A stretch of DNA of 64,000 bases. Source: Streptomyces sp. NL15-2K (GTDB lineage Bacteria; Actinomycetota; Actinomycetes; Streptomycetales; Streptomycetaceae). Below are positions 1 to 64,000 of this stretch, in pieces. Within the stretch, counting starts at the first letter, position 1. Each line of letters opens with the position of its first letter. The notes below the pieces were generated by a model that saw only the letters and a list, made by a program, of their open reading frames with translations, was not told where the DNA came from and searched no databases. The translations under genes and the position numbers were made by a program. The stretch spans positions 7,917,501 to 7,981,500 of the forward strand of contig NZ_CP130630.1 in NCBI RefSeq assembly GCF_030551255.1, in the 5' to 3' direction.

Positions 1-2838
1 CCGACGGGGCAACGGTCGCGCCCGGACCATGTGAAGCGGGCCGGAGTCCTGGAAGGCGTCGCCGAGTTCGACTCCACGTACTTCGGATACTCGCCGCGCG
101 AGGCGGACGTCCTCGACGTCCAGCAGCGCCTCATGCTCCAGTCGTCAGTGTCGCTGCTGGAGCGGGCCAACATCGATCCGCAGCGCACCCAGCAGCGGAT
201 CGGTGTGTTCGCCGGCTCGGGAATGAGTACCTACCTCTTCGGGGCACTCCGCCGCCGCGACCTGGTCGACTCGCTCGGCGAGATGGTCGTCCGACACGGC
301 AACGACAAGGACTTCCTGGCCACCCGGATCTCCTACAAGCTGAATCTGCGCGGGCCCAGCGTGAACGTGCAGACGGCGTGCTCGACCGGTCTCGTCGCCG
401 TCCACTCGGCCGTGCAGAGCCTGCTCCTGAACGAGTGCGACGCGGCCATCGCGGGCGCGGTGCACATACGGGTGCCGCAGGAGTCCGGATACCAGTACCA
501 GGTCGGCGGGGTGCTCTCGCCGGACGGCGTCTGCCGCCCGCTCGGCGCCGAGGCCAACGGCACGCTGTTCACCAACGGCCTCGGCCTCGTCCTGCTGAAG
601 CGGCTGCGCGACGCGATCGCCGACGGCGACGACGTGCACGCGGTGATCGCCGGTTCTGCGGTGAACAATGACGGTGCGGAGAAGGTGAGTTTCACCGCCC
701 CGAGCGTCTCGGGCCAGGTCGGAGTGCTCAGCGACGCCCTCCAGGTCTCCGGCGCCAAGCAGACGGACATCACCTACATCGAGGCGCACGGCACCGGGAC
801 CGCGCTCGGAGATCCCATCGAGATCGAGGCGATCAAGCAGGCGTACGGCCTCGACGGCGCCCGGTGCGGAATCGGTTCCCTCAAGGGCAACTTCGGGCAC
901 CTCAACATCGCGGCCGGCATCATCGGGCTGATCAAGGCGGCCCTGGTCCTGAAGCACAAGTACGTGCCGCCGACGGTGAACGTCGGCGAGGTCAACCCCG
1001 CGCTCGAACTGGACGGTTCACGCTACTTCGTGACCACCGAGGGGCACCCGCTCGACGGTGACGGAGACACCTGGGCGGGCGTCAGCGCGTTCGGCATGGG
1101 CGGCACCAACGGCCACGTCATCCTGAAGAGCTTCGAGCAGACGCCGGCCGAGCCCGCGGCACCCGCCGACGGCCCCAGCATCCTCACCTTCTCGGCGCGG
1201 TCCGAGGCCGCCCTGCGCGGCCAGGCGACCGCACTGGCACAGCATCTCGCCGCGCACCCGGAGGGTTCGCTCGCCGAGTACGCGTACACGCTGCGCGAGG
1301 GAAGGACACGGCACCCCTACCGGGCATCGCTGGCCGCGGTCGACCGGGCAGAGGCGGTCTCCCGTCTGAAGGCCGGGCGGTACCACCGGGGAGCCGAGGC
1401 GGACTCCGACGAGATCGCGTTCGTCTTCGCGGGCCAGGGAACGCAGCGCGGGGCGATGGGAGCCGTACTCGCCACGAAGAACGAGCGCTTCGCCCGCCGG
1501 CTCGACGAGGCGACCGCCGCGGTGAACGAGCACATGGACTTCGACGTGAACACGTACCTCGGGTCCGACGGCCAGGTGGACAGCATCGACACCTCGGTGG
1601 CGCAGCCGCTCCTGTTCGCCGTCGAGTACGCGCTGGCGGCCACCCTCATCGACTCGGGCGTCCGGCCCCGGTACGTCCTGGGACACAGCCTCGGCGAGAT
1701 CGTCGCCGCGACCGTCGCGGGCGTGTTCGACCTGCGGTCGGCCGCGGCGCTCGTCGTGACGCGGGCGCGGCTCATGGGACGCTGCGAGACCGGGGCGATG
1801 CTCGCCGTCGATCGCCTGGAGCCCTTCGCGGACCTGCTGGACGGCGGCTCCCTGGTGGTCGCGGCGGCCAACTCCCCGCAGCAGCACGTGTTGTCCGGCA
1901 GCCACGAGGCCATCGACGCGGCTGCCGCGCTCGCCGTCGACGCCGGTGTCCACCACCAGCGACTGGCGACATCGCACGCGTTTCACTCGCCGCTCATGCG
2001 GGAGGCCGCAGACCGGTTCCTGGAGTTCCTCACGTCCTGCACCTTCCGGGCGCCATGGATCCCGCTGGTGTCGAACATCACCGGCGGGCTCCTCACGGAG
2101 TACGAGGCCCGGAGCCCGCACTACTGGGCGGACCATCTGCTGCGTACGGTCGACTTCGCCACCTCGGTGGACACACTGCGGCGCTTGGGCGTGCGCCGGT
2201 TCATCGAGATCGGCCCCGGCCGGTCGATGAGCAACCTGGTGCGGGCCGGCTTCGGGCCCGAGGCTGCCTCGACCCTCGAACTGGCCCAGACGCTGGGCGA
2301 ACCGGAGCACGAGGACGAGTCGTTCGCGGACGCCGTCGCACTGGGCTGGACCGCCGACCCCGACGTGCCCATCGACGAGTACGCGAGCGCCGCACGGATG
2401 ACGTCGCTGCCCACGTACGCATTCGAGCGGCACGTCCACTGGGTGGAGCCGGCGCTCGGCTTCGGCGGGGACACCGCCCGTTCCGGTGAGCCTGCGGCAC
2501 AGGCCCCCGCCACCGGACCGGCGACCACCACCGGACCGGCGACCACCACCGAGCCGGCGGCAGGCGACTGCCCCGGCGACCTCGACGATCCCACGGAAGA
2601 GATCCGACGGGTCGTCGGGCAGATCTTCGAGAGCTTCCTCGGCGAGGCGGCCTCGGCCCACGACCGCGGGTTCTTCGAACTCGACGGAAACTCGCTGATG
2701 GCGATCCAGCTGATCAACAAGCTCCGCGAGACCTTCGAACTCGACTTCTCTGTCCGGGACTTCTACGAGAACAGCTCCGTGTCGGGAACCACGAACGTGA
2801 TCAAGGCACTGCTGCTGGAGGAGCCCGCACATGTCTGA
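1..2838 (+). CDS. Modular type I polyketide synthase, KS-AT-ACP (5' end cut by window)
   Basis: This protein condenses an acyl chain with an extender unit on its own ACP; it has no KR, DH or ER domain. The frame is open from base 1 and the sequence before the GTG at 31 still reads like ketosynthase, so the true start lies to the left. The KS has the active Cys in TACSTG (codon at 379), the first His in EAHGTGT (787) and the second in KGNFGH (898). The AT starts near 1415 (FAGQGTQ) with nucleophile Ser in GHSLGE (1687). It has an HAFH motif (1975-1986), which in actinobacterial ATs goes with malonyl-CoA. A Pro/Thr-rich linker (about 2490-2570) leads to an ACP whose phosphopantetheine Ser lies in DGNSLM (2692). 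The stop overlaps the start of the monooxygenase gene by 8 bp. Product unknown. Confidence 0.95.
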   Translation, partial: PTGQRSRPDHVKRAGVLEGVAEFDSTYFGYSPREADVLDVQQRLMLQSSVSLLERANIDPQRTQQRIGVFAGSGMSTYLFGALRRRDLVDSLGEMVVRHGNDKDFLATRISYKLNLRGPSVNVQTACSTGLVAVHSAVQSLLLNECDAAIAGAVHIRVPQESGYQYQVGGVLSPDGVCRPLGAEANGTLFTNGLGLVLLKRLRDAIADGDDVHAVIAGSAVNNDGAEKVSFTAPSVSGQVGVLSDALQVSGAKQTDITYIEAHGTGTALGDPIEIEAIKQAYGLDGARCGIGSLKGNFGHLNIAAGIIGLIKAALVLKHKYVPPTVNVGEVNPALELDGSRYFVTTEGHPLDGDGDTWAGVSAFGMGGTNGHVILKSFEQTPAEPAAPADGPSILTFSARSEAALRGQATALAQHLAAHPEGSLAEYAYTLREGRTRHPYRASLAAVDRAEAVSRLKAGRYHRGAEADSDEIAFVFAGQGTQRGAMGAVLATKNERFARRLDEATAAVNEHMDFDVNTYLGSDGQVDSIDTSVAQPLLFAVEYALAATLIDSGVRPRYVLGHSLGEIVAATVAGVFDLRSAAALVVTRARLMGRCETGAMLAVDRLEPFADLLDGGSLVVAAANSPQQHVLSGSHEAIDAAAALAVDAGVHHQRLATSHAFHSPLMREAADRFLEFLTSCTFRAPWIPLVSNITGGLLTEYEARSPHYWADHLLRTVDFATSVDTLRRLGVRRFIEIGPGRSMSNLVRAGFGPEAASTLELAQTLGEPEHEDESFADAVALGWTADPDVPIDEYASAARMTSLPTYAFERHVHWVEPALGFGGDTARSGEPAAQAPATGPATTTGPATTTEPAAGDCPGDLDDPTEEIRRVVGQIFESFLGEAASAHDRGFFELDGNSLMAIQLINKLRETFELDFSVRDFYENSSVSGTTNVIKALLLEEPAHV

Positions 2839-4021
2839 CGGATCCTTCCTGGACGCCGGGCAGCTGGCGCAGCTCAAGGCGAAACTGAGGTCGGGCACCA
2901 CGGGCACACCCGCCCCCGCACCCGTATCCGCCTCAGCGCCCGCCCCCGAGAGGCAGCGCGATCCGGCCGCGTCCTCCCTCCCCGACCTCGGCGTGATCTT
3001 CTTCTCCGGACTGAGTGGCGACAGCGACCCCTACGACCTTCTCCTGGACGTCTCCCGCTTCGTCGACGGCGCGGGCTTCGGCGCGATCTGGACTCCGGAG
3101 CGGCACTTCACCGAGGCCGGCGGCGCCTACCCCAACCCGGCCGTCCTGGGCTCCGCCCTGGCCGTGATCACCGAGAACGTGCGGATCCGGTCGGGAAGCG
3201 TGAACCTTCCGCTGCACGACATCCTGCGCGTGGCGGAGGAATGGGCCCTCGTCGACAACCTGTCGGGCGGGCGCGTGGACCTCGCGGTGGCGCCCGGCTG
3301 GCACTCACGGGACTTCGTCCTCAACCCCGAGGGCTACGAGAGCCGGGGGCAGGCGCTCAACGCGGCGCGGGAGCAGTTGCAACAGCTGTGGCGCGGAGTC
3401 CCCGTCGAACGGACCGACCCCGCCGGGGAACGCCACGACATCCTGACCTTCCCCCGGCCCGTGCAGTCTCAACTCCCCGTCTGGCTGACCTCGTCGAAGA
3501 GCGTCGACTCGTGGCGCTTCGCGGGCGAACAGGGCCTCAACGTCCTGTCGGCCCTCATCAACTTCGGGCCGGCCGAACTGCAGAAGCGGATCGACGTCTA
3601 CCGCGAGGCGCGGGCCCGGGCCGGCCTCGACCCCGACCGGGGTGTCGTCTCGCTGATGCTGCACACCTACGTCGGCGTCGACGCGTACGAGGCCGTGGAG
3701 CGCGTGCGGACACCCATGACCGAGTACCTGAGTTCCTTCGTCACCCAGCACGCGACCTCGGGACAGAGCGAGTCGCAGGACAAGTCCCGGACGCTGCAGA
3801 ACCTCGACGCGGACCGGGACGAGTTCCTCGAGATGGTGTTCCAGCGGTACGTCTCCTCCAGCTCGCTCATCGGCGATGTGAAGCAGGCCCGGCAGACGCT
3901 GGAGGGGTTCCGGGACATGGGCGTGGACGAGGTCGCGTGCCTCGTGGACTTCGGGCTGTCCAAGGACGAGGTGCTGGCGAGCCTCACCCGGCTCTCCTCG
4001 CTGCTCGAGAAAGGAGCATGA
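2831..4021 (+). CDS. Luciferase-like FMN-dependent monooxygenase, MupA/Atu3671-like secondary-metabolism type
   Basis: A 396-residue bacterial-luciferase-fold oxygenase that should use reduced FMN and O2. The core (from about residue 50, LGVIFFSG) carries the family's ERHF, RSGSVNLPLHD and GGRVDLAVAPGWH segments. The N-terminal 45 residues begin with a helix-like stretch (LDAGQLAQLKAKL) and a Pro/Ala-rich linker. This resembles the junctions seen where such domains are built into PKS/NRPS lines, and may dock on the ACP of the preceding gene. The ATG at 2831 overlaps the PKS stop. The FMN reductase at 6184 is the likely supplier of reduced flavin. Hydroxylation of a carrier-bound intermediate is a reasonable guess; the exact oxidation cannot be read from sequence. 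Confidence 0.9.
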   Translation: MSDGSFLDAGQLAQLKAKLRSGTTGTPAPAPVSASAPAPERQRDPAASSLPDLGVIFFSGLSGDSDPYDLLLDVSRFVDGAGFGAIWTPERHFTEAGGAYPNPAVLGSALAVITENVRIRSGSVNLPLHDILRVAEEWALVDNLSGGRVDLAVAPGWHSRDFVLNPEGYESRGQALNAAREQLQQLWRGVPVERTDPAGERHDILTFPRPVQSQLPVWLTSSKSVDSWRFAGEQGLNVLSALINFGPAELQKRIDVYREARARAGLDPDRGVVSLMLHTYVGVDAYEAVERVRTPMTEYLSSFVTQHATSGQSESQDKSRTLQNLDADRDEFLEMVFQRYVSSSSLIGDVKQARQTLEGFRDMGVDEVACLVDFGLSKDEVLASLTRLSSLLEKGA

Positions 4022-4024
4022 CCT

Positions 4025-4588
4025 GTGCGGACGTACAGCTTCCAGGGTGTCCTGCCGCGTATCCACCCGAGCGTCTACGCGTTCGACGACGTGGTGGTGA
4101 TCGGGGACGTGGAGATCGAGGAGGGCGTCAGCCTGTGGCCCGGCGTCACCATTCGCGGGGACAAGGGAAAGGTGCGGATCGGCCAGGGGTCGAACATCCA
4201 GGACCATGCCATGCTGCACTCGGACCCCGACAGTCCGCTGGTCGTCGGACGGGACGTCACGATCGCCCACAGCGCGGTGCTGCACGGCTGCTCGGTCGCC
4301 TCCGGAACGGTCGTCGGCATCGGCGCGATACTGCTGAACGGGGCCCGGGTAGGGGAGAGTTGCCGGGTGTCGGCGGGAGTCGTGCTCGGCGTCGGGCCCC
4401 TCTACCCGTCCCGGAGCCTCATCGCGGGCACCCCGCCCTCCGCCCTGATGACGCTCAGCGACAGCGACGTGGCGGTGCTGGACGAGACGGCCGCCGAGTA
4501 CCGGCAGCTCGCCGAGCAGTACCGGACGGGCCTGCGCCGCCTCGCTGTGCCGGGCCATGAACGGTCCGAGACGTGGGCCGATGCCTGA
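4025..4588 (+). CDS. Gamma-carbonic-anhydrase family left-handed beta-helix protein
   Basis: A 187-residue protein with the hexapeptide-repeat pattern of the gamma-CA/PaaY/YrdA family. The three expected metal-binding histidines are present as His65 (MLHSD), His82 (IAHS) and His87 (LHGC), with the family's 5-residue spacing between the last two. The GTG start at 4025 follows AAAGGAG at 4010-4016 by eight bases, and the gene begins 3 bp after the monooxygenase stop. It may be a carbonic anhydrase, but members of this fold in degradative or biosynthetic operons (for example PaaY) can hydrolyse thioesters. Its position between a PKS, an oxygenase and a thioesterase makes a thioester or acyl-handling role plausible. 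That role is inference. Confidence 0.85.
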   Translation: MRTYSFQGVLPRIHPSVYAFDDVVVIGDVEIEEGVSLWPGVTIRGDKGKVRIGQGSNIQDHAMLHSDPDSPLVVGRDVTIAHSAVLHGCSVASGTVVGIGAILLNGARVGESCRVSAGVVLGVGPLYPSRSLIAGTPPSALMTLSDSDVAVLDETAAEYRQLAEQYRTGLRRLAVPGHERSETWADA

Positions 4589-5373
4589 TGCTCCATCAAC
4601 CCCTCTCATCAGACGCCCGGTTGCTCCGGCGTCATGGTCCCGGGCACCGGACGGCGGCCGTCTGCTTCCACCACGCGGGCGGGGGCATGTCCGCCTACCG
4701 GGGCTGGGCGGAACAGCTCGCCCCGCACCTGGACGTGGTCCTGGTCCAGCTCAAGGGGCGCGAGGACCGCACGGCGGAACCACTCACCGACGACCTGGGC
4801 GATCTCGCCGTGCGGATCGCCCGGGACATCTGCGGGATGCCGTACGACGACCTCGTACTGGTCGGCCACAGCATGGGCGCGACCATCGCGTGGGCGGTCG
4901 CCGACGCGATCTGGGCGGTCTACCGCCGCCGCGTGCGCGTGGTGCTGTCGGCTCAGGCGCCACCGCCGTACACCGACCGGATCGGCCCTGTCGGCCGGCA
5001 GCCGGTGGGGGAGGTGCGGCACGGCCGGACCGTCGACGTCTCCGGAGCCGTGGGCGACGCCCTGACGAGTGCCGCGGACGCCTTCCACTCGGACATCCTG
5101 GCCGCGGACCTGGCCTGGATGTCCCGCGAGTTCCCCGCGCTGGTTCCCCGGCCGCTCCCGGTCGACCTGTACTGCGTGGCGGCCGGCCAGGACCCGCTGC
5201 TGGCACCCGAGGACATGGCCGGCTGGGCGTCGCTGACGACCGGGCACTTCTCGCAACGGACGGTTCCCGGCGGACACATGTACCTCCTGACGGATCCCAC
5301 GCCTGTGCTCGGGCTCGTCGAGACGCTCGCGGCCCAGGGCTCGACAGACAGGACGGTCGGCCATGTCCGGTGA
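4588..5373 (+). CDS. Type II thioesterase (alpha/beta hydrolase)
   Basis: A stand-alone thioesterase of the kind that clears stalled or wrong acyl groups from carrier proteins, or releases the product. The nucleophile is Ser95 in GHSMG, the acid Asp202 in GQDPL and the base His230 in GGHMYL. The early FHHAGGG motif is typical of the family. I chose the ATG at 4588, which shares bases with the preceding stop (TGATG, 4586-4590). A GTG at 4573 would add five residues deeper inside the upstream gene. The 261-residue length is normal. The 3' end overlaps the next start by 11 bp. Confidence 0.93.
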   Translation: MLHQPLSSDARLLRRHGPGHRTAAVCFHHAGGGMSAYRGWAEQLAPHLDVVLVQLKGREDRTAEPLTDDLGDLAVRIARDICGMPYDDLVLVGHSMGATIAWAVADAIWAVYRRRVRVVLSAQAPPPYTDRIGPVGRQPVGEVRHGRTVDVSGAVGDALTSAADAFHSDILAADLAWMSREFPALVPRPLPVDLYCVAAGQDPLLAPEDMAGWASLTTGHFSQRTVPGGHMYLLTDPTPVLGLVETLAAQGSTDRTVGHVR

Positions 5374-6187
5374 CGCACGCGACGGCGCCCGGGTGCGCGT
5401 CGGCTTCCAGCGGAGCACCCCGCCGTTCTCCTACGCGCCGACCGCGGACTTCAGCCCCGTCGGCTACTCCGTGGACCTGGCGCGGCTGGTCCTCGCCACG
5501 GTCCTCGGCACCCCTCACACGGCTCCGCCGCTGGAGGCCGTCGAGGTCACCTCCTCCACGAGGGAGGCACTGCTCGCCCGGCATCGCATCGACATCGAAT
5601 GCGGTTCGACGACGATCACGCAGGCGCGAGCGCGGCGCTGTGCCTTCAGCAGGCCGATCTTCCGCACCTCGCACCGGATCGCGGTGAAGCCCGGTGTGAA
5701 GGTGACGGCAGGCGGTCTGCACGTTGTGGGTATCCAGGGCTCGACGAGCCAGGCCGCGCTGGAAACCCGGACGGACCTCGGATTCGACTGGACTTTCGTG
5801 GGCGTGGCGTCCATCGGTGAGGCCAGGGATGTCTTCCTCGACGACCCGCGGGTCGGTGCCATGGTGGCGGACGAGGTGATTCTCCGGGCACTGCTGCGCG
5901 GCGGCGGCACACCGGAAGGAATCAGACTCCTGGACACGCGGCTGGGTGGGGAGTTCTACGGATTCATGATGCGGCGTCACGACCAGGAATTCGTCCGCGC
6001 CGTCGATGACGCACTGGCCGAGGTGTTCGCGTCCGACGCGTATCCAAGGCTCCTCCAGTCGTGGTTCGTCGACGAACTCCCCGGTCTTGGATTCGGCCTG
6101 GGGATGGATCCCGCGGACGACGCATTCGTGCGGCGGGAACGGCAGGCGGGGGACCACCCTGCCGATCGGAAGAGGCGGCTTCGATGA
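5363..6187 (+). CDS. Amino-acid-binding-protein fold (SBP family 3) without signal peptide
   Basis: A 274-residue protein that reads along its length like a periplasmic amino-acid-binding protein. In histidine/LAO-type binding proteins an Arg after the ITxxR segment holds the ligand carboxylate; Arg89 (TITQAR) is in that place. The GST motif is at 126-128, and an Asp at 170 (VADEV) fits the amino-group contact. The N-terminus is charged, with no hydrophobic core, lipobox or Tat motif, so it should stay in the cytoplasm. No ABC permease or ATPase is nearby. The precedent is PheC (cyclohexadienyl dehydratase), an enzyme evolved from this fold. An enzyme or chaperone acting on an amino-acid-like intermediate is inferred. 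Start overlaps the thioesterase; the stop shares ATGA with the reductase. Confidence 0.8.
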   Translation: MSGDARDGARVRVGFQRSTPPFSYAPTADFSPVGYSVDLARLVLATVLGTPHTAPPLEAVEVTSSTREALLARHRIDIECGSTTITQARARRCAFSRPIFRTSHRIAVKPGVKVTAGGLHVVGIQGSTSQAALETRTDLGFDWTFVGVASIGEARDVFLDDPRVGAMVADEVILRALLRGGGTPEGIRLLDTRLGGEFYGFMMRRHDQEFVRAVDDALAEVFASDAYPRLLQSWFVDELPGLGFGLGMDPADDAFVRRERQAGDHPADRKRRLR

Positions 6188-6708
6188 ACACCACTGAGAT
6201 CACCTTGCAGGACGCTTTCAAGGACGTCATGGCCTGCGTGGCCACGCCCGTGTCGATCGTGACGGCCATGCCCCGGCGCGGAGCGCCGCGCGGGGCGACC
6301 GTCAGCGCCTTCACCTCGCTGTCGATCACGCCGACGATGGTCCTGGTCAGCCTGGACCGGAGGTCGCAAACGCTCGACGTCATCCGCGAGTCGGGTCGCT
6401 TCGGCCTCAACGTGCTCGGTGCCGACCAGGACGATCTGGCGATGTCCTTCGCCTCCCGGAGCGACATCGACAAGTTCCGCGGAACGTCCTGGGACGTCGA
6501 CCACGACCTCCCGCGCATCGCGGGGGCCTCGGCATGGATCGCGTCGACCGTGGCCGATCTGGTGGACGGCGGAGACCACGTCATCGTGCTCGGTCGCGTC
6601 GACGCCGCGGAGACCACGGGGAGCAAGGCACCACTGGTCTATTACCGACGCAGCTTCGGGACCCACCAGCCGCATCATGTCTCCGAGAGTGTGAAGGTCC
6701 CGGAATGA
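6184..6708 (+). CDS. NAD(P)H:FMN reductase, HpaC/flavin reductase-like domain
   Basis: A 174-residue split-barrel flavin reductase. It has the family features VATPVSIVTA near the N-terminus, GATVSAFTSLSITPTMVLVSL, and FGLNVL about 75 residues in. Such proteins reduce free FMN with NAD(P)H and hand it to a partner monooxygenase, here most likely the luciferase-like enzyme at 2831. The ATG at 6184 overlaps the preceding stop (ATGA), and its own stop overlaps the next ATG in the same way, so translation is probably coupled. An upstream in-frame start lies inside the binding-protein gene and was rejected. Confidence 0.92.
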   Translation: MNTTEITLQDAFKDVMACVATPVSIVTAMPRRGAPRGATVSAFTSLSITPTMVLVSLDRRSQTLDVIRESGRFGLNVLGADQDDLAMSFASRSDIDKFRGTSWDVDHDLPRIAGASAWIASTVADLVDGGDHVIVLGRVDAAETTGSKAPLVYYRRSFGTHQPHHVSESVKVPE

Positions 6709-8420
6709 GGAACAGAGTCCGAATCGGACTGCTCGGATGCGGAACGGTCGGGGAGGAGTTCGCCGAACTGCTCGTCGAGCGGCGCGCCGCGATCGAGGAG
6801 GTCGCGGGAGTGTCCTTGGAGCTGGTGCGGGTCGCCGTGCGCGATCCGGGCAAGCCACGCTCCCCGGTGCTGGACCCGGAGATGTTCACCGGCGACGCCT
6901 ACGAGGTGGTCAAGGCCGAGGACGTCGATGTCGTGGTCGAGCTGATCGGCGGCACCTCACCGGCCGGAGAGCTGGTGACGGCAGCGCTGCACTCCGGAAA
7001 GTCGGTCGTGACCGCCAACAAGGAGCTCGTCGCCGACGCGGGCCCCGAGCTGTTCGCCGCGGCCGACCGGGCGGGGGCCGACCTCTTCTTCGAGGCGGCG
7101 GCCGTGGCGGCCGTGCCCATCCTGCGACCCATGCGGGAGTCCTTGCTGGCCGAGGACGTGACGCGGGTGGCCGGCATCGTCAACGGCACCACGAACTTCG
7201 TGCTCACCCGCATGACGGCCGAGGGGCTGAGCTTCGACGAGGCGCTGGCCAAGGCCCAGGAGCTGGGATACGCCGAGCCCGAGGCGAGCGCCGACATCGA
7301 GGGCACCGACGCGGCGTCCAAGATCGCCATTCTCGCCTCGCTGGCCTTCAACCGGTCGGTCTTGGCCGACGACGTCAGCCGGGAGGGCATCGTCGGCCTC
7401 GACCGCGAGGACTTCGAACTGGCCTCCCGGTTCGGTTTCGACATCAAGCTCCTGGGGGTGGCCGAGCGGTTCGCCGACGGCTCCGACGCGCACGGGACGA
7501 TCGGCGCCCAGGTCTTCCCCGCGCTGATCGCACGTGATCATCCGCTGGCGAGCGTCCGGGACAGCTTCAACGCGGTCTTCATCACCACCTCCGCCGCCGG
7601 TGAGCTGATGTTCTACGGGCATGGCGCCGGCCCCCGCCCGTCGGCGTCGGCGATCCTGGGCGATGTCGTCGGCGCCGCGGATCAGCGGTTGCGCGGCACG
7701 CACCACCGTGTCCCCGTCGGCCCGCCGGCGGCTATGCGGCCGACGGGGGAGCTGGTGCACTCCTACTACATCCGCGCCGACGTCGATGAGGCGCCGGGCG
7801 TCCTGTCCGAGGTGACAGGCGTGTTCGGGCGGCACGGAGTGTCGATCCGCACGGTGGACCAGCACGGCGCTGAGTCGCAGGCACGCATCGTGTTCATTAC
7901 CTTCCCGGCACCCGAGCACGCGCTGCACAGCGCGATGGACGAACTGCGGGGCCTCGGCCATGTCCGGGGCGTCGGGCGGGTGCTGCGAATCTACGCCCAG
8001 CAGCCGGAGTCCCATCCCGGCACCGGTGCGTCAGGACCCTTCCGGGCCCGGCGAACAAGCCAGGTCACAGCGGTCCGAGCAAGAGAAGAACAAGAGAAAC
8101 AGGAAAGGGCTCACCACATGTCCCAGCCGATACAGCTCGTCATCCACATCACCACGCTCCCGGGGCGCGGCAAGGACCAGATCGCCGCGTTCGAGCACCT
8201 CGCGCCGCTCGTGCGAGCCGAAGCGGGATGCCTCCAGTACGACCTGCACCAGGTGAGCGGCGACCCCGACCGCTTCGTTCTCATGGAGCGCTGGTCGTCC
8301 CAGGAGGCGCTCAGCGCGCACGACGCCACCCCGCACATGATCGAGGCCGACACGGCCAGTCCCGCGTTCCGAGCGGGCCCGGCGGAAGTGTTCCGTCTGG
8401 ACGCCGAACCCCTGGCCTGA
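6705..8420 (+). CDS. Homoserine dehydrogenase continuing in frame into an antibiotic-biosynthesis-monooxygenase (ABM) domain
   Basis: Residues 1-430 form a complete homoserine dehydrogenase: NAD(P)-binding GLLGCGTVG, TANKELV, IVNGTTNF, the GTDAASK segment with the expected catalytic Lys, and a C-terminal ACT domain starting near YYIRADVDEAPGVL. It would interconvert aspartate semialdehyde and homoserine. No stop follows: the frame runs through a charged linker of about 30 residues into a roughly 100-residue ABM domain (about 8118-8420). The start ATG at 6705 overlaps the reductase stop. A purine-rich run before an internal ATG at 8118 could also start the ABM domain separately. The window holds a second, housekeeping hom at 13151, so this copy is probably dedicated to the cluster. 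Confidence 0.88.
   Translation: MRNRVRIGLLGCGTVGEEFAELLVERRAAIEEVAGVSLELVRVAVRDPGKPRSPVLDPEMFTGDAYEVVKAEDVDVVVELIGGTSPAGELVTAALHSGKSVVTANKELVADAGPELFAAADRAGADLFFEAAAVAAVPILRPMRESLLAEDVTRVAGIVNGTTNFVLTRMTAEGLSFDEALAKAQELGYAEPEASADIEGTDAASKIAILASLAFNRSVLADDVSREGIVGLDREDFELASRFGFDIKLLGVAERFADGSDAHGTIGAQVFPALIARDHPLASVRDSFNAVFITTSAAGELMFYGHGAGPRPSASAILGDVVGAADQRLRGTHHRVPVGPPAAMRPTGELVHSYYIRADVDEAPGVLSEVTGVFGRHGVSIRTVDQHGAESQARIVFITFPAPEHALHSAMDELRGLGHVRGVGRVLRIYAQQPESHPGTGASGPFRARRTSQVTAVRAREEQEKQERAHHMSQPIQLVIHITTLPGRGKDQIAAFEHLAPLVRAEAGCLQYDLHQVSGDPDRFVLMERWSSQEALSAHDATPHMIEADTASPAFRAGPAEVFRLDAEPLA
8101..8120 (+). promoter_or_regulatory. Possible internal ribosome binding site and start for the ABM domain
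   Basis: AGGAAAGGG at 8101-8109 lies eight bases before an in-frame ATG at 8118, exactly where the ABM domain begins (SQPIQLVIHI). This arrangement would let a free ABM protein be made alongside the fusion. It could also be the leftover start of a once separate gene whose upstream stop was lost. Confidence 0.4.
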
Positions 8421-8425
8421 CCGCA

Positions 8426-8457
8426 GACAGGCCGCCGACACGGGTCGGCGGCCTGTC
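8426..8457 (+). terminator. Terminator of the biosynthetic operon
   Basis: A 14-bp perfect inverted repeat (8426-8439 with 8444-8457) around a four-base loop, starting five bases after the stop of the last operon gene. There is no clear T run, which is common for Streptomyces terminators. Confidence 0.8.
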
Positions 8458-9292
8458 CACTGCGGAGCAGGCCCTTGAGGAACTGCCCTGGTTCGCGTTC
8501 TGTCGCGAGTACAGGGCGATGCGCTGGCCAACTGCTGCGGCCAACACTCGTGAGGGCATCGCTGACGGACTCGGCGCGGTAACGCCGGCCCTGGTGGAGC
8601 AGGAACCGAAAATGCCGTCACCGGAAGACTCGAAGCGGCCGCCGCAGGTGCGAGCCCGGGGAAGCGGGCCTGCCAGGCCGCGCGGGCCGGAGTGGGCAGG
8701 AACACGTCCGTCCAGTGCCGGCGGACCAGATCGACTTTCAGATGCGACCGCAGGTCGGCCGCGGTCTGGGCCTCACGGATGACCCACTCGTACATGAGGA
8801 GCAGGTCGGCTTCGTCGGCGAGGTCGGATTCGTAGTGCAGGCCCCAGTCGATGTGCCGGGGCAGGGTCACAGCGCCGGAGGTCCGACCAATTCGTCGAGC
8901 GACTCCCGAAGCGCGTAGATCCTTCCTGCGGCGTACCTGCTCGTATGCCCAGCATGCCGTAAACCGTTGCGCCGTGGTACCGACGCTCGCATCCGACGCG
9001 GCGACGGGCCGCCCGCATCGTGCCGAGCACTGGCCCGCGAAAGTCAAACGGCCCTTTTCTCCGTGTGCCTTCCGACCGACCTCGTCGGAAACATGTAGGT
9101 CACAGTAGGTCACTTCCGGCGATGACGCTGCGATGCGGCCCTCCGTCCCGCAAATAGCCCGCGCAAGTCGAATTTGCGGGATCGGACATTTGGGATTCCA
9201 TCCGTGTGGCGCCGCAAAGCCGCAGGTAGAGGGCTCATCGGATCGAGTGGTCATGGCCAAGTGGGCCGTGTGCGTTATGGCATGCACAAGAA
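8458..9292. other. Gene-poor debris between operon terminator and tRNA terminator
   Basis: Apart from the fragment at 8651-8870 I see no convincing gene here. Frames on both strands are open only through GC bias and carry no recognisable domain, ribosome binding site or codon pattern. The stretch lies at the 3' side of a tRNA gene, where integrated elements often leave remnants. Confidence 0.6.
8651..8870 (-). pseudogene. Fragment of a small conserved-looking protein, degraded
   Basis: From a GTG at 8870 the minus strand reads a coherent protein-like stretch of about 73 residues (TLPRHIDWG, then LADEADLLLMYEWVIREA, ending near ARFPGLA). After that the frame drifts into low-complexity sequence and on into antisense of the ABM domain, with no sensible stop. 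This looks like the body of a small actinobacterial protein whose end has been lost. The function is unknown. It lies in the debris between the operon and tRNA-Arg. Confidence 0.4.
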
Positions 9293-9326
9293 AGGCCCTG
9301 AACTGCGTTTCTGCAGTTCAGGGCCT
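9293..9326 (-). terminator. Terminator of tRNA-Arg
   Basis: A perfect 14-bp stem (9293-9306 with 9313-9326) with a six-base loop, 10 bp downstream of the tRNA 3' end on the minus strand, followed in that direction by the T-rich TTCTTGT. Confidence 0.85.
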
Positions 9327-9336
9327 AAATTTCCGG

Positions 9337-9408
9337 TGCCCCCGGCAGGATTCGAACCTGCGCACACGGCTCCGGAGGCCGTTGCTCTATCCCCTGAGCT
9401 ACGGGGGC
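9337..9408 (-). tRNA. tRNA-Arg, anticodon CCG
   Basis: The minus strand folds as a 72-nt cloverleaf. The acceptor stem GCCCCCG pairs with CGGGGGC, with discriminator A at 9337. The anticodon loop CTCCGGA has anticodon CCG, reading CGG. The T arm is CAGGTTCGAATCCTG. The 3' CCA is not encoded. Its 3' end points towards the PKS operon, the usual orientation when an element has integrated into a tRNA gene. Confidence 0.96.
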
Positions 9409-9613
9409 GTGTCGGCTGCGGTGTTCGCGGCGACGGGTAAAACCCTACCAGCTCCTTCGGGGTGTTCATGAACGGGTTTCCGGCGTCGCGAGCAGGTCGT
9501 GGCCGGCCCTCGCGGGGTGGTCGGGGGTGTCCGGGGAGCGGATGGTCCCTCGCACGGGGTCAGAAGTAGGTAAAACCCGGACGCGATGGCCGGTCCGCAC
9601 CTACTCTCGAGTT

Positions 9614-10138
9614 GTGCCAGGCGCATCCGGCCGGGTGCTTGTTGTGGACGACAACAAGGTCATCCGGCAGCTGATCAGGGTCAATCTCGAGCTGGAGGGC
9701 CTCGAGGTGGTGACCGCGGCCGATGGTGCCGAGTGTCTGGATGTCGTTCATCAGGTGCGGCCCGATGTCGTCACCCTGGATGTCGTCATGCCCCGGTTGG
9801 ACGGGTTGCGGACCGCCGCCCGGCTGCGTTCCGACCCTCGGACCCGTGACCTTCCCCTCGCCATCGTCAGCGCCTGTACGCAGTACGAGGTCGAGACCGG
9901 CCTCGACGTCGGCGTCGACGCCTTCCTCGCCAAGCCCTTCGAGCCCGCCGAACTCGTCCGGCTCGTACGGCAGTTGATCGAGCGGAAGCAGCTCGCCGTG
10001 CCGGCAGAAGGGCCGATGGAAGGGGCCATGGAACAGCCGATGGACGTGTCGATGGAACGGCCGACACCGGGCGGGACTGTGTTCGGGAGCGTGCTCGGTG
10101 CCGGGGAGGCCGAGCGGGCCGGGCGGACCGGCCGCTGA
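9614..10138 (+). CDS. Single-domain response regulator
   Basis: A CheY-like receiver with no output domain. It has the acidic pair in VLVVDDN, the phosphoacceptor Asp in VVTLDVVMP, the Ser in IVSA and the Lys in AKPF. I prefer the GTG at 9614 because the receiver fold begins immediately after it; upstream in-frame codons give a basic, unstructured leader. A tail of about 45 residues after the receiver is rich in Met, Glu and Pro (PMEGAMEQPMDVSMERP) and looks disordered. No histidine kinase is adjacent, so it is an orphan regulator that probably works by protein contact. Confidence 0.88.
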   Translation: MPGASGRVLVVDDNKVIRQLIRVNLELEGLEVVTAADGAECLDVVHQVRPDVVTLDVVMPRLDGLRTAARLRSDPRTRDLPLAIVSACTQYEVETGLDVGVDAFLAKPFEPAELVRLVRQLIERKQLAVPAEGPMEGAMEQPMDVSMERPTPGGTVFGSVLGAGEAERAGRTGR

Positions 10139-10247
10139 ATCGCCGGGGCGGTCGTCCTACGACTCCGGCCGTCCTCTGCCCGTCCACATCTCGGACCCGC
10201 CGAAACCTGCTCGCCTACCCACCCCCCTCCTCGCCTACGCTTGTCCC

Positions 10248-11546
10248 GTGACCCCCGTCGAGCTCTCCCGTACCGTGCTGCGCGCGGTGCGTCGCGCTGT
10301 CGACGAGGGGGAGCTGAGCGTGACCGTTCCGGAGCGGGCCGTCGTCACGGTGCCCGGGCCCGGTGGCTGTGGGGACTACGCCACCAACATCGCTCTTCAG
10401 CTCGCCCGCCCGGCGGGGCAGCCGCCTCGCCGCGTCGCTGAGATCCTCCAGGCCCGGCTCCTCGGTACCGAACACGTCACCGACGTCGTCGTCACCGGGC
10501 CCGGGTTCCTCAACATCAGCCTGCGGAGCACCTCGTCCGTCGCTCTCGTCGAGGAGATCCTGCGGCGCGGATCGCGGTACGGACACGCCGACTGCTCCAC
10601 CGGGCAGCTCGTGCGGCTCCACGCCCCCCACGAAGTCCGCGCCCTGGTCGTCGCCGACGCCGTCGCCCGCCTCCTCCGCTCCCAGGGCGCCCTCGTCCGC
10701 ATCACAGCCGCGGCCCGCCCCGAGCCGGAGTGGGAGAGCGTCCTCGGCGTGCGCGTCGATGCCTTCGGCAGCCCTGATGCCCGGGCTGTGCCTGACGCCC
10801 GGACTCTCCCTGACGCCCGGGCTCTGCCTGATGCCCGGGCTGTGCCCGACGCCCGGACTCTCCCCGATGCCCGGGCCGTGCCCGACGCCCGGACTCTCCC
10901 CGACGCCCGGACCCTCCCGGACGCCCCCGCTCCCCGAGACACCCCCGCTCCCCTCGACGTCAACCTACGGCCCGTACCGGCGGCCCCTGGCGACGACCCC
11001 GTCCCCCTCGGCCGTGACGCCGCCCGCTGGGCCCTGCTCCACCCGGCCTCCCACGACCGGCCCCGTATCACCGACGAGCACCTCGCCCAGCGCGAGGGCA
11101 ACCCCCTCTTCCGCGTCCGTTACGCCCACGCCCGCACCCGGGTCCTGACCCGTAACGCCGCCGACCTGGGCTTCACCGCCGAGCCCGGGCCCACGGACAC
11201 CGCCGACGCCACAGACCTCGCAACCGCAAGCACCACAGACACCACAGACCTCGCAACCGCAAGCCCCACACGCACCACAGACACCACGGACGCCCTCCTC
11301 ACCACCCTCGCCGACCACACCCGCGTCCTCGCCCGTGCGGCAGCACACCGCACCCCCGACCGTCTCGCCCGGCACCTCGTCACCGTCGCCGATGCCGTCC
11401 TCCCTCTGCTGCCCGCCGTCCTGCCGCGCGGCGAGGAGAAACCCTCGGCCGCCCACCGCGCCCGGCTCGCCCTTGCCGAAGCCGCCGGGACGGTGCTGGC
11501 CGGCGGCCTGTCCCTGCTCGGTATCGACGCACCCGACCACCTCTGA
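10248..11546 (+). CDS. nrtL: ArgS-related anticodon-binding protein (NrtL-like), no catalytic core
   Basis: A 432-residue protein. The N-terminal part resembles the additional N-terminal domain of arginyl-tRNA synthetase ([13 protein letters not shown], then [11 protein letters not shown]). The C-terminal part resembles the DALR anticodon-binding domain ([18 protein letters not shown] onward). The Rossmann core with HIGH and KMSKS motifs is absent, so it should not charge tRNA. In place of the core lies a low-complexity region with a PDAR minisatellite (10773-10934) and a second duplicated Thr/Asp-rich segment (about 11212-11300). The GTG start at 10248 fits the conserved N-terminus. It sits just upstream of lysA. 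The role is unknown; tRNA binding is inferred. Confidence 0.85.
10773..10934 (+). repeat. 18-bp coding minisatellite (PDAR repeat)
   Basis: Eight tandem 18-bp units encode PDAR followed by AV, TL or AL (10773-10916), then one degenerate unit PDAPAP to 10934. The repeats stay in frame and sit in the hydrophilic middle of the ArgS-like protein. Near-identical units suggest recent slippage and copy-number variation between strains. Confidence 0.92.
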
Positions 11547-11577
11547 CACCAGCACACAGAGAGCTACCCCAAGAGCC

Positions 11578-12969
11578 ATGAGCCGATCCGCACACCCCGC
11601 CGGGCCCCGTCACGCCGATGTCCTCCCGGAGGGCCACTACTCCGCTCCGCCCGCCGATCTCAACACCCTCGACCCCAAGGTGTGGGCCCAGACCGTCACC
11701 CGGGACCCGCACGGCGTCGTCACCGTCGGCGGCCTTCCTGTGACCCGGCTCGCCGAGGAGTTCGGCACCCCCGCCTACATCGTCGACGAGGCCGACTTCC
11801 GGGCGCGGGCGCGGGCTTGGCGTACCGCCTTCGGTCATGACGCCGATGTCTTCTACGCCGGCAAGGCCTTCCTCTCCCGGGCCGTCGTCCGGTGGCTGCA
11901 CGAGGAAGGGCTCAATCTCGACGTCTGCTCCGGCGGTGAGCTCGCCACCGCCCTGTCCGCCGGCATGCCCGCCGACCGCATCGCCTTCCACGGCAACAAC
12001 AAGTCCACGGAGGAGATCGACAGGGCCATCCGCGCCGGTGTCGGGCGGATCGTTCTCGATTCCTTCCAGGAGATCGTCCGCGTCGCCCACATCGCGCAGT
12101 CCCTGGGCAAGCGGCAGCGCGTGCAGATCCGTATCACCGTCGGTGTGGAAGCCCATACGCACGAGTTCATCGCCACCGCCCACGAGGACCAGAAGTTCGG
12201 GATTCCGCTGGCCGGCGGGCAGGCCGCCGAGGCCGTACGGCGTGCTCTTCAGCTCGACGGGCTGGAGCTGATCGGTATTCACAGCCACATCGGGTCGCAG
12301 ATCTTCGACATGTCCGGCTTCGAGGTCGCGGCCCATCGGGTCGTCGGACTGCTGAAGGACATCCGTGACGAGCACGGGGTCGAGCTGCCGGAGATCGACC
12401 TCGGCGGTGGGCTCGGTATCGCGTACACGAGTGACGACGATCCCCGCGAACCCCACGAGATCGCCAAGGCGTTGACCGAGATCGTCAGCCGGGAGTGCGA
12501 GGCGGCCAAGCTGCGCACGCCCCGTATTTCCGTCGAGCCCGGGCGCGCCATCGTCGGTCCGACCGCCTTCACGCTGTACGAGGTCGGCACCATCAAGCCC
12601 CTTGACGGGCTGCGCACTTACGTCTCCGTCGACGGCGGCATGTCGGACAACATCCGTACCGCGCTGTACGACGCCGAGTACTCCGTCGCTCTCGTCTCCC
12701 GCGCCTCCGACGCCGAGCCCATGCTCGCCCGTGTCGTCGGCAGGCACTGCGAGAGCGGCGACATCGTGGTCAAGGATGCGTTCCTGCCGGCCGACCTGGC
12801 ACCGGGTGACCTCATCGCCGTACCGGCCACGGGTGCGTACTGCCGGTCCATGGCCAGCAACTACAACCACGTGCTCCGCCCGCCGGTCGTAGCGGTCGAC
12901 GACGGCGAGGCCCGCGTGATCGTCCGCCGCGAGACGGAGGAGGACCTCCTGCGCCTCGACGTCGGGTGA
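11578..12969 (+). CDS. lysA: Diaminopimelate decarboxylase
   Basis: This PLP enzyme makes lysine from meso-diaminopimelate. The PLP Lys is Lys96 in FYAGKAF. Family motifs follow: [23 protein letters not shown], the glycine loop LGGGLGI, and EPGRAIVG. The substrate-binding CESGD lies near the C-terminus. The 463-residue length is normal for the long actinobacterial form. The ATG at 11578 is preceded only by a weak purine-rich site. It lies 31 bp after the ArgS-like gene and upstream of hom, so it may share the aspartate-family region's transcription. Confidence 0.97.
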
Positions 12970-13017
12970 TCCACCCATGATTCGGCCAGAAGAAACGTAA
13001 TTCAGCCTGAAGAAACA

Positions 13018-13048
13018 GGGGGCGGAAGATCTCCTGTCGCCCGCCCCC
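13018..13048 (+). terminator. Possible terminator after lysA
   Basis: GGGGGCGG at 13018-13025 pairs with CCGCCCCC at 13041-13048 around a 15-base loop, about 50 bp after the lysA stop. There is no T run and the loop is large, so the call is weak. Confidence 0.4.
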
Positions 13049-13150
13049 GTACAAATGAAATAGATGTCTCACGATCCGGACATGGGATAGAAACTCCCGT
13101 CCGGTGAGTGAGACTGGTCCCACCGTGACGGTAAGAGGAAACGAGGTCGG

Positions 13151-14443
13151 ATGATGCGTACGCGTCCGCTGAAGGTGGCGCTGCTGGGCTGTGGAGTGGT
13201 CGGCTCAGAGGTGGCGCGCATCATGACGACGCACGCCGACGACCTCGCCGCCAGGATCGGTGCTCCGGTGGAGCTCGCGGGGGTGGCCGTCCGGCGGCCC
13301 GACCGGGTCAGGGAAGGCATCGACCCGTCGCTCGTCACCACCGACGCCACCGCCCTCGTCAAACGCGGCGACATCGACGTCGTGGTCGAGGTCATCGGCG
13401 GTATCGAGCCCGCTCGTACGCTCATCACCACCGCCTTCGAGTACGGCGCCTCCGTCGTCTCCGCCAACAAGGCGCTCCTCGCCCAGGACGGCGCCGCCCT
13501 GCACGCCGCCGCCGAGGACCACGACGCGGACCTCTACTACGAGGCCGCGGTCGCCGGCGCCATCCCGCTGATCCGCCCGCTGCGCGAGTCCCTCGCCGGT
13601 GACAAGGTCAACCGGGTGCTGGGGATCGTCAACGGCACGACCAACTTCATCCTCGACAAGATGGACTCGACGGGGGCCGGCTACCAGGAGGCCCTCGACG
13701 AGGCCACCGCCCTGGGATACGCGGAAGCCGATCCGACCGCCGATGTCGAGGGCTTCGACGCCGCCGCCAAGGCCGCCATCCTCGCCGGCATCGCCTTCCA
13801 CTCGCGCGTGCGCCTCGACGACGTCTACCGCGAGGGCATGACCGAGGTCACCGCCGCCGACTTCGCCTCGGCGAAGGAGATGGGCTGCACCATCAAGCTG
13901 CTCGCCATCTGTGAGCGGGCCGAGGACGGCGGGTCGGTCACCGCGCGCGTGCACCCCGCGATGATTCCGCTGACCCACCCGCTCGCCTCCGTGCGCGGCG
14001 CGTACAACGCCGTGTTCGTGGAGTCCGACGCCTCCGGTCAGCTCATGTTCTACGGGCCCGGAGCCGGCGGTTCCCCCACCGCCTCCGCCGTGCTCGGCGA
14101 CCTCGTCGCCGTCTGCCGCAACCGGCTCAACGGCGCCACCGGACCGGGGGAGTCCGCGTACGCCGCCCTGCCCGTCTCGGGCATGGGGGCGGTCGTCACG
14201 CGTTACCACATCAGCCTCGATGTGGCGGACAAACCGGGTGTTCTCGCCCAGGTGGCGACCGTGTTCGCCGAGCACGGGGTTTCCATCGATACGGTTCGGC
14301 AGCAGGGCAAGGACGGCGAGGCGTCTCTCGTCGTCGTCACCCACCGTGCTTCCGACGCGGCCCTCGGCGGGACCGTCGAGGCGCTGCGCAAGCTGGACAC
14401 CGTGCGTGGTGTCGCCAGCATCATGCGGGTTGAAGGAGAGTAA
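13151..14443 (+). CDS. hom: Homoserine dehydrogenase (housekeeping)
   Basis: Reduces aspartate semialdehyde to homoserine for threonine and methionine synthesis. It has NAD(P)-binding LLGCGVVG, SANKALL, GIVNGTTNFIL, the catalytic Lys in FDAAAK, and a C-terminal ACT domain (YHISLDVADKPGVL) likely used for threonine feedback. The 430-residue length is typical. Two ATG codons stand together at 13151 and 13154; either fits the GAGG upstream. thrC follows after 6 bp and thrB after a longer gap, giving the common hom-thrC-thrB order. It is the paralog of the fused enzyme at 6705. Confidence 0.97.
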   Translation: MMRTRPLKVALLGCGVVGSEVARIMTTHADDLAARIGAPVELAGVAVRRPDRVREGIDPSLVTTDATALVKRGDIDVVVEVIGGIEPARTLITTAFEYGASVVSANKALLAQDGAALHAAAEDHDADLYYEAAVAGAIPLIRPLRESLAGDKVNRVLGIVNGTTNFILDKMDSTGAGYQEALDEATALGYAEADPTADVEGFDAAAKAAILAGIAFHSRVRLDDVYREGMTEVTAADFASAKEMGCTIKLLAICERAEDGGSVTARVHPAMIPLTHPLASVRGAYNAVFVESDASGQLMFYGPGAGGSPTASAVLGDLVAVCRNRLNGATGPGESAYAALPVSGMGAVVTRYHISLDVADKPGVLAQVATVFAEHGVSIDTVRQQGKDGEASLVVVTHRASDAALGGTVEALRKLDTVRGVASIMRVEGE

Positions 14444-14449
14444 CCAGCA

Positions 14450-15508
14450 ATGACCCACCAGTGGCGCGGAATCATCGAGGAGTACCGGGACCGGCTGCCC
14501 GTCTCCGACACCACGCCGGTCGTGACGCTCCGCGAGGGCGGCACGCCCCTCGTGCCCGCGCAGGTGCTCTCCGAGCGCACCGGCTGCGAGGTCCACCTCA
14601 AGGTGGAGGGCGCCAATCCCACCGGGTCCTTCAAGGACCGCGGCATGACCATGGCCATCACGCGGGCGAAGGAGGAGGGCGCGAAGGCTGTGATCTGCGC
14701 CTCCACCGGCAACACGTCCGCGAGCGCGGCCGCTTACGCCGTGCGTGCCGGGATGGTGTCGGCCGTCCTCGTCCCGCAGGGCAAGATCGCGCTCGGCAAG
14801 ATGGGGCAGGCGCTCGTGCACGGCGCCAAGATCCTCCAGGTCGACGGCAACTTCGACGACTGCCTCACGCTGGCCCGTGCCCTGAGCGACAACTACCCCG
14901 TGGCACTGGTCAATTCGGTCAATCCGGTGCGGATCGAGGGGCAGAAGACCGCCGCGTTCGAGATCGTGGACATGCTGGGTGACGCACCCGACATCCACGT
15001 CCTGCCGGTCGGCAACGCGGGCAACATCACCGCGTACTGGAAGGGGTACAAGGAGTACGCCGCCGACGCGATCGCCGCGCAGACCCCGCGCATGTGGGGC
15101 TTCCAGGCCTCCGGCAGTGCCCCGATCGTGCGCGGCGAGGTCGTCAAGGACCCCTCGACGATCGCCACCGCCATCCGCATCGGCAACCCCGCCTCCTGGC
15201 AGTACGCCCTGGCGGCGCGGGACGAATCGGGTGGTTTCATCGATGAGGTGACGGACCGTGAAATCCTGCGCGCCTACCGGATGTTGGCCGCTCAGGAGGG
15301 CGTCTTCGTGGAGCCCGCCTCCGCCGCTTCCGTGGCCGGCCTGCTGAAGGCCGCCGAGCAGGGCAAGGTCGACCCGGGGCAGCGGATCGTGTGCACCGTC
15401 ACCGGCAACGGCCTGAAGGACCCCGACTGGGCCGTCGCGGGCGCCCCGCAGCCGGTGACCGTCCCGGTCGACGCGGCGACGGCGGCCGAGCGCCTCGGCC
15501 TGGTCTGA
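14450..15508 (+). CDS. thrC: Threonine synthase
   Basis: A fold-type II PLP enzyme converting O-phosphohomoserine to threonine. The PLP Lys is Lys62 in GSFKDRG, and the phosphate-binding loop region is [12 protein letters not shown]. At 352 residues it is the short actinobacterial form. The ATG at 14450 follows GGAG in the hom 3' end and lies 6 bp after the hom stop, so the two are probably cotranscribed. Confidence 0.97.
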
Positions 15509-15724
15509 GAAGGTAAATCCCTACGAGGGGGCACAGGGGGCTTACGACACGCATCGTGCGCCTCCTGTGCGCCCTATGTCGCCACAGAACCTTCCTTCGA
15601 TAGGCTGTACTGAACCCGCCTGCCGCATATGCCGCGGCGCTGCGTCGTCTCAGCGGCCTGAGGGTCTCCCCGTACATATCGAATGTCTTCGACAATCACG
15701 CAGCTCAAGGAGAGTCATCGAGCG

Positions 15725-16642
15725 ATGGCCGGTCCAGCCTTCCGCGCCGCCGCCGTCCGGGTGCGCGTCCCCGCCACCAGCGCCAACCTCGGCCCGGGCT
15801 TCGACGCCCTCGGCCTGTCGCTGGGGCTCTACGACGACGTGGTCGTCCGGGTGGCCGACTCCGGGCTGCACATCGACATCGCGGGGGAGGGGAGCGAGAC
15901 GCTCCCGCGTGACGAAAACCACCTTCTCGTACGCTCCCTGCGCACCGCCTTCGCTCTGCTGGGCGGACAGCCGCGCGGCCTGGAGATCGTCTGCGCGAAC
16001 CGCATTCCGCACGGCCGGGGCCTCGGCTCCTCCTCGGCCGCCATCTGCGCCGGCATCGTCGCCGCGCGTGCCGTGACCATAGGCGGCGAGGCCCGGCTCG
16101 ACGACACGGCCCTCCTGGAGCTGGCCACCGAGATCGAGGGCCATCCCGACAATGTGGCGGCCTGTCTGCTCGGCGGTTTCACGCTCTCCTGGCTGGAGGC
16201 CGGAGCCGCGCGGGCGATCAGGATGGAGCCCGCCGATTCCATCGTTCCGGTGGTTTTCGTGCCCGGTAAGCCGGTCCTGACGGAGACCGCGCGCGGACTG
16301 CTCCCGCGCACCGTGCCGCACGTCGACGCCGCCACCAACGCGGGCCGTGCAGCCCTGCTCGTCGAGGCCCTCACCCGGCGCCCCGAGCTGCTGCTGCCCG
16401 CCACCGAGGACCGACTTCACCAGGAGTACCGCGCACCGGCCATGCCGGAGAGCGCGGCGCTGGTGGAGCGGCTGCGGGCCGACGGAGTCCCGGCAGTCAT
16501 TTCAGGCGCGGGCCCCACAGTGCTCGCGCTGGCCGACGGCGAAAGCGCCGACAAGGTCGCCCATCTGGCAGGCGAGGGCTGGGCCGCGAACCGGCTGGAG
16601 CTCGACGCCCGGGGAGCGAGCGTGCTGCCGCTTGCGCCCTGA
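15725..16642 (+). CDS. thrB: Homoserine kinase
   Basis: A GHMP-family kinase that phosphorylates homoserine using ATP. It shows VPATSANLGPGFDALGL at the N-terminus, the ATP-binding glycine loop PHGRGLGSSSAA, and a C-terminal GAGPTVLAL. I chose the ATG at 15725; it is 12 bases after an AAGGAG. An ATG at 15683 would add 14 residues with no family match. The 216-bp gap from thrC includes an imperfect hairpin near 15530-15568, so thrB may have its own transcription. Confidence 0.95.
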   Translation: MAGPAFRAAAVRVRVPATSANLGPGFDALGLSLGLYDDVVVRVADSGLHIDIAGEGSETLPRDENHLLVRSLRTAFALLGGQPRGLEIVCANRIPHGRGLGSSSAAICAGIVAARAVTIGGEARLDDTALLELATEIEGHPDNVAACLLGGFTLSWLEAGAARAIRMEPADSIVPVVFVPGKPVLTETARGLLPRTVPHVDAATNAGRAALLVEALTRRPELLLPATEDRLHQEYRAPAMPESAALVERLRADGVPAVISGAGPTVLALADGESADKVAHLAGEGWAANRLELDARGASVLPLAP

Positions 16643-17058
16643 TTCGCGATTGCCGCGGATGCCGGATACTTCGAGAGGGGGAATGTTTGTTGGATCCGGT
16701 AGTGTTAACCTCAAGTCTGCACCCGACCTCACCATGGCGAGGTGCTTCATGTCCCCGTCCGGGACAGACACCCTTCCGGGAGCCTCCCAAGCCGCACTGT
16801 GTTCCGTACGACGTATGTAGTCAGTACTTCGTATGCGGGCACTGAGCGACTTGCCGGGCACGCTCCGGAACCGGTGCGACCGAGCCGCATGACACAGACA
16901 CTCAGTGCCACGGCTCAGGGAAGCGCCGTCACCACATTCCTCCGCCGCTTAGGCGGACCACCGCCCCGGCACGGTCCACACAGCAAGGACCGAAGCCGGA
17001 CAGCACAACCGGTCGCCGAGCCAGACAGGCCGACGTCCGCTCCAGGGAAGGACCCTTC
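16643..17058 (+). other. Long rho leader region
   Basis: A 416-bp gap between thrB and rho. TAGTGT at 16700-16705 resembles a Streptomyces -10 box, though no good -35 stands at the usual distance. A short ORF could start at the ATG at 16735 (about 28 codons). An imperfect hairpin lies at about 16948-16962. A long untranslated leader would suit Rho autoregulation, which is known in other bacteria, but that is inference. Confidence 0.4.
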
Positions 17059-19146
17059 GTGAGCGACACCACCGATCTGATGGGCGCACGTGTCGAGGAG
17101 ACCGCTGCCGCGCCCGCCACGGACGCCTCCGCGCCTGCCACCGGTGCCGGCTCCCGGCGGCGCCGCGGTACCGGCCTCGAGGGCATGGTGCTGGCCGAGC
17201 TGCAGCAGGTCGCATCCGGCCTCGGCATCAGGGGCACCGCGCGTATGCGCAAGAGCCAGCTGATCGAGGTCATCAAGGAGGCGCAGGCCTCAGGGGGTGC
17301 CGCGGCTCCCAAGGCCGACGCCGCCACCGAGACCAAGCCGAAGCGCCGGGCCACCTCCAAGGCCCGTACCGGTGAGGAGTCCACCGCCGCGAAGAAGGCG
17401 GCGGCCAAGGCCGAGGCGCCCGCCGAGAAGGCCGTGGCCCAGCAGCAGATCGAGATCCCCGGCCAGCCGGCCGGCGGCCCCTCCCGCGACGGGGGTACCT
17501 CCCGCGCGAGCACAGCCGAGCGCGGGGGAGAAGCCGAGCGTGGGGGAGAGGACGCCCCCGCCGAGCGCCGTCGTCGCCGTGCCACCGCCGACGCCGGCAG
17601 CCCGTCCGCCGCGACCGAGACGGTCGCCGCCGAGGCGAAGAGCGAGCCCAAGGCCGAGACGCCCGCCCCGCAGTCCCAGCAGCCGCAGGGCGACGCCGGT
17701 GAGGGCGGCGAGGGCCGCCGTCGTGACCGCCGTGAGCGCGGCCGGGACCGGGGGGACCGGGACCGTGACCGGGGGGACCGTGACCGGGACCGCCGGGGCA
17801 AGGGCGACGACCAGCCGGGTCAGGGCGGCCAGCGGCAGCAGAGCCAGCAGCAGGGCGGCGGCCGTCAGGACCGCCAGCGCGACACCGGTCCGCAGGACGA
17901 CGACGACTTCGAGGGCGGCCGTCGGGGCCGTCGGGGCCGTTACCGTGACCGCCGTGGCCGTCGTGGCCGCGACGACATGGCCTCCGAGCCGCAGATCACC
18001 GAGGACGACGTCCTGATCCCGGTCGCGGGCATCCTCGACATCCTCGACAACTACGCCTTCATCCGTACGTCCGGCTACCTGCCCGGTCCGAACGACGTGT
18101 ACGTCTCCCTCGCCCAGGTCCGCAAGAACGGCCTGCGCAAGGGTGACCACATCACCGGTGCCGTGCGTCAGCCCAAGGAAGGCGAGCGGCGCGAGAAGTT
18201 CAACGCGCTGGTGCGTCTGGACTCCGTCAACGGCATGGCGCCCGAACACGGCCGTGGCCGCCCGGAGTTCAACAAGCTGACGCCGCTGTACCCGCAGGAC
18301 CGGCTCCGCCTGGAGACGGACCCGGGCATCCTCACCACCCGCATCATCGACCTCGTCGCGCCGATCGGTAAGGGCCAGCGCGGTCTGATCGTGGCCCCGC
18401 CGAAGACCGGCAAGACCATGATCATGCAGGCGATCGCCAACGCGATCACGCACAACAACCCCGAGTGCCACCTGATGGTCGTCCTCGTCGACGAGCGTCC
18501 CGAAGAGGTCACCGACATGCAGCGGTCGGTCAAGGGCGAGGTCATCTCCTCGACCTTCGACCGTCCGGCCGAGGACCACACCACGGTCGCGGAGCTCGCC
18601 ATCGAGCGCGCCAAGCGGCTGGTCGAGCTCGGCCACGACGTGGTCGTGCTGCTCGACTCGATCACGCGTCTGGGCCGTGCGTACAACCTGGCCGCGCCCG
18701 CTTCCGGCCGCATTCTGTCCGGTGGTGTCGACTCGACGGCGCTGTACCCGCCGAAGCGCTTCTTCGGTGCGGCGCGGAACATCGAGGACGGCGGTTCGCT
18801 GACCATTCTCGCCACCGCGCTGGTGGACACCGGGTCCCGCATGGACGAGGTGATCTTCGAGGAGTTCAAGGGCACGGGTAACGCCGAGCTCAAGCTCGAC
18901 CGGAAGCTCGCGGACAAGCGCATCTTCCCTGCGGTGGACGTGGACGCGTCCGGTACCCGTAAGGAAGAGATCCTGCTCGCTCCCGACGAGCTGGGCATCG
19001 TCTGGAAGCTGCGGAGGGTGCTGCACGCCCTCGACCAGCAGCAGGCGGTCGAACTGCTCCTCGACAAGATGAAGCAGACGAAGTCGAACGCCGAGTTCCT
19101 GATGCAGATCCAGAAGACGACGCCGACGCCGGGCAACGGCGACTAG
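17059..19146 (+). CDS. rho: Transcription termination factor Rho with long disordered insert
   Basis: An RNA-dependent ATPase that ends transcription. The N-terminal helical domain is at about residues 35-75. An Ala/Lys then Arg/Gly/Asp/Gln-rich low-complexity region covers about 80-310, with runs such as RDRGDRDRDRGDRDRDRRG. The cold-shock RNA-binding domain is at about 315-390 and the ATPase core follows with Walker A APPKTGKT (Lys452). E. coli Rho has 419 residues; the 695 here come from the insert, typical of high-GC Actinobacteria. GTG start after AGGGAAGGA. The insert probably binds RNA or aids condensation. Confidence 0.97.
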   Translation: MSDTTDLMGARVEETAAAPATDASAPATGAGSRRRRGTGLEGMVLAELQQVASGLGIRGTARMRKSQLIEVIKEAQASGGAAAPKADAATETKPKRRATSKARTGEESTAAKKAAAKAEAPAEKAVAQQQIEIPGQPAGGPSRDGGTSRASTAERGGEAERGGEDAPAERRRRRATADAGSPSAATETVAAEAKSEPKAETPAPQSQQPQGDAGEGGEGRRRDRRERGRDRGDRDRDRGDRDRDRRGKGDDQPGQGGQRQQSQQQGGGRQDRQRDTGPQDDDDFEGGRRGRRGRYRDRRGRRGRDDMASEPQITEDDVLIPVAGILDILDNYAFIRTSGYLPGPNDVYVSLAQVRKNGLRKGDHITGAVRQPKEGERREKFNALVRLDSVNGMAPEHGRGRPEFNKLTPLYPQDRLRLETDPGILTTRIIDLVAPIGKGQRGLIVAPPKTGKTMIMQAIANAITHNNPECHLMVVLVDERPEEVTDMQRSVKGEVISSTFDRPAEDHTTVAELAIERAKRLVELGHDVVVLLDSITRLGRAYNLAAPASGRILSGGVDSTALYPPKRFFGAARNIEDGGSLTILATALVDTGSRMDEVIFEEFKGTGNAELKLDRKLADKRIFPAVDVDASGTRKEEILLAPDELGIVWKLRRVLHALDQQQAVELLLDKMKQTKSNAEFLMQIQKTTPTPGNGD

Positions 19147-19248
19147 GCGCTCCGCTGGTAGAGCCGAAGAACTTCCGGTCGGCTGTCGGCCGCGGGTTGT
19201 TCGTGGCTGATCGCGCCCACGCGGCGGAGCCGCACATGTAACAGCCCC

Positions 19249-19265
19249 GCGCCCCTTCGGGGCGC
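19249..19265. repeat. GC hairpin of dispersed Streptomyces type
   Basis: GCGCCCC and GGGGCGC flank TTC, just after the rho gene and before its stronger terminator. This hairpin, with the preceding AACAGCCCC, is a form that recurs in Streptomyces intergenic regions. Confidence 0.6.
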
Positions 19266-19273
19266 TGACACCG

Positions 19274-19301
19274 AGGGCCGTCCCCACTGCGGGGCGGCCC
19301 T
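19274..19301 (+). terminator. rho terminator
   Basis: AGGGCCGTCCCC pairs with GGGGCGGCCCT (one G-T pair) around a short loop and is followed by TTTGTG. It lies 128 bp after the rho stop. Confidence 0.75.
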
Positions 19302-19383
19302 TTGTGCTGCTCATGGCCGTTGTACGATCACGCTCTTCGGCCAACTTTTCGGCCACGTTTTTTGATCCCGAGGGGGGACTCAC

Positions 19384-21179
19384 GTGGGTACACCCATGTC
19401 CGGGGGCGGCGGACGGCACAGACGCCGCATACGCATCGCCCTGCCCGTCGGCGCGGCCGGTCTCGCCGCCGCCGTCGCCGTGGCGCTGCTGACCTCGTCC
19501 GCGGACGCCGCCGCCGGCTCGCCGAAGCCGCGGCCGCCGGCCAGGGCCACCGTCGCCGACTCGCCCTCGCTCGCCGAGCTGGAGCAGCGGATCGCCGAGG
19601 CGACGGAGGGCGACGACACCCCGGGCGGTACGACGTCCAAGTCGTCCCTGAGCGCGAGCACCGGCACCGTCAGCCCGATGATCATCGGTGGTACGACGAC
19701 CACCATCACCACGGCCCCGTGGATGGCCCAGCTCTGGTACAGCGACACCAAGGGCACGGCCGACGAGAGCGATGACATCGGCTTCTTCTGCGGCGGTGCC
19801 GTCGTCGCGCCGACGAAGATCCTCACCGCCGCGCACTGCGTCAAGGGCTACGACTGGAAGGCCCACGGCGCCATCCTGACCGGCACCTCCCAGCTGCCCA
19901 CGGAGGACGACCTGCACGGCGGCACCGTCAGCGGCGTCTGGCGGCAGTGGTACCACCCGTCGTACAACGCGGGGACCATCGACAACGACCTCGCGGTGCT
20001 CACCCTGCCCAACCCCGTCAAGGCCACGCCGATCCGCATGCGGCCTCGTACGCCGCCGGCACCAGCGCCAAGGTCTACGGCTGGGGCCGCACCAGCTCCA
20101 CCGACCAGGACATCTCCGAGACGCTGAAGACGGCCACACTGCCCGTGCAGTCCGACACCACCTGCGCGAGCTACTACGGCGCCGAGTTCGTCAAGGGCCA
20201 CATGGTCTGCGCGGGCAACCCCGCCACCGGCAGCGACACCGGCACCACCTCGGCCTGCAACGGCGACTCCGGCGGCCCGCTGGTGGTGAACAACCGCATT
20301 GTCGGCGTCGTCTCCTGGGGAGTGACGAACTGCGTCACGAAGGGCGCGTACAGCGTCTTCACCAAGGTCGGCACGTACGTCGGCGCCGCCTATCCGCGCA
20401 TCGACGACACCAACCTCAGCGGTGACCACAAGGCCGACCTGTGGGTGCGCAACGCCTCCACGAAGACCGGCTACGAGAAGGACTCCCTAGGCACCTCCTT
20501 CGGCGCCCGCCAGTCCTGGGGCAACTGGACCGGCGTCAACGTCGTCCTGCAGACCGACCTCGACCGGGACGGTTACCAGGACTTCGTCTACCGCGTGGCC
20601 TCCACCGGAGACGTCTTCTGGTGGCGCTACCTCCCGGCCACCGAGAGCTGGGCCGACCCGAAGCAGATCGCCGACAACTGGAAGACCCGCACCCGCATCC
20701 TCACCCCCGGAGACGTCACCGGCGACTACCTGCCCGACCTGCTCTCGGTCGACTCGGCCGGCGTCCTGTGGATCTACCCGGGCAAGGGCAACGGCACCTT
20801 CGCCCCCCGGGTGAAGGTCGGCTCCGGCTGGAACCAGTACAACTCCCTGCGCGGCCACGGTGACTTCACCGGCGACGGCAGGACCGACCTGATCGCGCGC
20901 AGCACGAGCAACGGCTCCGTGTACCTGTACAAGGGCACCGGCAAGTCCGGAGCCGGAGCCTTCTCCGGCCGGATCAAGGTGCGCACCTGGAGCGGCACGA
21001 CGTACAACGCCTTCGACGCGGTCGGCGACGTCACCGGCGACGGCAAGGCCGACTTCCTGGCCCGTACGCCCGGCGGCACCCTCTATCTGTACAAGGGCAC
21101 CGGAAAGGCCACGAGCGAGATCTTTGCCACAAGGATCTCCGTCGGTACCGATTTCAAGCAGTACGACATCTTCGGCTGA
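19384..21179 (+). pseudogene. Secreted trypsin-like serine protease with FG-GAP repeats, frameshifted
   Basis: The gene starts at a GTG (19384) six bases after a strong GAGGGGGG. It encodes a signal peptide (arginines, then a hydrophobic core ending ADAAAG) and a short propeptide. A trypsin domain follows with His in TAAHC and Asp in DNDLAVL. Near 20040, after TPIRM, the frame shifts. The rest of the domain (YAAGTSAKVYGWG, nucleophile Ser in GDSGGP) and about five FG-GAP/VCBS repeats (for example DVTGDGKADF) continue in another frame to 21179. The catalytic triad is therefore split. The join is also a few residues shorter than in relatives, suggesting a small deletion. A sequencing error cannot be excluded. 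Confidence 0.85.
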
Positions 21180-21218
21180 AATCGCAGGTGAGCGACGATC
21201 ACCGCGCCACGGCGACTA

Positions 21219-21258
21219 CGGACTGTGCCCACCCGCCCACAAGGGTGGGCACAGTCCG
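21219..21258 (+). terminator. Terminator after the protease gene
   Basis: A perfect 16-bp stem (21219-21234 with 21243-21258) closing an eight-base loop, 40 bp after the stop. Confidence 0.85.
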
Positions 21259-21315
21259 TCGTGCAACCCTTTCCCGAGTTTCCCCGTCTGACCAGGCGGA
21301 GCGACGATGGTGCGG

Positions 21316-21363
21316 TAAGAGCCTGTGTCACATCCCCGGCCGGGGATGTGACACAGGCTCTAA
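21316..21363. mobile_element. 42-bp perfect palindrome flanked by TAA repeats, MITE-like remnant
   Basis: Bases 21319-21339 and 21340-21360 are exact reverse complements (arm beginning GAGCCTGTGTCACATCC). TAA stands directly on each side (21316-21318 and 21361-21363). A three-base TNA duplication is the target pattern of some IS5-family elements, so this may be two terminal inverted repeats fused after loss of the interior. A second strong hairpin ends 60 bp upstream, so a terminator is not needed here, although this could act as one. Confidence 0.5.
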
Positions 21364-21430
21364 AGGTCGCTTCGACCACGCCTGACCCTGAAAGCAGGGG
21401 GTAACCGACCGGACGAGATTCGAGGAGCAC

Positions 21431-22567
21431 ATGTCCGCCGAGAGCACGCCGGAGCCCGGCATACCGGGTGCGTCCGGCACCACCGGCCCGCGCCACCGCG
21501 CCAAGGGCCGCCGCCGCAAGCCCCGTGGAAAGCGCAAAGGCGTCCTGATCATGGCGTGGACCGCCGCGGGCATCGTCGTGCTGGGCGGCACCGGAGCCGG
21601 ATACCTGTACTTCAAGCTCAACGGCAACATCAAGAGCGTCGACATCGACTCGGCGCTCGGCACCGACCGCCCCACCAAGGTCGACAACGGCTCCGAGAAC
21701 ATCCTCGTGCTCGGCTCCGACACCCGCGCAGGCAACAACAAGAAGCTCGGCGGCGGCGTCGACGACGGCAGCGCCCGCTCCGACACCGCGATGATCGTGC
21801 ACGTCTACAAGGGCCACAAGAAGGCCAGCGTGGTCTCCATCCCGCGCGACACCATCATCGACCGCCCCGAGTGCACCGACACCAAGGGCGACACGCACGA
21901 CGCGGCGGACGGCGTGATGTTCAACTCCGCGTACTCCACCGGCGGCGCGGCCTGCGCGGTGAAGACCGTCGAGTCCATGAGCGGCATCCGCATGGACCAC
22001 TACCTCGAGGTCGACTTCAGCGGCTTCGAGAAGCTCATCGACGAGCTCGGCGGCGTCAAGGTCACCACCACCAAGAACATCGACGACCCCGACAGCCACC
22101 TGAACCTGAAGGCCGGCACGCACACCCTCACCGGAGACCAGGCCCTCGGCCTGGTCCGCACCCGGCACGGCGTCGGCGACGGCTCCGACCTCGGCCGCAT
22201 CCAGCTCCAGCAGGCCTTCATCAAGGCGCTGATCAACCAGGTCAAGAGCATCAACCTGTTCGGCAGCGGCACCAAGCTGTACGACCTGGCCAACACCGCC
22301 ACGAAGGCCGTGACGACCGACTCGGACCTGGGCTCGGTGAACAAGCTGATGTCGTTCGCGAACGGCCTGAAAGGCATCAGCTCGTCCAACATGCACATGG
22401 TCACCATGCCGGTCCAGTACGACCCGGCCGACCCCAACCGCGTCATCGTCGAGGAGGCCAAGGCCAAGCAGGTGTGGACGGCCCTGGAGGACGACAAGGC
22501 GATCCCGAAGTCGGCCACGGAAGGCACGGCCACCGGCGAGGCCAAGGGCGTCGTAAGCACCCCTTGA
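21431..22567 (+). CDS. LytR-CpsA-Psr family glycopolymer ligase
   Basis: A 378-residue membrane protein that should transfer lipid-linked wall polymers to peptidoglycan on the outer face of the membrane. A basic cytoplasmic N-terminus (KGRRRKPRGKRKG) precedes one membrane helix at about residues 37-60. The LCP domain follows with ENILVLGSDTRAG, SDTAMIVHV, SIPRDT and LVRTRHG near the end of the core. These contain the Arg and Asp residues that bind the polyprenyl pyrophosphate head group in the family. Start ATG follows GAGGAG by three bases. It stands upstream of rpmE in the same direction. Confidence 0.93.
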   Translation: MSAESTPEPGIPGASGTTGPRHRAKGRRRKPRGKRKGVLIMAWTAAGIVVLGGTGAGYLYFKLNGNIKSVDIDSALGTDRPTKVDNGSENILVLGSDTRAGNNKKLGGGVDDGSARSDTAMIVHVYKGHKKASVVSIPRDTIIDRPECTDTKGDTHDAADGVMFNSAYSTGGAACAVKTVESMSGIRMDHYLEVDFSGFEKLIDELGGVKVTTTKNIDDPDSHLNLKAGTHTLTGDQALGLVRTRHGVGDGSDLGRIQLQQAFIKALINQVKSINLFGSGTKLYDLANTATKAVTTDSDLGSVNKLMSFANGLKGISSSNMHMVTMPVQYDPADPNRVIVEEAKAKQVWTALEDDKAIPKSATEGTATGEAKGVVSTP

Positions 22568-22601
22568 GCTCCCGGGGAATACACGGCCCCCGCCCCCGGT
22601 T

Positions 22602-22630
22602 TTGGGGGATGGCCCCAGTCCTGGCAGACT
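22602..22630 (+). promoter_or_regulatory. Candidate rpmE promoter
   Basis: TTGGGG (22602-22607) and CAGACT (22625-22630) are 17 bp apart and 75 bp before the rpmE start. Both are only partial matches to the vegetative consensus. Confidence 0.35.
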
Positions 22631-22705
22631 GGTACGTCGGCTCCGGTTCACGCTTCCGCATCCCGCGGCTGCGACCCGGCGCCCTCCCGAAATCTAGGAG
22701 ACACC

Positions 22706-22930
22706 TTGAAGCGCGACATTCACCCCGCGTACGTCGAGACGCAGGTCAGCTGCACCTGCGGCGCGTCGTTCACCACCCGCAGCACCATCGAGTCCGGATC
22801 CATCCGTGCCGATGTCTGCTCCGAGTGCCACCCGTTCTACACGGGCAAGCAGAAGATCCTCGACACCGGTGGCCGTGTGGCCCGCTTCGAGGCCCGCTTC
22901 GGCAAGGCTTCCGCCGGCTCCAAGAAGTAG
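22706..22930 (+). CDS. rpmE: 50S ribosomal protein L31 (zinc-binding type)
   Basis: A 74-residue L31 of the Cys-containing class: Cys16, Cys18, Cys38 and Cys41 (SCTCG and CSEC) form the zinc site. The start is TTG at 22706, five bases after AGGAG; no ATG or GTG gives the conserved MKRDIHPAY beginning. Cys-containing L31 proteins can be replaced by zinc-free paralogs under zinc limitation; no paralog is in this window. prfA follows 105 bp later. Confidence 0.97.
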
Positions 22931-23035
22931 CGAGCCCTATTTCGCCGGTCCACGGCCGCGCCCCGCTTCAGGGCGCGCCGGGACCGGCGTTTTTGGTCGC
23001 CCGCCTTCCCTTCGTACGTATTTCAGGAGCCCAAG

Positions 23036-24112
23036 ATGTTCGAGGCCGTCGAGGAACTCGTCGCCGAGCACGCCGACCTGGAGAAGAAGCTCGCCGACCC
23101 GTCGGTCCACTCCGACCAGGCCAACGCGCGCAAGCTGAACAAGCGGTACGCCGAGCTCACCCCGATCGTCGCCACGTACCGCTCCTGGAAGCAGACGGGC
23201 GACGACATCGAGACCGGGCGCGAGTACGCCGCCGTCGACCCCGACTTCGCCGCCGAGGTCAAGGAGCTGGAGAAGCAGCGCGAGGAGCTGACGGAGAAGC
23301 TGCGCCTTCTCCTCGTCCCGCGCGACCCCAGCGACGACAAGGACGTCATCCTCGAGATCAAGGCCGGCGCGGGCGGCGACGAGTCGGCGCTCTTCGCCGG
23401 TGACCTGCTGCGCATGTACCTGCGGTACGCCGAGCGGGTCGGCTGGAAGACCGAGATCATCGACGCCACCGAGTCCGAGCTGGGCGGCTACAAGGACGTC
23501 CAGGTCGCCGTGAAGACCAAGGGCGGCCAGGGCGCCACCGAGCCCGGACAGGGCGTGTGGGCCCGGCTGAAGTACGAGGGCGGCGTGCACCGCGTGCAGC
23601 GCGTGCCGGCGACCGAGTCCCAGGGCCGTATCCACACCTCCGCGGCCGGTGTCCTCGTGACCCCCGAGGCCGAAGAGGTCGACGTCGAGATCAACCCCAA
23701 CGATCTGCGCATCGACGTCTACCGTTCCTCCGGCCCCGGCGGACAGTCCGTCAACACCACCGACTCCGCCGTGCGCATCACGCACATTCCGACCGGAGTC
23801 GTCGCCTCCTGCCAGAACGAGAAGAGCCAGCTGCAGAACAAGGAGCAGGCACTGCGTATCCTGCGCTCCAGGCTGCTCGCCGCGGCGCAGGAGGAGGCGG
23901 AGAAGGAGGCCGCCGACGCCCGCCGCAGCCAGGTCCGTACCGTCGACCGCTCCGAGAAGATCCGCACGTACAACTTCCCGGAGAACCGCATCTCGGACCA
24001 CCGCGTCGGCTTCAAGGCGTACAACCTGGACCAGGTCCTGGACGGCGAACTCGACGCGGTGATCCAGGCGTGCGTCGACGCGGACTCGGCGGCCAAACTG
24101 GCAGCCGCATAA
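23036..24112 (+). CDS. prfA: Peptide chain release factor 1
   Basis: Reads UAA and UAG stop codons and triggers peptide release. The PAT tripeptide at residues 191-193 (RVPATES) is the RF1-type stop-reading motif, and GGQ at 235-237 is the peptidyl-transferase-centre motif. The Gln of GGQ is the target of PrmC, encoded immediately downstream. The 358-residue length is standard. ATG follows AGGAG by seven bases. Confidence 0.98.
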
Positions 24113-24143
24113 GGCACGTACGAGGACCACACGGAGGACTTGC

Positions 24144-25025
24144 GTGCAGCAATCATTTGGGGGGCGACCCCCAAACCCCCGAGGCGTGCTGCTCGCTGAG
24201 GTGGCCCAGGCCACCCAGCGGCTGGCCGACGCCGGCGTGCCCTCGCCGCGCAACGACGCGGAGGAGCTCGCCGCGTTCGTGCACGGCGTGAAGCGGGGCG
24301 AGCTGCACTCCGTGAAGGACTCGGACTTCGACGCCCGCTACTGGGAGGTCATCGCGCGCCGTGAGCAGCGCGAGCCGCTCCAGCACATCACCGGGCGTGC
24401 CTTCTTCCGGTACCTGGAACTCCAGGTCGGACCGGGGGTGTTCGTGCCCCGGCCCGAGACGGAGTCCGTCGTCGGGTGGGCCATAGACGCCGTCCGCGCG
24501 ATGGACGTCGTCGAGCCGTGCATCGTCGACCTGTGCACCGGCTCCGGCGCCATCGCGCTCGCCCTCGCCCAGGAGGTCCCGCGCTCCCGTGTGCACGCCG
24601 TGGAGCTGTCCGAGGACGCCCTGAGGTGGACCCGCAAGAACGTGGAGGGGTCCAGGGTCGACCTGCGTCAGGGCAACGCCCTGGACGCCTTCCCCGACCT
24701 CGACGGCCAGGTCGACCTGGTCATCTCCAACCCGCCGTACATCCCGCTGACCGAGTGGGAGTACGTCGCTCCCGAGGCGCGGGACTACGATCCCGAACTC
24801 GCCCTGTTCTCGGGGGAGGACGGCCTCGACCTGATCCGCGGCCTGGAGCGCACCGCACACCGTCTGCTGCGCCCCGGCGGTGTCGTGGTCATCGAGCACG
24901 CCGACACCCAGGGCGGCCAGGTGCCGTGGATCTTCACCGAGGAGCGGGGCTGGGCCGACGCGGCCGACCACCCCGACCTCAACAACCGTCCGCGCTTCGC
25001 GACCGCGCGCAAGGCGCTGCCGTGA
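24144..25025 (+). CDS. prmC: Release factor glutamine methyltransferase with an unusual N-terminal extension
   Basis: Methylates the GGQ glutamine of release factors using S-adenosylmethionine. The N-terminal helical domain carries REPLQHITG, then FVPRPETE, the SAM-binding DLCTGSGAIALALA, and the catalytic NPPY in VISNPPYIPL. GTG at 24144 stands six bases after GGAGG. The first residues (QQSFGGRPPNPRG) are translated from a GC-hairpin repeat. The usual family start (LLAEVAQAT) would correspond to a GTG at 24186, which lacks a good ribosome binding site. The repeat therefore seems to have been inserted between the start site and the original second codon. Confidence 0.93.
   Translation: MQQSFGGRPPNPRGVLLAEVAQATQRLADAGVPSPRNDAEELAAFVHGVKRGELHSVKDSDFDARYWEVIARREQREPLQHITGRAFFRYLELQVGPGVFVPRPETESVVGWAIDAVRAMDVVEPCIVDLCTGSGAIALALAQEVPRSRVHAVELSEDALRWTRKNVEGSRVDLRQGNALDAFPDLDGQVDLVISNPPYIPLTEWEYVAPEARDYDPELALFSGEDGLDLIRGLERTAHRLLRPGGVVVIEHADTQGGQVPWIFTEERGWADAADHPDLNNRPRFATARKALP
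24156..24180. repeat. GC-hairpin repeat inside the prmC start
   Basis: TTTGGGGG and CCCCCAAA form a hairpin (24156-24175) followed by CCCCC. The same design, TGGGGG, three to four bases, CCCCCA, then ACCCCC, recurs upstream of atpA at 32746. It is a dispersed repeat form, here read as protein. Confidence 0.7.
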
Positions 25026-25080
25026 GCACGCCCCACACTTCGTTTCCGCAGCAGTACGTGTACGAGGAGGCCAGCTAGAT

Positions 25081-25728
25081 ATGGCACGGCGATACGACAC
25101 CAACGACGCGACCGACCGCACGACCGGTCTGCGCGAGGCCGCGTCCGCCGTCCGCCGTGGCGAGCTCGTGGTGCTGCCGACCGACACGGTGTACGGCATC
25201 GGCGCCGACGCGTTCTCCTCGGAGGCCGTGGCCGACCTGCTCGAGGCCAAGGGCCGGGGCCGCAATATGCCCACCCCGGTGCTCATCGGCTCCCCGAACA
25301 CCCTGCACGGCCTCGTCACGGACTTCTCCGAGCTGGCCTGGGAACTGGTCGACGCCTTCTGGCCGGGCGCGCTCACGCTCGTCGCCAAGCACCAGCCGTC
25401 CCTCCAGTGGGACCTGGGCGACACCCGCGGTACGGTCGCCGTCCGCATGCCGCTGCACCCCGTCGCCATCGAGCTGCTGACCGAGGTCGGCCCGATGGCC
25501 GTGTCGTCGGCGAACCTGACGGGCCACGCGGCGCCGGAGGACTGCGACGCCGCGCAGGAGATGCTCGGCGACTCGGTCTCCGTGTACCTCGACGGCGGCC
25601 CGACCCCGGGCAACGTCCCGTCCTCGATCGTCGACGTCACCCGCGAGGTGCCCCTCCTGCTGCGCGAGGGCGCGATCTCCGCGGACGAGCTCAGGAAGGT
25701 CGTACCCGACCTCGAGGTGGCGAATTGA
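25081..25728 (+). CDS. L-threonylcarbamoyladenylate synthase (Sua5/YciO/YrdC family)
   Basis: Makes threonylcarbamoyl-AMP from threonine, bicarbonate and ATP for the t6A37 modification of ANN-reading tRNAs. The N-terminus has LPTDTVYGIGADA, the substrate-binding basic segment KGRGRNMPTPVLI, WPGALTLV and the SSANLTG motif. The 215-residue length matches the single-domain (TsaC-like) form. The start ATG is 55 bp after prmC. The stop overlaps the TTG start of the next gene (TTGA), so the pair is probably coupled. Confidence 0.93.
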   Translation: MARRYDTNDATDRTTGLREAASAVRRGELVVLPTDTVYGIGADAFSSEAVADLLEAKGRGRNMPTPVLIGSPNTLHGLVTDFSELAWELVDAFWPGALTLVAKHQPSLQWDLGDTRGTVAVRMPLHPVAIELLTEVGPMAVSSANLTGHAAPEDCDAAQEMLGDSVSVYLDGGPTPGNVPSSIVDVTREVPLLLREGAISADELRKVVPDLEVAN

Positions 25729-26405
25729 CGGCCCCTGACGCGGGGCGTGGCATAGGCAACGGGGACGAGACGGGGGGCCACATGCACCAGGGCGGCCTTC
25801 CGCGCGACAGCTTCCGCATCCTCCACGTCAGCACCGGCAACGTGTGCCGCTCGCCGATCACCGAGCGGCTGACCCGCCATGCCCTGGCGGACCGGCTCGG
25901 CGATCCGCTGTGGGGCGGGCTGATCGTGGAGAGCGCGGGCACCTGGGGCCACGAGGGCGCGCCCATGGAGGCCAACGCGGAGGCCGTGCTGGCCGACTTC
26001 GGCGCGGACGCCTCCGGCTTCACCGGCCGCGAACTGCTCGACGAGCACGTCATCATGGCGGACCTGGTCCTGACCGCGACCCGGGACCACCGCGCCCAGG
26101 TCATCTCCATGGGCCACTCGGCGGGCCTGAGAACCTTCACCCTGAAGGAGTTCACCCGCCTGGTGAAGGCGATCGACACGGCCACCCTGCCTCCCCTGGA
26201 GGACGGCGTGGTGGCACGCGCGCGTGCGTTGGTGCGTGCGGCGGCGGCTCTACGCGGGTGGCTCCTGGCCCCGACCGCCGAGGCCGACGAGGTGTACGAC
26301 CCCTACGGGGCGCCGCTGACGTTCTTCCGGGCGGTCGGGGACGAGATAAACGAGGCGATCGATCCCGTGGTCACGGCGCTCACGGGTGTCCCCGCAAAGA
26401 CGTAA
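25725..26405 (+). CDS. Low-molecular-weight tyrosine-phosphatase fold protein with Ser in place of the nucleophilic Cys
   Basis: A 226-residue protein of the LMW phosphatase/arsenate reductase fold. Active enzymes have CX5R with the first Cys as nucleophile (CLGNICRS). Here the loop reads STGNVCRSP: Ser36 replaces that Cys while Cys41, Arg42 and Ser43 are kept. The general acid Asp192 in the DPY motif is present. The codon is AGC, so it is not a one-base slip from the Cys codon TGT. The TTG start at 25725 overlaps the previous stop and follows GAGGTGG. It may bind phosphate or phosphoproteins without hydrolysis; an alternative chemistry is possible. Confidence 0.82.
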   Translation: MTAPDAGRGIGNGDETGGHMHQGGLPRDSFRILHVSTGNVCRSPITERLTRHALADRLGDPLWGGLIVESAGTWGHEGAPMEANAEAVLADFGADASGFTGRELLDEHVIMADLVLTATRDHRAQVISMGHSAGLRTFTLKEFTRLVKAIDTATLPPLEDGVVARARALVRAAAALRGWLLAPTAEADEVYDPYGAPLTFFRAVGDEINEAIDPVVTALTGVPAKT

Positions 26406-26474
26406 CAACCGAGCACCCCACCCGCCCCGGGCCTACATTGGACTTACGTCACTGTCGACGCCCCGGAGTTCGCC

Positions 26475-27716
<1,242 letters not shown>

Positions 27717-27846
27717 ACCGGGGTAGGCGCTGATCCGTACACAGCCACACGTGCAACCATCGTCGCTACCCGGAAGTCCCCAACCATATGCGCGCGTCGC
27801 TAGTGTGTGGGGCTGAGATGGCCAGCGAGACCTGTGGGGAATGCCC

Positions 27847-29184
27847 GTGCGTGAATACCTGCTGACGCTCTGCATCACGGCCGCGGTGACGTATCTGCTG
27901 ACAGGGCCGGTACGGAAATTCGCGATCGTGGCCGGAGCGATGCCGGAGATCCGGGCCCGTGACGTGCACCGGGAACCGACTCCGCGGCTCGGCGGGATCG
28001 CCATGTTCTTCGGCCTGTGCGCGGGTCTGCTGGTCGCCGACCACCTGGCCAACCTCAACGAGGTCTTCTCCAAGTCCAACGAACCACGCGCCCTGCTCTC
28101 CGGCGCGGCCCTGATCTGGCTGATCGGCGTCCTGGACGACAAGTTCGAGATCGACGCCCTGATCAAGCTGGGCGGCCAGATGATCGCCGCCGGCGTCATG
28201 GTCATGCAGGGTCTGACGATCCTGTGGCTGCCGATCCCGACGGTGGGCAACGTGGCGCTGACCCAGTGGCAGGGCACCCTGCTGACGGTGGCGCTGGTCG
28301 TCATCACCATCAACGCGGTGAACTTCGTCGACGGCCTGGACGGCCTCGCGGCCGGCATGGTGTGCATCGCGTCGGCCGCGTTCTTCCTGTACGCCTACCG
28401 GGTCTGGGTGTCGTACGGCATCGAGGCCGCCGCTCCGGCCACGCTGTTCTCGGCGATCCTGATGGGCATGTGCCTGGGCTTCCTGCCGCACAACATGCAC
28501 CCGGCGCGGATCTTCATGGGCGACTCGGGCTCGATGCTCATCGGCCTGGTGCTGGCCGCGGGCGCCATCTCCATCACCGGACAGGTCGACCCGGACGCGC
28601 TCAACCTGTACGCCGGGTCCGAGAAGGAGGCCGTGCACCAGACGGTCCCCGTCTACATCCCGCTGCTGCTGCCGCTGACGATCATCGCGGTGCCGACCGC
28701 CGACCTGGTGCTGGCGATCGTGCGCCGGACCTGGAAGGGCCAGTCGCCGTTCGCGGCCGACCGCGGCCACCTGCATCACCGCCTGCTGGAGATCGGCCAC
28801 TCGCACAGTCGCGCGGTGCTGATCATGTACTTCTGGTCGGCGCTGATCGCGTTCGGTGCGCTCGCCTACTCCGTGAACTCGGCGTCCATGTGGATCGTGC
28901 TGGGTGTCGTCTTCCTCAGCGCGATCGGGCTGGTGCTGCTCCTGCTGCCCCGCTTCACCCCGCGCGCGCCGCGCTGGGCGGAGGCGTTCATGCCGCCGCG
29001 CTACCGCCGCCGTCGGGTGGTCGACGCGGTCGAGGAGCCCGAGGCCGCGACGGCCCAGCCGTCTCCGGCCGAGGACGAACAGCGCACTCCGGTCGCGGCC
29101 GGTATGCCAGGAGTCAACGGAGCGACCGCCCTCGGCGCTCGTTCGCGTCTGATGGACCGGCGTAAAGCCGAAACGTCGCGCTGA
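27847..29184 (+). CDS. WecA/MraY-family polyprenyl-phosphate sugar-1-phosphate transferase
   Basis: An integral membrane enzyme that attaches a sugar-1-phosphate (GlcNAc-1-P in the WecA group) to the lipid carrier, the first step of a wall or capsule polymer. It has about ten or eleven membrane helices, the DD pair in GVLDDKFEID, NFVDGLDGLAAG, FMGDSGSML, and the WecA-type HLHHRLLEIGHSH. About 75 hydrophilic residues follow the last helix. I chose GTG at 27847, six bases after GGGGA; the ATG at 27841 touches that site. It stands directly upstream of the atp region in the same direction, an arrangement known in Streptomyces. Confidence 0.92.
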   Translation: MREYLLTLCITAAVTYLLTGPVRKFAIVAGAMPEIRARDVHREPTPRLGGIAMFFGLCAGLLVADHLANLNEVFSKSNEPRALLSGAALIWLIGVLDDKFEIDALIKLGGQMIAAGVMVMQGLTILWLPIPTVGNVALTQWQGTLLTVALVVITINAVNFVDGLDGLAAGMVCIASAAFFLYAYRVWVSYGIEAAAPATLFSAILMGMCLGFLPHNMHPARIFMGDSGSMLIGLVLAAGAISITGQVDPDALNLYAGSEKEAVHQTVPVYIPLLLPLTIIAVPTADLVLAIVRRTWKGQSPFAADRGHLHHRLLEIGHSHSRAVLIMYFWSALIAFGALAYSVNSASMWIVLGVVFLSAIGLVLLLLPRFTPRAPRWAEAFMPPRYRRRRVVDAVEEPEAATAQPSPAEDEQRTPVAAGMPGVNGATALGARSRLMDRRKAETSR

Positions 29185-29507
29185 CGGTCGTCGCTGACGT
29201 CCAAGGTAAGAATCTGACTAAAGCATTGCCAAAGCATGGAGTGCCGACGAGGTCGCAAACGGCCCCAATACCAGACAAGTCGGCCAGGATCTTGCACAGA
29301 CGGGCAGGTTCACTCTCATGTGTGACAGCGAGCACACCTACTTGGTAAAGACCGCATCAAATAGTTTGTGATACGGTTCACGAGAACCCGGGACAGAGCC
29401 GAAGGACCGCAGTGCGACGGTTCCTTGGCGTGAGGTTCCCACTCCACCCGGGACTACGCTCGTCCATGACGACACCCCTGCCCCCCTGCGAAAGCGGAGT
29501 TGCCGCC
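29185..29507 (+). promoter_or_regulatory. Upstream region of the atp operon
   Basis: A 323-bp gap with no gene. It contains the most AT-rich stretch of the neighbourhood (about 29340-29375, including ATAGTTTGTGATACG), where the atp promoter is most likely. No pair of -35 and -10 boxes with normal spacing could be fixed by eye. Confidence 0.4.
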
Positions 29508-29921
29508 ATGCCGTCCAACGACGTCCGGATCTTGGCCCAGGCCGCCGTGCCCACGGCTGCCGTCGGCGCGATTGCCGCCGTCGTCAGCGGCGTGGTCGCC
29601 GGTGGCAAGGGGGCGGTCGGGGCGGTCGTCGCGACGCTGGTCGTGATCCTGTTCATGGGGCTGGGTCTTTACATTCTGCAGCGCACTGCCAAATCGCTTC
29701 CGCACCTCTTCCAGGCGATGGGCTTGATGCTGTACGCGGCGCAGATTCTTCTGTTGTTCATCTTCCTCGCCGCCTTCAAGAACACCACGCTGTTCAACCC
29801 CCGGGCCTTCGCGATCTCCCTGGTCGTCGGCACCCTCGTGTGGATCGCCGCGCAGACGCGCGCCCACATGAGGTCCAAGATCCTCTACGTCGAACCTGAG
29901 AAGTCGGGGCACTCGTCGTGA
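29508..29921 (+). CDS. atpI: AtpI-like membrane protein of the ATP synthase operon
   Basis: A 137-residue protein with four predicted membrane helices (about residues 12-30, 36-57, 68-90 and 95-115) and a short basic tail. Its place directly before atpB and its topology fit AtpI, an accessory factor for assembly of the c-ring or for magnesium uptake in other bacteria. I chose ATG 29508, eight bases after GGAG; an earlier ATG at 29466 and GTG at 29412 would add a leader without hydrophobic or conserved features. Confidence 0.85.
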   Translation: MPSNDVRILAQAAVPTAAVGAIAAVVSGVVAGGKGAVGAVVATLVVILFMGLGLYILQRTAKSLPHLFQAMGLMLYAAQILLLFIFLAAFKNTTLFNPRAFAISLVVGTLVWIAAQTRAHMRSKILYVEPEKSGHSS

Positions 29922-30146
29922 AGGGTAGGGCCGGGATAAAGGCACGTGAGATCTCCTGCTATCGTCCGGTGCCAACTGCGGCATCGCGGGCGCGGGCATC
30001 CGAGCTGACGCCTGCTCAAGCGCGAGGCGAGATGCCCCTCAGCCGCCCCCACATCCGTAACACCAGTCCAGTGCCGAACCGCGGCTGCGTGCCGCGCCGA
30101 CACAACGAGGTTGCCGTACCTATGCGCCACGCTGAAGGAGCCCGCG

Positions 30147-30974
30147 GTGAGTGCTGACCCGACGCAGGTGCTCGCCTTCGACACCAACTGCCACCTGTTC
30201 GACGGGTGCGGCTTCGCCGAAGTGTCCCCGGGCCTGCACTCGTTCCTGTTCCAGCCCCTGATGGGTGACGGGGACAGCAACCTGTACTTCAACAAGACGA
30301 TGCTGCTGGCGCTGCTCGGCTCGATCATCATCGTCGGGTTCTTCTGGGCCGCCTTCCGCAGGCCTCAGGTCGTGCCCGGCAAGTTCCAGATGGTCGCCGA
30401 GGCCGGCTACGACTTCATCCGCCGTGGTGTCGTCTACGAGACCATCGGCAAGAAGGAAGGCGAGAAGTACGTACCGCTCGTCGTCTCGCTGTTCTTCTTC
30501 GTCTGGATGCTGAACCTGTGGTCGATCATCCCGATCGCCCAGTTCCCGGTCACCGCGATCATCTCCTACCCGCTTGTCCTGGCGCTGCTCGTCTACGTGC
30601 TGTGGGTCTCGCTGACCTTCAAGCGGCAGGGCTTCGTCGGCTTCTGGAAGAACGTCACCGGCTACGACAAGTCGCTCGGTGCGGTGCTGCCGCTGGCCAT
30701 GCTGATCGAGCTCTTCTCGAACCTGCTGATCCGGCCGTTCACCCACGCCGTGCGACTCTTCGCGAACATGTTCGCCGGTCACACCCTGCTGCTGCTCTTC
30801 ACGATCGCCAGCTGGTACATGCTGAACGGCCTCGGCATCGCCTACGCGGGCGTCTCGTTCGTGATGGTCATCGTGATGACCGCCTTCGAGCTGTTCATCC
30901 AGGCCCTGCAGGCGTACGTCTTCGTCCTGCTGACGTGCACCTACATTCAGGGCGCCATGGCCGAGCACCACTGA
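30147..30974 (+). CDS. atpB: F1Fo ATP synthase subunit a
   Basis: The Fo stator subunit that forms the two proton half-channels. It has five to six membrane helices. The essential Arg lies in HAVRLFANMFAGH, next to the proton-carrying Glu of the c-ring; an ELFIQALQAYVF segment is near the C-terminus. The GTG at 30147 follows GAAGGAG by six bases; earlier in-frame codons were rejected. 275 residues, normal. First of the eight contiguous structural genes. Confidence 0.97.
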   Translation: MSADPTQVLAFDTNCHLFDGCGFAEVSPGLHSFLFQPLMGDGDSNLYFNKTMLLALLGSIIIVGFFWAAFRRPQVVPGKFQMVAEAGYDFIRRGVVYETIGKKEGEKYVPLVVSLFFFVWMLNLWSIIPIAQFPVTAIISYPLVLALLVYVLWVSLTFKRQGFVGFWKNVTGYDKSLGAVLPLAMLIELFSNLLIRPFTHAVRLFANMFAGHTLLLLFTIASWYMLNGLGIAYAGVSFVMVIVMTAFELFIQALQAYVFVLLTCTYIQGAMAEHH

Positions 30975-31032
30975 GCCACCCGCACCCCGACCTCCCATAG
31001 TCGTCCGGTGGCCAACCCCCACCGGTCCGTAA

Positions 31033-31278
<246 letters not shown>

Positions 31279-31319
31279 TCAGCGACACCAGTCCAGCCGA
31301 CTAGACGAAAGGCACTCAC

Positions 31320-31862
31320 ATGAGCCCGATGCTCATCGCGGCGAGCGAGGGGGAGAACCCCCTCATCCCGCCGATCCCCGAGCTCGTCATTGGCCTGATC
31401 GCCTTCGTCATCGTCTTCGGCTTCCTCGCCAAGAAGCTCCTCCCGAACATCAACAAGGTTCTGGAAGAGCGACGCGAGGCCATCGAGGGCGGTATCGAAA
31501 AGGCCGAGGCCGCCCAGACCGAGGCCCAGAGCGTGCTCGAGCAGTACAAGGCTCAGCTCGCCGAGGCCCGTCACGAGGCCGCGCGTCTGCGCCAGGAGGC
31601 GCAGGAGCAGGGTGCCGCGCTCATCGCCGAGATGCGCGCGGAGGGCCAGCGGCAGCGTGAGGAGATCATCGCCGCCGGTCACTCCCAGATCGAGGCCGAC
31701 CGCAAGGCCGCCTCGTCCGCGCTGCGTCAGGACGTCGGCAAGCTCGCCACCGAACTGGCCGGCAAGCTCGTCGGTGAGTCCCTCGAGGAGCACGCCCGGC
31801 AGAGTCGTGTGATCGACCGCTTCCTCGACGAGCTCGAGGAGAAGGCCGAGGCGACTCGATGA
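31320..31862 (+). CDS. atpF: F1Fo ATP synthase subunit b
   Basis: The peripheral stalk: one membrane helix near residues 20-42 (PELVIGLIAFVIVFGFLAK) and a long Glu/Ala/Arg/Gln-rich helix that dimerises along F1. 180 residues. ATG at 31320 follows AAAGG by six bases; a second ATG at 31329 is possible. Its stop overlaps the atpH start (ATGA). Confidence 0.97.
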   Translation: MSPMLIAASEGENPLIPPIPELVIGLIAFVIVFGFLAKKLLPNINKVLEERREAIEGGIEKAEAAQTEAQSVLEQYKAQLAEARHEAARLRQEAQEQGAALIAEMRAEGQRQREEIIAAGHSQIEADRKAASSALRQDVGKLATELAGKLVGESLEEHARQSRVIDRFLDELEEKAEATR

Positions 31863-32680
31863 CAGCGCACGGAGCGAGCCGCGAGGCAACCGCAGCCGCA
31901 CGTGAGCGTCTCGACGCGCTGACGGACAACACGTCCGTCGACGCGGCCCAGCTCTCCGACGAGCTGGCCGCCGTCACCGCGCTGCTCGACCGCGAGGTGT
32001 CGCTGCGTCGGGTCCTCACCGACCCGGCGCAGACCGCGGAGTCCAAGGCCGAGCTGGCCCAGCGTCTGCTCGGCTCCCAGGTCAGCGGCCCCGCCGCCGA
32101 CCTGGTGGCCGGCATGGTGCGCTCCCGCTGGTCGCAGTCGCGTGACCTGGTGGACGCGCTGGAGGAGCTGGCGAGCCTCGCCGACCTCACCGCCGCCCAG
32201 CGGGCCGGCACGCTCGACAGCGTCGAGGACGAACTGTTCCGCTTCGGCCGGATCGTCTCTTCGAGCACTGAGCTGCGTGCCGCGCTGACCAACCGCAAGG
32301 CGGGTATCTCGGCCAAGAGCGAGCTGCTGCGCAGTCTGCTCGGCGGCCGGGCCGCCCCGACGACAGAGCGTCTGGTGACGCGCCTTGTCGCCGCGCCGCG
32401 GGGACGTAGCCTGGAAGCGGGACTGGAGTCCCTGTCCAAGCTCGCCGCCGAGCGCCGGGACCGCATGGTGGCCGTCGTGACCTCGGCGGTTCCGCTGAGC
32501 GACCCGCAGAAGCAGCGCCTGGGTGCCGCCCTCGCGAAGCTCTACGGCCGCACCATGCACCTCAACCTGGACGTGGACTCCGAGGTCCTCGGCGGGATCC
32601 GGGTGCAGGTCGGTGACGAGGTCATCAACGGCTCGATCGCGGACCGCATCGAGGACGCCGGCCGCCGCATGGCGGGCTAG
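31859..32680 (+). CDS. atpH: F1Fo ATP synthase subunit delta
   Basis: A 273-residue delta subunit linking the peripheral stalk to the top of F1. It is longer than the roughly 180-residue E. coli form because of an N-terminal and central extension common in Actinobacteria. The conserved C-terminal domain reads [19 protein letters not shown] then [16 protein letters not shown]. Start overlaps atpF. Confidence 0.96.
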
Positions 32681-32745
32681 CAGCAACTTCATAAGCAGTA
32701 CGCAGTACGTGTACCTACGGCCCGGTTGGGCCGTGCAGAGGATTC

Positions 32746-32768
32746 CTGGGGGTCGCCCCCAGACCCCC
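32746..32768. repeat. GC-hairpin repeat between atpH and atpA
   Basis: CTGGGGG and CCCCCAG form a hairpin (32746-32762), followed by ACCCCC. It has the same layout as the repeat inside prmC (24156-24180), in the same orientation. It lies in the 130-bp gap upstream of atpA, where it could pause transcription or slow decay. Confidence 0.7.
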
Positions 32769-32810
32769 AAAGTGAAACTTCGGGCCCAACAAGGAGAGCA
32801 GGGAACCCAG

Positions 32811-34403
<1,593 letters not shown>

Positions 34404-34424
34404 CGTAAGGAAGGGACCTGACTC

Positions 34425-35342
34425 ATGGGAGCCCAGCTCCGGGTCTACAAGCGTCGCATCCGATCCGTCACCGCGACCAAGAAGATCACCAAGGCGATGG
34501 AGATGATCGCCGCCTCGCGCGTCGTCAAGGCGCAGCGCAAGGTGGCGGCGTCCACGCCGTACGCGCGGGAACTGACCCGCGCGGTCACGGCGGTCGGTAC
34601 CGGCTCGAACACCAGGCACCCGCTGACCACCCAGGCGGACACGGTCACCCGGTCCGCGGTGCTGCTCCTGACGAGCGACCGTGGTCTCGCCGGTGCCTTC
34701 AACTCCAACGCCATCAAGGCGGCGGAGCAGCTGACCGAGCGCCTGGAGCGCGAGGGCAAGCAGGTCGACAGCTACATCGTCGGCCGGCGCGGTGTCGCCC
34801 ACTACAACTTCCGTGAGCGCAAGATCGCGGAGTCGTGGACCGGGTTCACGGACCAGCCGTCGTACGCGGACGCCAAGAAGGTCGCGGCCCCGCTCATCGA
34901 GGCCATCGAGACGGACACGGCGGACGGCGGCGTGGACGAGCTCCACATCGTCTACACCGAGTTCGTGTCGATGATGACGCAGACGGCGCAGGACGCGCGC
35001 CTGCTGCCGCTCAGCCTCGACGAGGTCGCCCAGGAGGCGGCGCCGAAGGGCGAGATCCTCCCGCTGTACGACTTCGAGCCCTCGGCGGAGGACGTCCTGG
35101 ACGCCCTGCTGCCGCGGTACGTGGAAAGCCGTATCTACAACGCGCTGCTTCAGTCGGCCGCTTCGAAGCACGCCGCCACGCGGCGCGCGATGAAGTCGGC
35201 CACCGACAACGCCGGCGACCTCATCGAGAACCTCACCCGGCTTGCCAACCAGGCCCGCCAGGCCGAAATCACCCAGGAAATCAGCGAGATCGTCGGAGGC
35301 GCAGGCGCCCTCGCCGACGCGACCGCGGGGAGTGACTACTAA
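34425..35342 (+). CDS. atpG: F1Fo ATP synthase subunit gamma
   Basis: The rotor shaft of F1, 305 residues. The N- and C-terminal helices of the coiled coil are clear ([21 protein letters not shown] at the start region and [17 protein letters not shown] near the end), with [14 protein letters not shown] in between. ATG after AAGGAAGGG; ends immediately before atpD. Confidence 0.98.
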
Positions 35343-36779
<1,437 letters not shown>

Positions 36780-36794
36780 GCCACGTGCTCTGAC

Positions 36795-36822
36795 GAGGGG
36801 GCGGGGCCCGTCCCGCCCCCTC
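36795..36822 (+). terminator. Hairpin between atpD and atpC
   Basis: GAGGGGGCGGG (36795-36805) pairs perfectly with CCCGCCCCCTC (36812-36822) around six bases, 16 bp after the atpD stop. It sits within the operon, so it may attenuate atpC or protect the upstream mRNA end rather than end transcription completely. Confidence 0.6.
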
Positions 36823-36889
36823 ACCCACGCCTACTAGACTTGTAACCAACACCCGGCAGACCCGCCGGGTGGTGACCCGAGGAGCCACC

Positions 36890-37264
36890 TTGGCTGCTGA
36901 GCTGCACGTCGCGCTGGTCGCGGCCGACCGAGAGGTCTGGTCCGGCGAGGCCTCCCTGGTCGTCGCGCGCACCACGTCCGGCGACATCGGCGTCATGCCC
37001 GGTCACCAGCCGCTGCTCGGTGTGCTGGAATCGGGCCCGGTGACCATCCGTACGAGTGATGGTGGGACGGTCGTCGCCGCGGTGCACGGCGGTTTCATCT
37101 CGTTCGCGGACAACAAGCTGTCGCTGCTGGCGGAGATCGCCGAGCTGTCGGACGAGATCGATGTCCAGCGCGCGGAGCGGGAGCTCGAGCGCGCGAAGGC
37201 GGAGGGCGACGCCTCCGCCGAGCGTCGCGCGGACGTACGCCTGCGAGCGGCGGCGGCGCGCTGA
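36890..37264 (+). CDS. atpC: F1Fo ATP synthase subunit epsilon
   Basis: A 124-residue rotor subunit with the N-terminal beta-sandwich (GDIGVMPGHQPLLGVLESG) and C-terminal helices that inhibit ATP hydrolysis in related enzymes. The start is TTG at 36890, five bases after GAGGAG. It gives the conserved AAELHVALVAADREVW beginning; a GTG at 36869 would add seven residues without a good site. Confidence 0.96.
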   Translation: MAAELHVALVAADREVWSGEASLVVARTTSGDIGVMPGHQPLLGVLESGPVTIRTSDGGTVVAAVHGGFISFADNKLSLLAEIAELSDEIDVQRAERELERAKAEGDASAERRADVRLRAAAAR

Positions 37265-37393
37265 ACCAGCGCGTCACGCGATGACGTCACTCAGCCGCGG
37301 CTGGAACCGGAGCTCTCCGGTACCGGTCGCGGCTGAGGCAGATGTGGGTGTTTTTTCCATTCCGTTACCGAGGAGACGAGGAGGTCGGTGTCG

Positions 37394-37840
37394 ATGGTCC
37401 TCGCTCTGACTGTGTGCGGATTGGTCGTAGTCCTGGTGGCGCTGGGACTGTTCGTCTTCGGCCTGCGTCGCAGGCTCATCCAGCGCTCCGGTGGCACGTT
37501 CGACTCCAGCCTGCGCTGGGACGTGCCGGAGAAACCCGACACCAGTGGCAAGGGCTGGAGCTACGGCGTCTCCCGCTACAACGGCGACCGCATCGAGTGG
37601 TACCGCATCTTCTCCTACGCCCCTCGCCCGCGCCGCGTCCTGGAGCGTGCGTCGATCGAGGTGGCCGGCCGTCGCGTCCCCGAGGGCGAGGAGGAGCTGG
37701 CCCTGCTGTCCGACCACGTGATCCTCGTCTGTCTGCACCGGGGCACGCGCCTGGAACTCGCGATGAGCGAAGACGCGCTGACCGGTTTCCTCGCGTGGCT
37801 CGAAGCGGCCCCTCCTGGACAGCGCGTGAACGTCGCCTGA
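37394..37840 (+). CDS. DUF2550 family membrane-anchored protein
   Basis: A 148-residue protein with one N-terminal membrane helix (about residues 3-23) followed by a basic stop-transfer (RRRLIQR) and a cytoplasmic domain of unknown function. It is a conserved actinobacterial neighbour of atpC. ATG at 37394 is eight bases after GAGGAGGT; the GTG at 37388 is too close to that site. Confidence 0.88.
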   Translation: MVLALTVCGLVVVLVALGLFVFGLRRRLIQRSGGTFDSSLRWDVPEKPDTSGKGWSYGVSRYNGDRIEWYRIFSYAPRPRRVLERASIEVAGRRVPEGEEELALLSDHVILVCLHRGTRLELAMSEDALTGFLAWLEAAPPGQRVNVA

Positions 37841-38040
37841 CAGCAGGGCGCCGACTTCGGGTGGCGCCGCGCCACCGCCCTACGGTCGGTCTCCGGCCGT
37901 GCGGCCTCAAGGCCGGGACGGCGGGTCCCGGGCGGAGGAGGAGCGTGGTCCCGACGCGTTGCAGTTTGCTTCCGTGAGAGTCGCTTGGTATGCGGGGATG
38001 TGAGGCGGGGGCGAGCTGTCGTGATCCCGGCCGCCGAGTC

Positions 38041-38066
38041 AGCCGGTGCCGCGAACGGCACCGGCT
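38041..38066. terminator. Intergenic hairpin
   Basis: AGCCGGTGCCG (38041-38051) pairs perfectly with CGGCACCGGCT (38056-38066) around CGAA. It lies 200 bp after the DUF2550 stop and could end transcription of the atp region. Confidence 0.55.
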
Positions 38067-38247
38067 GACCGGGATCCACATTCTTCACCAGGGTGCCCAT
38101 CGCGGCATGCCGGCATGATCACCTGGGCTCCTGCAGAGAGCCGTCGGTAGTCCGACTACCGCATCCCCGGTGAGATGGGGCGGCCCACCAGCTGGATCCG
38201 TTCCAGTAATCCACGCTCGCCCCGGTAGTCGCTTGGGTTCTCGCATA

Positions 38248-38574
38248 TGTCACTCGAATGGTCCAGGGTCCTGATCGCGTTCCAGGGCTGAGGTACCCCG
38301 GTTCACGAGGGCCGTGGTGACGCGGCCGCCGACGGACGACCTACTCGCCGCGACGCTGGGCCACATCGCTGTACTCCCTCACGCGTTGGCCATAGCCGCA
38401 CTGTTGAGCGCATCCGTGTCCGGTATCGCCACACCAGCCACTGCCACGTCCCTGCCCGTGCGTCAGGCGCAGAAGAGTGGATGAGAGTCGATGAGAGCGG
38501 ATGAGGAGGACAGGCAAGGACAAGGGTTACTCCGTTCGAGTGAATGTAGTGTTCTTGTCTTGTCACTCGATTGG
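38248..38574. promoter_or_regulatory. Repeated 14-bp motif, candidate operator sites
   Basis: TGTCACTCGAWTGG occurs at 38248-38261 and 38561-38574. An inverted partial copy (CCGTTCGAGTGAAT) lies at 38532-38545, facing the second copy. TTCGAGTGA or its complement thus appears three times (one with a single change) within 330 bp upstream of the first TIG gene. The binding factor is unknown. Confidence 0.45.
38318..38484 (+). CDS. Doubtful short ORF with signal-peptide-like segment
   Basis: From a GTG at 38318 a 54-residue frame reads a hydrophobic segment (LPHALAIAALLSASVSG) followed by an Ala/Thr stretch that resembles a secretion signal with an ATA cleavage site. It then ends after about a dozen residues. 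There is no good ribosome binding site. It may be the broken start of a secreted-protein gene, or chance. Confidence 0.2.
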
Positions 38575-38908
38575 ATGCGTGGGTCACTGAGAGTGTGAAC
38601 CGGCGGGCTGCCCATCCCCGAGCCGGGGGAACGTTCTGACAGGCAGCGTTTGCCGGTTTTTCCTTGCCCAGGGGAGATGGCGGAGGCTGCTGCGCGCCCG
38701 GCTGGGTGTGCGGGAGCGCCTGTGTCGGTTCGTTCACCCGGGCGCGGCTGCACGGCTGATCGGTGCTCGCCGCACCTTGGAACGGGTCCGGACAGAGGCT
38801 GACGTGCGCGCCGTCGGCGGCGGTCCCACTCCTGTGACGTGGCAGTCGATGACTGGCCATTCATGCCGGTTCCTCGCATGTCCCCATCAACCAGCGAGGA
38901 GTGTCCTC

Positions 38909-39655
38909 ATGCCCATCTCTCCGAATCAGGGTTCCACCGGTGGCGGGACCCTGGTGACCATCACCGGCACCAACCTGTCCAACACGACCGCAGTGAACTT
39001 CGGCAGCAAGCCTGCCACGAGCGTCACCAACGTCTCCCCGACGCAGGTCACCGCCGTCTCCCCCTCGGGGACCGGCACGGTTGGGGTCACGGTGACCACC
39101 CCGGGCGGTACCAGCAACCCGGTGCCGTTCTTCTACGTCGGCGCTCCGTTCAAGTCGTCGCTGGGCGCTACCTCCGGGCCGCTGGCCGGCGGCAACACGA
39201 TCACCATCAACGGCACCGGGCTGTCGACGGCCAGCAGTGTGTCGTTCGGCGGGGTCACCGCCACCCCGACCGTGAGCAGTGACAGCTCGCTCAGCGTCAC
39301 GGTGCCCGCGGGCGCTGCGGCGGGGCCCGTGTCGGTGAGCGTGACCACGGCGGGCGGCACCAACAACGGCCTCAGCTACACCTACGTCGACATCCCCGTG
39401 GTCGGGACCATCGCCCCGACCGAGGGCTCGACCTCCGGTGGGACGGCGGTGACCATCACCGGAACCAACCTGGACAGCACGGACTCGGTCACCTTCGACG
39501 GTACTGCGGCGCCGTTCGCGGTGGTCAACGCGACCACGCTGTCCGTGGTCACTCCGCCCGGGACCGCGGGACCGGCCGACGTGGTCGTGACCAACCCCGC
39601 CGGGTCCGACACAGAGCTCGGCGGCTTCACCTACGTCGCGGGCCCCGGTATCTGA
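38909..39655 (+). CDS. IPT/TIG-repeat protein (three repeats)
   Basis: A 248-residue protein made almost wholly of three immunoglobulin-like TIG repeats, each opening with a PxxGSTxGGTxVTITGTNL-type strand and closing with VTVTTPGGTSN-type strands. There is no signal peptide, membrane helix, lipobox or sorting signal: the chain starts MPISPNQG, directly in the first repeat. The ATG at 38909 follows GAGGAG at 38896-38901; an open frame further upstream is not protein-like. The neighbour at 39806 is a longer protein of the same type. A binding or structural role is likely but the partner is unknown; export would need a leaderless route. Confidence 0.85.
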   Translation: MPISPNQGSTGGGTLVTITGTNLSNTTAVNFGSKPATSVTNVSPTQVTAVSPSGTGTVGVTVTTPGGTSNPVPFFYVGAPFKSSLGATSGPLAGGNTITINGTGLSTASSVSFGGVTATPTVSSDSSLSVTVPAGAAAGPVSVSVTTAGGTNNGLSYTYVDIPVVGTIAPTEGSTSGGTAVTITGTNLDSTDSVTFDGTAAPFAVVNATTLSVVTPPGTAGPADVVVTNPAGSDTELGGFTYVAGPGI

Positions 39656-39693
39656 CCGGTCCCATCGCCTCCGTGACAAGGAGGCGTTGAACC

Positions 39694-39731
39694 CCCGTCC
39701 GGGCGGGCTTCCCCCCCGCCGCCCGGACGGG
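39694..39731 (+). terminator. Terminator after the first TIG gene
   Basis: A 13-bp perfect stem (39694-39706 with 39719-39731) with a 12-base loop. A smaller hairpin (39666-39672 with 39680-39686) lies between it and the stop codon. Confidence 0.7.
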
Positions 39732-39740
39732 CTCGACCTC

Positions 39741-39764
39741 GCCGCCACGCCATGGCGTGGCGGC
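39741..39764. repeat. 24-bp perfect palindrome upstream of the second TIG gene
   Basis: The sequence centred on GCCATGGC at 39749-39756 is self-complementary across 39741-39764 (arms of 12 bp with no loop). It could be an operator for the second TIG gene or a further hairpin. Confidence 0.5.
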
Positions 39765-39805
39765 TCGTCAGATGGATTCCCAGTCCTGCGTGGAGGAGCA
39801 CAGTC

Positions 39806-41068
39806 ATGCCTGCCCCTGTGGTGTCTTCGGTCAGTCCCAACCAGGGACCGACCTCGGGTGGTACCACCGTCACCGTGACCGGAACCGACTTCACGGGAGT
39901 GACCAACGTCCGTTTCGGAGTCAAGACGGCCCCAACGTACGTCGTCGACAGCCCCACCACTATCAGGGCGGTGACTCCCACAGGCACCGGCACCGTGAAC
40001 GTCACCGTCAGCACGACCCAGGGCACGAGCAGCCAGTCGGTTCCGTTCACCTATGTCGCGGCTCCCTCCCTCTCGGCCCTGTCGCCGAATCAGGGCCCGC
40101 AGACCGGGGCGACGGTGACGGTGACGGGCACCAACCTCTCGGGTGCGACGGCGGTGCGGTTCGGCGGGGTGGCGGCGTCGTTCACTGTCGACAGCAGTAC
40201 GCGGATCACTGCGGTGGCTCCCGCCCGTGCGCCCGGTGCCGTGGGGGTCACGGTGACCACCCCCGGTGGCACCAGCAACGCCCTCACCTTCACCTACGCC
40301 GCAGTTCCCTCCGTCACCGGGCTGTCGCCGAATCAGGGCCCGCAGACCGGGGGGACGACGGTGACGGTGACGGGCACCAGCCTCTCGGGTGCGACGGCGG
40401 TGCGGTTCGGCGGGGTGGCGGCGTCGTTCACTGTCGACAGCAGTACGCGGATCACCGCGGTGGCCCCCGCCCAGGCGGCCGGTGCCGTGGGGGTCACGGT
40501 GACCACCCCCGGCGGCACCAGCAACGCCGCCGATCCCAACGCGTTCTTCTACTACGTCGCGCCGCCCTCTTTGACCGGCCTCGCCCCTCTCTCAGGACCC
40601 AAGGCGGGCGGCACCACGGTCACGCTCACCGGCAACGACCTCCTCGGTGCGACGGCGGTGCGGTTCGGCGGGGTGGCGGCGTCGTTCACTGTCGACAGCA
40701 GTACGCGGATCACCGCGGTGGCCCCCGCCCAGGCGACCGGTGCCGTGGCGGTCACGGTGACCACCCCCGGCGGCACCAGCAACCCCGTCGAATACGTCTA
40801 TCTCAACGACCCGCTGCTGGCCTCCCTGGCACCTGACCAGGGGTCGGTCCACGGTGGCACGGTCGTCACGCTGACCGGCAGCGATCTCGCGGCCACCACC
40901 GGTGTCACGTTCGGCGCCGTGCCCGCGACGTTCACCGTGGCTTCCCCGACGCAGATCACCACCGTCGCCCCGCCAGGCCTCGCGGGGCCGGTTTCCGTCA
41001 CGGTCACCACACCCGCCGGTACCAGCAACGGATTGACGTACACGCGGATCGCCGCGCCCGAGATCTGA
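39806..41068 (+). CDS. IPT/TIG-repeat protein (five repeats)
   Basis: A 420-residue protein of five TIG repeats, again with no signal peptide (starts MPAPVVSSVSPNQG). Repeats two to four share an identical core, GATAVRFGGVAASFTVD, and identical DNA over 68 bp, showing recent duplication or gene conversion. ATG at 39806 follows GGAGGAG by seven bases. It stands just behind the shorter TIG gene and is convergent with the chitinase. Confidence 0.85.
   Translation: MPAPVVSSVSPNQGPTSGGTTVTVTGTDFTGVTNVRFGVKTAPTYVVDSPTTIRAVTPTGTGTVNVTVSTTQGTSSQSVPFTYVAAPSLSALSPNQGPQTGATVTVTGTNLSGATAVRFGGVAASFTVDSSTRITAVAPARAPGAVGVTVTTPGGTSNALTFTYAAVPSVTGLSPNQGPQTGGTTVTVTGTSLSGATAVRFGGVAASFTVDSSTRITAVAPAQAAGAVGVTVTTPGGTSNAADPNAFFYYVAPPSLTGLAPLSGPKAGGTTVTLTGNDLLGATAVRFGGVAASFTVDSSTRITAVAPAQATGAVAVTVTTPGGTSNPVEYVYLNDPLLASLAPDQGSVHGGTVVTLTGSDLAATTGVTFGAVPATFTVASPTQITTVAPPGLAGPVSVTVTTPAGTSNGLTYTRIAAPEI
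40142..40713 (+). repeat. Three near-identical DNA repeats within the second TIG gene
   Basis: A 68-bp segment is identical at 40142-40209, 40388-40455 and 40646-40713 (spacings 246 and 258 bp, both multiples of three). Similarity continues on both sides over most of each unit, with a few synonymous differences. Confidence 0.95.
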
Positions 41069-41179
41069 CGCGCGGTGAGGTGGGGATGACGTCCTTTCCC
41101 GACCGACGGCGTGCGGTGGCCGAGCGACGACCGCACATGACCGGCTGTCGCGGGGGCTGGGTGAGCGGTGACGGTGAAG

Positions 41180-41212
41180 CCGGAGAGGCAGGGACATGAC
41201 CTGCCTCTCCGG
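41180..41212. terminator. Bidirectional terminator between TIG gene and chitinase
   Basis: CCGGAGAGGCAGG (41180-41192) pairs perfectly with CCTGCCTCTCCGG (41200-41212) around seven bases. It lies between two convergent genes. Confidence 0.85.
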
Positions 41213-41260
41213 GGCGTCGGGCGCCGGCCCACCGCGAGCTGCCCGGTGCCGGGGCGGGCG

Positions 41261-43117
<1,857 letters not shown>

Positions 43118-43154
43118 CCGCGTCTCCTAGGGGGAGTTTGGTGAGGTGCGCAGG

Positions 43155-43196
43155 ACAATAGAAAGGTCTGGACCATAGGTCAATAGGTCCAGACCA
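43155..43196 (-). promoter_or_regulatory. Chitinase promoter with paired 12-bp direct repeats
   Basis: On the minus strand, -35 TTGACC (43178-43183) and -10 TATTGT (43155-43160) are exactly 17 bp apart, 38 bp before the start codon. Two repeats, TGGTCTGGACCT (43185-43196) and TGGTCCAGACCT (43164-43175), flank the -35 box, the second filling the spacer. This is the known layout of Streptomyces chitinase promoters, where such repeats mediate chitin induction and glucose repression and resemble DasR sites. Confidence 0.85.
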
Positions 43197-43221
43197 ATAG
43201 ACAGTCCGAGGTAGTCAGTTG

Positions 43222-43863
43222 TTACAGGCCCAACTCCTGGGCCAGGACCGCCGCCTGAACGCGGCTGCGCAGTTCGAGCTTCCCCAGGAGGCGGCTGACG
43301 TGGGTCTTCACGGTGGCCTCCGCCATGGCGAGACGTATCCCGATGTCCGCGTTGGACAGGCCCTCCCCGAGGCAGGACAGCACCTCCCGTTCCCGCCGGG
43401 TCAGCGCGTCGAGGACGGAGGGGTCGGCCGACGGCCCGCGTACGGGCTTCGCGGCGAACTCGGCGATCAGACGGCGGGTGACCGCCGGCGCGATCAGACC
43501 TTCGCCGCGCGCCACGGTACGGACCGCGTCGAGAAGCCCGCGCGCCTCGGTGTTCTTGAGCAGGAAGCCGGACGCGCCCGCGCGCAGCGCGCCGAAGACG
43601 TACTCGTCGAGGTCGAACGTGGTCAGGACGAGCACGTCGGCGAGGTTCTCGGCGACGACCTGGCGGGTCGCGGAGACGCCGTCGAGGCGGGGCATCTGGA
43701 TGTCCATCAGGACGATGTCGGGCCGCAGCTCCCGGGCCAGCGCCACCGCCTGTTCGCCGTCCGACGCCTCGCCGACCACCTCGATGTCGGGTGCGCTGCG
43801 CAGGATGAGGACGAGTCCGGCACGGACGGCGGACTGGTCCTCGGCGACGAGGACGCGGATCAT
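43222..43863 (-). CDS. chiR: NarL/LuxR-family response regulator, probable ChiR
   Basis: A 213-residue regulator: receiver domain with acidic residues in VAEDQ, phosphoacceptor Asp in VLMDIQMP, Thr in LTTFD and Lys in LLKNT, then a LuxR-type helix-turn-helix (LTRREREVL, GLSNADIGIRL, VKTHVSRLL). It lies between the kinase and the chitinase on the same strand and its start overlaps the kinase stop (ATGA). By position it matches the ChiS/ChiR pair that controls a neighbouring chitinase in other Streptomyces; the name is by that analogy. Confidence 0.88.
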   Translation of the reverse strand: MIRVLVAEDQSAVRAGLVLILRSAPDIEVVGEASDGEQAVALARELRPDIVLMDIQMPRLDGVSATRQVVAENLADVLVLTTFDLDEYVFGALRAGASGFLLKNTEARGLLDAVRTVARGEGLIAPAVTRRLIAEFAAKPVRGPSADPSVLDALTRREREVLSCLGEGLSNADIGIRLAMAEATVKTHVSRLLGKLELRSRVQAAVLAQELGL

Positions 43864-45047
43864 GCGGGGCCTCCTGGGGTGGTGTCGGTGACGGGGAGGG
43901 TCGCTCGTACGGCCCAGATCTTGCCGTCGGCGGAGTCTTCGGGGCCGGCCTCGAAGCCGCCGCCCAGCAGTGCGGCCCGTTCCCGCATCCCCACCAGTCC
44001 GGCGCCCGAACCGGGGGCGCGCGGCCCGTCCCGGTCGCCGTACGGGCTGGTCACGGCGACGGTGAGGGAGCCGTCACGCTGGGCGAGCGCGACGGTGACG
44101 CGGCCGGGACCGGCGTGCTTGAGCGCGTTGGTGAGGGACTCCTGGACGATGCGGTAGGCGGCGAGCTCGACCGGGGCCGGCAGGGCGCCGTGGTCGGCGT
44201 CGAGGGTGACGTCGAGTCCGTTGGTGCGGGCGCCGTCGACGAGCGCGGGGAGTCCTTCGAGCGTCGGTGTCGCGGCCGGCTCCCTGTCTCCGTCGCGCAG
44301 GATCCCGATCAGCCGCCGCATCTCGGCGAGGCCCTCCACGCTGTTCTCGCGGATGACGGCGAGCGCCTCCCGGGAGGTCTCCGGGTCGTCCAGGGAGAGC
44401 GCGGCGGTGGAGTGGATGGCGATGGCGGAGAGATGGTTGGCGACCATGTCGTGCAATTCCCGTGCCATACGGGCGCGTTCCGTGGTCACCGCCTGGGTGC
44501 GGTCCATTTCGGCGAGCAGCGTGGTCTGTTCGGCGCGCAGCCGGGCGGCCTCGGCGGCGTCGCGGTGGTTGCGGACGATCCAGCCGGTGGCGGCCGGCAT
44601 GAGCGCGACCAGGCCGATGACCACGCCGATCAGCAGGGCCTCCGGCTTCTGCAAGACGGCCACGGGCACCACCGTGCCGGCCACGGTCAGCAGACCGGTG
44701 ATCCAGGGGACGCGGCGGGCGGTGGCGGGCGGTCCGTACACCACGGCCGCGTACACGAGGTCGGTGAACATCACGACGGTGACCAGGTTGCCCTGGGTCA
44801 TGGTGTCCACGGTCAGCGCGGCCCATCCCACCAGCAGGGCGGTGCGGGGCAGGGTGCGGCGCATCGCCTCGCAGCCGGCGGTCACGGCGAGCGGCAGCAG
44901 GATCGGCCAACGGCCGTCGAAGAGCACGATCGGATCGTCACCCGCACGCGTGCCCAGGCCGACGCCCCACAGCAGCAGCCCGCCCAGCAGTCCGGCGAGC
45001 GCGGCGCACAGGTCGAAGCGGTGCGGTCGGGGGAGTCGTACGGCCAT
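43860..45047 (-). CDS. chiS: Sensor histidine kinase, probable ChiS
   Basis: A HisKA_3-type kinase. About five or six membrane helices fill residues 15-165 with almost no extracellular loop, then a short coiled coil. The phosphorylated His lies in MARELHDMVANHLSAI. The ATPase domain follows (ESLTNALKHAGPG, GAGLVGMRERAALLGG). I chose ATG at 45047; an ATG at 45110 would add 21 residues with no better site. Cotranscribed with the regulator. With so little outside the membrane, the signal may be sensed in the membrane or through a partner. Confidence 0.88.
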   Translation of the reverse strand: MAVRLPRPHRFDLCAALAGLLGGLLLWGVGLGTRAGDDPIVLFDGRWPILLPLAVTAGCEAMRRTLPRTALLVGWAALTVDTMTQGNLVTVVMFTDLVYAAVVYGPPATARRVPWITGLLTVAGTVVPVAVLQKPEALLIGVVIGLVALMPAATGWIVRNHRDAAEAARLRAEQTTLLAEMDRTQAVTTERARMARELHDMVANHLSAIAIHSTAALSLDDPETSREALAVIRENSVEGLAEMRRLIGILRDGDREPAATPTLEGLPALVDGARTNGLDVTLDADHGALPAPVELAAYRIVQESLTNALKHAGPGRVTVALAQRDGSLTVAVTSPYGDRDGPRAPGSGAGLVGMRERAALLGGGFEAGPEDSADGKIWAVRATLPVTDTTPGGPA

Positions 45048-45199
45048 GTGTCCATCCAACAGGGCGAGCACGCCGAACGCCTGATTCCCGGGAACGGTCC
45101 CGCACTGCATCTTTCGATGTACCCCGACTTCGTCACCGCCGACGACGATCGCGGGCGATCCCGACGGGAGCCTTGAGGAGTGACCGAAGGGAGTACGTC

Positions 45200-45787
45200 G
45201 TGATCGTCGCGTTGATCATCGCCTGCGAAGTCGGCTTCTGGGTGCTGCTGGCGCTCGGCCTGGCCGTCCGCTACCTGCTGAAGTGGCGCCGGACCAGCGT
45301 GGCGCTGCTGCTGTGCGAGCCCGTGCTGGAGCTCGTCCTGTTCGTCGTGACGGCGATCGACCTGAAGAACGGCGCCGAACCGAGCTGGGAGCACGGGCTG
45401 GCGGCGCTCTACATCGGCTACACGGTCGCGTACGGCCACTACACGATCCGCTGGCTGGACGGCCACGCCGCGCACCGCCTGGGCGGGGCCCCGCCACCGC
45501 CGAAACCCCCGCGCTACGGCATGCCGCGCGCCCGGCACGAGGGCCGCCTGTGGCTCCGTACGGTCCTCGCGGCCGCCGTCGCCTGCGCGCTGCTCCAGGG
45601 TGCGGTCTGGTACGTCGGCGACGACGGCGACGTGTCGTCCCTGCGGTCCTTCCAATGGGCGGCACTCAGGGCCGCCGGTATCCATGGCCTGGTCGCGCTG
45701 GCGTACCTGATCTGGCCGAAGAAGGACCCGGGCGACGGCGTGAGCGCGGCTGAGGTCACGTCCTCGAAGGAGAGTGTCCGGCGATGA
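45200..45787 (+). CDS. Integral membrane protein, unknown function
   Basis: A 195-residue protein with about five membrane helices (near residues 3-26, 36-55, 68-85, 125-145, 160-178) and a Pro-rich loop (GGAPPPPKPPRYG). GTG at 45200 is six bases after AAGGGAG. It is divergent from the kinase and its stop overlaps the next small membrane gene (ATGA), so the two probably work together. I do not recognise the family. Confidence 0.75.
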   Translation: MIVALIIACEVGFWVLLALGLAVRYLLKWRRTSVALLLCEPVLELVLFVVTAIDLKNGAEPSWEHGLAALYIGYTVAYGHYTIRWLDGHAAHRLGGAPPPPKPPRYGMPRARHEGRLWLRTVLAAAVACALLQGAVWYVGDDGDVSSLRSFQWAALRAAGIHGLVALAYLIWPKKDPGDGVSAAEVTSSKESVRR

Positions 45788-45969
45788 GCGCGGCGACGAG
45801 GAACCTGCTGGAGGGTGCCGCCACCTTCGTGGCCGGCCTGGTGCTGTGGCTGTTCACCGGGGGAGTGGAGGTCCCGGTCGTCACCCTGACGAAGGTCGGC
45901 GTGGTGATGATGTGCGTCGGCGGCGTTCTCGTCGCGACGGGCCTGTACCAGGCGGCGCGCGACCGGTAG
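45784..45969 (+). CDS. Small membrane protein, 61 residues
   Basis: Two predicted membrane helices (about 9-27 and 33-55) separated by a short polar turn (TGGVEVP), with an amphipathic N-terminus. Translation is probably coupled to the preceding gene through ATGA. Function unknown. Confidence 0.75.
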   Translation: MSAATRNLLEGAATFVAGLVLWLFTGGVEVPVVTLTKVGVVMMCVGGVLVATGLYQAARDR

Positions 45970-45976
45970 GAACGCC

Positions 45977-46564
45977 TCAGCGCTCCCCGCCCGGCACCCA
46001 CAGCACGTCCCCGACGTCCTTGTTCGCGGCCCGCGCCAGGATGAACAGCAGGTCGGACAGGCGGTTGAGGTAGGTCGCGGTCAGGGGGTTCATGCTGCCG
46101 TTCTCTCCTTGGGCACCGTGGACCTCCAGGGCCGCCCAGGTCGAGCGCTCGGCACGCCGTACGACCGTGCAGGCCTGGTGCAGCAGAGCCGCACCGGGCG
46201 TCCCACCGGGCAGGATGAAGGAGCGCAGCTTCTCCAGCCCCTCGAGGAAGTGGTCGCAGTCCGCCTCCAGCTTGTCGACGTAGGACTGCTCGACCCTGAG
46301 GGGCGGGAACTCCGGCTTCTCGACCACGGGCGTCGACAGGTCCGCACCCACGTCGAACAGGTCGTTCTGGACGCGGATGAGGACCTTGACGATCTCCCGG
46401 TCCAGGTTGCCCAGCGCGACCGCCGTGCCGATCACCGCGTTCGCCTCGTTGGCGTCCGCGTACGCGGAGATCCGCAGGTCGGTCTTGGCGACCCTGCTCA
46501 TGTCGCCGAGGGCGGTGGTGCCCTGGTCGCCGGTCCTGGTGTAGATGCGCGTCAGATTGACCAT
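45977..46564 (-). CDS. Corrinoid adenosyltransferase, PduO type
   Basis: Transfers the adenosyl group of ATP to cob(I)alamin to make adenosylcobalamin. The N-terminal YTRTGDQGTTALGD binds ATP, and RRAER and YLNRLSDLLF form the rest of the site at the trimer interface. The 195-residue length is normal. The ATG at 46564 gives the conserved MVNLTRIYTRTG. Convergent with the small membrane gene, only 7 bp apart. Confidence 0.95.
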   Translation of the reverse strand: MVNLTRIYTRTGDQGTTALGDMSRVAKTDLRISAYADANEANAVIGTAVALGNLDREIVKVLIRVQNDLFDVGADLSTPVVEKPEFPPLRVEQSYVDKLEADCDHFLEGLEKLRSFILPGGTPGAALLHQACTVVRRAERSTWAALEVHGAQGENGSMNPLTATYLNRLSDLLFILARAANKDVGDVLWVPGGER

Positions 46565-46841
46565 GTGGTCAGGGTAAGCGCTACTGGAATTGCCAGAACA
46601 TTCGTGCGCCCACGGCTATGGGTTGGTGGTGGTGAGGCCGGAGTGTGGGTGTCACGACCGGGATGGGAGTTCGAGTAGCGAACGAGTGACCTTTTCGCCT
46701 GGCGCTCGTTGCGTGTGGTGACCGATTCTGTGACACCGACTGGGGGTGGAGGGGCGTGGTGGCGAATGCCTTCACCTGCTGCGTGTGCGGTTGGCGACGC
46801 TCTGAGCGGGCGCTGAGGGGCAGACTCCCGGGTGGTGGCTG

Positions 46842-48221
46842 GTGAAGGTCACTCGCATCGCTTACAGCAAGAACCTCAATGCTCGTAAGTATGAGCAGCT
46901 CGCTGAGCAGGCCCAGCGACTTGGGAGGGTGCGCTCCTTGGTGTGGCGGAAGTACGGGGCGCTGGCTGGCGTTGGTGTCTCCGACCGGACCATTCGCGAC
47001 CAGTGGATGAAGGACTGTACTGCCGAGGCTTTCGGGGTGCTCGCCACTGACTGGAAGGAGACACTGCGGGACGCGGTCGCCGACATCAAGGCGAACCGTG
47101 AAGCAGCCAAGGCCTTGGTCCGGCAGGCGATCCGACGCCATACCCGCGACGAGGCCGAGCGGAAGCGGCTCTTCACGGCGCTCAAGCGCGACCGATGGAT
47201 GGACGATCCGTATCTGTCGCGCCTGATGCGGAAGCACTGGAAGCATGGCCGGAACCGCACCGAGAATCAGATCGTGGTCCGCTCCGACCTGTATCGCACC
47301 TTTACTCTGACCGAGAGTGGCGACATCTGGCTCGCCGTTCCCTCGCTGGTCCGCCGACAACTGATCGCCATCCCGCTGAACACCACGGTCGCTCCCACGG
47401 GGACGCTGCGGCTGATCCTGCGTGACGGCCGTGTGGAAGTGCACTACCAGATCGAGGACTCCACTCTGAAGTCCAGTCAGCGGCCGTGCGGAACCGCAAA
47501 GATCGGCGTCGACAAGGGATATTCGGAAGTCCTCACCGACTCTGACGGCAACCACCACGGGTTGGAACTCGGCGACCTGCTTCGGACGGAGTCGGACTCC
47601 CGTAATGCCAAGAACGTCCGCCGGGCAAAGATCCAGGCCGTTGCGGATAAGGCCCGCGCGTCTGGTGACTCGGCAAAGGCCGACCGAATCAGCCAAAACA
47701 ACCTCGGCACCATCAAACGCAACCGCCGACACCATGCCTTCGAAGCTCGTGTCCGCTCGGTGACCTTCACCGCGGTCCACGCTGTGGTCGACAAGGCGGA
47801 GCACATCGTCGCCGAAGACCTGACCCGCCCCTTCCTGTCCCGGAAGAAGCTGGGCAAGAAGACCAACCGTCGCCTCGCCGCCTGGACCAAGGGCGTCACG
47901 GCCGAGGCACTCAACAGCCTGTCGGAGCGCAGAGGTTCTGCGCTGACGCTGGTCAACGCGGCCTACACCTCACAAGTCGTCCCCTGTTGCCGGATCCTCG
48001 GCATGCGTAAAGGGGACCGGCTTCACTGCACTCGGTGCGGGGCGGTGTGGCAGGCAGACCACGCGGGAGCGATCAACGTCCTGGAACGAGACAGTGACCC
48101 CGACATCACCCTGTACACACCGCACACGCGGGTGAAGCAGATCATCCAGGAACGGGCCGATCGCCGACGGACCAGACTGCCGGTCCAGGACTCCAGCACC
48201 CCGGTGCGGAGAGCGAATTAG
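46842..48221 (+). CDS. tnpB: TnpB-family RNA-guided nuclease of IS200/IS605-type elements, solitary
   Basis: A 459-residue TnpB with the N-terminal basic domain and a RuvC nuclease core. The three acidic residues are present: Asp224 (IGVDKGY), Glu325 (VAEDLTRP) and Asp406 (ADHAGAINVL). The zinc ribbon looks altered: the second pair CTRC is normal, but the first pair is two adjacent Cys (VPCCRIL) rather than CxxC. No TnpA transposase lies beside it, so it is an IS1341-like orphan. GTG start at 46842 with a weak site. Relatives use an RNA from the 3' end of the gene and flanking DNA as guide. Codon use is less GC-biased than its neighbours, suggesting transfer. Confidence 0.93.
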   Translation: MKVTRIAYSKNLNARKYEQLAEQAQRLGRVRSLVWRKYGALAGVGVSDRTIRDQWMKDCTAEAFGVLATDWKETLRDAVADIKANREAAKALVRQAIRRHTRDEAERKRLFTALKRDRWMDDPYLSRLMRKHWKHGRNRTENQIVVRSDLYRTFTLTESGDIWLAVPSLVRRQLIAIPLNTTVAPTGTLRLILRDGRVEVHYQIEDSTLKSSQRPCGTAKIGVDKGYSEVLTDSDGNHHGLELGDLLRTESDSRNAKNVRRAKIQAVADKARASGDSAKADRISQNNLGTIKRNRRHHAFEARVRSVTFTAVHAVVDKAEHIVAEDLTRPFLSRKKLGKKTNRRLAAWTKGVTAEALNSLSERRGSALTLVNAAYTSQVVPCCRILGMRKGDRLHCTRCGAVWQADHAGAINVLERDSDPDITLYTPHTRVKQIIQERADRRRTRLPVQDSSTPVRRAN

Positions 48222-48368
48222 CCAATCCGAGCAGCAACAACACTGCAGGAATGGGAAGCAGACGTGACGCGCATTACTTACTGGTCACATACCCCCTCGC
48301 GAGCGCTAGTCTCCGGCGGAGAAGCATACGTAAGCAGCGTGTAACGCGTTTCAATGGGGAGTCGCACA

Positions 48369-49217
48369 GTGACACGGAAGCTTGCCGTCATCGGCGCCGG
48401 ACTCATGGGTTCCGGTATCGCCCAGGTCTCCGCGCAGGCGGGCTGGGACGTCGTCCTGCGTGACGTCACCGACGAGGCGCTCAGGCGTGGCACCGACGGC
48501 ATCAAGGCTTCGTACGACAAGTTCGTCGGCAAGGGCAAGCTGGAGGCGCACGACGCCGACGCCGCCCTCGCCCGCATCACCGCGACCACCGACCTGGACG
48601 CCGCCGCCGACGCGGACATCGTCGTCGAGGCCGTCTTCGAGAAGCTGGAAGTCAAGCACGAGATCTTCCGCACCCTCGACAAGCTCGTGCGGGACGACGC
48701 CGTCCTCGCCTCCAACACCTCCGCCATCCCGATCACCAAGATCGCGGCCGTGACGGAGCGCCCGGAGCGCGTCGTCGGCACGCACTTCTTCTCGCCGGTC
48801 CCGATGATGCAGTTGTGCGAGCTGGTGCGCGGTTACAAGACGAGCGACGAAACCCTCGCCACCGCACGGGAGTTTGCCGAATCCGTCGGCAAGACCTGCA
48901 TCGTCGTCAACCGGGACGTGGCCGGCTTCGTGACCACCCGGCTCATCTCGGCGCTCGTCGTCGAGGCCGCCAAGCTGTACGAGTCGGGCGTGGCCACCGC
49001 CGAGGACATCGACCTCGCCTGCAAGCTGGGCTTCGGCCACGCCATGGGACCGCTCGCCACGGCGGACCTCACCGGCGTCGACATCCTGCTGCACGCCACC
49101 AGCAACATCTACACCGAGTCCCAGGACGAGAAGTTCGCCCCACCGGAGCTGATGCGCCGGATGGTGGACGCCGGTGACATCGGGCGCAAGAGCGGGCAGG
49201 GCTTTTACAAGCACTGA
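48369..49217 (+). CDS. 3-hydroxybutyryl-CoA dehydrogenase
   Basis: NAD-dependent oxidation of 3-hydroxyacyl-CoA, 282 residues. The N-terminal Rossmann motif is AVIGAGLMGSGIAQ. The catalytic His lies in VVGTHFFSPVPMM with SNTSAIPI before it, and NRDVAGFVTTRL and the C-terminal KSGQGFYKH complete the fold. GTG at 48369 is preceded by GGGGAG at nine bases; the ATG at 48354 overlaps that site. It may serve butyryl-CoA and polyketide precursor supply or fatty-acid oxidation. Confidence 0.95.
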   Translation: MTRKLAVIGAGLMGSGIAQVSAQAGWDVVLRDVTDEALRRGTDGIKASYDKFVGKGKLEAHDADAALARITATTDLDAAADADIVVEAVFEKLEVKHEIFRTLDKLVRDDAVLASNTSAIPITKIAAVTERPERVVGTHFFSPVPMMQLCELVRGYKTSDETLATAREFAESVGKTCIVVNRDVAGFVTTRLISALVVEAAKLYESGVATAEDIDLACKLGFGHAMGPLATADLTGVDILLHATSNIYTESQDEKFAPPELMRRMVDAGDIGRKSGQGFYKH

Positions 49218-49394
49218 GGCAAGCGCGGTAACCGCACACGCCCCTCGGGCATCACACCCTGGGGTGAATTCGGTATCGGTTCGCTTACAGACGGCAACCT
49301 CTGACGGCTCTTCACCGTCAGAGGTTGCATCACCGGACACCACAGCAAGGCATCACAACGCGGAGCACGGCACGCACGCACATGGGGAGCGCAT

Positions 49395-49718
49395 ATGCAC
49401 ATCAGGGGCGACCACGTCGAGCTGGTCGTCGGGGGCCGCCTCGACGTCCGCAGCGCGGCGGACGCCCGTACGGTCCTGCACTCGGCCGTCGACGACGGAG
49501 CCGGCGATCTGGTACTGGACCTGTCCGAGCTGGACTCCTGGGACGCCACGGGACTCGGGGTGATCATGGGTGCACACCGGCGGGCCGGCCGCTGCGGCCG
49601 ACGACTGGTGCTGCGTGGGGTACCGCCGCAGATGCAGCGCCTGCTCGTCGCGACGAGGCTGCACCGCATCCTCGCGATCGAGGGCGGCATCGGGTTGGAG
49701 TCCCTGCCTCGGGTGTGA
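49395..49718 (+). CDS. STAS-domain protein (anti-sigma factor antagonist type)
   Basis: A 107-residue STAS domain with DLSELDSWDATGLGVIMGAHRRA. In SpoIIAA-like antagonists a Ser before GLG is phosphorylated; here Thr takes that position (DATGLG). No anti-sigma kinase gene is adjacent, so a partner is encoded elsewhere. ATG after GGGGAG. Confidence 0.88.
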   Translation: MHIRGDHVELVVGGRLDVRSAADARTVLHSAVDDGAGDLVLDLSELDSWDATGLGVIMGAHRRAGRCGRRLVLRGVPPQMQRLLVATRLHRILAIEGGIGLESLPRV

Positions 49719-49963
49719 CCTCGGCGACGGGGGAGACCTGGTGCGGGGCGGCGAATCGTACGACGCGCCCAATCCTCACGAGACTGTGACGTCTCGGACG
49801 GCGCGGTACCCCGGGCTGTCGTAGATACTGTGCGAAGGTTTAGGGTTCGGTCGCCCGCCGCTGACAACCCTCGAGCGGGCCCGGACCAGAAGCGACAGCG
49901 CGGTGTGCAGCAGGCCGGGAGGGGCCGGATGGGCACACGACGCTTTTGGGGGGCTTGAAACCT

Positions 49964-52573
49964 ATGGACCCGAACAACCGGGAACCCGAGGAGTACGGCC
50001 ACGAAGGTGACGGCCATGTGCCGGGCCGGCGCCCGGCCAGGGACTCCCTCACATCCGACTTCGGACAGCACGCGCCCGCGCTCGCCCGCACGGTGCAGCT
50101 CGTCACGGGCGACTACCTGCTCACCGTCAACCCGGTCGACGGCAGTGAGATCGAGGCCTGCCCGCCGGGCGAGCGCCCCCGGCGGCCCGAGAAGCTCGGC
50201 GCGGCCGAACGCGCCGAGGTGGCCCGCGCCGCCAAGGCACCCGTGCCGCCCGGTCCGGGCCGGCCCACGCTGCCGCTCCTGGCCCGCCAGGACGAACGCG
50301 AGCGCCTGGTACGGCTGCTCGCCCGCGGCCGCTCCGTACGCCTCACCGGCCCGGCCGGCTCCGGCCGCACCAGCCTCCTCGACGTCGTCGCCGAGGACTG
50401 CGCGGACCTCGCACCCGACGGCGTCATCCGCCTGAACGGCTTCCACCGCACGCCGAGCGATCTGCTGTACGACCTCTTCTACGCCGTCCACAACGCGCCC
50501 CTGCACCGCCCGGAACGGGTCGAGTTGCTCGGGTACGTCCGCGAGATCGGCGCGGTCGTCGTCCTCGACGACATCGAGTTCGGCGGCGCCGCGCTCGACG
50601 AACTGCTCGACGCCACCCCCGAGTGCGCCTTCCTGATCGCGGCCACGCCCGACGTGCCCGCCCCGTCCACCGAATCCGTGATCGAAGAGGTCTTCCTCGG
50701 CGGGCTCGAGCGGGCCGACGGCCTGGAACTCCTCGAACGTGCGGTGGGGCGCGTACTCACCGAGGAGGAGTCCAACTGGGCGGGCGACCTCTGGTTCGAG
50801 TCCGAGGGTCTGCCGCTGCGCTTCGTCCAGGCCGGGGCCCTGCTGCGACAGCGCGACCGGATGCGGGCCGGTGTGGACGCCGTCGACGAGTTCGGCGTCT
50901 TCGCGGACGCCCCTCCCTTCGACCTGCCGGTCGACGCCCCCTTCGACGCCGACGAGGGCGAGGACGTACCGCTGCCCTCCCTCGGTGAGGCCGCCGCACC
51001 CGCCCCGCTGCTCGCCGCCCGGCTGAGCGAGTCGGCGCGCGCCACCCTGCGGTTCGCCGTCGCGCTCGGCGGCGAGGTGCCGCACCAGGCGCATCTGCCC
51101 GCGCTGGTCGGCGACACCCACGCGGACGCCGCGCTCGGCGAGCTGGCCGACTGCGGGCTGGTCTCCCCGGTCGGCGCCCGCTACCGGCTGGCCGCCGGTG
51201 TGCAGACCCAGCTGGAGGCCGCCGGGTACGCCGACGACATCGAGGCCCAGGCTCTCAGCGCGGCCCAGCACTACGGCTGGTGGGCAGGACATCCCTCGGT
51301 CACCCCCGAGCGCGTGTGCGCCGAGGCGGACGCCCTGCTGGCCACCCTCGGCGTCCTGGTGCCGGCCACGACAGCGCCCGCCGAGGGCGAGGAGAGCCCC
51401 ACCGTGCGGCTGGCCCGCACGGCGGCGCCCGCGTTCGCCGCGGGCGGGCACTGGAGCGCCTGGGAGCAGGCGCTGCGGTCCGGCGCGGAGGCCGCCCGGC
51501 TCGCCGAGGACGTCTCGGAACAAGCCTATTTCCACCACGAGTTGGGCATCCTCGCGCTGTGCGGCGGGCAGTTCGACCGGGCCCGTGCCGAACTGGAGGC
51601 CTCCATCGGGCTGCGCGGCGCCCTCGCCGACAAGCGCGGCACCGTCGCCGGCCGCCGCGCGCTGGCCCTGGTGGCCGACCGCTCGGGCACCGTGCCCGGT
51701 CTCGCCGCCACCGCGGGCGAGGAGGTGCCGGACGCCCGGTCCGAGGAGTCGCAGTCGCCGCCGGGCAGCGTACCGGCGCCGTTCCCCCAGCTCCAGCGGC
51801 CCGGCGACACCTCCACTCTGGTCACCTACCAGGCCTCGACCGCGTCGTCCTCGCCGACCGTGCCGACCGCTTCGTCTTCGCCGTCCGCGTCGTACTCGTC
51901 GACGCACAAGGCCCGGGGCGGCCTCAGAGGACTCGCCCGGCGCAACCTCGTGGCGGCCGGCGCGGGCGCGCTGCTCGTGGCCGTGCTCGGCACGGTGGTG
52001 ACGCTCGGCGCCACATCCGACAACGAGACCAACCCGCCGGCCGAGCACGTCGGCGTCAACCCGTCGGCCAGCCCGGGCCCGGACGACGGCAGCCTCGGCG
52101 CGGACAAGGCGGAGAACGGCGACGGTTCCGGCGGCACCGGTGCGGCGACGAGCGAACCGACCGACCCGGGGCCGGACGGGACGTACGGCACGTCGGACGA
52201 TCCGACGCCGACCGCCACCCCGAGCGACCCGTCGGACGAGCCGAGCGGTACGCAGGGGACGGGCAGCGGGTCGCCGAAGCCGCCGGCCACCTCCCCGTCG
52301 AAGCCGCCCACATCGCCGTCCAAGCCCCCGACACCTACGTCGAAGCCGCCGACGGGCACGCCGACGACCACAGCACCGACCGACAACCCGACGGACACCC
52401 CGACCGGCACGCCCACGGGCACCCCGACGGGCCCGCCGACGGATGCCCCGTCGACCTCCGACTCGGCCAGCGGCCCCGCCCCCACCGGCGCCCCGGCGGA
52501 GACGACCACCTCGGCGAGCGCCCCGGAGAGCACCGACCCGGGGGCGCCCAGCAACTCGGGCGACGTGATCTGA
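49964..52573 (+). CDS. Large P-loop ATPase-like protein with C-terminal membrane helix and Pro/Thr/Ser tail
   Basis: An 869-residue protein. The cytoplasmic part has an ATPase region with a P-loop at 129-136 (GPAGSGRT, where Arg replaces the usual Lys) and a Walker B-like AVVVLDDIEF. A helical region resembling TPR-type repeats follows (about 500-575: HHELGILALCGGQFDRARAELEAS). A single membrane helix covers about 662-684 after basic RRN. The remaining 185 residues are rich in Pro, Thr, Ser and Gly with SKPPT-type repeats, probably outside the cell and spanning the wall. ATG at 49964. It follows the STAS gene. Function unknown; architecture suggests a STAND-like sensor or scaffold. Confidence 0.82.
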   Translation: MDPNNREPEEYGHEGDGHVPGRRPARDSLTSDFGQHAPALARTVQLVTGDYLLTVNPVDGSEIEACPPGERPRRPEKLGAAERAEVARAAKAPVPPGPGRPTLPLLARQDERERLVRLLARGRSVRLTGPAGSGRTSLLDVVAEDCADLAPDGVIRLNGFHRTPSDLLYDLFYAVHNAPLHRPERVELLGYVREIGAVVVLDDIEFGGAALDELLDATPECAFLIAATPDVPAPSTESVIEEVFLGGLERADGLELLERAVGRVLTEEESNWAGDLWFESEGLPLRFVQAGALLRQRDRMRAGVDAVDEFGVFADAPPFDLPVDAPFDADEGEDVPLPSLGEAAAPAPLLAARLSESARATLRFAVALGGEVPHQAHLPALVGDTHADAALGELADCGLVSPVGARYRLAAGVQTQLEAAGYADDIEAQALSAAQHYGWWAGHPSVTPERVCAEADALLATLGVLVPATTAPAEGEESPTVRLARTAAPAFAAGGHWSAWEQALRSGAEAARLAEDVSEQAYFHHELGILALCGGQFDRARAELEASIGLRGALADKRGTVAGRRALALVADRSGTVPGLAATAGEEVPDARSEESQSPPGSVPAPFPQLQRPGDTSTLVTYQASTASSSPTVPTASSSPSASYSSTHKARGGLRGLARRNLVAAGAGALLVAVLGTVVTLGATSDNETNPPAEHVGVNPSASPGPDDGSLGADKAENGDGSGGTGAATSEPTDPGPDGTYGTSDDPTPTATPSDPSDEPSGTQGTGSGSPKPPATSPSKPPTSPSKPPTPTSKPPTGTPTTTAPTDNPTDTPTGTPTGTPTGPPTDAPSTSDSASGPAPTGAPAETTTSASAPESTDPGAPSNSGDVI

Positions 52574-52586
52574 GCTCCAGCACAGC

Positions 52587-52620
52587 AGGGCCCGGTCCGC
52601 TTCTCGGCGGACCGGGCCCT
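52587..52620. terminator. Bidirectional terminator
   Basis: A perfect 14-bp stem (52587-52600 with 52607-52620) around six bases, between the convergent ATPase-like gene and nucS. Confidence 0.9.
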
Positions 52621-52658
52621 GGACGTCGTAGGACTCCCCGGACTCCCCGGGCTACGCC

Positions 52659-53330
52659 TCAGAACAACCGCAGCTTGTCGTCCTCGATGCCCCGCATGGC
52701 GTCGTAGTCGAGGACCTGGCAGCCGATGCCGCGGTCGGTGGCGAGGACGCGGGCCTGCGGCTTGATCTCCTGCGCGGCGAAGATGCCGCGGACCGGGGCG
52801 AGATGGGGATCCCGGTTCAACAGCTCCAGGTAGCGCGTGAGTTGCTCCACGCCGTCGATCTCACCGCGCCGCTTGATCTCGACGGCGACGGTCTGTCCGT
52901 CCGCGTCCCGGCACAGGATGTCGACCGGCCCGATGGCCGTCATGTACTCGCGGCGGATGAGCGTGTAGCCCTCGCCGAGGGTCTCGATGCGGTCGGCGAG
53001 CAGCTCCTGGAGGTGTGCTTCCACGCCGTCCTTGATCAGGCCGGGATCGACGCCCAGTTCGTGCGAGGAGTCGTGCAGGACTTCCTCCATCGTGATGATG
53101 AGCTTCTCGCCCGCCTTGTTGATGACGGTCCAGACGCCCTCATCCTCGCCGCTGCCCTCCCTCAGCGTGCAGGGCGGCGACATCCAGTTCAGGGGCTTGT
53201 AGGCCCGGTCGTCCGCGTGGATCGAGACGCTTCCGTCCGCCTTGACGAGGATCAGGCGGGGGGCCGAGGGCAGGTGTGCGGTGAGCCGGCCCGCGTAGTC
53301 GACGGAACACCGGGCAATGACGAGACGCAT
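52659..53330 (-). CDS. nucS: Mismatch-specific endonuclease NucS/EndoMS
   Basis: Cuts both strands at mismatches in the non-MutS repair pathway of Actinobacteria and some Archaea. The N-terminal DNA-binding/dimer domain opens [20 protein letters not shown]. The C-terminal PD-(D/E)XK nuclease has the Asp in GPVDILCRD and EIK in VAVEIKRRG. The last residues, DDKLRLF, are the motif that binds the replication clamp. The 223-residue length is exact for the family. I chose the ATG at 53330; an upstream extension has no family match. Confidence 0.96.
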
Positions 53331-53575
53331 GGTCGGCAACGCTACTGGACGGGCCCCTGTGCACGCGATTCGGCCCAGAACATACCTGTTCGGTTGTGGC
53401 CGATTGTGTGCCCAATGAGGCCGCTCCATGTACGCATTCTGCTGGTGCGGTCACCCTCGGTTCCTTACGGTAGTAAACGGGAGGTCGCGATTTGTGTACA
53501 CAGCGTGTTTGGTAGCGCGAACTCCCCTTATCTGTCCGGCAACCCCCGTTGATCGGGGGTGCGAGAGGAGAACCC

Positions 53576-53968
53576 ATGTCGCTCGACGTCTCACCGGCCC
53601 TACTCGAACAGGCCGAGCGAGGCGAGGTCGACGAAGCTGCCTTCGTCGACTGCGTCCGGACCTCCCTGCCCTATGCGTGGGAGATGGTCAGCTCCCTGGT
53701 GGCCCAGCTGAAGGTCGACGGCGGTCAGTTCGCCGACAACCAGACGCCCCCGCCGGACGAGCAGGCACGCGGTCAGCTGCTGCGTGCGCTCGCGAGTGAC
53801 GCGATACGCGGCGCACTGCAACGGCACTTCGGTGTGCGGCTGGCCTTCCAGAACTGCCACCGGGTGGCGGTGTTCCCGTTGGACTCCTCCGTCGACGAGA
53901 CGCTGGCCCGGTTCACCTCGGTGCGCAACCAACTGCTGAACCAGTCTCCGGAGTTCCGGGACTGCTGA
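53576..53968 (+). CDS. SCO5389-family conserved protein, unknown function
   Basis: A 130-residue soluble protein conserved next to nucS in Streptomyces. No enzyme motif is visible; it is mostly helical with a central Pro/Gln-rich loop (NQTPPPDEQ) and ends in Cys. ATG at 53576 follows GAGAGGAG by five bases. Divergent from nucS across a 245-bp region. Confidence 0.85.
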   Translation: MSLDVSPALLEQAERGEVDEAAFVDCVRTSLPYAWEMVSSLVAQLKVDGGQFADNQTPPPDEQARGQLLRALASDAIRGALQRHFGVRLAFQNCHRVAVFPLDSSVDETLARFTSVRNQLLNQSPEFRDC

Positions 53969-54052
53969 CGCGGTCAGTCGTCGGCTTGCCGTTCCGTACG
54001 CGGGAGGTGCATTCAGTACCGGAGCGGCAAGCCCTCTGCAGAACAGGGCCGT

Positions 54053-55081
54053 TCAAGAGAGCTGCGGCAGCACTTCGGCACCGAGCCGCCGTACGTTCTC
54101 CTCGGTGGCCGCCAGGTCTCCCGAGCCCTCGACGAGCAGGGCGAACCGGGAGACACCGGTCCGCTCGCTGGTCGCCGCGAGCCGGTCGGCGCACAGCCGC
54201 GGAGTGCCCACCGGGTGCAGCCCGCAGAGCAGTTCGGTGTACGCCAGCGGATCGCGCATCCGGCGCTCGCGGCCGTCCACCGTGACATGGGCGCCGAGCC
54301 CCAGCCTCAGCCAGCCGGGCATCGTCTTCAGCAGCGTCTCCGCCGCGTCCGTACGCCGGTCGGCGATCTGGCAGACGCCGGCCGACACATGGGCCGCGTC
54401 GAGGACCTGCTCGGGGGGATGGCCGGACGCGCGCGCGTGCCGGCGCCACAGGGCGACCATCTCGGCCTTCTCCTCGTCCCCGACATGCATGCCGAGCAGC
54501 ATCGGCAGCCCGCGCTCGGCGGCCAGCCGCACACTCTCCGGGGACGTGCACGCGACGACCACCTCGGGGCCCGCGGCCTCCGTCAGCGCCTCCGACGGCC
54601 GTGGTACGACGGCGACTTCACGGAAATTGAAGCGCTCGCCGGAGGCCGCGACGGAGGGTTCGCGCAGCCAGCGCACCAGCAGATCGAGTGATTCGGGGAA
54701 CCCCGTCTCGTACGCCTGAAGACCCGTGCCGAACACCTCCAGGTCCACCCACGGGCCGCCGCGGCCGACACCCAGCGAGAAGCGTCCGCCGCTCGTCATG
54801 TGCAGCAGCGCGGCCTGTTCGCCGAGCGCCACGGGGTGGGCGGTGGGCAGCACGCTGACGGCCGTGCCGACCTGGATGCGGCGGGTGCGGCCGAGCAGTA
54901 ACGCGGCGAGGGTGACGGCCGAGGGACAGGTGCCGTACGGCACGAAGTGGTGCTCGGCCAGCCAGACCGAGTCGAGCCCCGCCTCCTCCGCGACCTCGGC
55001 CGAGCGGACCGCGCGGTGCAGCGCCTCCCCCTGGCCCTGGCCCGGGAACTGGGCGGCCAACACGAAACTTCCTACGCGCAT
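54053..55081 (-). CDS. LLM-class flavin-dependent oxidoreductase
   Basis: A 342-residue luciferase-fold enzyme: EAGLDSVWLAEHHF near the N-terminus, IQVGTAVSVLPTAHPVALGEQAALL and GRFSLGVGRG. These are typical of single-component FMN- or F420-dependent members. It has no PKS-type N-terminal linker, unlike the enzyme at 2831. ATG at 55081 after AGGAA. Substrate unknown. Confidence 0.88.
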   Translation of the reverse strand: MRVGSFVLAAQFPGQGQGEALHRAVRSAEVAEEAGLDSVWLAEHHFVPYGTCPSAVTLAALLLGRTRRIQVGTAVSVLPTAHPVALGEQAALLHMTSGGRFSLGVGRGGPWVDLEVFGTGLQAYETGFPESLDLLVRWLREPSVAASGERFNFREVAVVPRPSEALTEAAGPEVVVACTSPESVRLAAERGLPMLLGMHVGDEEKAEMVALWRRHARASGHPPEQVLDAAHVSAGVCQIADRRTDAAETLLKTMPGWLRLGLGAHVTVDGRERRMRDPLAYTELLCGLHPVGTPRLCADRLAATSERTGVSRFALLVEGSGDLAATEENVRRLGAEVLPQLS

Positions 55082-55303
55082 GTGCTTTTCCTGCTTCCTT
55101 GGCTCCGACGCGGAGCTCCCCCACCCGGCATAACCGCCTGACATGTGCCGAGGACACGGCCTGCGAAGAGATTTGTTGATTGTCTGCAGAATGCGTCGTG
55201 CGGGAAGGAGACTTGTGACGGTTGGTGACGTACGCATACCCCCGTCCGTGCCGCGTAGGCTGGATGCGGCCCGTGCTTCCTGTATAGCCCCGTGAGGTGT
55301 CCT

Positions 55304-55636
55304 GTGTCCCCGCGTCGCAACCGACCCAAGGGAGCCGGTTCGTCCGGCCGGAGCGCCGAGGACGACCGTCCCGGCCGCTACGGCGGCTGGCAGTCCACGG
55401 AGGACTGGCACGGCGAGGAGTGGAGCGTGCGCCATGTGGCCGGGGCAAGCGCCCAGGGCAAGGCGTACCGCTGCCCGGGCTGCGAGCAGCTGATCCCGGA
55501 CGGTGTCCCGCACGTCGTGGCCTGGCCCCAGCACGCGGGCGTCGACGACCGCCGCCACTGGCACAGGGCGTGCTGGAACGCGAAGGACCGCCGCACCACG
55601 CGGGTGCAGCGGTCCAGGAACGTGCCGAAGTTCTGA
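55304..55636 (+). CDS. Small basic protein with a CxxC...HxxxC zinc-ribbon-like motif
   Basis: A 110-residue conserved actinobacterial protein. A basic, disordered N-terminus is followed by YRCPGCEQLIPDG and, 20 residues on, HWHRACW, giving a likely zinc site (CxxC and HxxxC) reminiscent of HNH-like or treble-clef folds but without nuclease residues that I can confirm. The C-terminus is basic (RRTTRVQRSRN). GTG at 55304 after GAGGTG. Nucleic-acid binding is inferred. Confidence 0.78.
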   Translation: MSPRRNRPKGAGSSGRSAEDDRPGRYGGWQSTEDWHGEEWSVRHVAGASAQGKAYRCPGCEQLIPDGVPHVVAWPQHAGVDDRRHWHRACWNAKDRRTTRVQRSRNVPKF

Positions 55637-55670
55637 CAGCCCTACAGCTCTTCCAGTAACAGCCCGGGGC

Positions 55671-55874
55671 TTAGGGGTCCTTGCACTATGCCCGCCCGGG
55701 TCGCGCGGCCTGGCACCGCACCTCGCCGCGTTGCCGAAACGCCCACGTGGCTCCTCCCCCACGCTCGAACAGCCTCGCGCGGGGGGACCCCCATCGAGGG
55801 CGCTCCGGCGCCTTGCGATGCACGGCACCAGACCACGCGACCTGATCGGGCGCTCATAGTGCAAGGACCCCTTA
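55671..55874. mobile_element. MITE-like element with terminal inverted repeats and TTA target duplication
   Basis: GGGGTCCTTGCACTATG (55674-55690) is the exact reverse complement of the stretch at 55855-55871. Weaker inverted similarity continues inward for about 30 more bases (GTCGCG, GG, CTGG, CCG blocks). TTA stands on both sides (55671-55673 and 55872-55874). The 198-bp interior has no ORF. The layout is that of a non-autonomous IS5-like element with a TNA target. The right-hand TTA is also the stop codon (TAA on the minus strand) of the adjacent permease gene. Confidence 0.75.
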
Positions 55875-56744
55875 CACGTCCCGCTTCTCCAGCAGCGCGA
55901 CGGCGCCGGCGAACGCGGCGGCCGTCACGCCCAGGATGATCCACAGCGGGTCCCAGCCGGACGGGCCGGACTCGGTGAGGGAGTTGGAGTAGAAGACGCT
56001 GAGCTGGTTCGGGATCGAGTACTCGACCAGGGCCTCGCGCAGGCCCTCCAGCGACGCCGAGAACATGAACAGCGCGATGACCAGCGGGGCCAGCACGAGC
56101 CCGATCATGAGGGTGATCGCGCCCGCAGAGTGCCGCACGACCGAGCCGACGACGAGCGAGAGCAGGCCGAGCAGCGCGATGTAGAGCGAGATGCCGACCG
56201 TGCCCTTCAGCCACTCCCCGCCGGACGGCGACCGGGCGCCGTCCAGCAGGGCGACGTCCGCCAGGGCGACGAGGAGCGCCGACGCCAGCGTGACCACGAA
56301 GGCGACCGAGAAGAACACGATGGCCTTCGCCGCGAGGACCCGGCCCCGGGAGGGGCAGGCCACCATCGTGGTCCGGATCATGCCGGTGCCGTACTCCGAG
56401 GCGGTGGTCAGTACGCCGAGCGTGATGATGCACATGCTGCCCAGCAGCAGCCCGAAGAAGCCGAACGACAGCGGGTTCTCGGCCGCCAGGCTCCCGTCGG
56501 AGGAATTGGCGGCGACCAGCGCACCGGCCGCCAGCCCGATGCCGATCACGAGCAGCACGAACACGCCGAGCGTCCACATCGTGGAGCGCACCGACCTGAT
56601 CTTCGTCCACTCGGAGGCGATCGCGTGCCCGAGGTGGGTGGGCACGACCGGGATCGGCGAGGTGTAGCCGGACAACGACGGTCCGGGCGCAGCCTGCCAG
56701 TTCGGTGCGGCGGCCTGCGGCATCGGGGGCTGGGGGGTGCTCAT
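55872..56744 (-). CDS. ABC transporter permease (ABC-2 type)
   Basis: A 290-residue permease with a 35-residue Pro/Gln-rich cytoplasmic leader and six predicted membrane helices. HAIASEWTKIRSVRSTMWTL precedes the first, and SEYGTGMIRTTMVACPSRGRVLAAK is the ABC-2 signature-like segment. Start overlaps the ATPase stop (ATGA). Its stop codon coincides with the target site of the MITE-like element. Substrate unknown; an exporter by family. Confidence 0.9.
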   Translation of the reverse strand: MSTPQPPMPQAAAPNWQAAPGPSLSGYTSPIPVVPTHLGHAIASEWTKIRSVRSTMWTLGVFVLLVIGIGLAAGALVAANSSDGSLAAENPLSFGFFGLLLGSMCIITLGVLTTASEYGTGMIRTTMVACPSRGRVLAAKAIVFFSVAFVVTLASALLVALADVALLDGARSPSGGEWLKGTVGISLYIALLGLLSLVVGSVVRHSAGAITLMIGLVLAPLVIALFMFSASLEGLREALVEYSIPNQLSVFYSNSLTESGPSGWDPLWIILGVTAAAFAGAVALLEKRDV

Positions 56745-57985
56745 CGGGCGTCCTCGGGCTTGGTCGGGGCGGAGGCAGGGGCTGCGGGGTGAGCGGCGGC
56801 GGGGGCCGGAGCCTGGCCCTGCGGGGCCTGCTGCGCGTAAGGGTTCGGCGCACCCGCGCCGGGAGCGCCGGGCGCGGCGGGAGCGCCGTACGGACCGGCG
56901 GGCGGCTGTCCCTGCGGCCCGGGCGGCTGCCCCTGCGACATCGCGAAGGGCTGACCGCCCTGCTGGGGCGGCGGCGGGGCGTACCAGCCGGGCTGGCCCT
57001 GCCCCGGCACCGGCATCGGCGGCTGCGCACCGGGCGGCAGCGGCTGCTGGAGCCCGGCCTTCTGGTCGATGGAGGAGCGGTAGTCGACAGCCCCCTGGGT
57101 CATCCGCATGTACGCCTCCTCCAGGGAGGCCTGGTGCGGCGACAGCTCCCACAGCCGTACGTCGGTGTCGTGCGCGATGTCGCTGATGCGCGGCAGCGGC
57201 AGTCCCGTGACGCGCAGCGCGCCGTCCTGCTCCGGCATCACATGGCCGCCGGCCTCGGTGAGCGCGGACGACAGCTTCTCGCGCAGCTGCGGCTCGGTGT
57301 CGGGCGTCCGCACGCGCGCGAAGTCGGCGGAGTTGGCCGAGATGAACTCCGTCACACTCATGTCGGCGAGCAGCTGCCCGCGCCCGATGACGATCAGGTG
57401 GTCGGCGGTCAGCGCCATCTCGCTCATGAGGTGGGACGAGACGAAGACCGTACGGCCCTCCGCCGCGAGCGCCTTCATGAGGTTGCGGACCCAGTGGATG
57501 CCCTCGGGGTCGAGGCCGTTGACCGGCTCGTCGAACAGCAGCACCTGGGGGTCGCCGAGGAGCGCGGCGGCGATGCCGAGCCGCTGGCCCATGCCGAGCG
57601 AGAAGCCCTTGGACCGCTTCTTCGCCACGTCCTGGAGCCCGACCACGCCCAGCACCTCGTCGACCCGCCGGGCCGGGATGCCGGCCAGCTGGGCCAGGCA
57701 CAGCAGGTGGTTGCGGGCGGCCCGGCCGCCGTGCACGGCCTTGGCGTCCAGCAGCGCGCCGACCTGGCGGGGCGCGTTGGGCAGCTTGCGATACGGATAG
57801 CCACCGATCGTCACCTGCCCCGAGGTCGGATTGTCCAGTCCGAGGATCATCCTCATCGTCGTCGACTTGCCCGAGCCGTTGGGCCCGAGGAAACCGGTGA
57901 CGGCACCGGGCCGCACCTGGAAGGAAAGGTTGTACACAGCGGTCTTGTCGCCGTAGCGCTTGGTCAGGCCGACTGCCTCGATCAT
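56741..57985 (-). CDS. ABC transporter ATP-binding protein with Pro/Gln/Gly-rich C-terminal tail
   Basis: A 414-residue ATPase. Walker A is GPNGSGKST, the signature is SLGMGQ instead of LSGGQ, and Walker B is LLFDEPVNGLDPEG, followed by the H-loop in VSSHLMSEM. A C-terminal regulatory segment ends near residue 305. About 110 residues of Pro, Gln, Gly and Ala then follow, absent in the related ATPase at 58869. ATG at 57985 after GGAG; an ATG at 58003 was rejected. Pairs with the permease at 55872. Confidence 0.92.
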   Translation of the reverse strand: MIEAVGLTKRYGDKTAVYNLSFQVRPGAVTGFLGPNGSGKSTTMRMILGLDNPTSGQVTIGGYPYRKLPNAPRQVGALLDAKAVHGGRAARNHLLCLAQLAGIPARRVDEVLGVVGLQDVAKKRSKGFSLGMGQRLGIAAALLGDPQVLLFDEPVNGLDPEGIHWVRNLMKALAAEGRTVFVSSHLMSEMALTADHLIVIGRGQLLADMSVTEFISANSADFARVRTPDTEPQLREKLSSALTEAGGHVMPEQDGALRVTGLPLPRISDIAHDTDVRLWELSPHQASLEEAYMRMTQGAVDYRSSIDQKAGLQQPLPPGAQPPMPVPGQGQPGWYAPPPPQQGGQPFAMSQGQPPGPQGQPPAGPYGAPAAPGAPGAGAPNPYAQQAPQGQAPAPAAAHPAAPASAPTKPEDAR

Positions 57986-58095
57986 GCTCCGCACCCATCG
58001 CAAGGTTCAGGACAGCGGGGCACACGCCCCCGTAAGGGTTAGGAGCTTATCGGGGCGCTGACGGTTCCGCTCAAATGAAAGCGAAGCCCTGAGCC

Positions 58096-58866
58096 TCACG
58101 CGTCGCGCTTCTTGATCATGAGGTAGCCCCCGAGGAGCGCCGCGACCACCCACAGCGCCATGATCCCGAGCCCACCCCAGGGGCCGTACGGAGTGTCGTC
58201 GTCGACCGGGGTGACCACCTGCATGATCTTGCTGCCGGCCTGGTCGGGCAGGTACCGGCCGATCTTCTTCGTCGCGTCGACGCTGCCGAGGATGTTGGAG
58301 ATCAGGAAGAAGAACGGCATCAGGATGCCCAGCGACAGCATCGGCGAGCGCAGCATCGCGGCCACGCCCATCGAGAACATCGCGATGAGGGCCATGTAGA
58401 GCCCGCCGCCCATGACCGCGCGCAGCACGCCCGGGTCGCCGATCGCCGCCTTGTGCTCGCCGAGCATCGCCTGCCCGAGGAAGAACGCGACGAAGCTGGT
58501 CGCCATGCCGACGGCCAGCGCGAGGCCGGTGGCGACCGCGATCTTGCTGAACAGGAAGGTGCCGCGCTGCGGTACGGCGGCCAGCGAGGTGCGGATCATG
58601 CCGGTGCTGTACTCGTTCGACACGACGAGCACCCCGAACACGATCATCGCGAGCTGACCGAGGCCCATGCCCGCGAAGCTGATGAAGGTCGGGTCGAAGG
58701 TGAGCTGGTCCTGCCGGCTCATGGTGTCGAACTCGCTCTTCGACAGGGCCGAGATCAACGCGCCCAGCGCGACGGTGACGACCACGGCCAGCGAGAGCGT
58801 CCACACCGTGGACGCCACCGACCGGATCTTGGTCCACTCGGACCGGACGACCTGGATCGCCGCCAT
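58096..58866 (-). CDS. ABC transporter permease (ABC-2 type), second module
   Basis: A 256-residue paralog of the permease at 55872: VVRSEWTKIRSVASTVWTL before the first helix and NEYSTGMIRTSLAAVPQRG in the same position, with six predicted helices. ATG at 58866 after AGGAGGAAG, 2 bp after the stop of its ATPase gene. Confidence 0.92.
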   Translation of the reverse strand: MAAIQVVRSEWTKIRSVASTVWTLSLAVVVTVALGALISALSKSEFDTMSRQDQLTFDPTFISFAGMGLGQLAMIVFGVLVVSNEYSTGMIRTSLAAVPQRGTFLFSKIAVATGLALAVGMATSFVAFFLGQAMLGEHKAAIGDPGVLRAVMGGGLYMALIAMFSMGVAAMLRSPMLSLGILMPFFFLISNILGSVDATKKIGRYLPDQAGSKIMQVVTPVDDDTPYGPWGGLGIMALWVVAALLGGYLMIKKRDA

Positions 58867-58868
58867 GC

Positions 58869-59822
58869 TCACTTCCTCCTCCGGCCGTCGCCCCACTGCT
58901 GCTGCTCGGGAGGCGTCCCGTCGTGCGCGTGGTACTCCACCGACTCCGCGGTCAGCTGCATGAACGCCTCCTCCAAGGAGGCCTGCTGGGGACTCAGCTC
59001 GTGCAGCACGACCTGGTACTGCGCCGCGAGCTCACCGATGTGCTCGGGCTTGCCGCCGTCGACCTCCAGCGTGCCGTTGCCGTTCTGTACGACCGTGAGC
59101 CCGGCCCAGTGCAGTACATCGAGCAGCCGCTCGCGCTGCGGGGTGCGGATCCGGACGTAACTGCGCGAGTTCCGCGCGATGAAGTCGGCCATCGAGGTGT
59201 CCGCGAGCAGCCGCCCCTGCCCGATGACGACGAGATGGTCGGCGGTCAGCGCCATCTCGCTCATGAGGTGGGACGAGACGAAGACCGTACGGCCCTGCGC
59301 GGCCAGGGACTTCATCAGGTTGCGGATCCAGTGGATGCCCTCGGGGTCGAGGCCGTTGACCGGCTCGTCGAACATCAGGATCCGCGGGTCGCCGAGCAGC
59401 GCGGCGGCGATGCCGAGCCGCTGGCCCATGCCGAGCGAGAAGCTCTTGGTCTTCTTGCGCGCGACCGCCGTCAGCCCGACGGTCTCCAGCACCTCCCGCA
59501 CCCGGTTCCGCGGAATGCCGTTGCTCTGCGCGAGGCACAACAGGTGGTTGTAGGCGCTGCGCCCGCCGTGCCAGGCCTTGGCCTCCAGGAGGGCACCGAT
59601 GTACGTCAGCGGATCCTTGAGCCGGTCGTAGTGCTTGCCGTCGATGCGGACGTCGCCGGCGGTCGGACGGTCGAGCCCGAGCATCATGCGCATGGTCGTC
59701 GACTTGCCGGCCCCGTTGGGCCCGAGGAAGCCCGTGACGATACCCGGTCTGACGCTGAAGGTGAGGTTGTTGACCGCCACCTTCTCGCCGTACCGCTTGG
59801 TCAGCCCCTCGAGCTCGATCAT
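58869..59822 (-). CDS. ABC transporter ATP-binding protein, second module
   Basis: A 317-residue ATPase: Walker A GPNGAGKST, signature SLGMGQ, Walker B LMFDEPVNGLDPEG, H-loop VSSHLMSEM. It is closely similar to the ATPase at 56741 over the core, so the two modules come from a duplication. It lacks the long Pro/Gln tail. It pairs with the permease at 58096. Confidence 0.93.
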   Translation of the reverse strand: MIELEGLTKRYGEKVAVNNLTFSVRPGIVTGFLGPNGAGKSTTMRMMLGLDRPTAGDVRIDGKHYDRLKDPLTYIGALLEAKAWHGGRSAYNHLLCLAQSNGIPRNRVREVLETVGLTAVARKKTKSFSLGMGQRLGIAAALLGDPRILMFDEPVNGLDPEGIHWIRNLMKSLAAQGRTVFVSSHLMSEMALTADHLVVIGQGRLLADTSMADFIARNSRSYVRIRTPQRERLLDVLHWAGLTVVQNGNGTLEVDGGKPEHIGELAAQYQVVLHELSPQQASLEEAFMQLTAESVEYHAHDGTPPEQQQWGDGRRRK

Positions 59823-59845
59823 GCGCCCCACGCTAGAACGCGGCA

Positions 59846-59877
59846 AAGCCCTCTGCCACCGCAGGGGCAGAGGGCTT
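59846..59877 (-). terminator. filP terminator
   Basis: AAGCCCTCTGCC (59846-59857) pairs perfectly with GGCAGAGGGCTT (59866-59877) around eight bases and is followed on the minus strand by TTTG. It separates filP from the ABC genes. Confidence 0.85.
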
Positions 59878-59908
59878 CACCGATGTTCCGCAGACGTACG
59901 CCGGACCG

Positions 59909-60844
59909 TTACCGGGACTGCTGAGCCGGAACGCCCCGGGAGATCGGCTCGTCCTCGGCCGGGGAGCCGGCGGCGGCCACCGCGGCGCCCGTGAGCGTGG
60001 CGAGCATCTCGCGCACGTTCGTCAGCTGGGCGTTGATCGAGTCGCGGCGGTTGGTGAGCGCCGCGAGCTCCCGCTCGGATTCCGAACGGATACGGTCGGC
60101 CTTGGCGTTGGCGTCGGCCACGATGTCCTCGGCCTGACGCTGCGCCGTCTCGACGGTCTGCCGGGCGCGGCGCTCGGCGTCCGTGCGCAGCTTCTCCGCC
60201 TCCAGGCGCAGCTGCTCCGCGCGGTGCTCGATCTCCGCCAGACGCTTCTCCGCCTTCTGCTGACGCGAGGCCAGGTCGCGCTCGGACTGCTCGCGGCGCT
60301 TGGCGAGGTTCGTCTCGAAGTCGGCCGCGGCCTGCGCGGCCTTCGCCCGGGTCTCCTCGAAGAGGGCGTCGGCCTCCTCGCGCTTGGACTGCGCGTCCTT
60401 CTGGGCCTCCGCGCGCAGCTGCGAGGCGTCACTCTTGGCCTTCTCGATGACCCGGACGCCCTCGTCCTCGGCCTTGGCCTTGCGCTCCGCAGCGAACGAT
60501 TCTGCGTCGTTGCGGACCTGCTGGGCCGCGGACTCGGCGAGTTCGCGATGCTGCTCGGCCGCGCGCCTGGCCTCCTCGCGCAGATCCTTGGCCTCTTCCT
60601 CGGCGAGGCGGAGGATCTTCTCGACACGCGCGCCGAGACCGGCGTACGACGGCTCGGCGTCGGTTACCTGGGCCTGGGCGTTCTGCGTCTCGAGGTGGAG
60701 CTCCTCGATGCGCTTTTCCAGAGCGGTGATGCGGGCCAGAGCGCTGTCGCGGTCGGAGACGAGCTTCGAGATGCGTTCGTCCACCTGCGCGCGGTCGTAC
60801 CCACGCCGCACAAGCTCGAAGCCATAGGGGGAAGTGTCGCTCAT
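59909..60844 (-). CDS. filP: Coiled-coil cytoskeletal protein FilP
   Basis: A 311-residue protein. A short DivIVA-like head (FELVRRGYDRAQVDERISKL) is followed by an almost continuous Ala/Glu/Arg-rich coiled coil (about 30-285) and a short polar tail. FilP forms filaments that stiffen the hyphal tip and works with DivIVA and Scy in polar growth. Its place next to scy, the head sequence and the length identify it. ATG at 60844 after AGGAA, own terminator downstream. Confidence 0.95.
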   Translation of the reverse strand: MSDTSPYGFELVRRGYDRAQVDERISKLVSDRDSALARITALEKRIEELHLETQNAQAQVTDAEPSYAGLGARVEKILRLAEEEAKDLREEARRAAEQHRELAESAAQQVRNDAESFAAERKAKAEDEGVRVIEKAKSDASQLRAEAQKDAQSKREEADALFEETRAKAAQAAADFETNLAKRREQSERDLASRQQKAEKRLAEIEHRAEQLRLEAEKLRTDAERRARQTVETAQRQAEDIVADANAKADRIRSESERELAALTNRRDSINAQLTNVREMLATLTGAAVAAAGSPAEDEPISRGVPAQQSR

Positions 60845-61027
60845 GGGGTTCCTGTCGAATGAGACCGGTGAGGTGATAGGTGGAATCCTAGGGGCCGAAG
60901 CGGTGTGTCATCGAGCGGATGCGTGTTTGATCTGGAGAATGACACCCCTTTTGGGTGGATGACCCTGGGACGGCTTGCCAAAGACTTGGTCAAAGGCCCC
61001 ATAAAACACCGGAATGCCGTCTTCAGG

Positions 61028-64000
61028 CTAGCCTTCTGACGACTTGCCACCCGATCGTGGTGCGCCGACCGTGGCGCCCGCCTTGACACCGGTGTCCTTC
61101 CCCGCGGACGGGGCCTCGAAGGATTCCAACGCCTCAAGGACGTCCTGGACACGGGAGATCTCCGCATTGATGTCCTCGCGGCGGCGCACCAGGATCTCCA
61201 GCTCCCGCTTGCCCTCCTCTACCGTGCGCTTCGCCTCGCGGATCGCCTCGGCCTTCAGCTCCTCGGCCTCCCGGATCAGCGCCGACTTCTTCTGCTCGGC
61301 CTCCTTCAGGAGCCCCTCGGCCTTCTTCACGGCCGCGATACGGACCTTGCCCGCCTCGGAGTTGGCCTCCGAGACCAGCTCCTTGGCCTTCGCCTGCGCC
61401 TTCTCCAGCTGCTCCTCGGAGGCCTTGATGAGCGCGTCGCAGCGGTCGCCGGTCGACCTCATCGTCTCGGCGGCCTCGCGGCGGGCCCGCTCGTGCAGGT
61501 CCTCGATCTCGGCGGTGATGCGGTCGCGCAGCTCCTCCGCGCGCTCCCTGATCGCGGTGGCGTCCCGCCGGGCGCCGACGAGCAGCTCGTCCGCGTCCGT
61601 ACGGGCCTTCTCCACCGTCGCGTTGCCCTCGACCGTCGCCTCGGACACCAGCCGGTCGGCCTCGGTACGGGCCGCGCCGACCATGGAGTCGGCCTGCGAC
61701 TCCGCGTCCGCGGTGGTCTTCAGGGCCTGCTGCTGCGCCTCGGTGAGCAGCTTGTCGGCCTCGGCCGTGGTCTGAGTGATGAGCTTGTCGACCTGCTCGG
61801 CCGCCTCGGAGCGCCGCTTGTTGGCCTCCTTGCGGGCCTCGTCGAGCGTCCGGTCGGCCTCCTCGCGCGCGGCCGTCGTGACCCGCTCGGCCTCCGCATG
61901 CGCCTCGGCCCTGACCCGCTGGGACTCGCTGCGGATCCGCTCGGCGTGCTGCCGCGCCGCCCCGATCGTCTCGGCGGCCTCGGCACGCAGCCGCTCCGCG
62001 TCGCCGGTGGCGTCCGCCATGAGCTGCTCGGCCGCGGCGGCCGCCTCGGCCCGAACCCGCTCGGCCTCCGCGATCGTCTCCGACCGCAGCCGCTCCGCCT
62101 CGGCGACCGTCTCCTGCCGCAGCCGGTCGGTGTCCGCGACCGTCTCCGTGGTGAGCCGCTCCGCCTCGTTGCGCGCCTCGGTGATGAGGGTGTCCGCCTG
62201 GGTGGCCGCGTCCGACCGGATGCGGTTGGCGTCCTCGCGGGCCTCCGCCCGGGTGCGCGACGCCGCCTGCTCGGCCTCGGCGATGGCCTCCGACGCCTCG
62301 GTACGCACCCGCTGGGCGTGCTCGGAGGCGTCCGAGCGCAGCCGCTCCGCCTCCGCGATCGCCTCCGAGACCGTGCGCTCCGCAAGCGCCTTGGCGGCCT
62401 CGGACTCCTCGCTCGCCTCCCGCCGGACGCGGCCGGCGTCCTCGGCGGCCCGCTCGCGCTCGGCATAGGCGTCGTGGCGGACCCGGTCCGCCTCCTCCTC
62501 GGCCTCCCGGCGCGTACGGTCCGCCGCGTGCTCGGCGGCACTGCGCAGCCCGGTGATCTCCTCCTGGGCCTGCTCGTGCAGCCCGGCGACCGAGTCCCGC
62601 ACCTGCTGGGCGTGCTGCTCGGCGGCCGACACCATCTCGGTGGCGCGCCGGTCGGCCTCCTCGACCAGACGTACGGCCTCGGTCTGCGCCTCCTCCACGC
62701 GCCTGCGCGCCGAGGCCAGCAGCTCCTCGCTCTGCTCGCGGGCCCGCCCTCGCTCCTGGTCGGCCTCCTGCCGCGCCGCGCCCAGGTACTCCTCGGCCTC
62801 GCGCCGACGCCGGTTGGCCTCCTCCTGCGCGGCGGCCAGCGTCTCCGACGCCTCCGTCGACAGCCGCTCGGCAGCGGCCTGCGCCTCCGCCCGTACCCGA
62901 TCGGCGGTGTCCTGCGCCTCCGACTTCATCCGCTCGGCCTCGGAGGCGGCCTCCGAGCGCAGGCGTACGGCGATGGCCTCGCCCTCGGCCCGGGAGGCGG
63001 ACGCGTCGGACGCGGCCTCGTCGCGCACCCGCTCGGCCTCGGCCTCGGCCTGCTCCTGGAGCGTGCGGATCCGCTCGGCGGCCTCGGTGCGCAGCCGCTC
63101 GGTCTCCTCGGCGGCCTCGCGGCGGATCCGCGCGCCCTCCTCGCGGGCGTCGGTCAGCGCCTGCTCGGCGGTGGCGAGACGCTGCTCGGCCTCGGTGTGC
63201 AGGCGGGTCAGTTCCTCGGCGGCCTCCGCGCGGCGGGCCTCTATGGCCTGCTCGGTCTCCTCGTGCAGTTCGCGCGCGGCCCGCTCGGCGTCGGCCTTGA
63301 TGCCCTCGGCCTGCTCGACGACCTCGGCGCGGTGCCGTTCGGCCTCCTTGCGCGTGCGGTCCAGGGTCTCCTCGGCCTGCCGGCGCAGCGTGGTCGCCCG
63401 CTCGATGGCCTCCGTGCGGACCTTCTCGCTGTCCGTGGTGGCCTTCTGGCGCAGCTCGTCCGCGTCGGCCTTGGCCTTGGACAGCAGCTCCTCGGCGGTC
63501 CTGGCCGCCTCCTCGATCTGCGCCACGGCCTCCTTGCGGGCCTCCGCGCGGATCTTCTCGCCCTCGGCGACCGCGTCGGCGCGCAGCTGCTCGGCCTCGC
63601 CACGCAGCCGGCGGGCCTCCTCCTGCAGCTCGACCGTCTTGGCGCGGTACTCCTTGGTGTCGTCCTTCGCCGCGCCCTTGAGCTGCTCGGCGATGTCGTG
63701 CGCCTCGGCCCGCAGCCGGTCCGCCTCGGCCTCGGCCTCGGTGCGGATCCGCTCGGCCTCCTCGGCGGCGGCCTTGGTGGTCCGCTTGGCGTCCTCCTGC
63801 GCTTTGTTGAGGACGTCCTCGGCCGTCTTGGCCGCCTTGGACAGCTGGGTCGCGCTCTCCTCGGCGGTGAGCGTCCGGGCCTTCTCGGCGGCCTCGGCGA
63901 GCAGCTTCTCGGCCTCGGCGCGGGCGTCCGCGACGATCTGCTCGGCGTCCGACTTGGTGGCCTCGGCCTCCTTGGTGGCCTCGGTGACCAGCCGGGCGAC
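61028..64000 (-). CDS. scy: Polarity scaffold Scy (N-terminal part beyond the right edge)
   Basis: The minus-strand frame is open to base 64000, giving the last 990 residues of a very long coiled coil. It is composed almost only of Ala, Glu, Arg, Asp, Thr and Ser. Short repeats of the type AERLRSEA, ADRVRAEA and EADRL follow a hendecad-like spacing with few breaks. Near the C-terminus the coil changes to KKAEGLLKEAEQKK and VLEALESFE before a short Gly/Ser tail. Scy organises the tip-organising centre with DivIVA and FilP in Streptomyces hyphae. Internal Met codons, for example at 63526, are not starts. Confidence 0.95.
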   Translation of the reverse strand, partial: VARLVTEATKEAEATKSDAEQIVADARAEAEKLLAEAAEKARTLTAEESATQLSKAAKTAEDVLNKAQEDAKRTTKAAAEEAERIRTEAEAEADRLRAEAHDIAEQLKGAAKDDTKEYRAKTVELQEEARRLRGEAEQLRADAVAEGEKIRAEARKEAVAQIEEAARTAEELLSKAKADADELRQKATTDSEKVRTEAIERATTLRRQAEETLDRTRKEAERHRAEVVEQAEGIKADAERAARELHEETEQAIEARRAEAAEELTRLHTEAEQRLATAEQALTDAREEGARIRREAAEETERLRTEAAERIRTLQEQAEAEAERVRDEAASDASASRAEGEAIAVRLRSEAASEAERMKSEAQDTADRVRAEAQAAAERLSTEASETLAAAQEEANRRRREAEEYLGAARQEADQERGRAREQSEELLASARRRVEEAQTEAVRLVEEADRRATEMVSAAEQHAQQVRDSVAGLHEQAQEEITGLRSAAEHAADRTRREAEEEADRVRHDAYAERERAAEDAGRVRREASEESEAAKALAERTVSEAIAEAERLRSDASEHAQRVRTEASEAIAEAEQAASRTRAEAREDANRIRSDAATQADTLITEARNEAERLTTETVADTDRLRQETVAEAERLRSETIAEAERVRAEAAAAAEQLMADATGDAERLRAEAAETIGAARQHAERIRSESQRVRAEAHAEAERVTTAAREEADRTLDEARKEANKRRSEAAEQVDKLITQTTAEADKLLTEAQQQALKTTADAESQADSMVGAARTEADRLVSEATVEGNATVEKARTDADELLVGARRDATAIRERAEELRDRITAEIEDLHERARREAAETMRSTGDRCDALIKASEEQLEKAQAKAKELVSEANSEAGKVRIAAVKKAEGLLKEAEQKKSALIREAEELKAEAIREAKRTVEEGKRELEILVRRREDINAEISRVQDVLEALESFEAPSAGKDTGVKAGATVGAPRSGGKSSEG

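Follow-up and report, generated by a model that had tools for sequence, protein, structure and literature searches.

A putative 5-hydroxy-4-oxo-L-norvaline pathway with an extra homoserine dehydrogenase on a tRNA-integrated island of Streptomyces sp. NL15-2K

The operon at the left end of the analysed stretch of Streptomyces sp. NL15-2K DNA (64,000 nucleotides, hereafter the window) is real and more than a chance co-occurrence of genes, and its full gene set probably constitutes a minimal NRPS-PKS pathway for 5-hydroxy-4-oxo-L-norvaline (HON), with a second copy of the target enzyme, homoserine dehydrogenase (HSD), as resistance gene. HON, also known as RI-331 or (S)-2-amino-5-hydroxy-4-oxopentanoic acid, is an isomer of glutamate, and according to labelling in Streptomyces akiyoshiensis it reportedly derives from aspartate and acetate. 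It is described as a natural product of S. akiyoshiensis and other Streptomyces that inactivates its target, HSD (PMC9293202, PMC4302243), and it has been recognised for about 60 years as an amino acid active against mycobacteria and fungi (PMC9293202). In the open literature searched, we found neither a gene cluster for HON nor a described cluster with the present gene set, the latter in agreement with an earlier reading of the window made from the sequence alone (the sequence-only reading). If true, our assignment gives the genes for HON, makes S. atriruber and K. phosalacinea candidate producers, and supplies a marker of resistance at an antifungal target, carried within the cluster itself.

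Operon layout and conservation among relatives

The interpretation given in the sequence-only reading was partly borne out. It had described seven genes on a single strand, mostly overlapping, and all of this holds: five of the six junctions overlap, the exception being a 3-bp gap between the LLM and hexapeptide genes. Its statement that there is no NRPS module is true of the window only because the window edge, which truncates the operon inside the PKS gene, cuts off the A-T gene. Extension to the left, which it had advised, placed the true PKS start at -155 and an A-T loading protein directly upstream, outside the window, at a spacing of 109 bp from the PKS gene (bases to the left of the window carry negative numbers, with 0 assigned to the one immediately before its first base). 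The last ORF had been read as HSD, which is present, but the same ORF also ends in a fused ABM domain. The full set comprises A-T, KS-AT-T, LLM, hexapeptide protein, thioesterase, solute-binding protein (SBP), flavin reductase, HSD and ABM. These genes, with those upstream and the tRNA repeat, are as follows.

about -4310..-3399, strand opposite to A-T, upstream of it: EamA exporter
about -3265..-2498, strand opposite to A-T, upstream of it: MmyB-like regulator
-2100..-265, outside the window: A-T adenylation-carrier protein, 611 aa (Pfam AMP-binding, AMP-binding_C, PP-binding)
1..2838 in the window, complete gene -155..2838, plus strand: KS-AT-T PKS module, 997 aa (Pfam KS, AT, PP-binding)
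2831..4021, plus strand: LLM flavin monooxygenase, MupA/TIGR04020 family (by TIGR04020 score)
4025..4588, plus strand: hexapeptide-repeat protein, gamma-carbonic-anhydrase/PaaY-like (below the cut-offs of those models)
ATG 4588 or GTG 4573 to 5373, plus strand: alpha/beta-hydrolase thioesterase (Pfam Thioesterase)
5363..6187, plus strand: family-3 solute-binding protein (SBP_bac_3), Glu/Asp-binding type by sequence and fold
6184..6708, plus strand: flavin reductase (Pfam Flavin_Reduct), predicted to work with the LLM
6705..8000, plus strand: second HSD with ACT domain, predicted self-resistance copy
8118..8420, plus strand: ABM monooxygenase-like domain, in frame with HSD (ORF 6705-8420, 571 aa)
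9335..9381, minus strand: 3' end of tRNA-Arg(CCG), 47 bp (gene 9335-9408), with an exact repeat at -4626..-4580 (47/47)

The genome that contains the window measures 12.4 Mb, and the close relatives found here are Streptomyces and Kitasatospora, represented among named genome contigs by S. atriruber and two K. phosalacinea strains. A-T, KS-AT-T, LLM, hexapeptide protein, SBP, flavin reductase and HSD occur in the same order in all eight loci compared (seven relatives and our own), the eight genomes all belonging to one family. The thioesterase is present in six of the eight loci and ABM in five; tblastn at E 1e-8 gave no thioesterase match in L042 or L047 and no ABM match in L054, L047 or L048. 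ABM is a separate called gene in three of the four relatives that bear it, lies in another frame in L053 and is fused in none; in the window HSD and ABM share one open frame, with an internal ATG kept at 8118. Flanking genes differ in several of the seven related loci, and the regulator and the exporter adjoin the cluster in five of the eight; the best NCBIfam match of the exporter is an amino acid/amine transporter model, below its cut-off. A search with the A-T protein in 394 genomes of the family found five genomes, our own included, with a match of at least 67% identity, the rest among the matches listed reaching 40% at most. The HSD, used as query, matched four genomes (ours among them) in a set of 392 from the genus at E 1e-180, and ours alone in a set of 396 from the phylum at E 1e-150.

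Proposed chemistry

In the proposed route, every step of which is deduced from protein families, the A-T protein would activate L-aspartate at its side-chain carboxyl and load it onto its own carrier, and the KS would accept the aspartyl group and condense it with malonate from the AT. The LLM and the flavin reductase would then hydroxylate the carbon adjoining the thioester, the hexapeptide protein and/or the thioesterase would hydrolyse the product, and the beta-keto acid would lose CO2 to give HON, which the EamA protein would export. Together, the aspartate side-chain carboxyl, one malonate, a single alpha-hydroxylation, hydrolysis and loss of CO2 would yield exactly HON. The cluster HSD would sustain threonine and methionine synthesis while HON inactivates the housekeeping enzyme. 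Family membership likewise speaks for three elements of the sequence-only reading, namely a small C2-extended product, an LLM and flavin reductase that would form a two-component oxygenase, and a single oxidation on the carrier; the aspartate-family partner it had proposed is plausible. Assembly logic of this kind is already known; the combination found here and the SBP without signal peptide are new within the searches made.

Judged by the motifs that mark KS, AT and carrier domains, the KS Cys/His/His, the AT GHSxG and HAFH (the latter presumably of malonyl type) and the carrier Ser are kept in all eight loci, and the carrier Ser is kept in both carriers, that of A-T and that of KS-AT-T. KS-AT-T has the motifs of a cis-AT type I PKS module. 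The absence of KR, DH and ER noted earlier stands: no such domain, and no condensation, reductase or reductive release domain, was matched in the cluster proteins.

The ten-residue code of the A domain, read from an alignment to LgrA with the conventional numbering of pocket positions (e.g. 239, 278), is DVRHFALLAK in all eight loci. In the wider A-T family, whose identities reach down to 37%, 74 of 77 rows (own included) have exactly the same code, one row lacks just its last residue and two differ. Arg239 and His278 presumably resemble the side-chain-activating MeAsp/D-Glu A domains of microcystin synthetase; text search found no open literature giving the microcystin codes. In a control of 27 nearby A domains, mostly picked as best matches to the A domain studied here, five carry the identical code and 19 carry both Arg239 and His278, so the code is not exclusive and was rejected as a pathway-specific mark. 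The five same-code domains lie in the NRPS genes L017, L018, L021, L024 and L031; within the short stretch inspected, a condensation-domain motif adjoins four of them and a KS motif none. Because the control shows code and residues in other A domains too, activation of aspartate at the side-chain carboxyl by the A-T protein is a reasoned guess.

Members of the A-T family also occur in Burkholderia, Pseudomonas, Marinobacterium and Rathayibacter, and such a spread beyond the close group means that the loading step may serve several products. The cluster might accordingly make another compound from aspartate and a C2 unit, such as a HON-containing peptide, unhydroxylated 4-oxonorvaline or a bulgecinine-like cyclised hydroxymethyl-proline, and the variable presence of ABM and thioesterase would agree with this. 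We nevertheless consider it unlikely, since the genes called in the island include no condensation or reductase domain and no second gene for loading an amino acid, and since it is HON itself that is known to target HSD. Plasmid matches were set aside: the best are at most 37% identical, and the two regions inspected contain other NRPS genes. The Rathayibacter protein, used as query against 394 class genomes, matched only the present genome and G139. Bulgecin was dropped as a described relative, the bulgecinine route being given as not known in PMC5472815.

For the hydroxylation step of the HON route, the LLM scores 393 bits against TIGR04020 (cut-off 244), a model that bears MupA's name, and its nearest solved structure by sequence is PuwE. 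It is predicted to be an alpha-hydroxylase of a carrier-bound beta-keto intermediate. According to PMC10952193, MupA alpha-hydroxylates an ACP-bound beta-keto chain and depends on a separate flavin reductase, acetoacetyl-ACP is not turned over by it, and alpha-hydroxy beta-keto thioesters are unstable. A second LLM above the TIGR04020 cut-off lies elsewhere in the genome (G000:C1:9611950-9612945, L072). The models closest to the hexapeptide protein are those of gamma-carbonic anhydrase and PaaY, neither of whose cut-offs it reaches; PaaY is a thioesterase, and the hexapeptide protein is a candidate releasing thioesterase.

The extra HSD and the solute-binding protein

All eight genomes have two HSD matches each (E up to 1e-40). 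Identity to the housekeeping HSD of the window is 82-100% for the housekeeping copies and 45-48% for the cluster copies, and in a quick tree with long branches flagged the eight cluster HSDs are split from the eight housekeeping ones by one branch with SH-aLRT 100. Recent duplication of the neighbouring hom (13151-14443) was rejected as the source of the cluster copy on the same grounds of identity and tree position; cluster HSD and hom are more than 1 Mb apart in G139, G611 and G698. Pairwise identities of the cluster HSD correlate with those of KS-AT-T (r 0.91), as do those of A-T (0.98), LLM (0.95), flavin reductase (0.95), SBP (0.80) and the hexapeptide protein (0.71). The lysines of the ANK and DAxxK motifs are intact in all 25 cluster HSD rows (24 distinct), so the enzyme looks catalytically active. 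A second HSD in the cluster beside the housekeeping copy has the pattern of target-copy self-resistance. No clear resistance mutation was found in the sequence comparisons of the cluster HSD. Its loop EAAAVAAVP is present in 25 of 25 rows at the place where Streptomyces housekeeping copies have EAAVAGAIP, but, being shared by 12 of the 111 other HSD rows, it gives no clear resistance signature; marked differences in the ACT domain include D362E and H400F.

The sequence-only reading had taken the HSD for a link to aspartate semialdehyde, and a biosynthetic role, in which the building block supplied or used is aspartate semialdehyde or homoserine, would suit an active enzyme that is present in the cluster in every one of the eight loci and whose gene overlaps its neighbour here. 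This link did not hold up well. The housekeeping HSD, present in all eight genomes, can already make homoserine in each, for which reason the likelihood of a precursor enzyme was lowered; the cluster copy stands apart from the housekeeping ones in the tree, its identities track the cluster, and HSD as the known target of HON fits the predicted chemistry. To our knowledge, no member of these families uses homoserine. Moreover, 11 A-T/SBP pairs outside Streptomycetaceae or in unnamed samples have no apparent contig-mate among the 120 HSDs listed, and outside the close group HSD may be an add-on. The one exception is an SBP/HSD pair, in which a distant SBP, P0229 (49%), and an HSD, P0017 (63%), apparently share a contig (both lie on one of length 4698), perhaps as a diverged cluster version that keeps its HSD. 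On balance a biosynthetic HSD appears distinctly improbable, and we infer that the cluster HSD is a self-resistance copy. Two further HSDs, P0019 (Streptomyces sp. NPDC053431) and P0020, with 57-59% identity, lie near the cluster type in the tree; no A-T or SBP match falls on their contigs among the matches listed, and they possibly belong to a second kind of HSD-linked cluster.

The SBP is the most unusual part of the cluster. Its nearest relatives by sequence and fold are Glu/Asp-binding proteins. Residues R17, S64, R67, S82, T84, R89 and D170 are invariant in 64 sequences (three fragments and the outlier P0264 excluded); the site residues were matched to those of DEBP, whose histidine is not conserved (Ile151 instead). 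By eye and with 15-residue hydropathy, no signal peptide or lipobox was seen in 67 family members (a few of them fragments), with P0264 as the sole exception, and no permease or ATPase was found among the genes called at -4626..9381 by a simple caller, which missed the regulator. The protein is presumably cytosolic and probably deals with one of the pathway's acidic amino acids, be it aspartate, HON or the diacid that has yet to lose CO2, in the last case possibly as its decarboxylase. Relatives of both A-T and SBP are found in Pseudomonas, Marinobacterium and Rathayibacter, and the SBP apparently lies on the same contigs as the A-T family in other phyla too, which raises the question of a transporter-type binding protein without signal peptide in a biosynthetic operon across phyla.

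It is possible, though we would not call it probable, that the SBP fold has been recruited in the HON pathway as a cytosolic enzyme, its likeliest role being to decarboxylate 2-amino-5-hydroxy-4-oxoadipate or to assist in releasing it, with A-T and SBP forming a core common to Actinobacteria and Proteobacteria for ketide chemistry on the aspartate side chain. Alternatively, the SBP itself might be the true self-protection, a cytosolic sponge for the product, while the HSD merely tops up the supply of threonine and methionine. The missing signal peptide, the retained Glu/Asp-type site residues, the isomerism of HON with glutamate and the presence of the SBP in all eight loci would fit such a sponge. 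However, a one-to-one binder would be a poor defence against an abundant secreted product, and it is HSD that is the known target, which leaves this explanation very improbable.

The genomic island

The cluster is mobile, in the sense of lying on a tRNA-integrated 14-kb island: the tRNA-Arg repeats at both borders put exporter, regulator and cluster in one unit. A 750-bp repeat at the same borders (8635-9381 versus -5330..-4580) is 88.7% alike and ends in the tRNA-Arg 3' end, of which a near copy (46/47 bp) is present at -15784; a third, partial copy of the 750-bp repeat lies at -34707. It looks as if several islands were stacked at one tRNA-Arg gene. Within the island borders the simple caller called no integrase; in the neighbouring segment, a recombinase-like fragment recognised by eye (-12676..-12302) has no Pfam match. 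The cluster is near lysA and hom-thrC because the island was inserted at the tRNA-Arg site, and since the seven other loci contain no tRNA genes, this site is a feature of the present genome. Nearby, 10248-11546 encodes arginyl-tRNA synthetase N-terminal and DALR domains, its catalytic domain being unmatched in Pfam, and contains an internal direct repeat at 10772-10926. Elsewhere in the window, ORFs at 38954-41068 contain what we take to be IPT/TIG-like units.

Comparison with known systems

Among the closest known systems, HON (RI-331) of Streptomyces is the predicted product, and its target matches the extra HSD of the cluster, the link between the two being our inference. The iso-MeAsp/D-Glu A domains of microcystin and nodularin synthesis presumably also have Arg239 and His278 in the pocket and activate the side-chain carboxyl, as proposed for the A-T protein, but they belong to long NRPS-PKS systems and their other code residues differ. 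The mupirocin MupA bimodule likewise uses an LLM of this family, which works in trans on a beta-keto thioester bound to a carrier; it belongs to a trans-AT PKS, its KS is predicted not to elongate, and no flavin reductase was found in its cluster (PMC10952193). The operon studied here, in contrast, is cis-AT, consists of a single module and has its own flavin reductase. The Glu/Asp ABC-transporter binding proteins of the DEBP type (2vha/2ia4) resemble the SBP in fold and in Glu/Asp site residues, whereas the SBP lacks a signal peptide, belongs to a biosynthetic operon and has neither a permease nor an ATPase called alongside it. That an SBP fold can become an enzyme is known from cyclohexadienyl dehydratase (PMC7683729).
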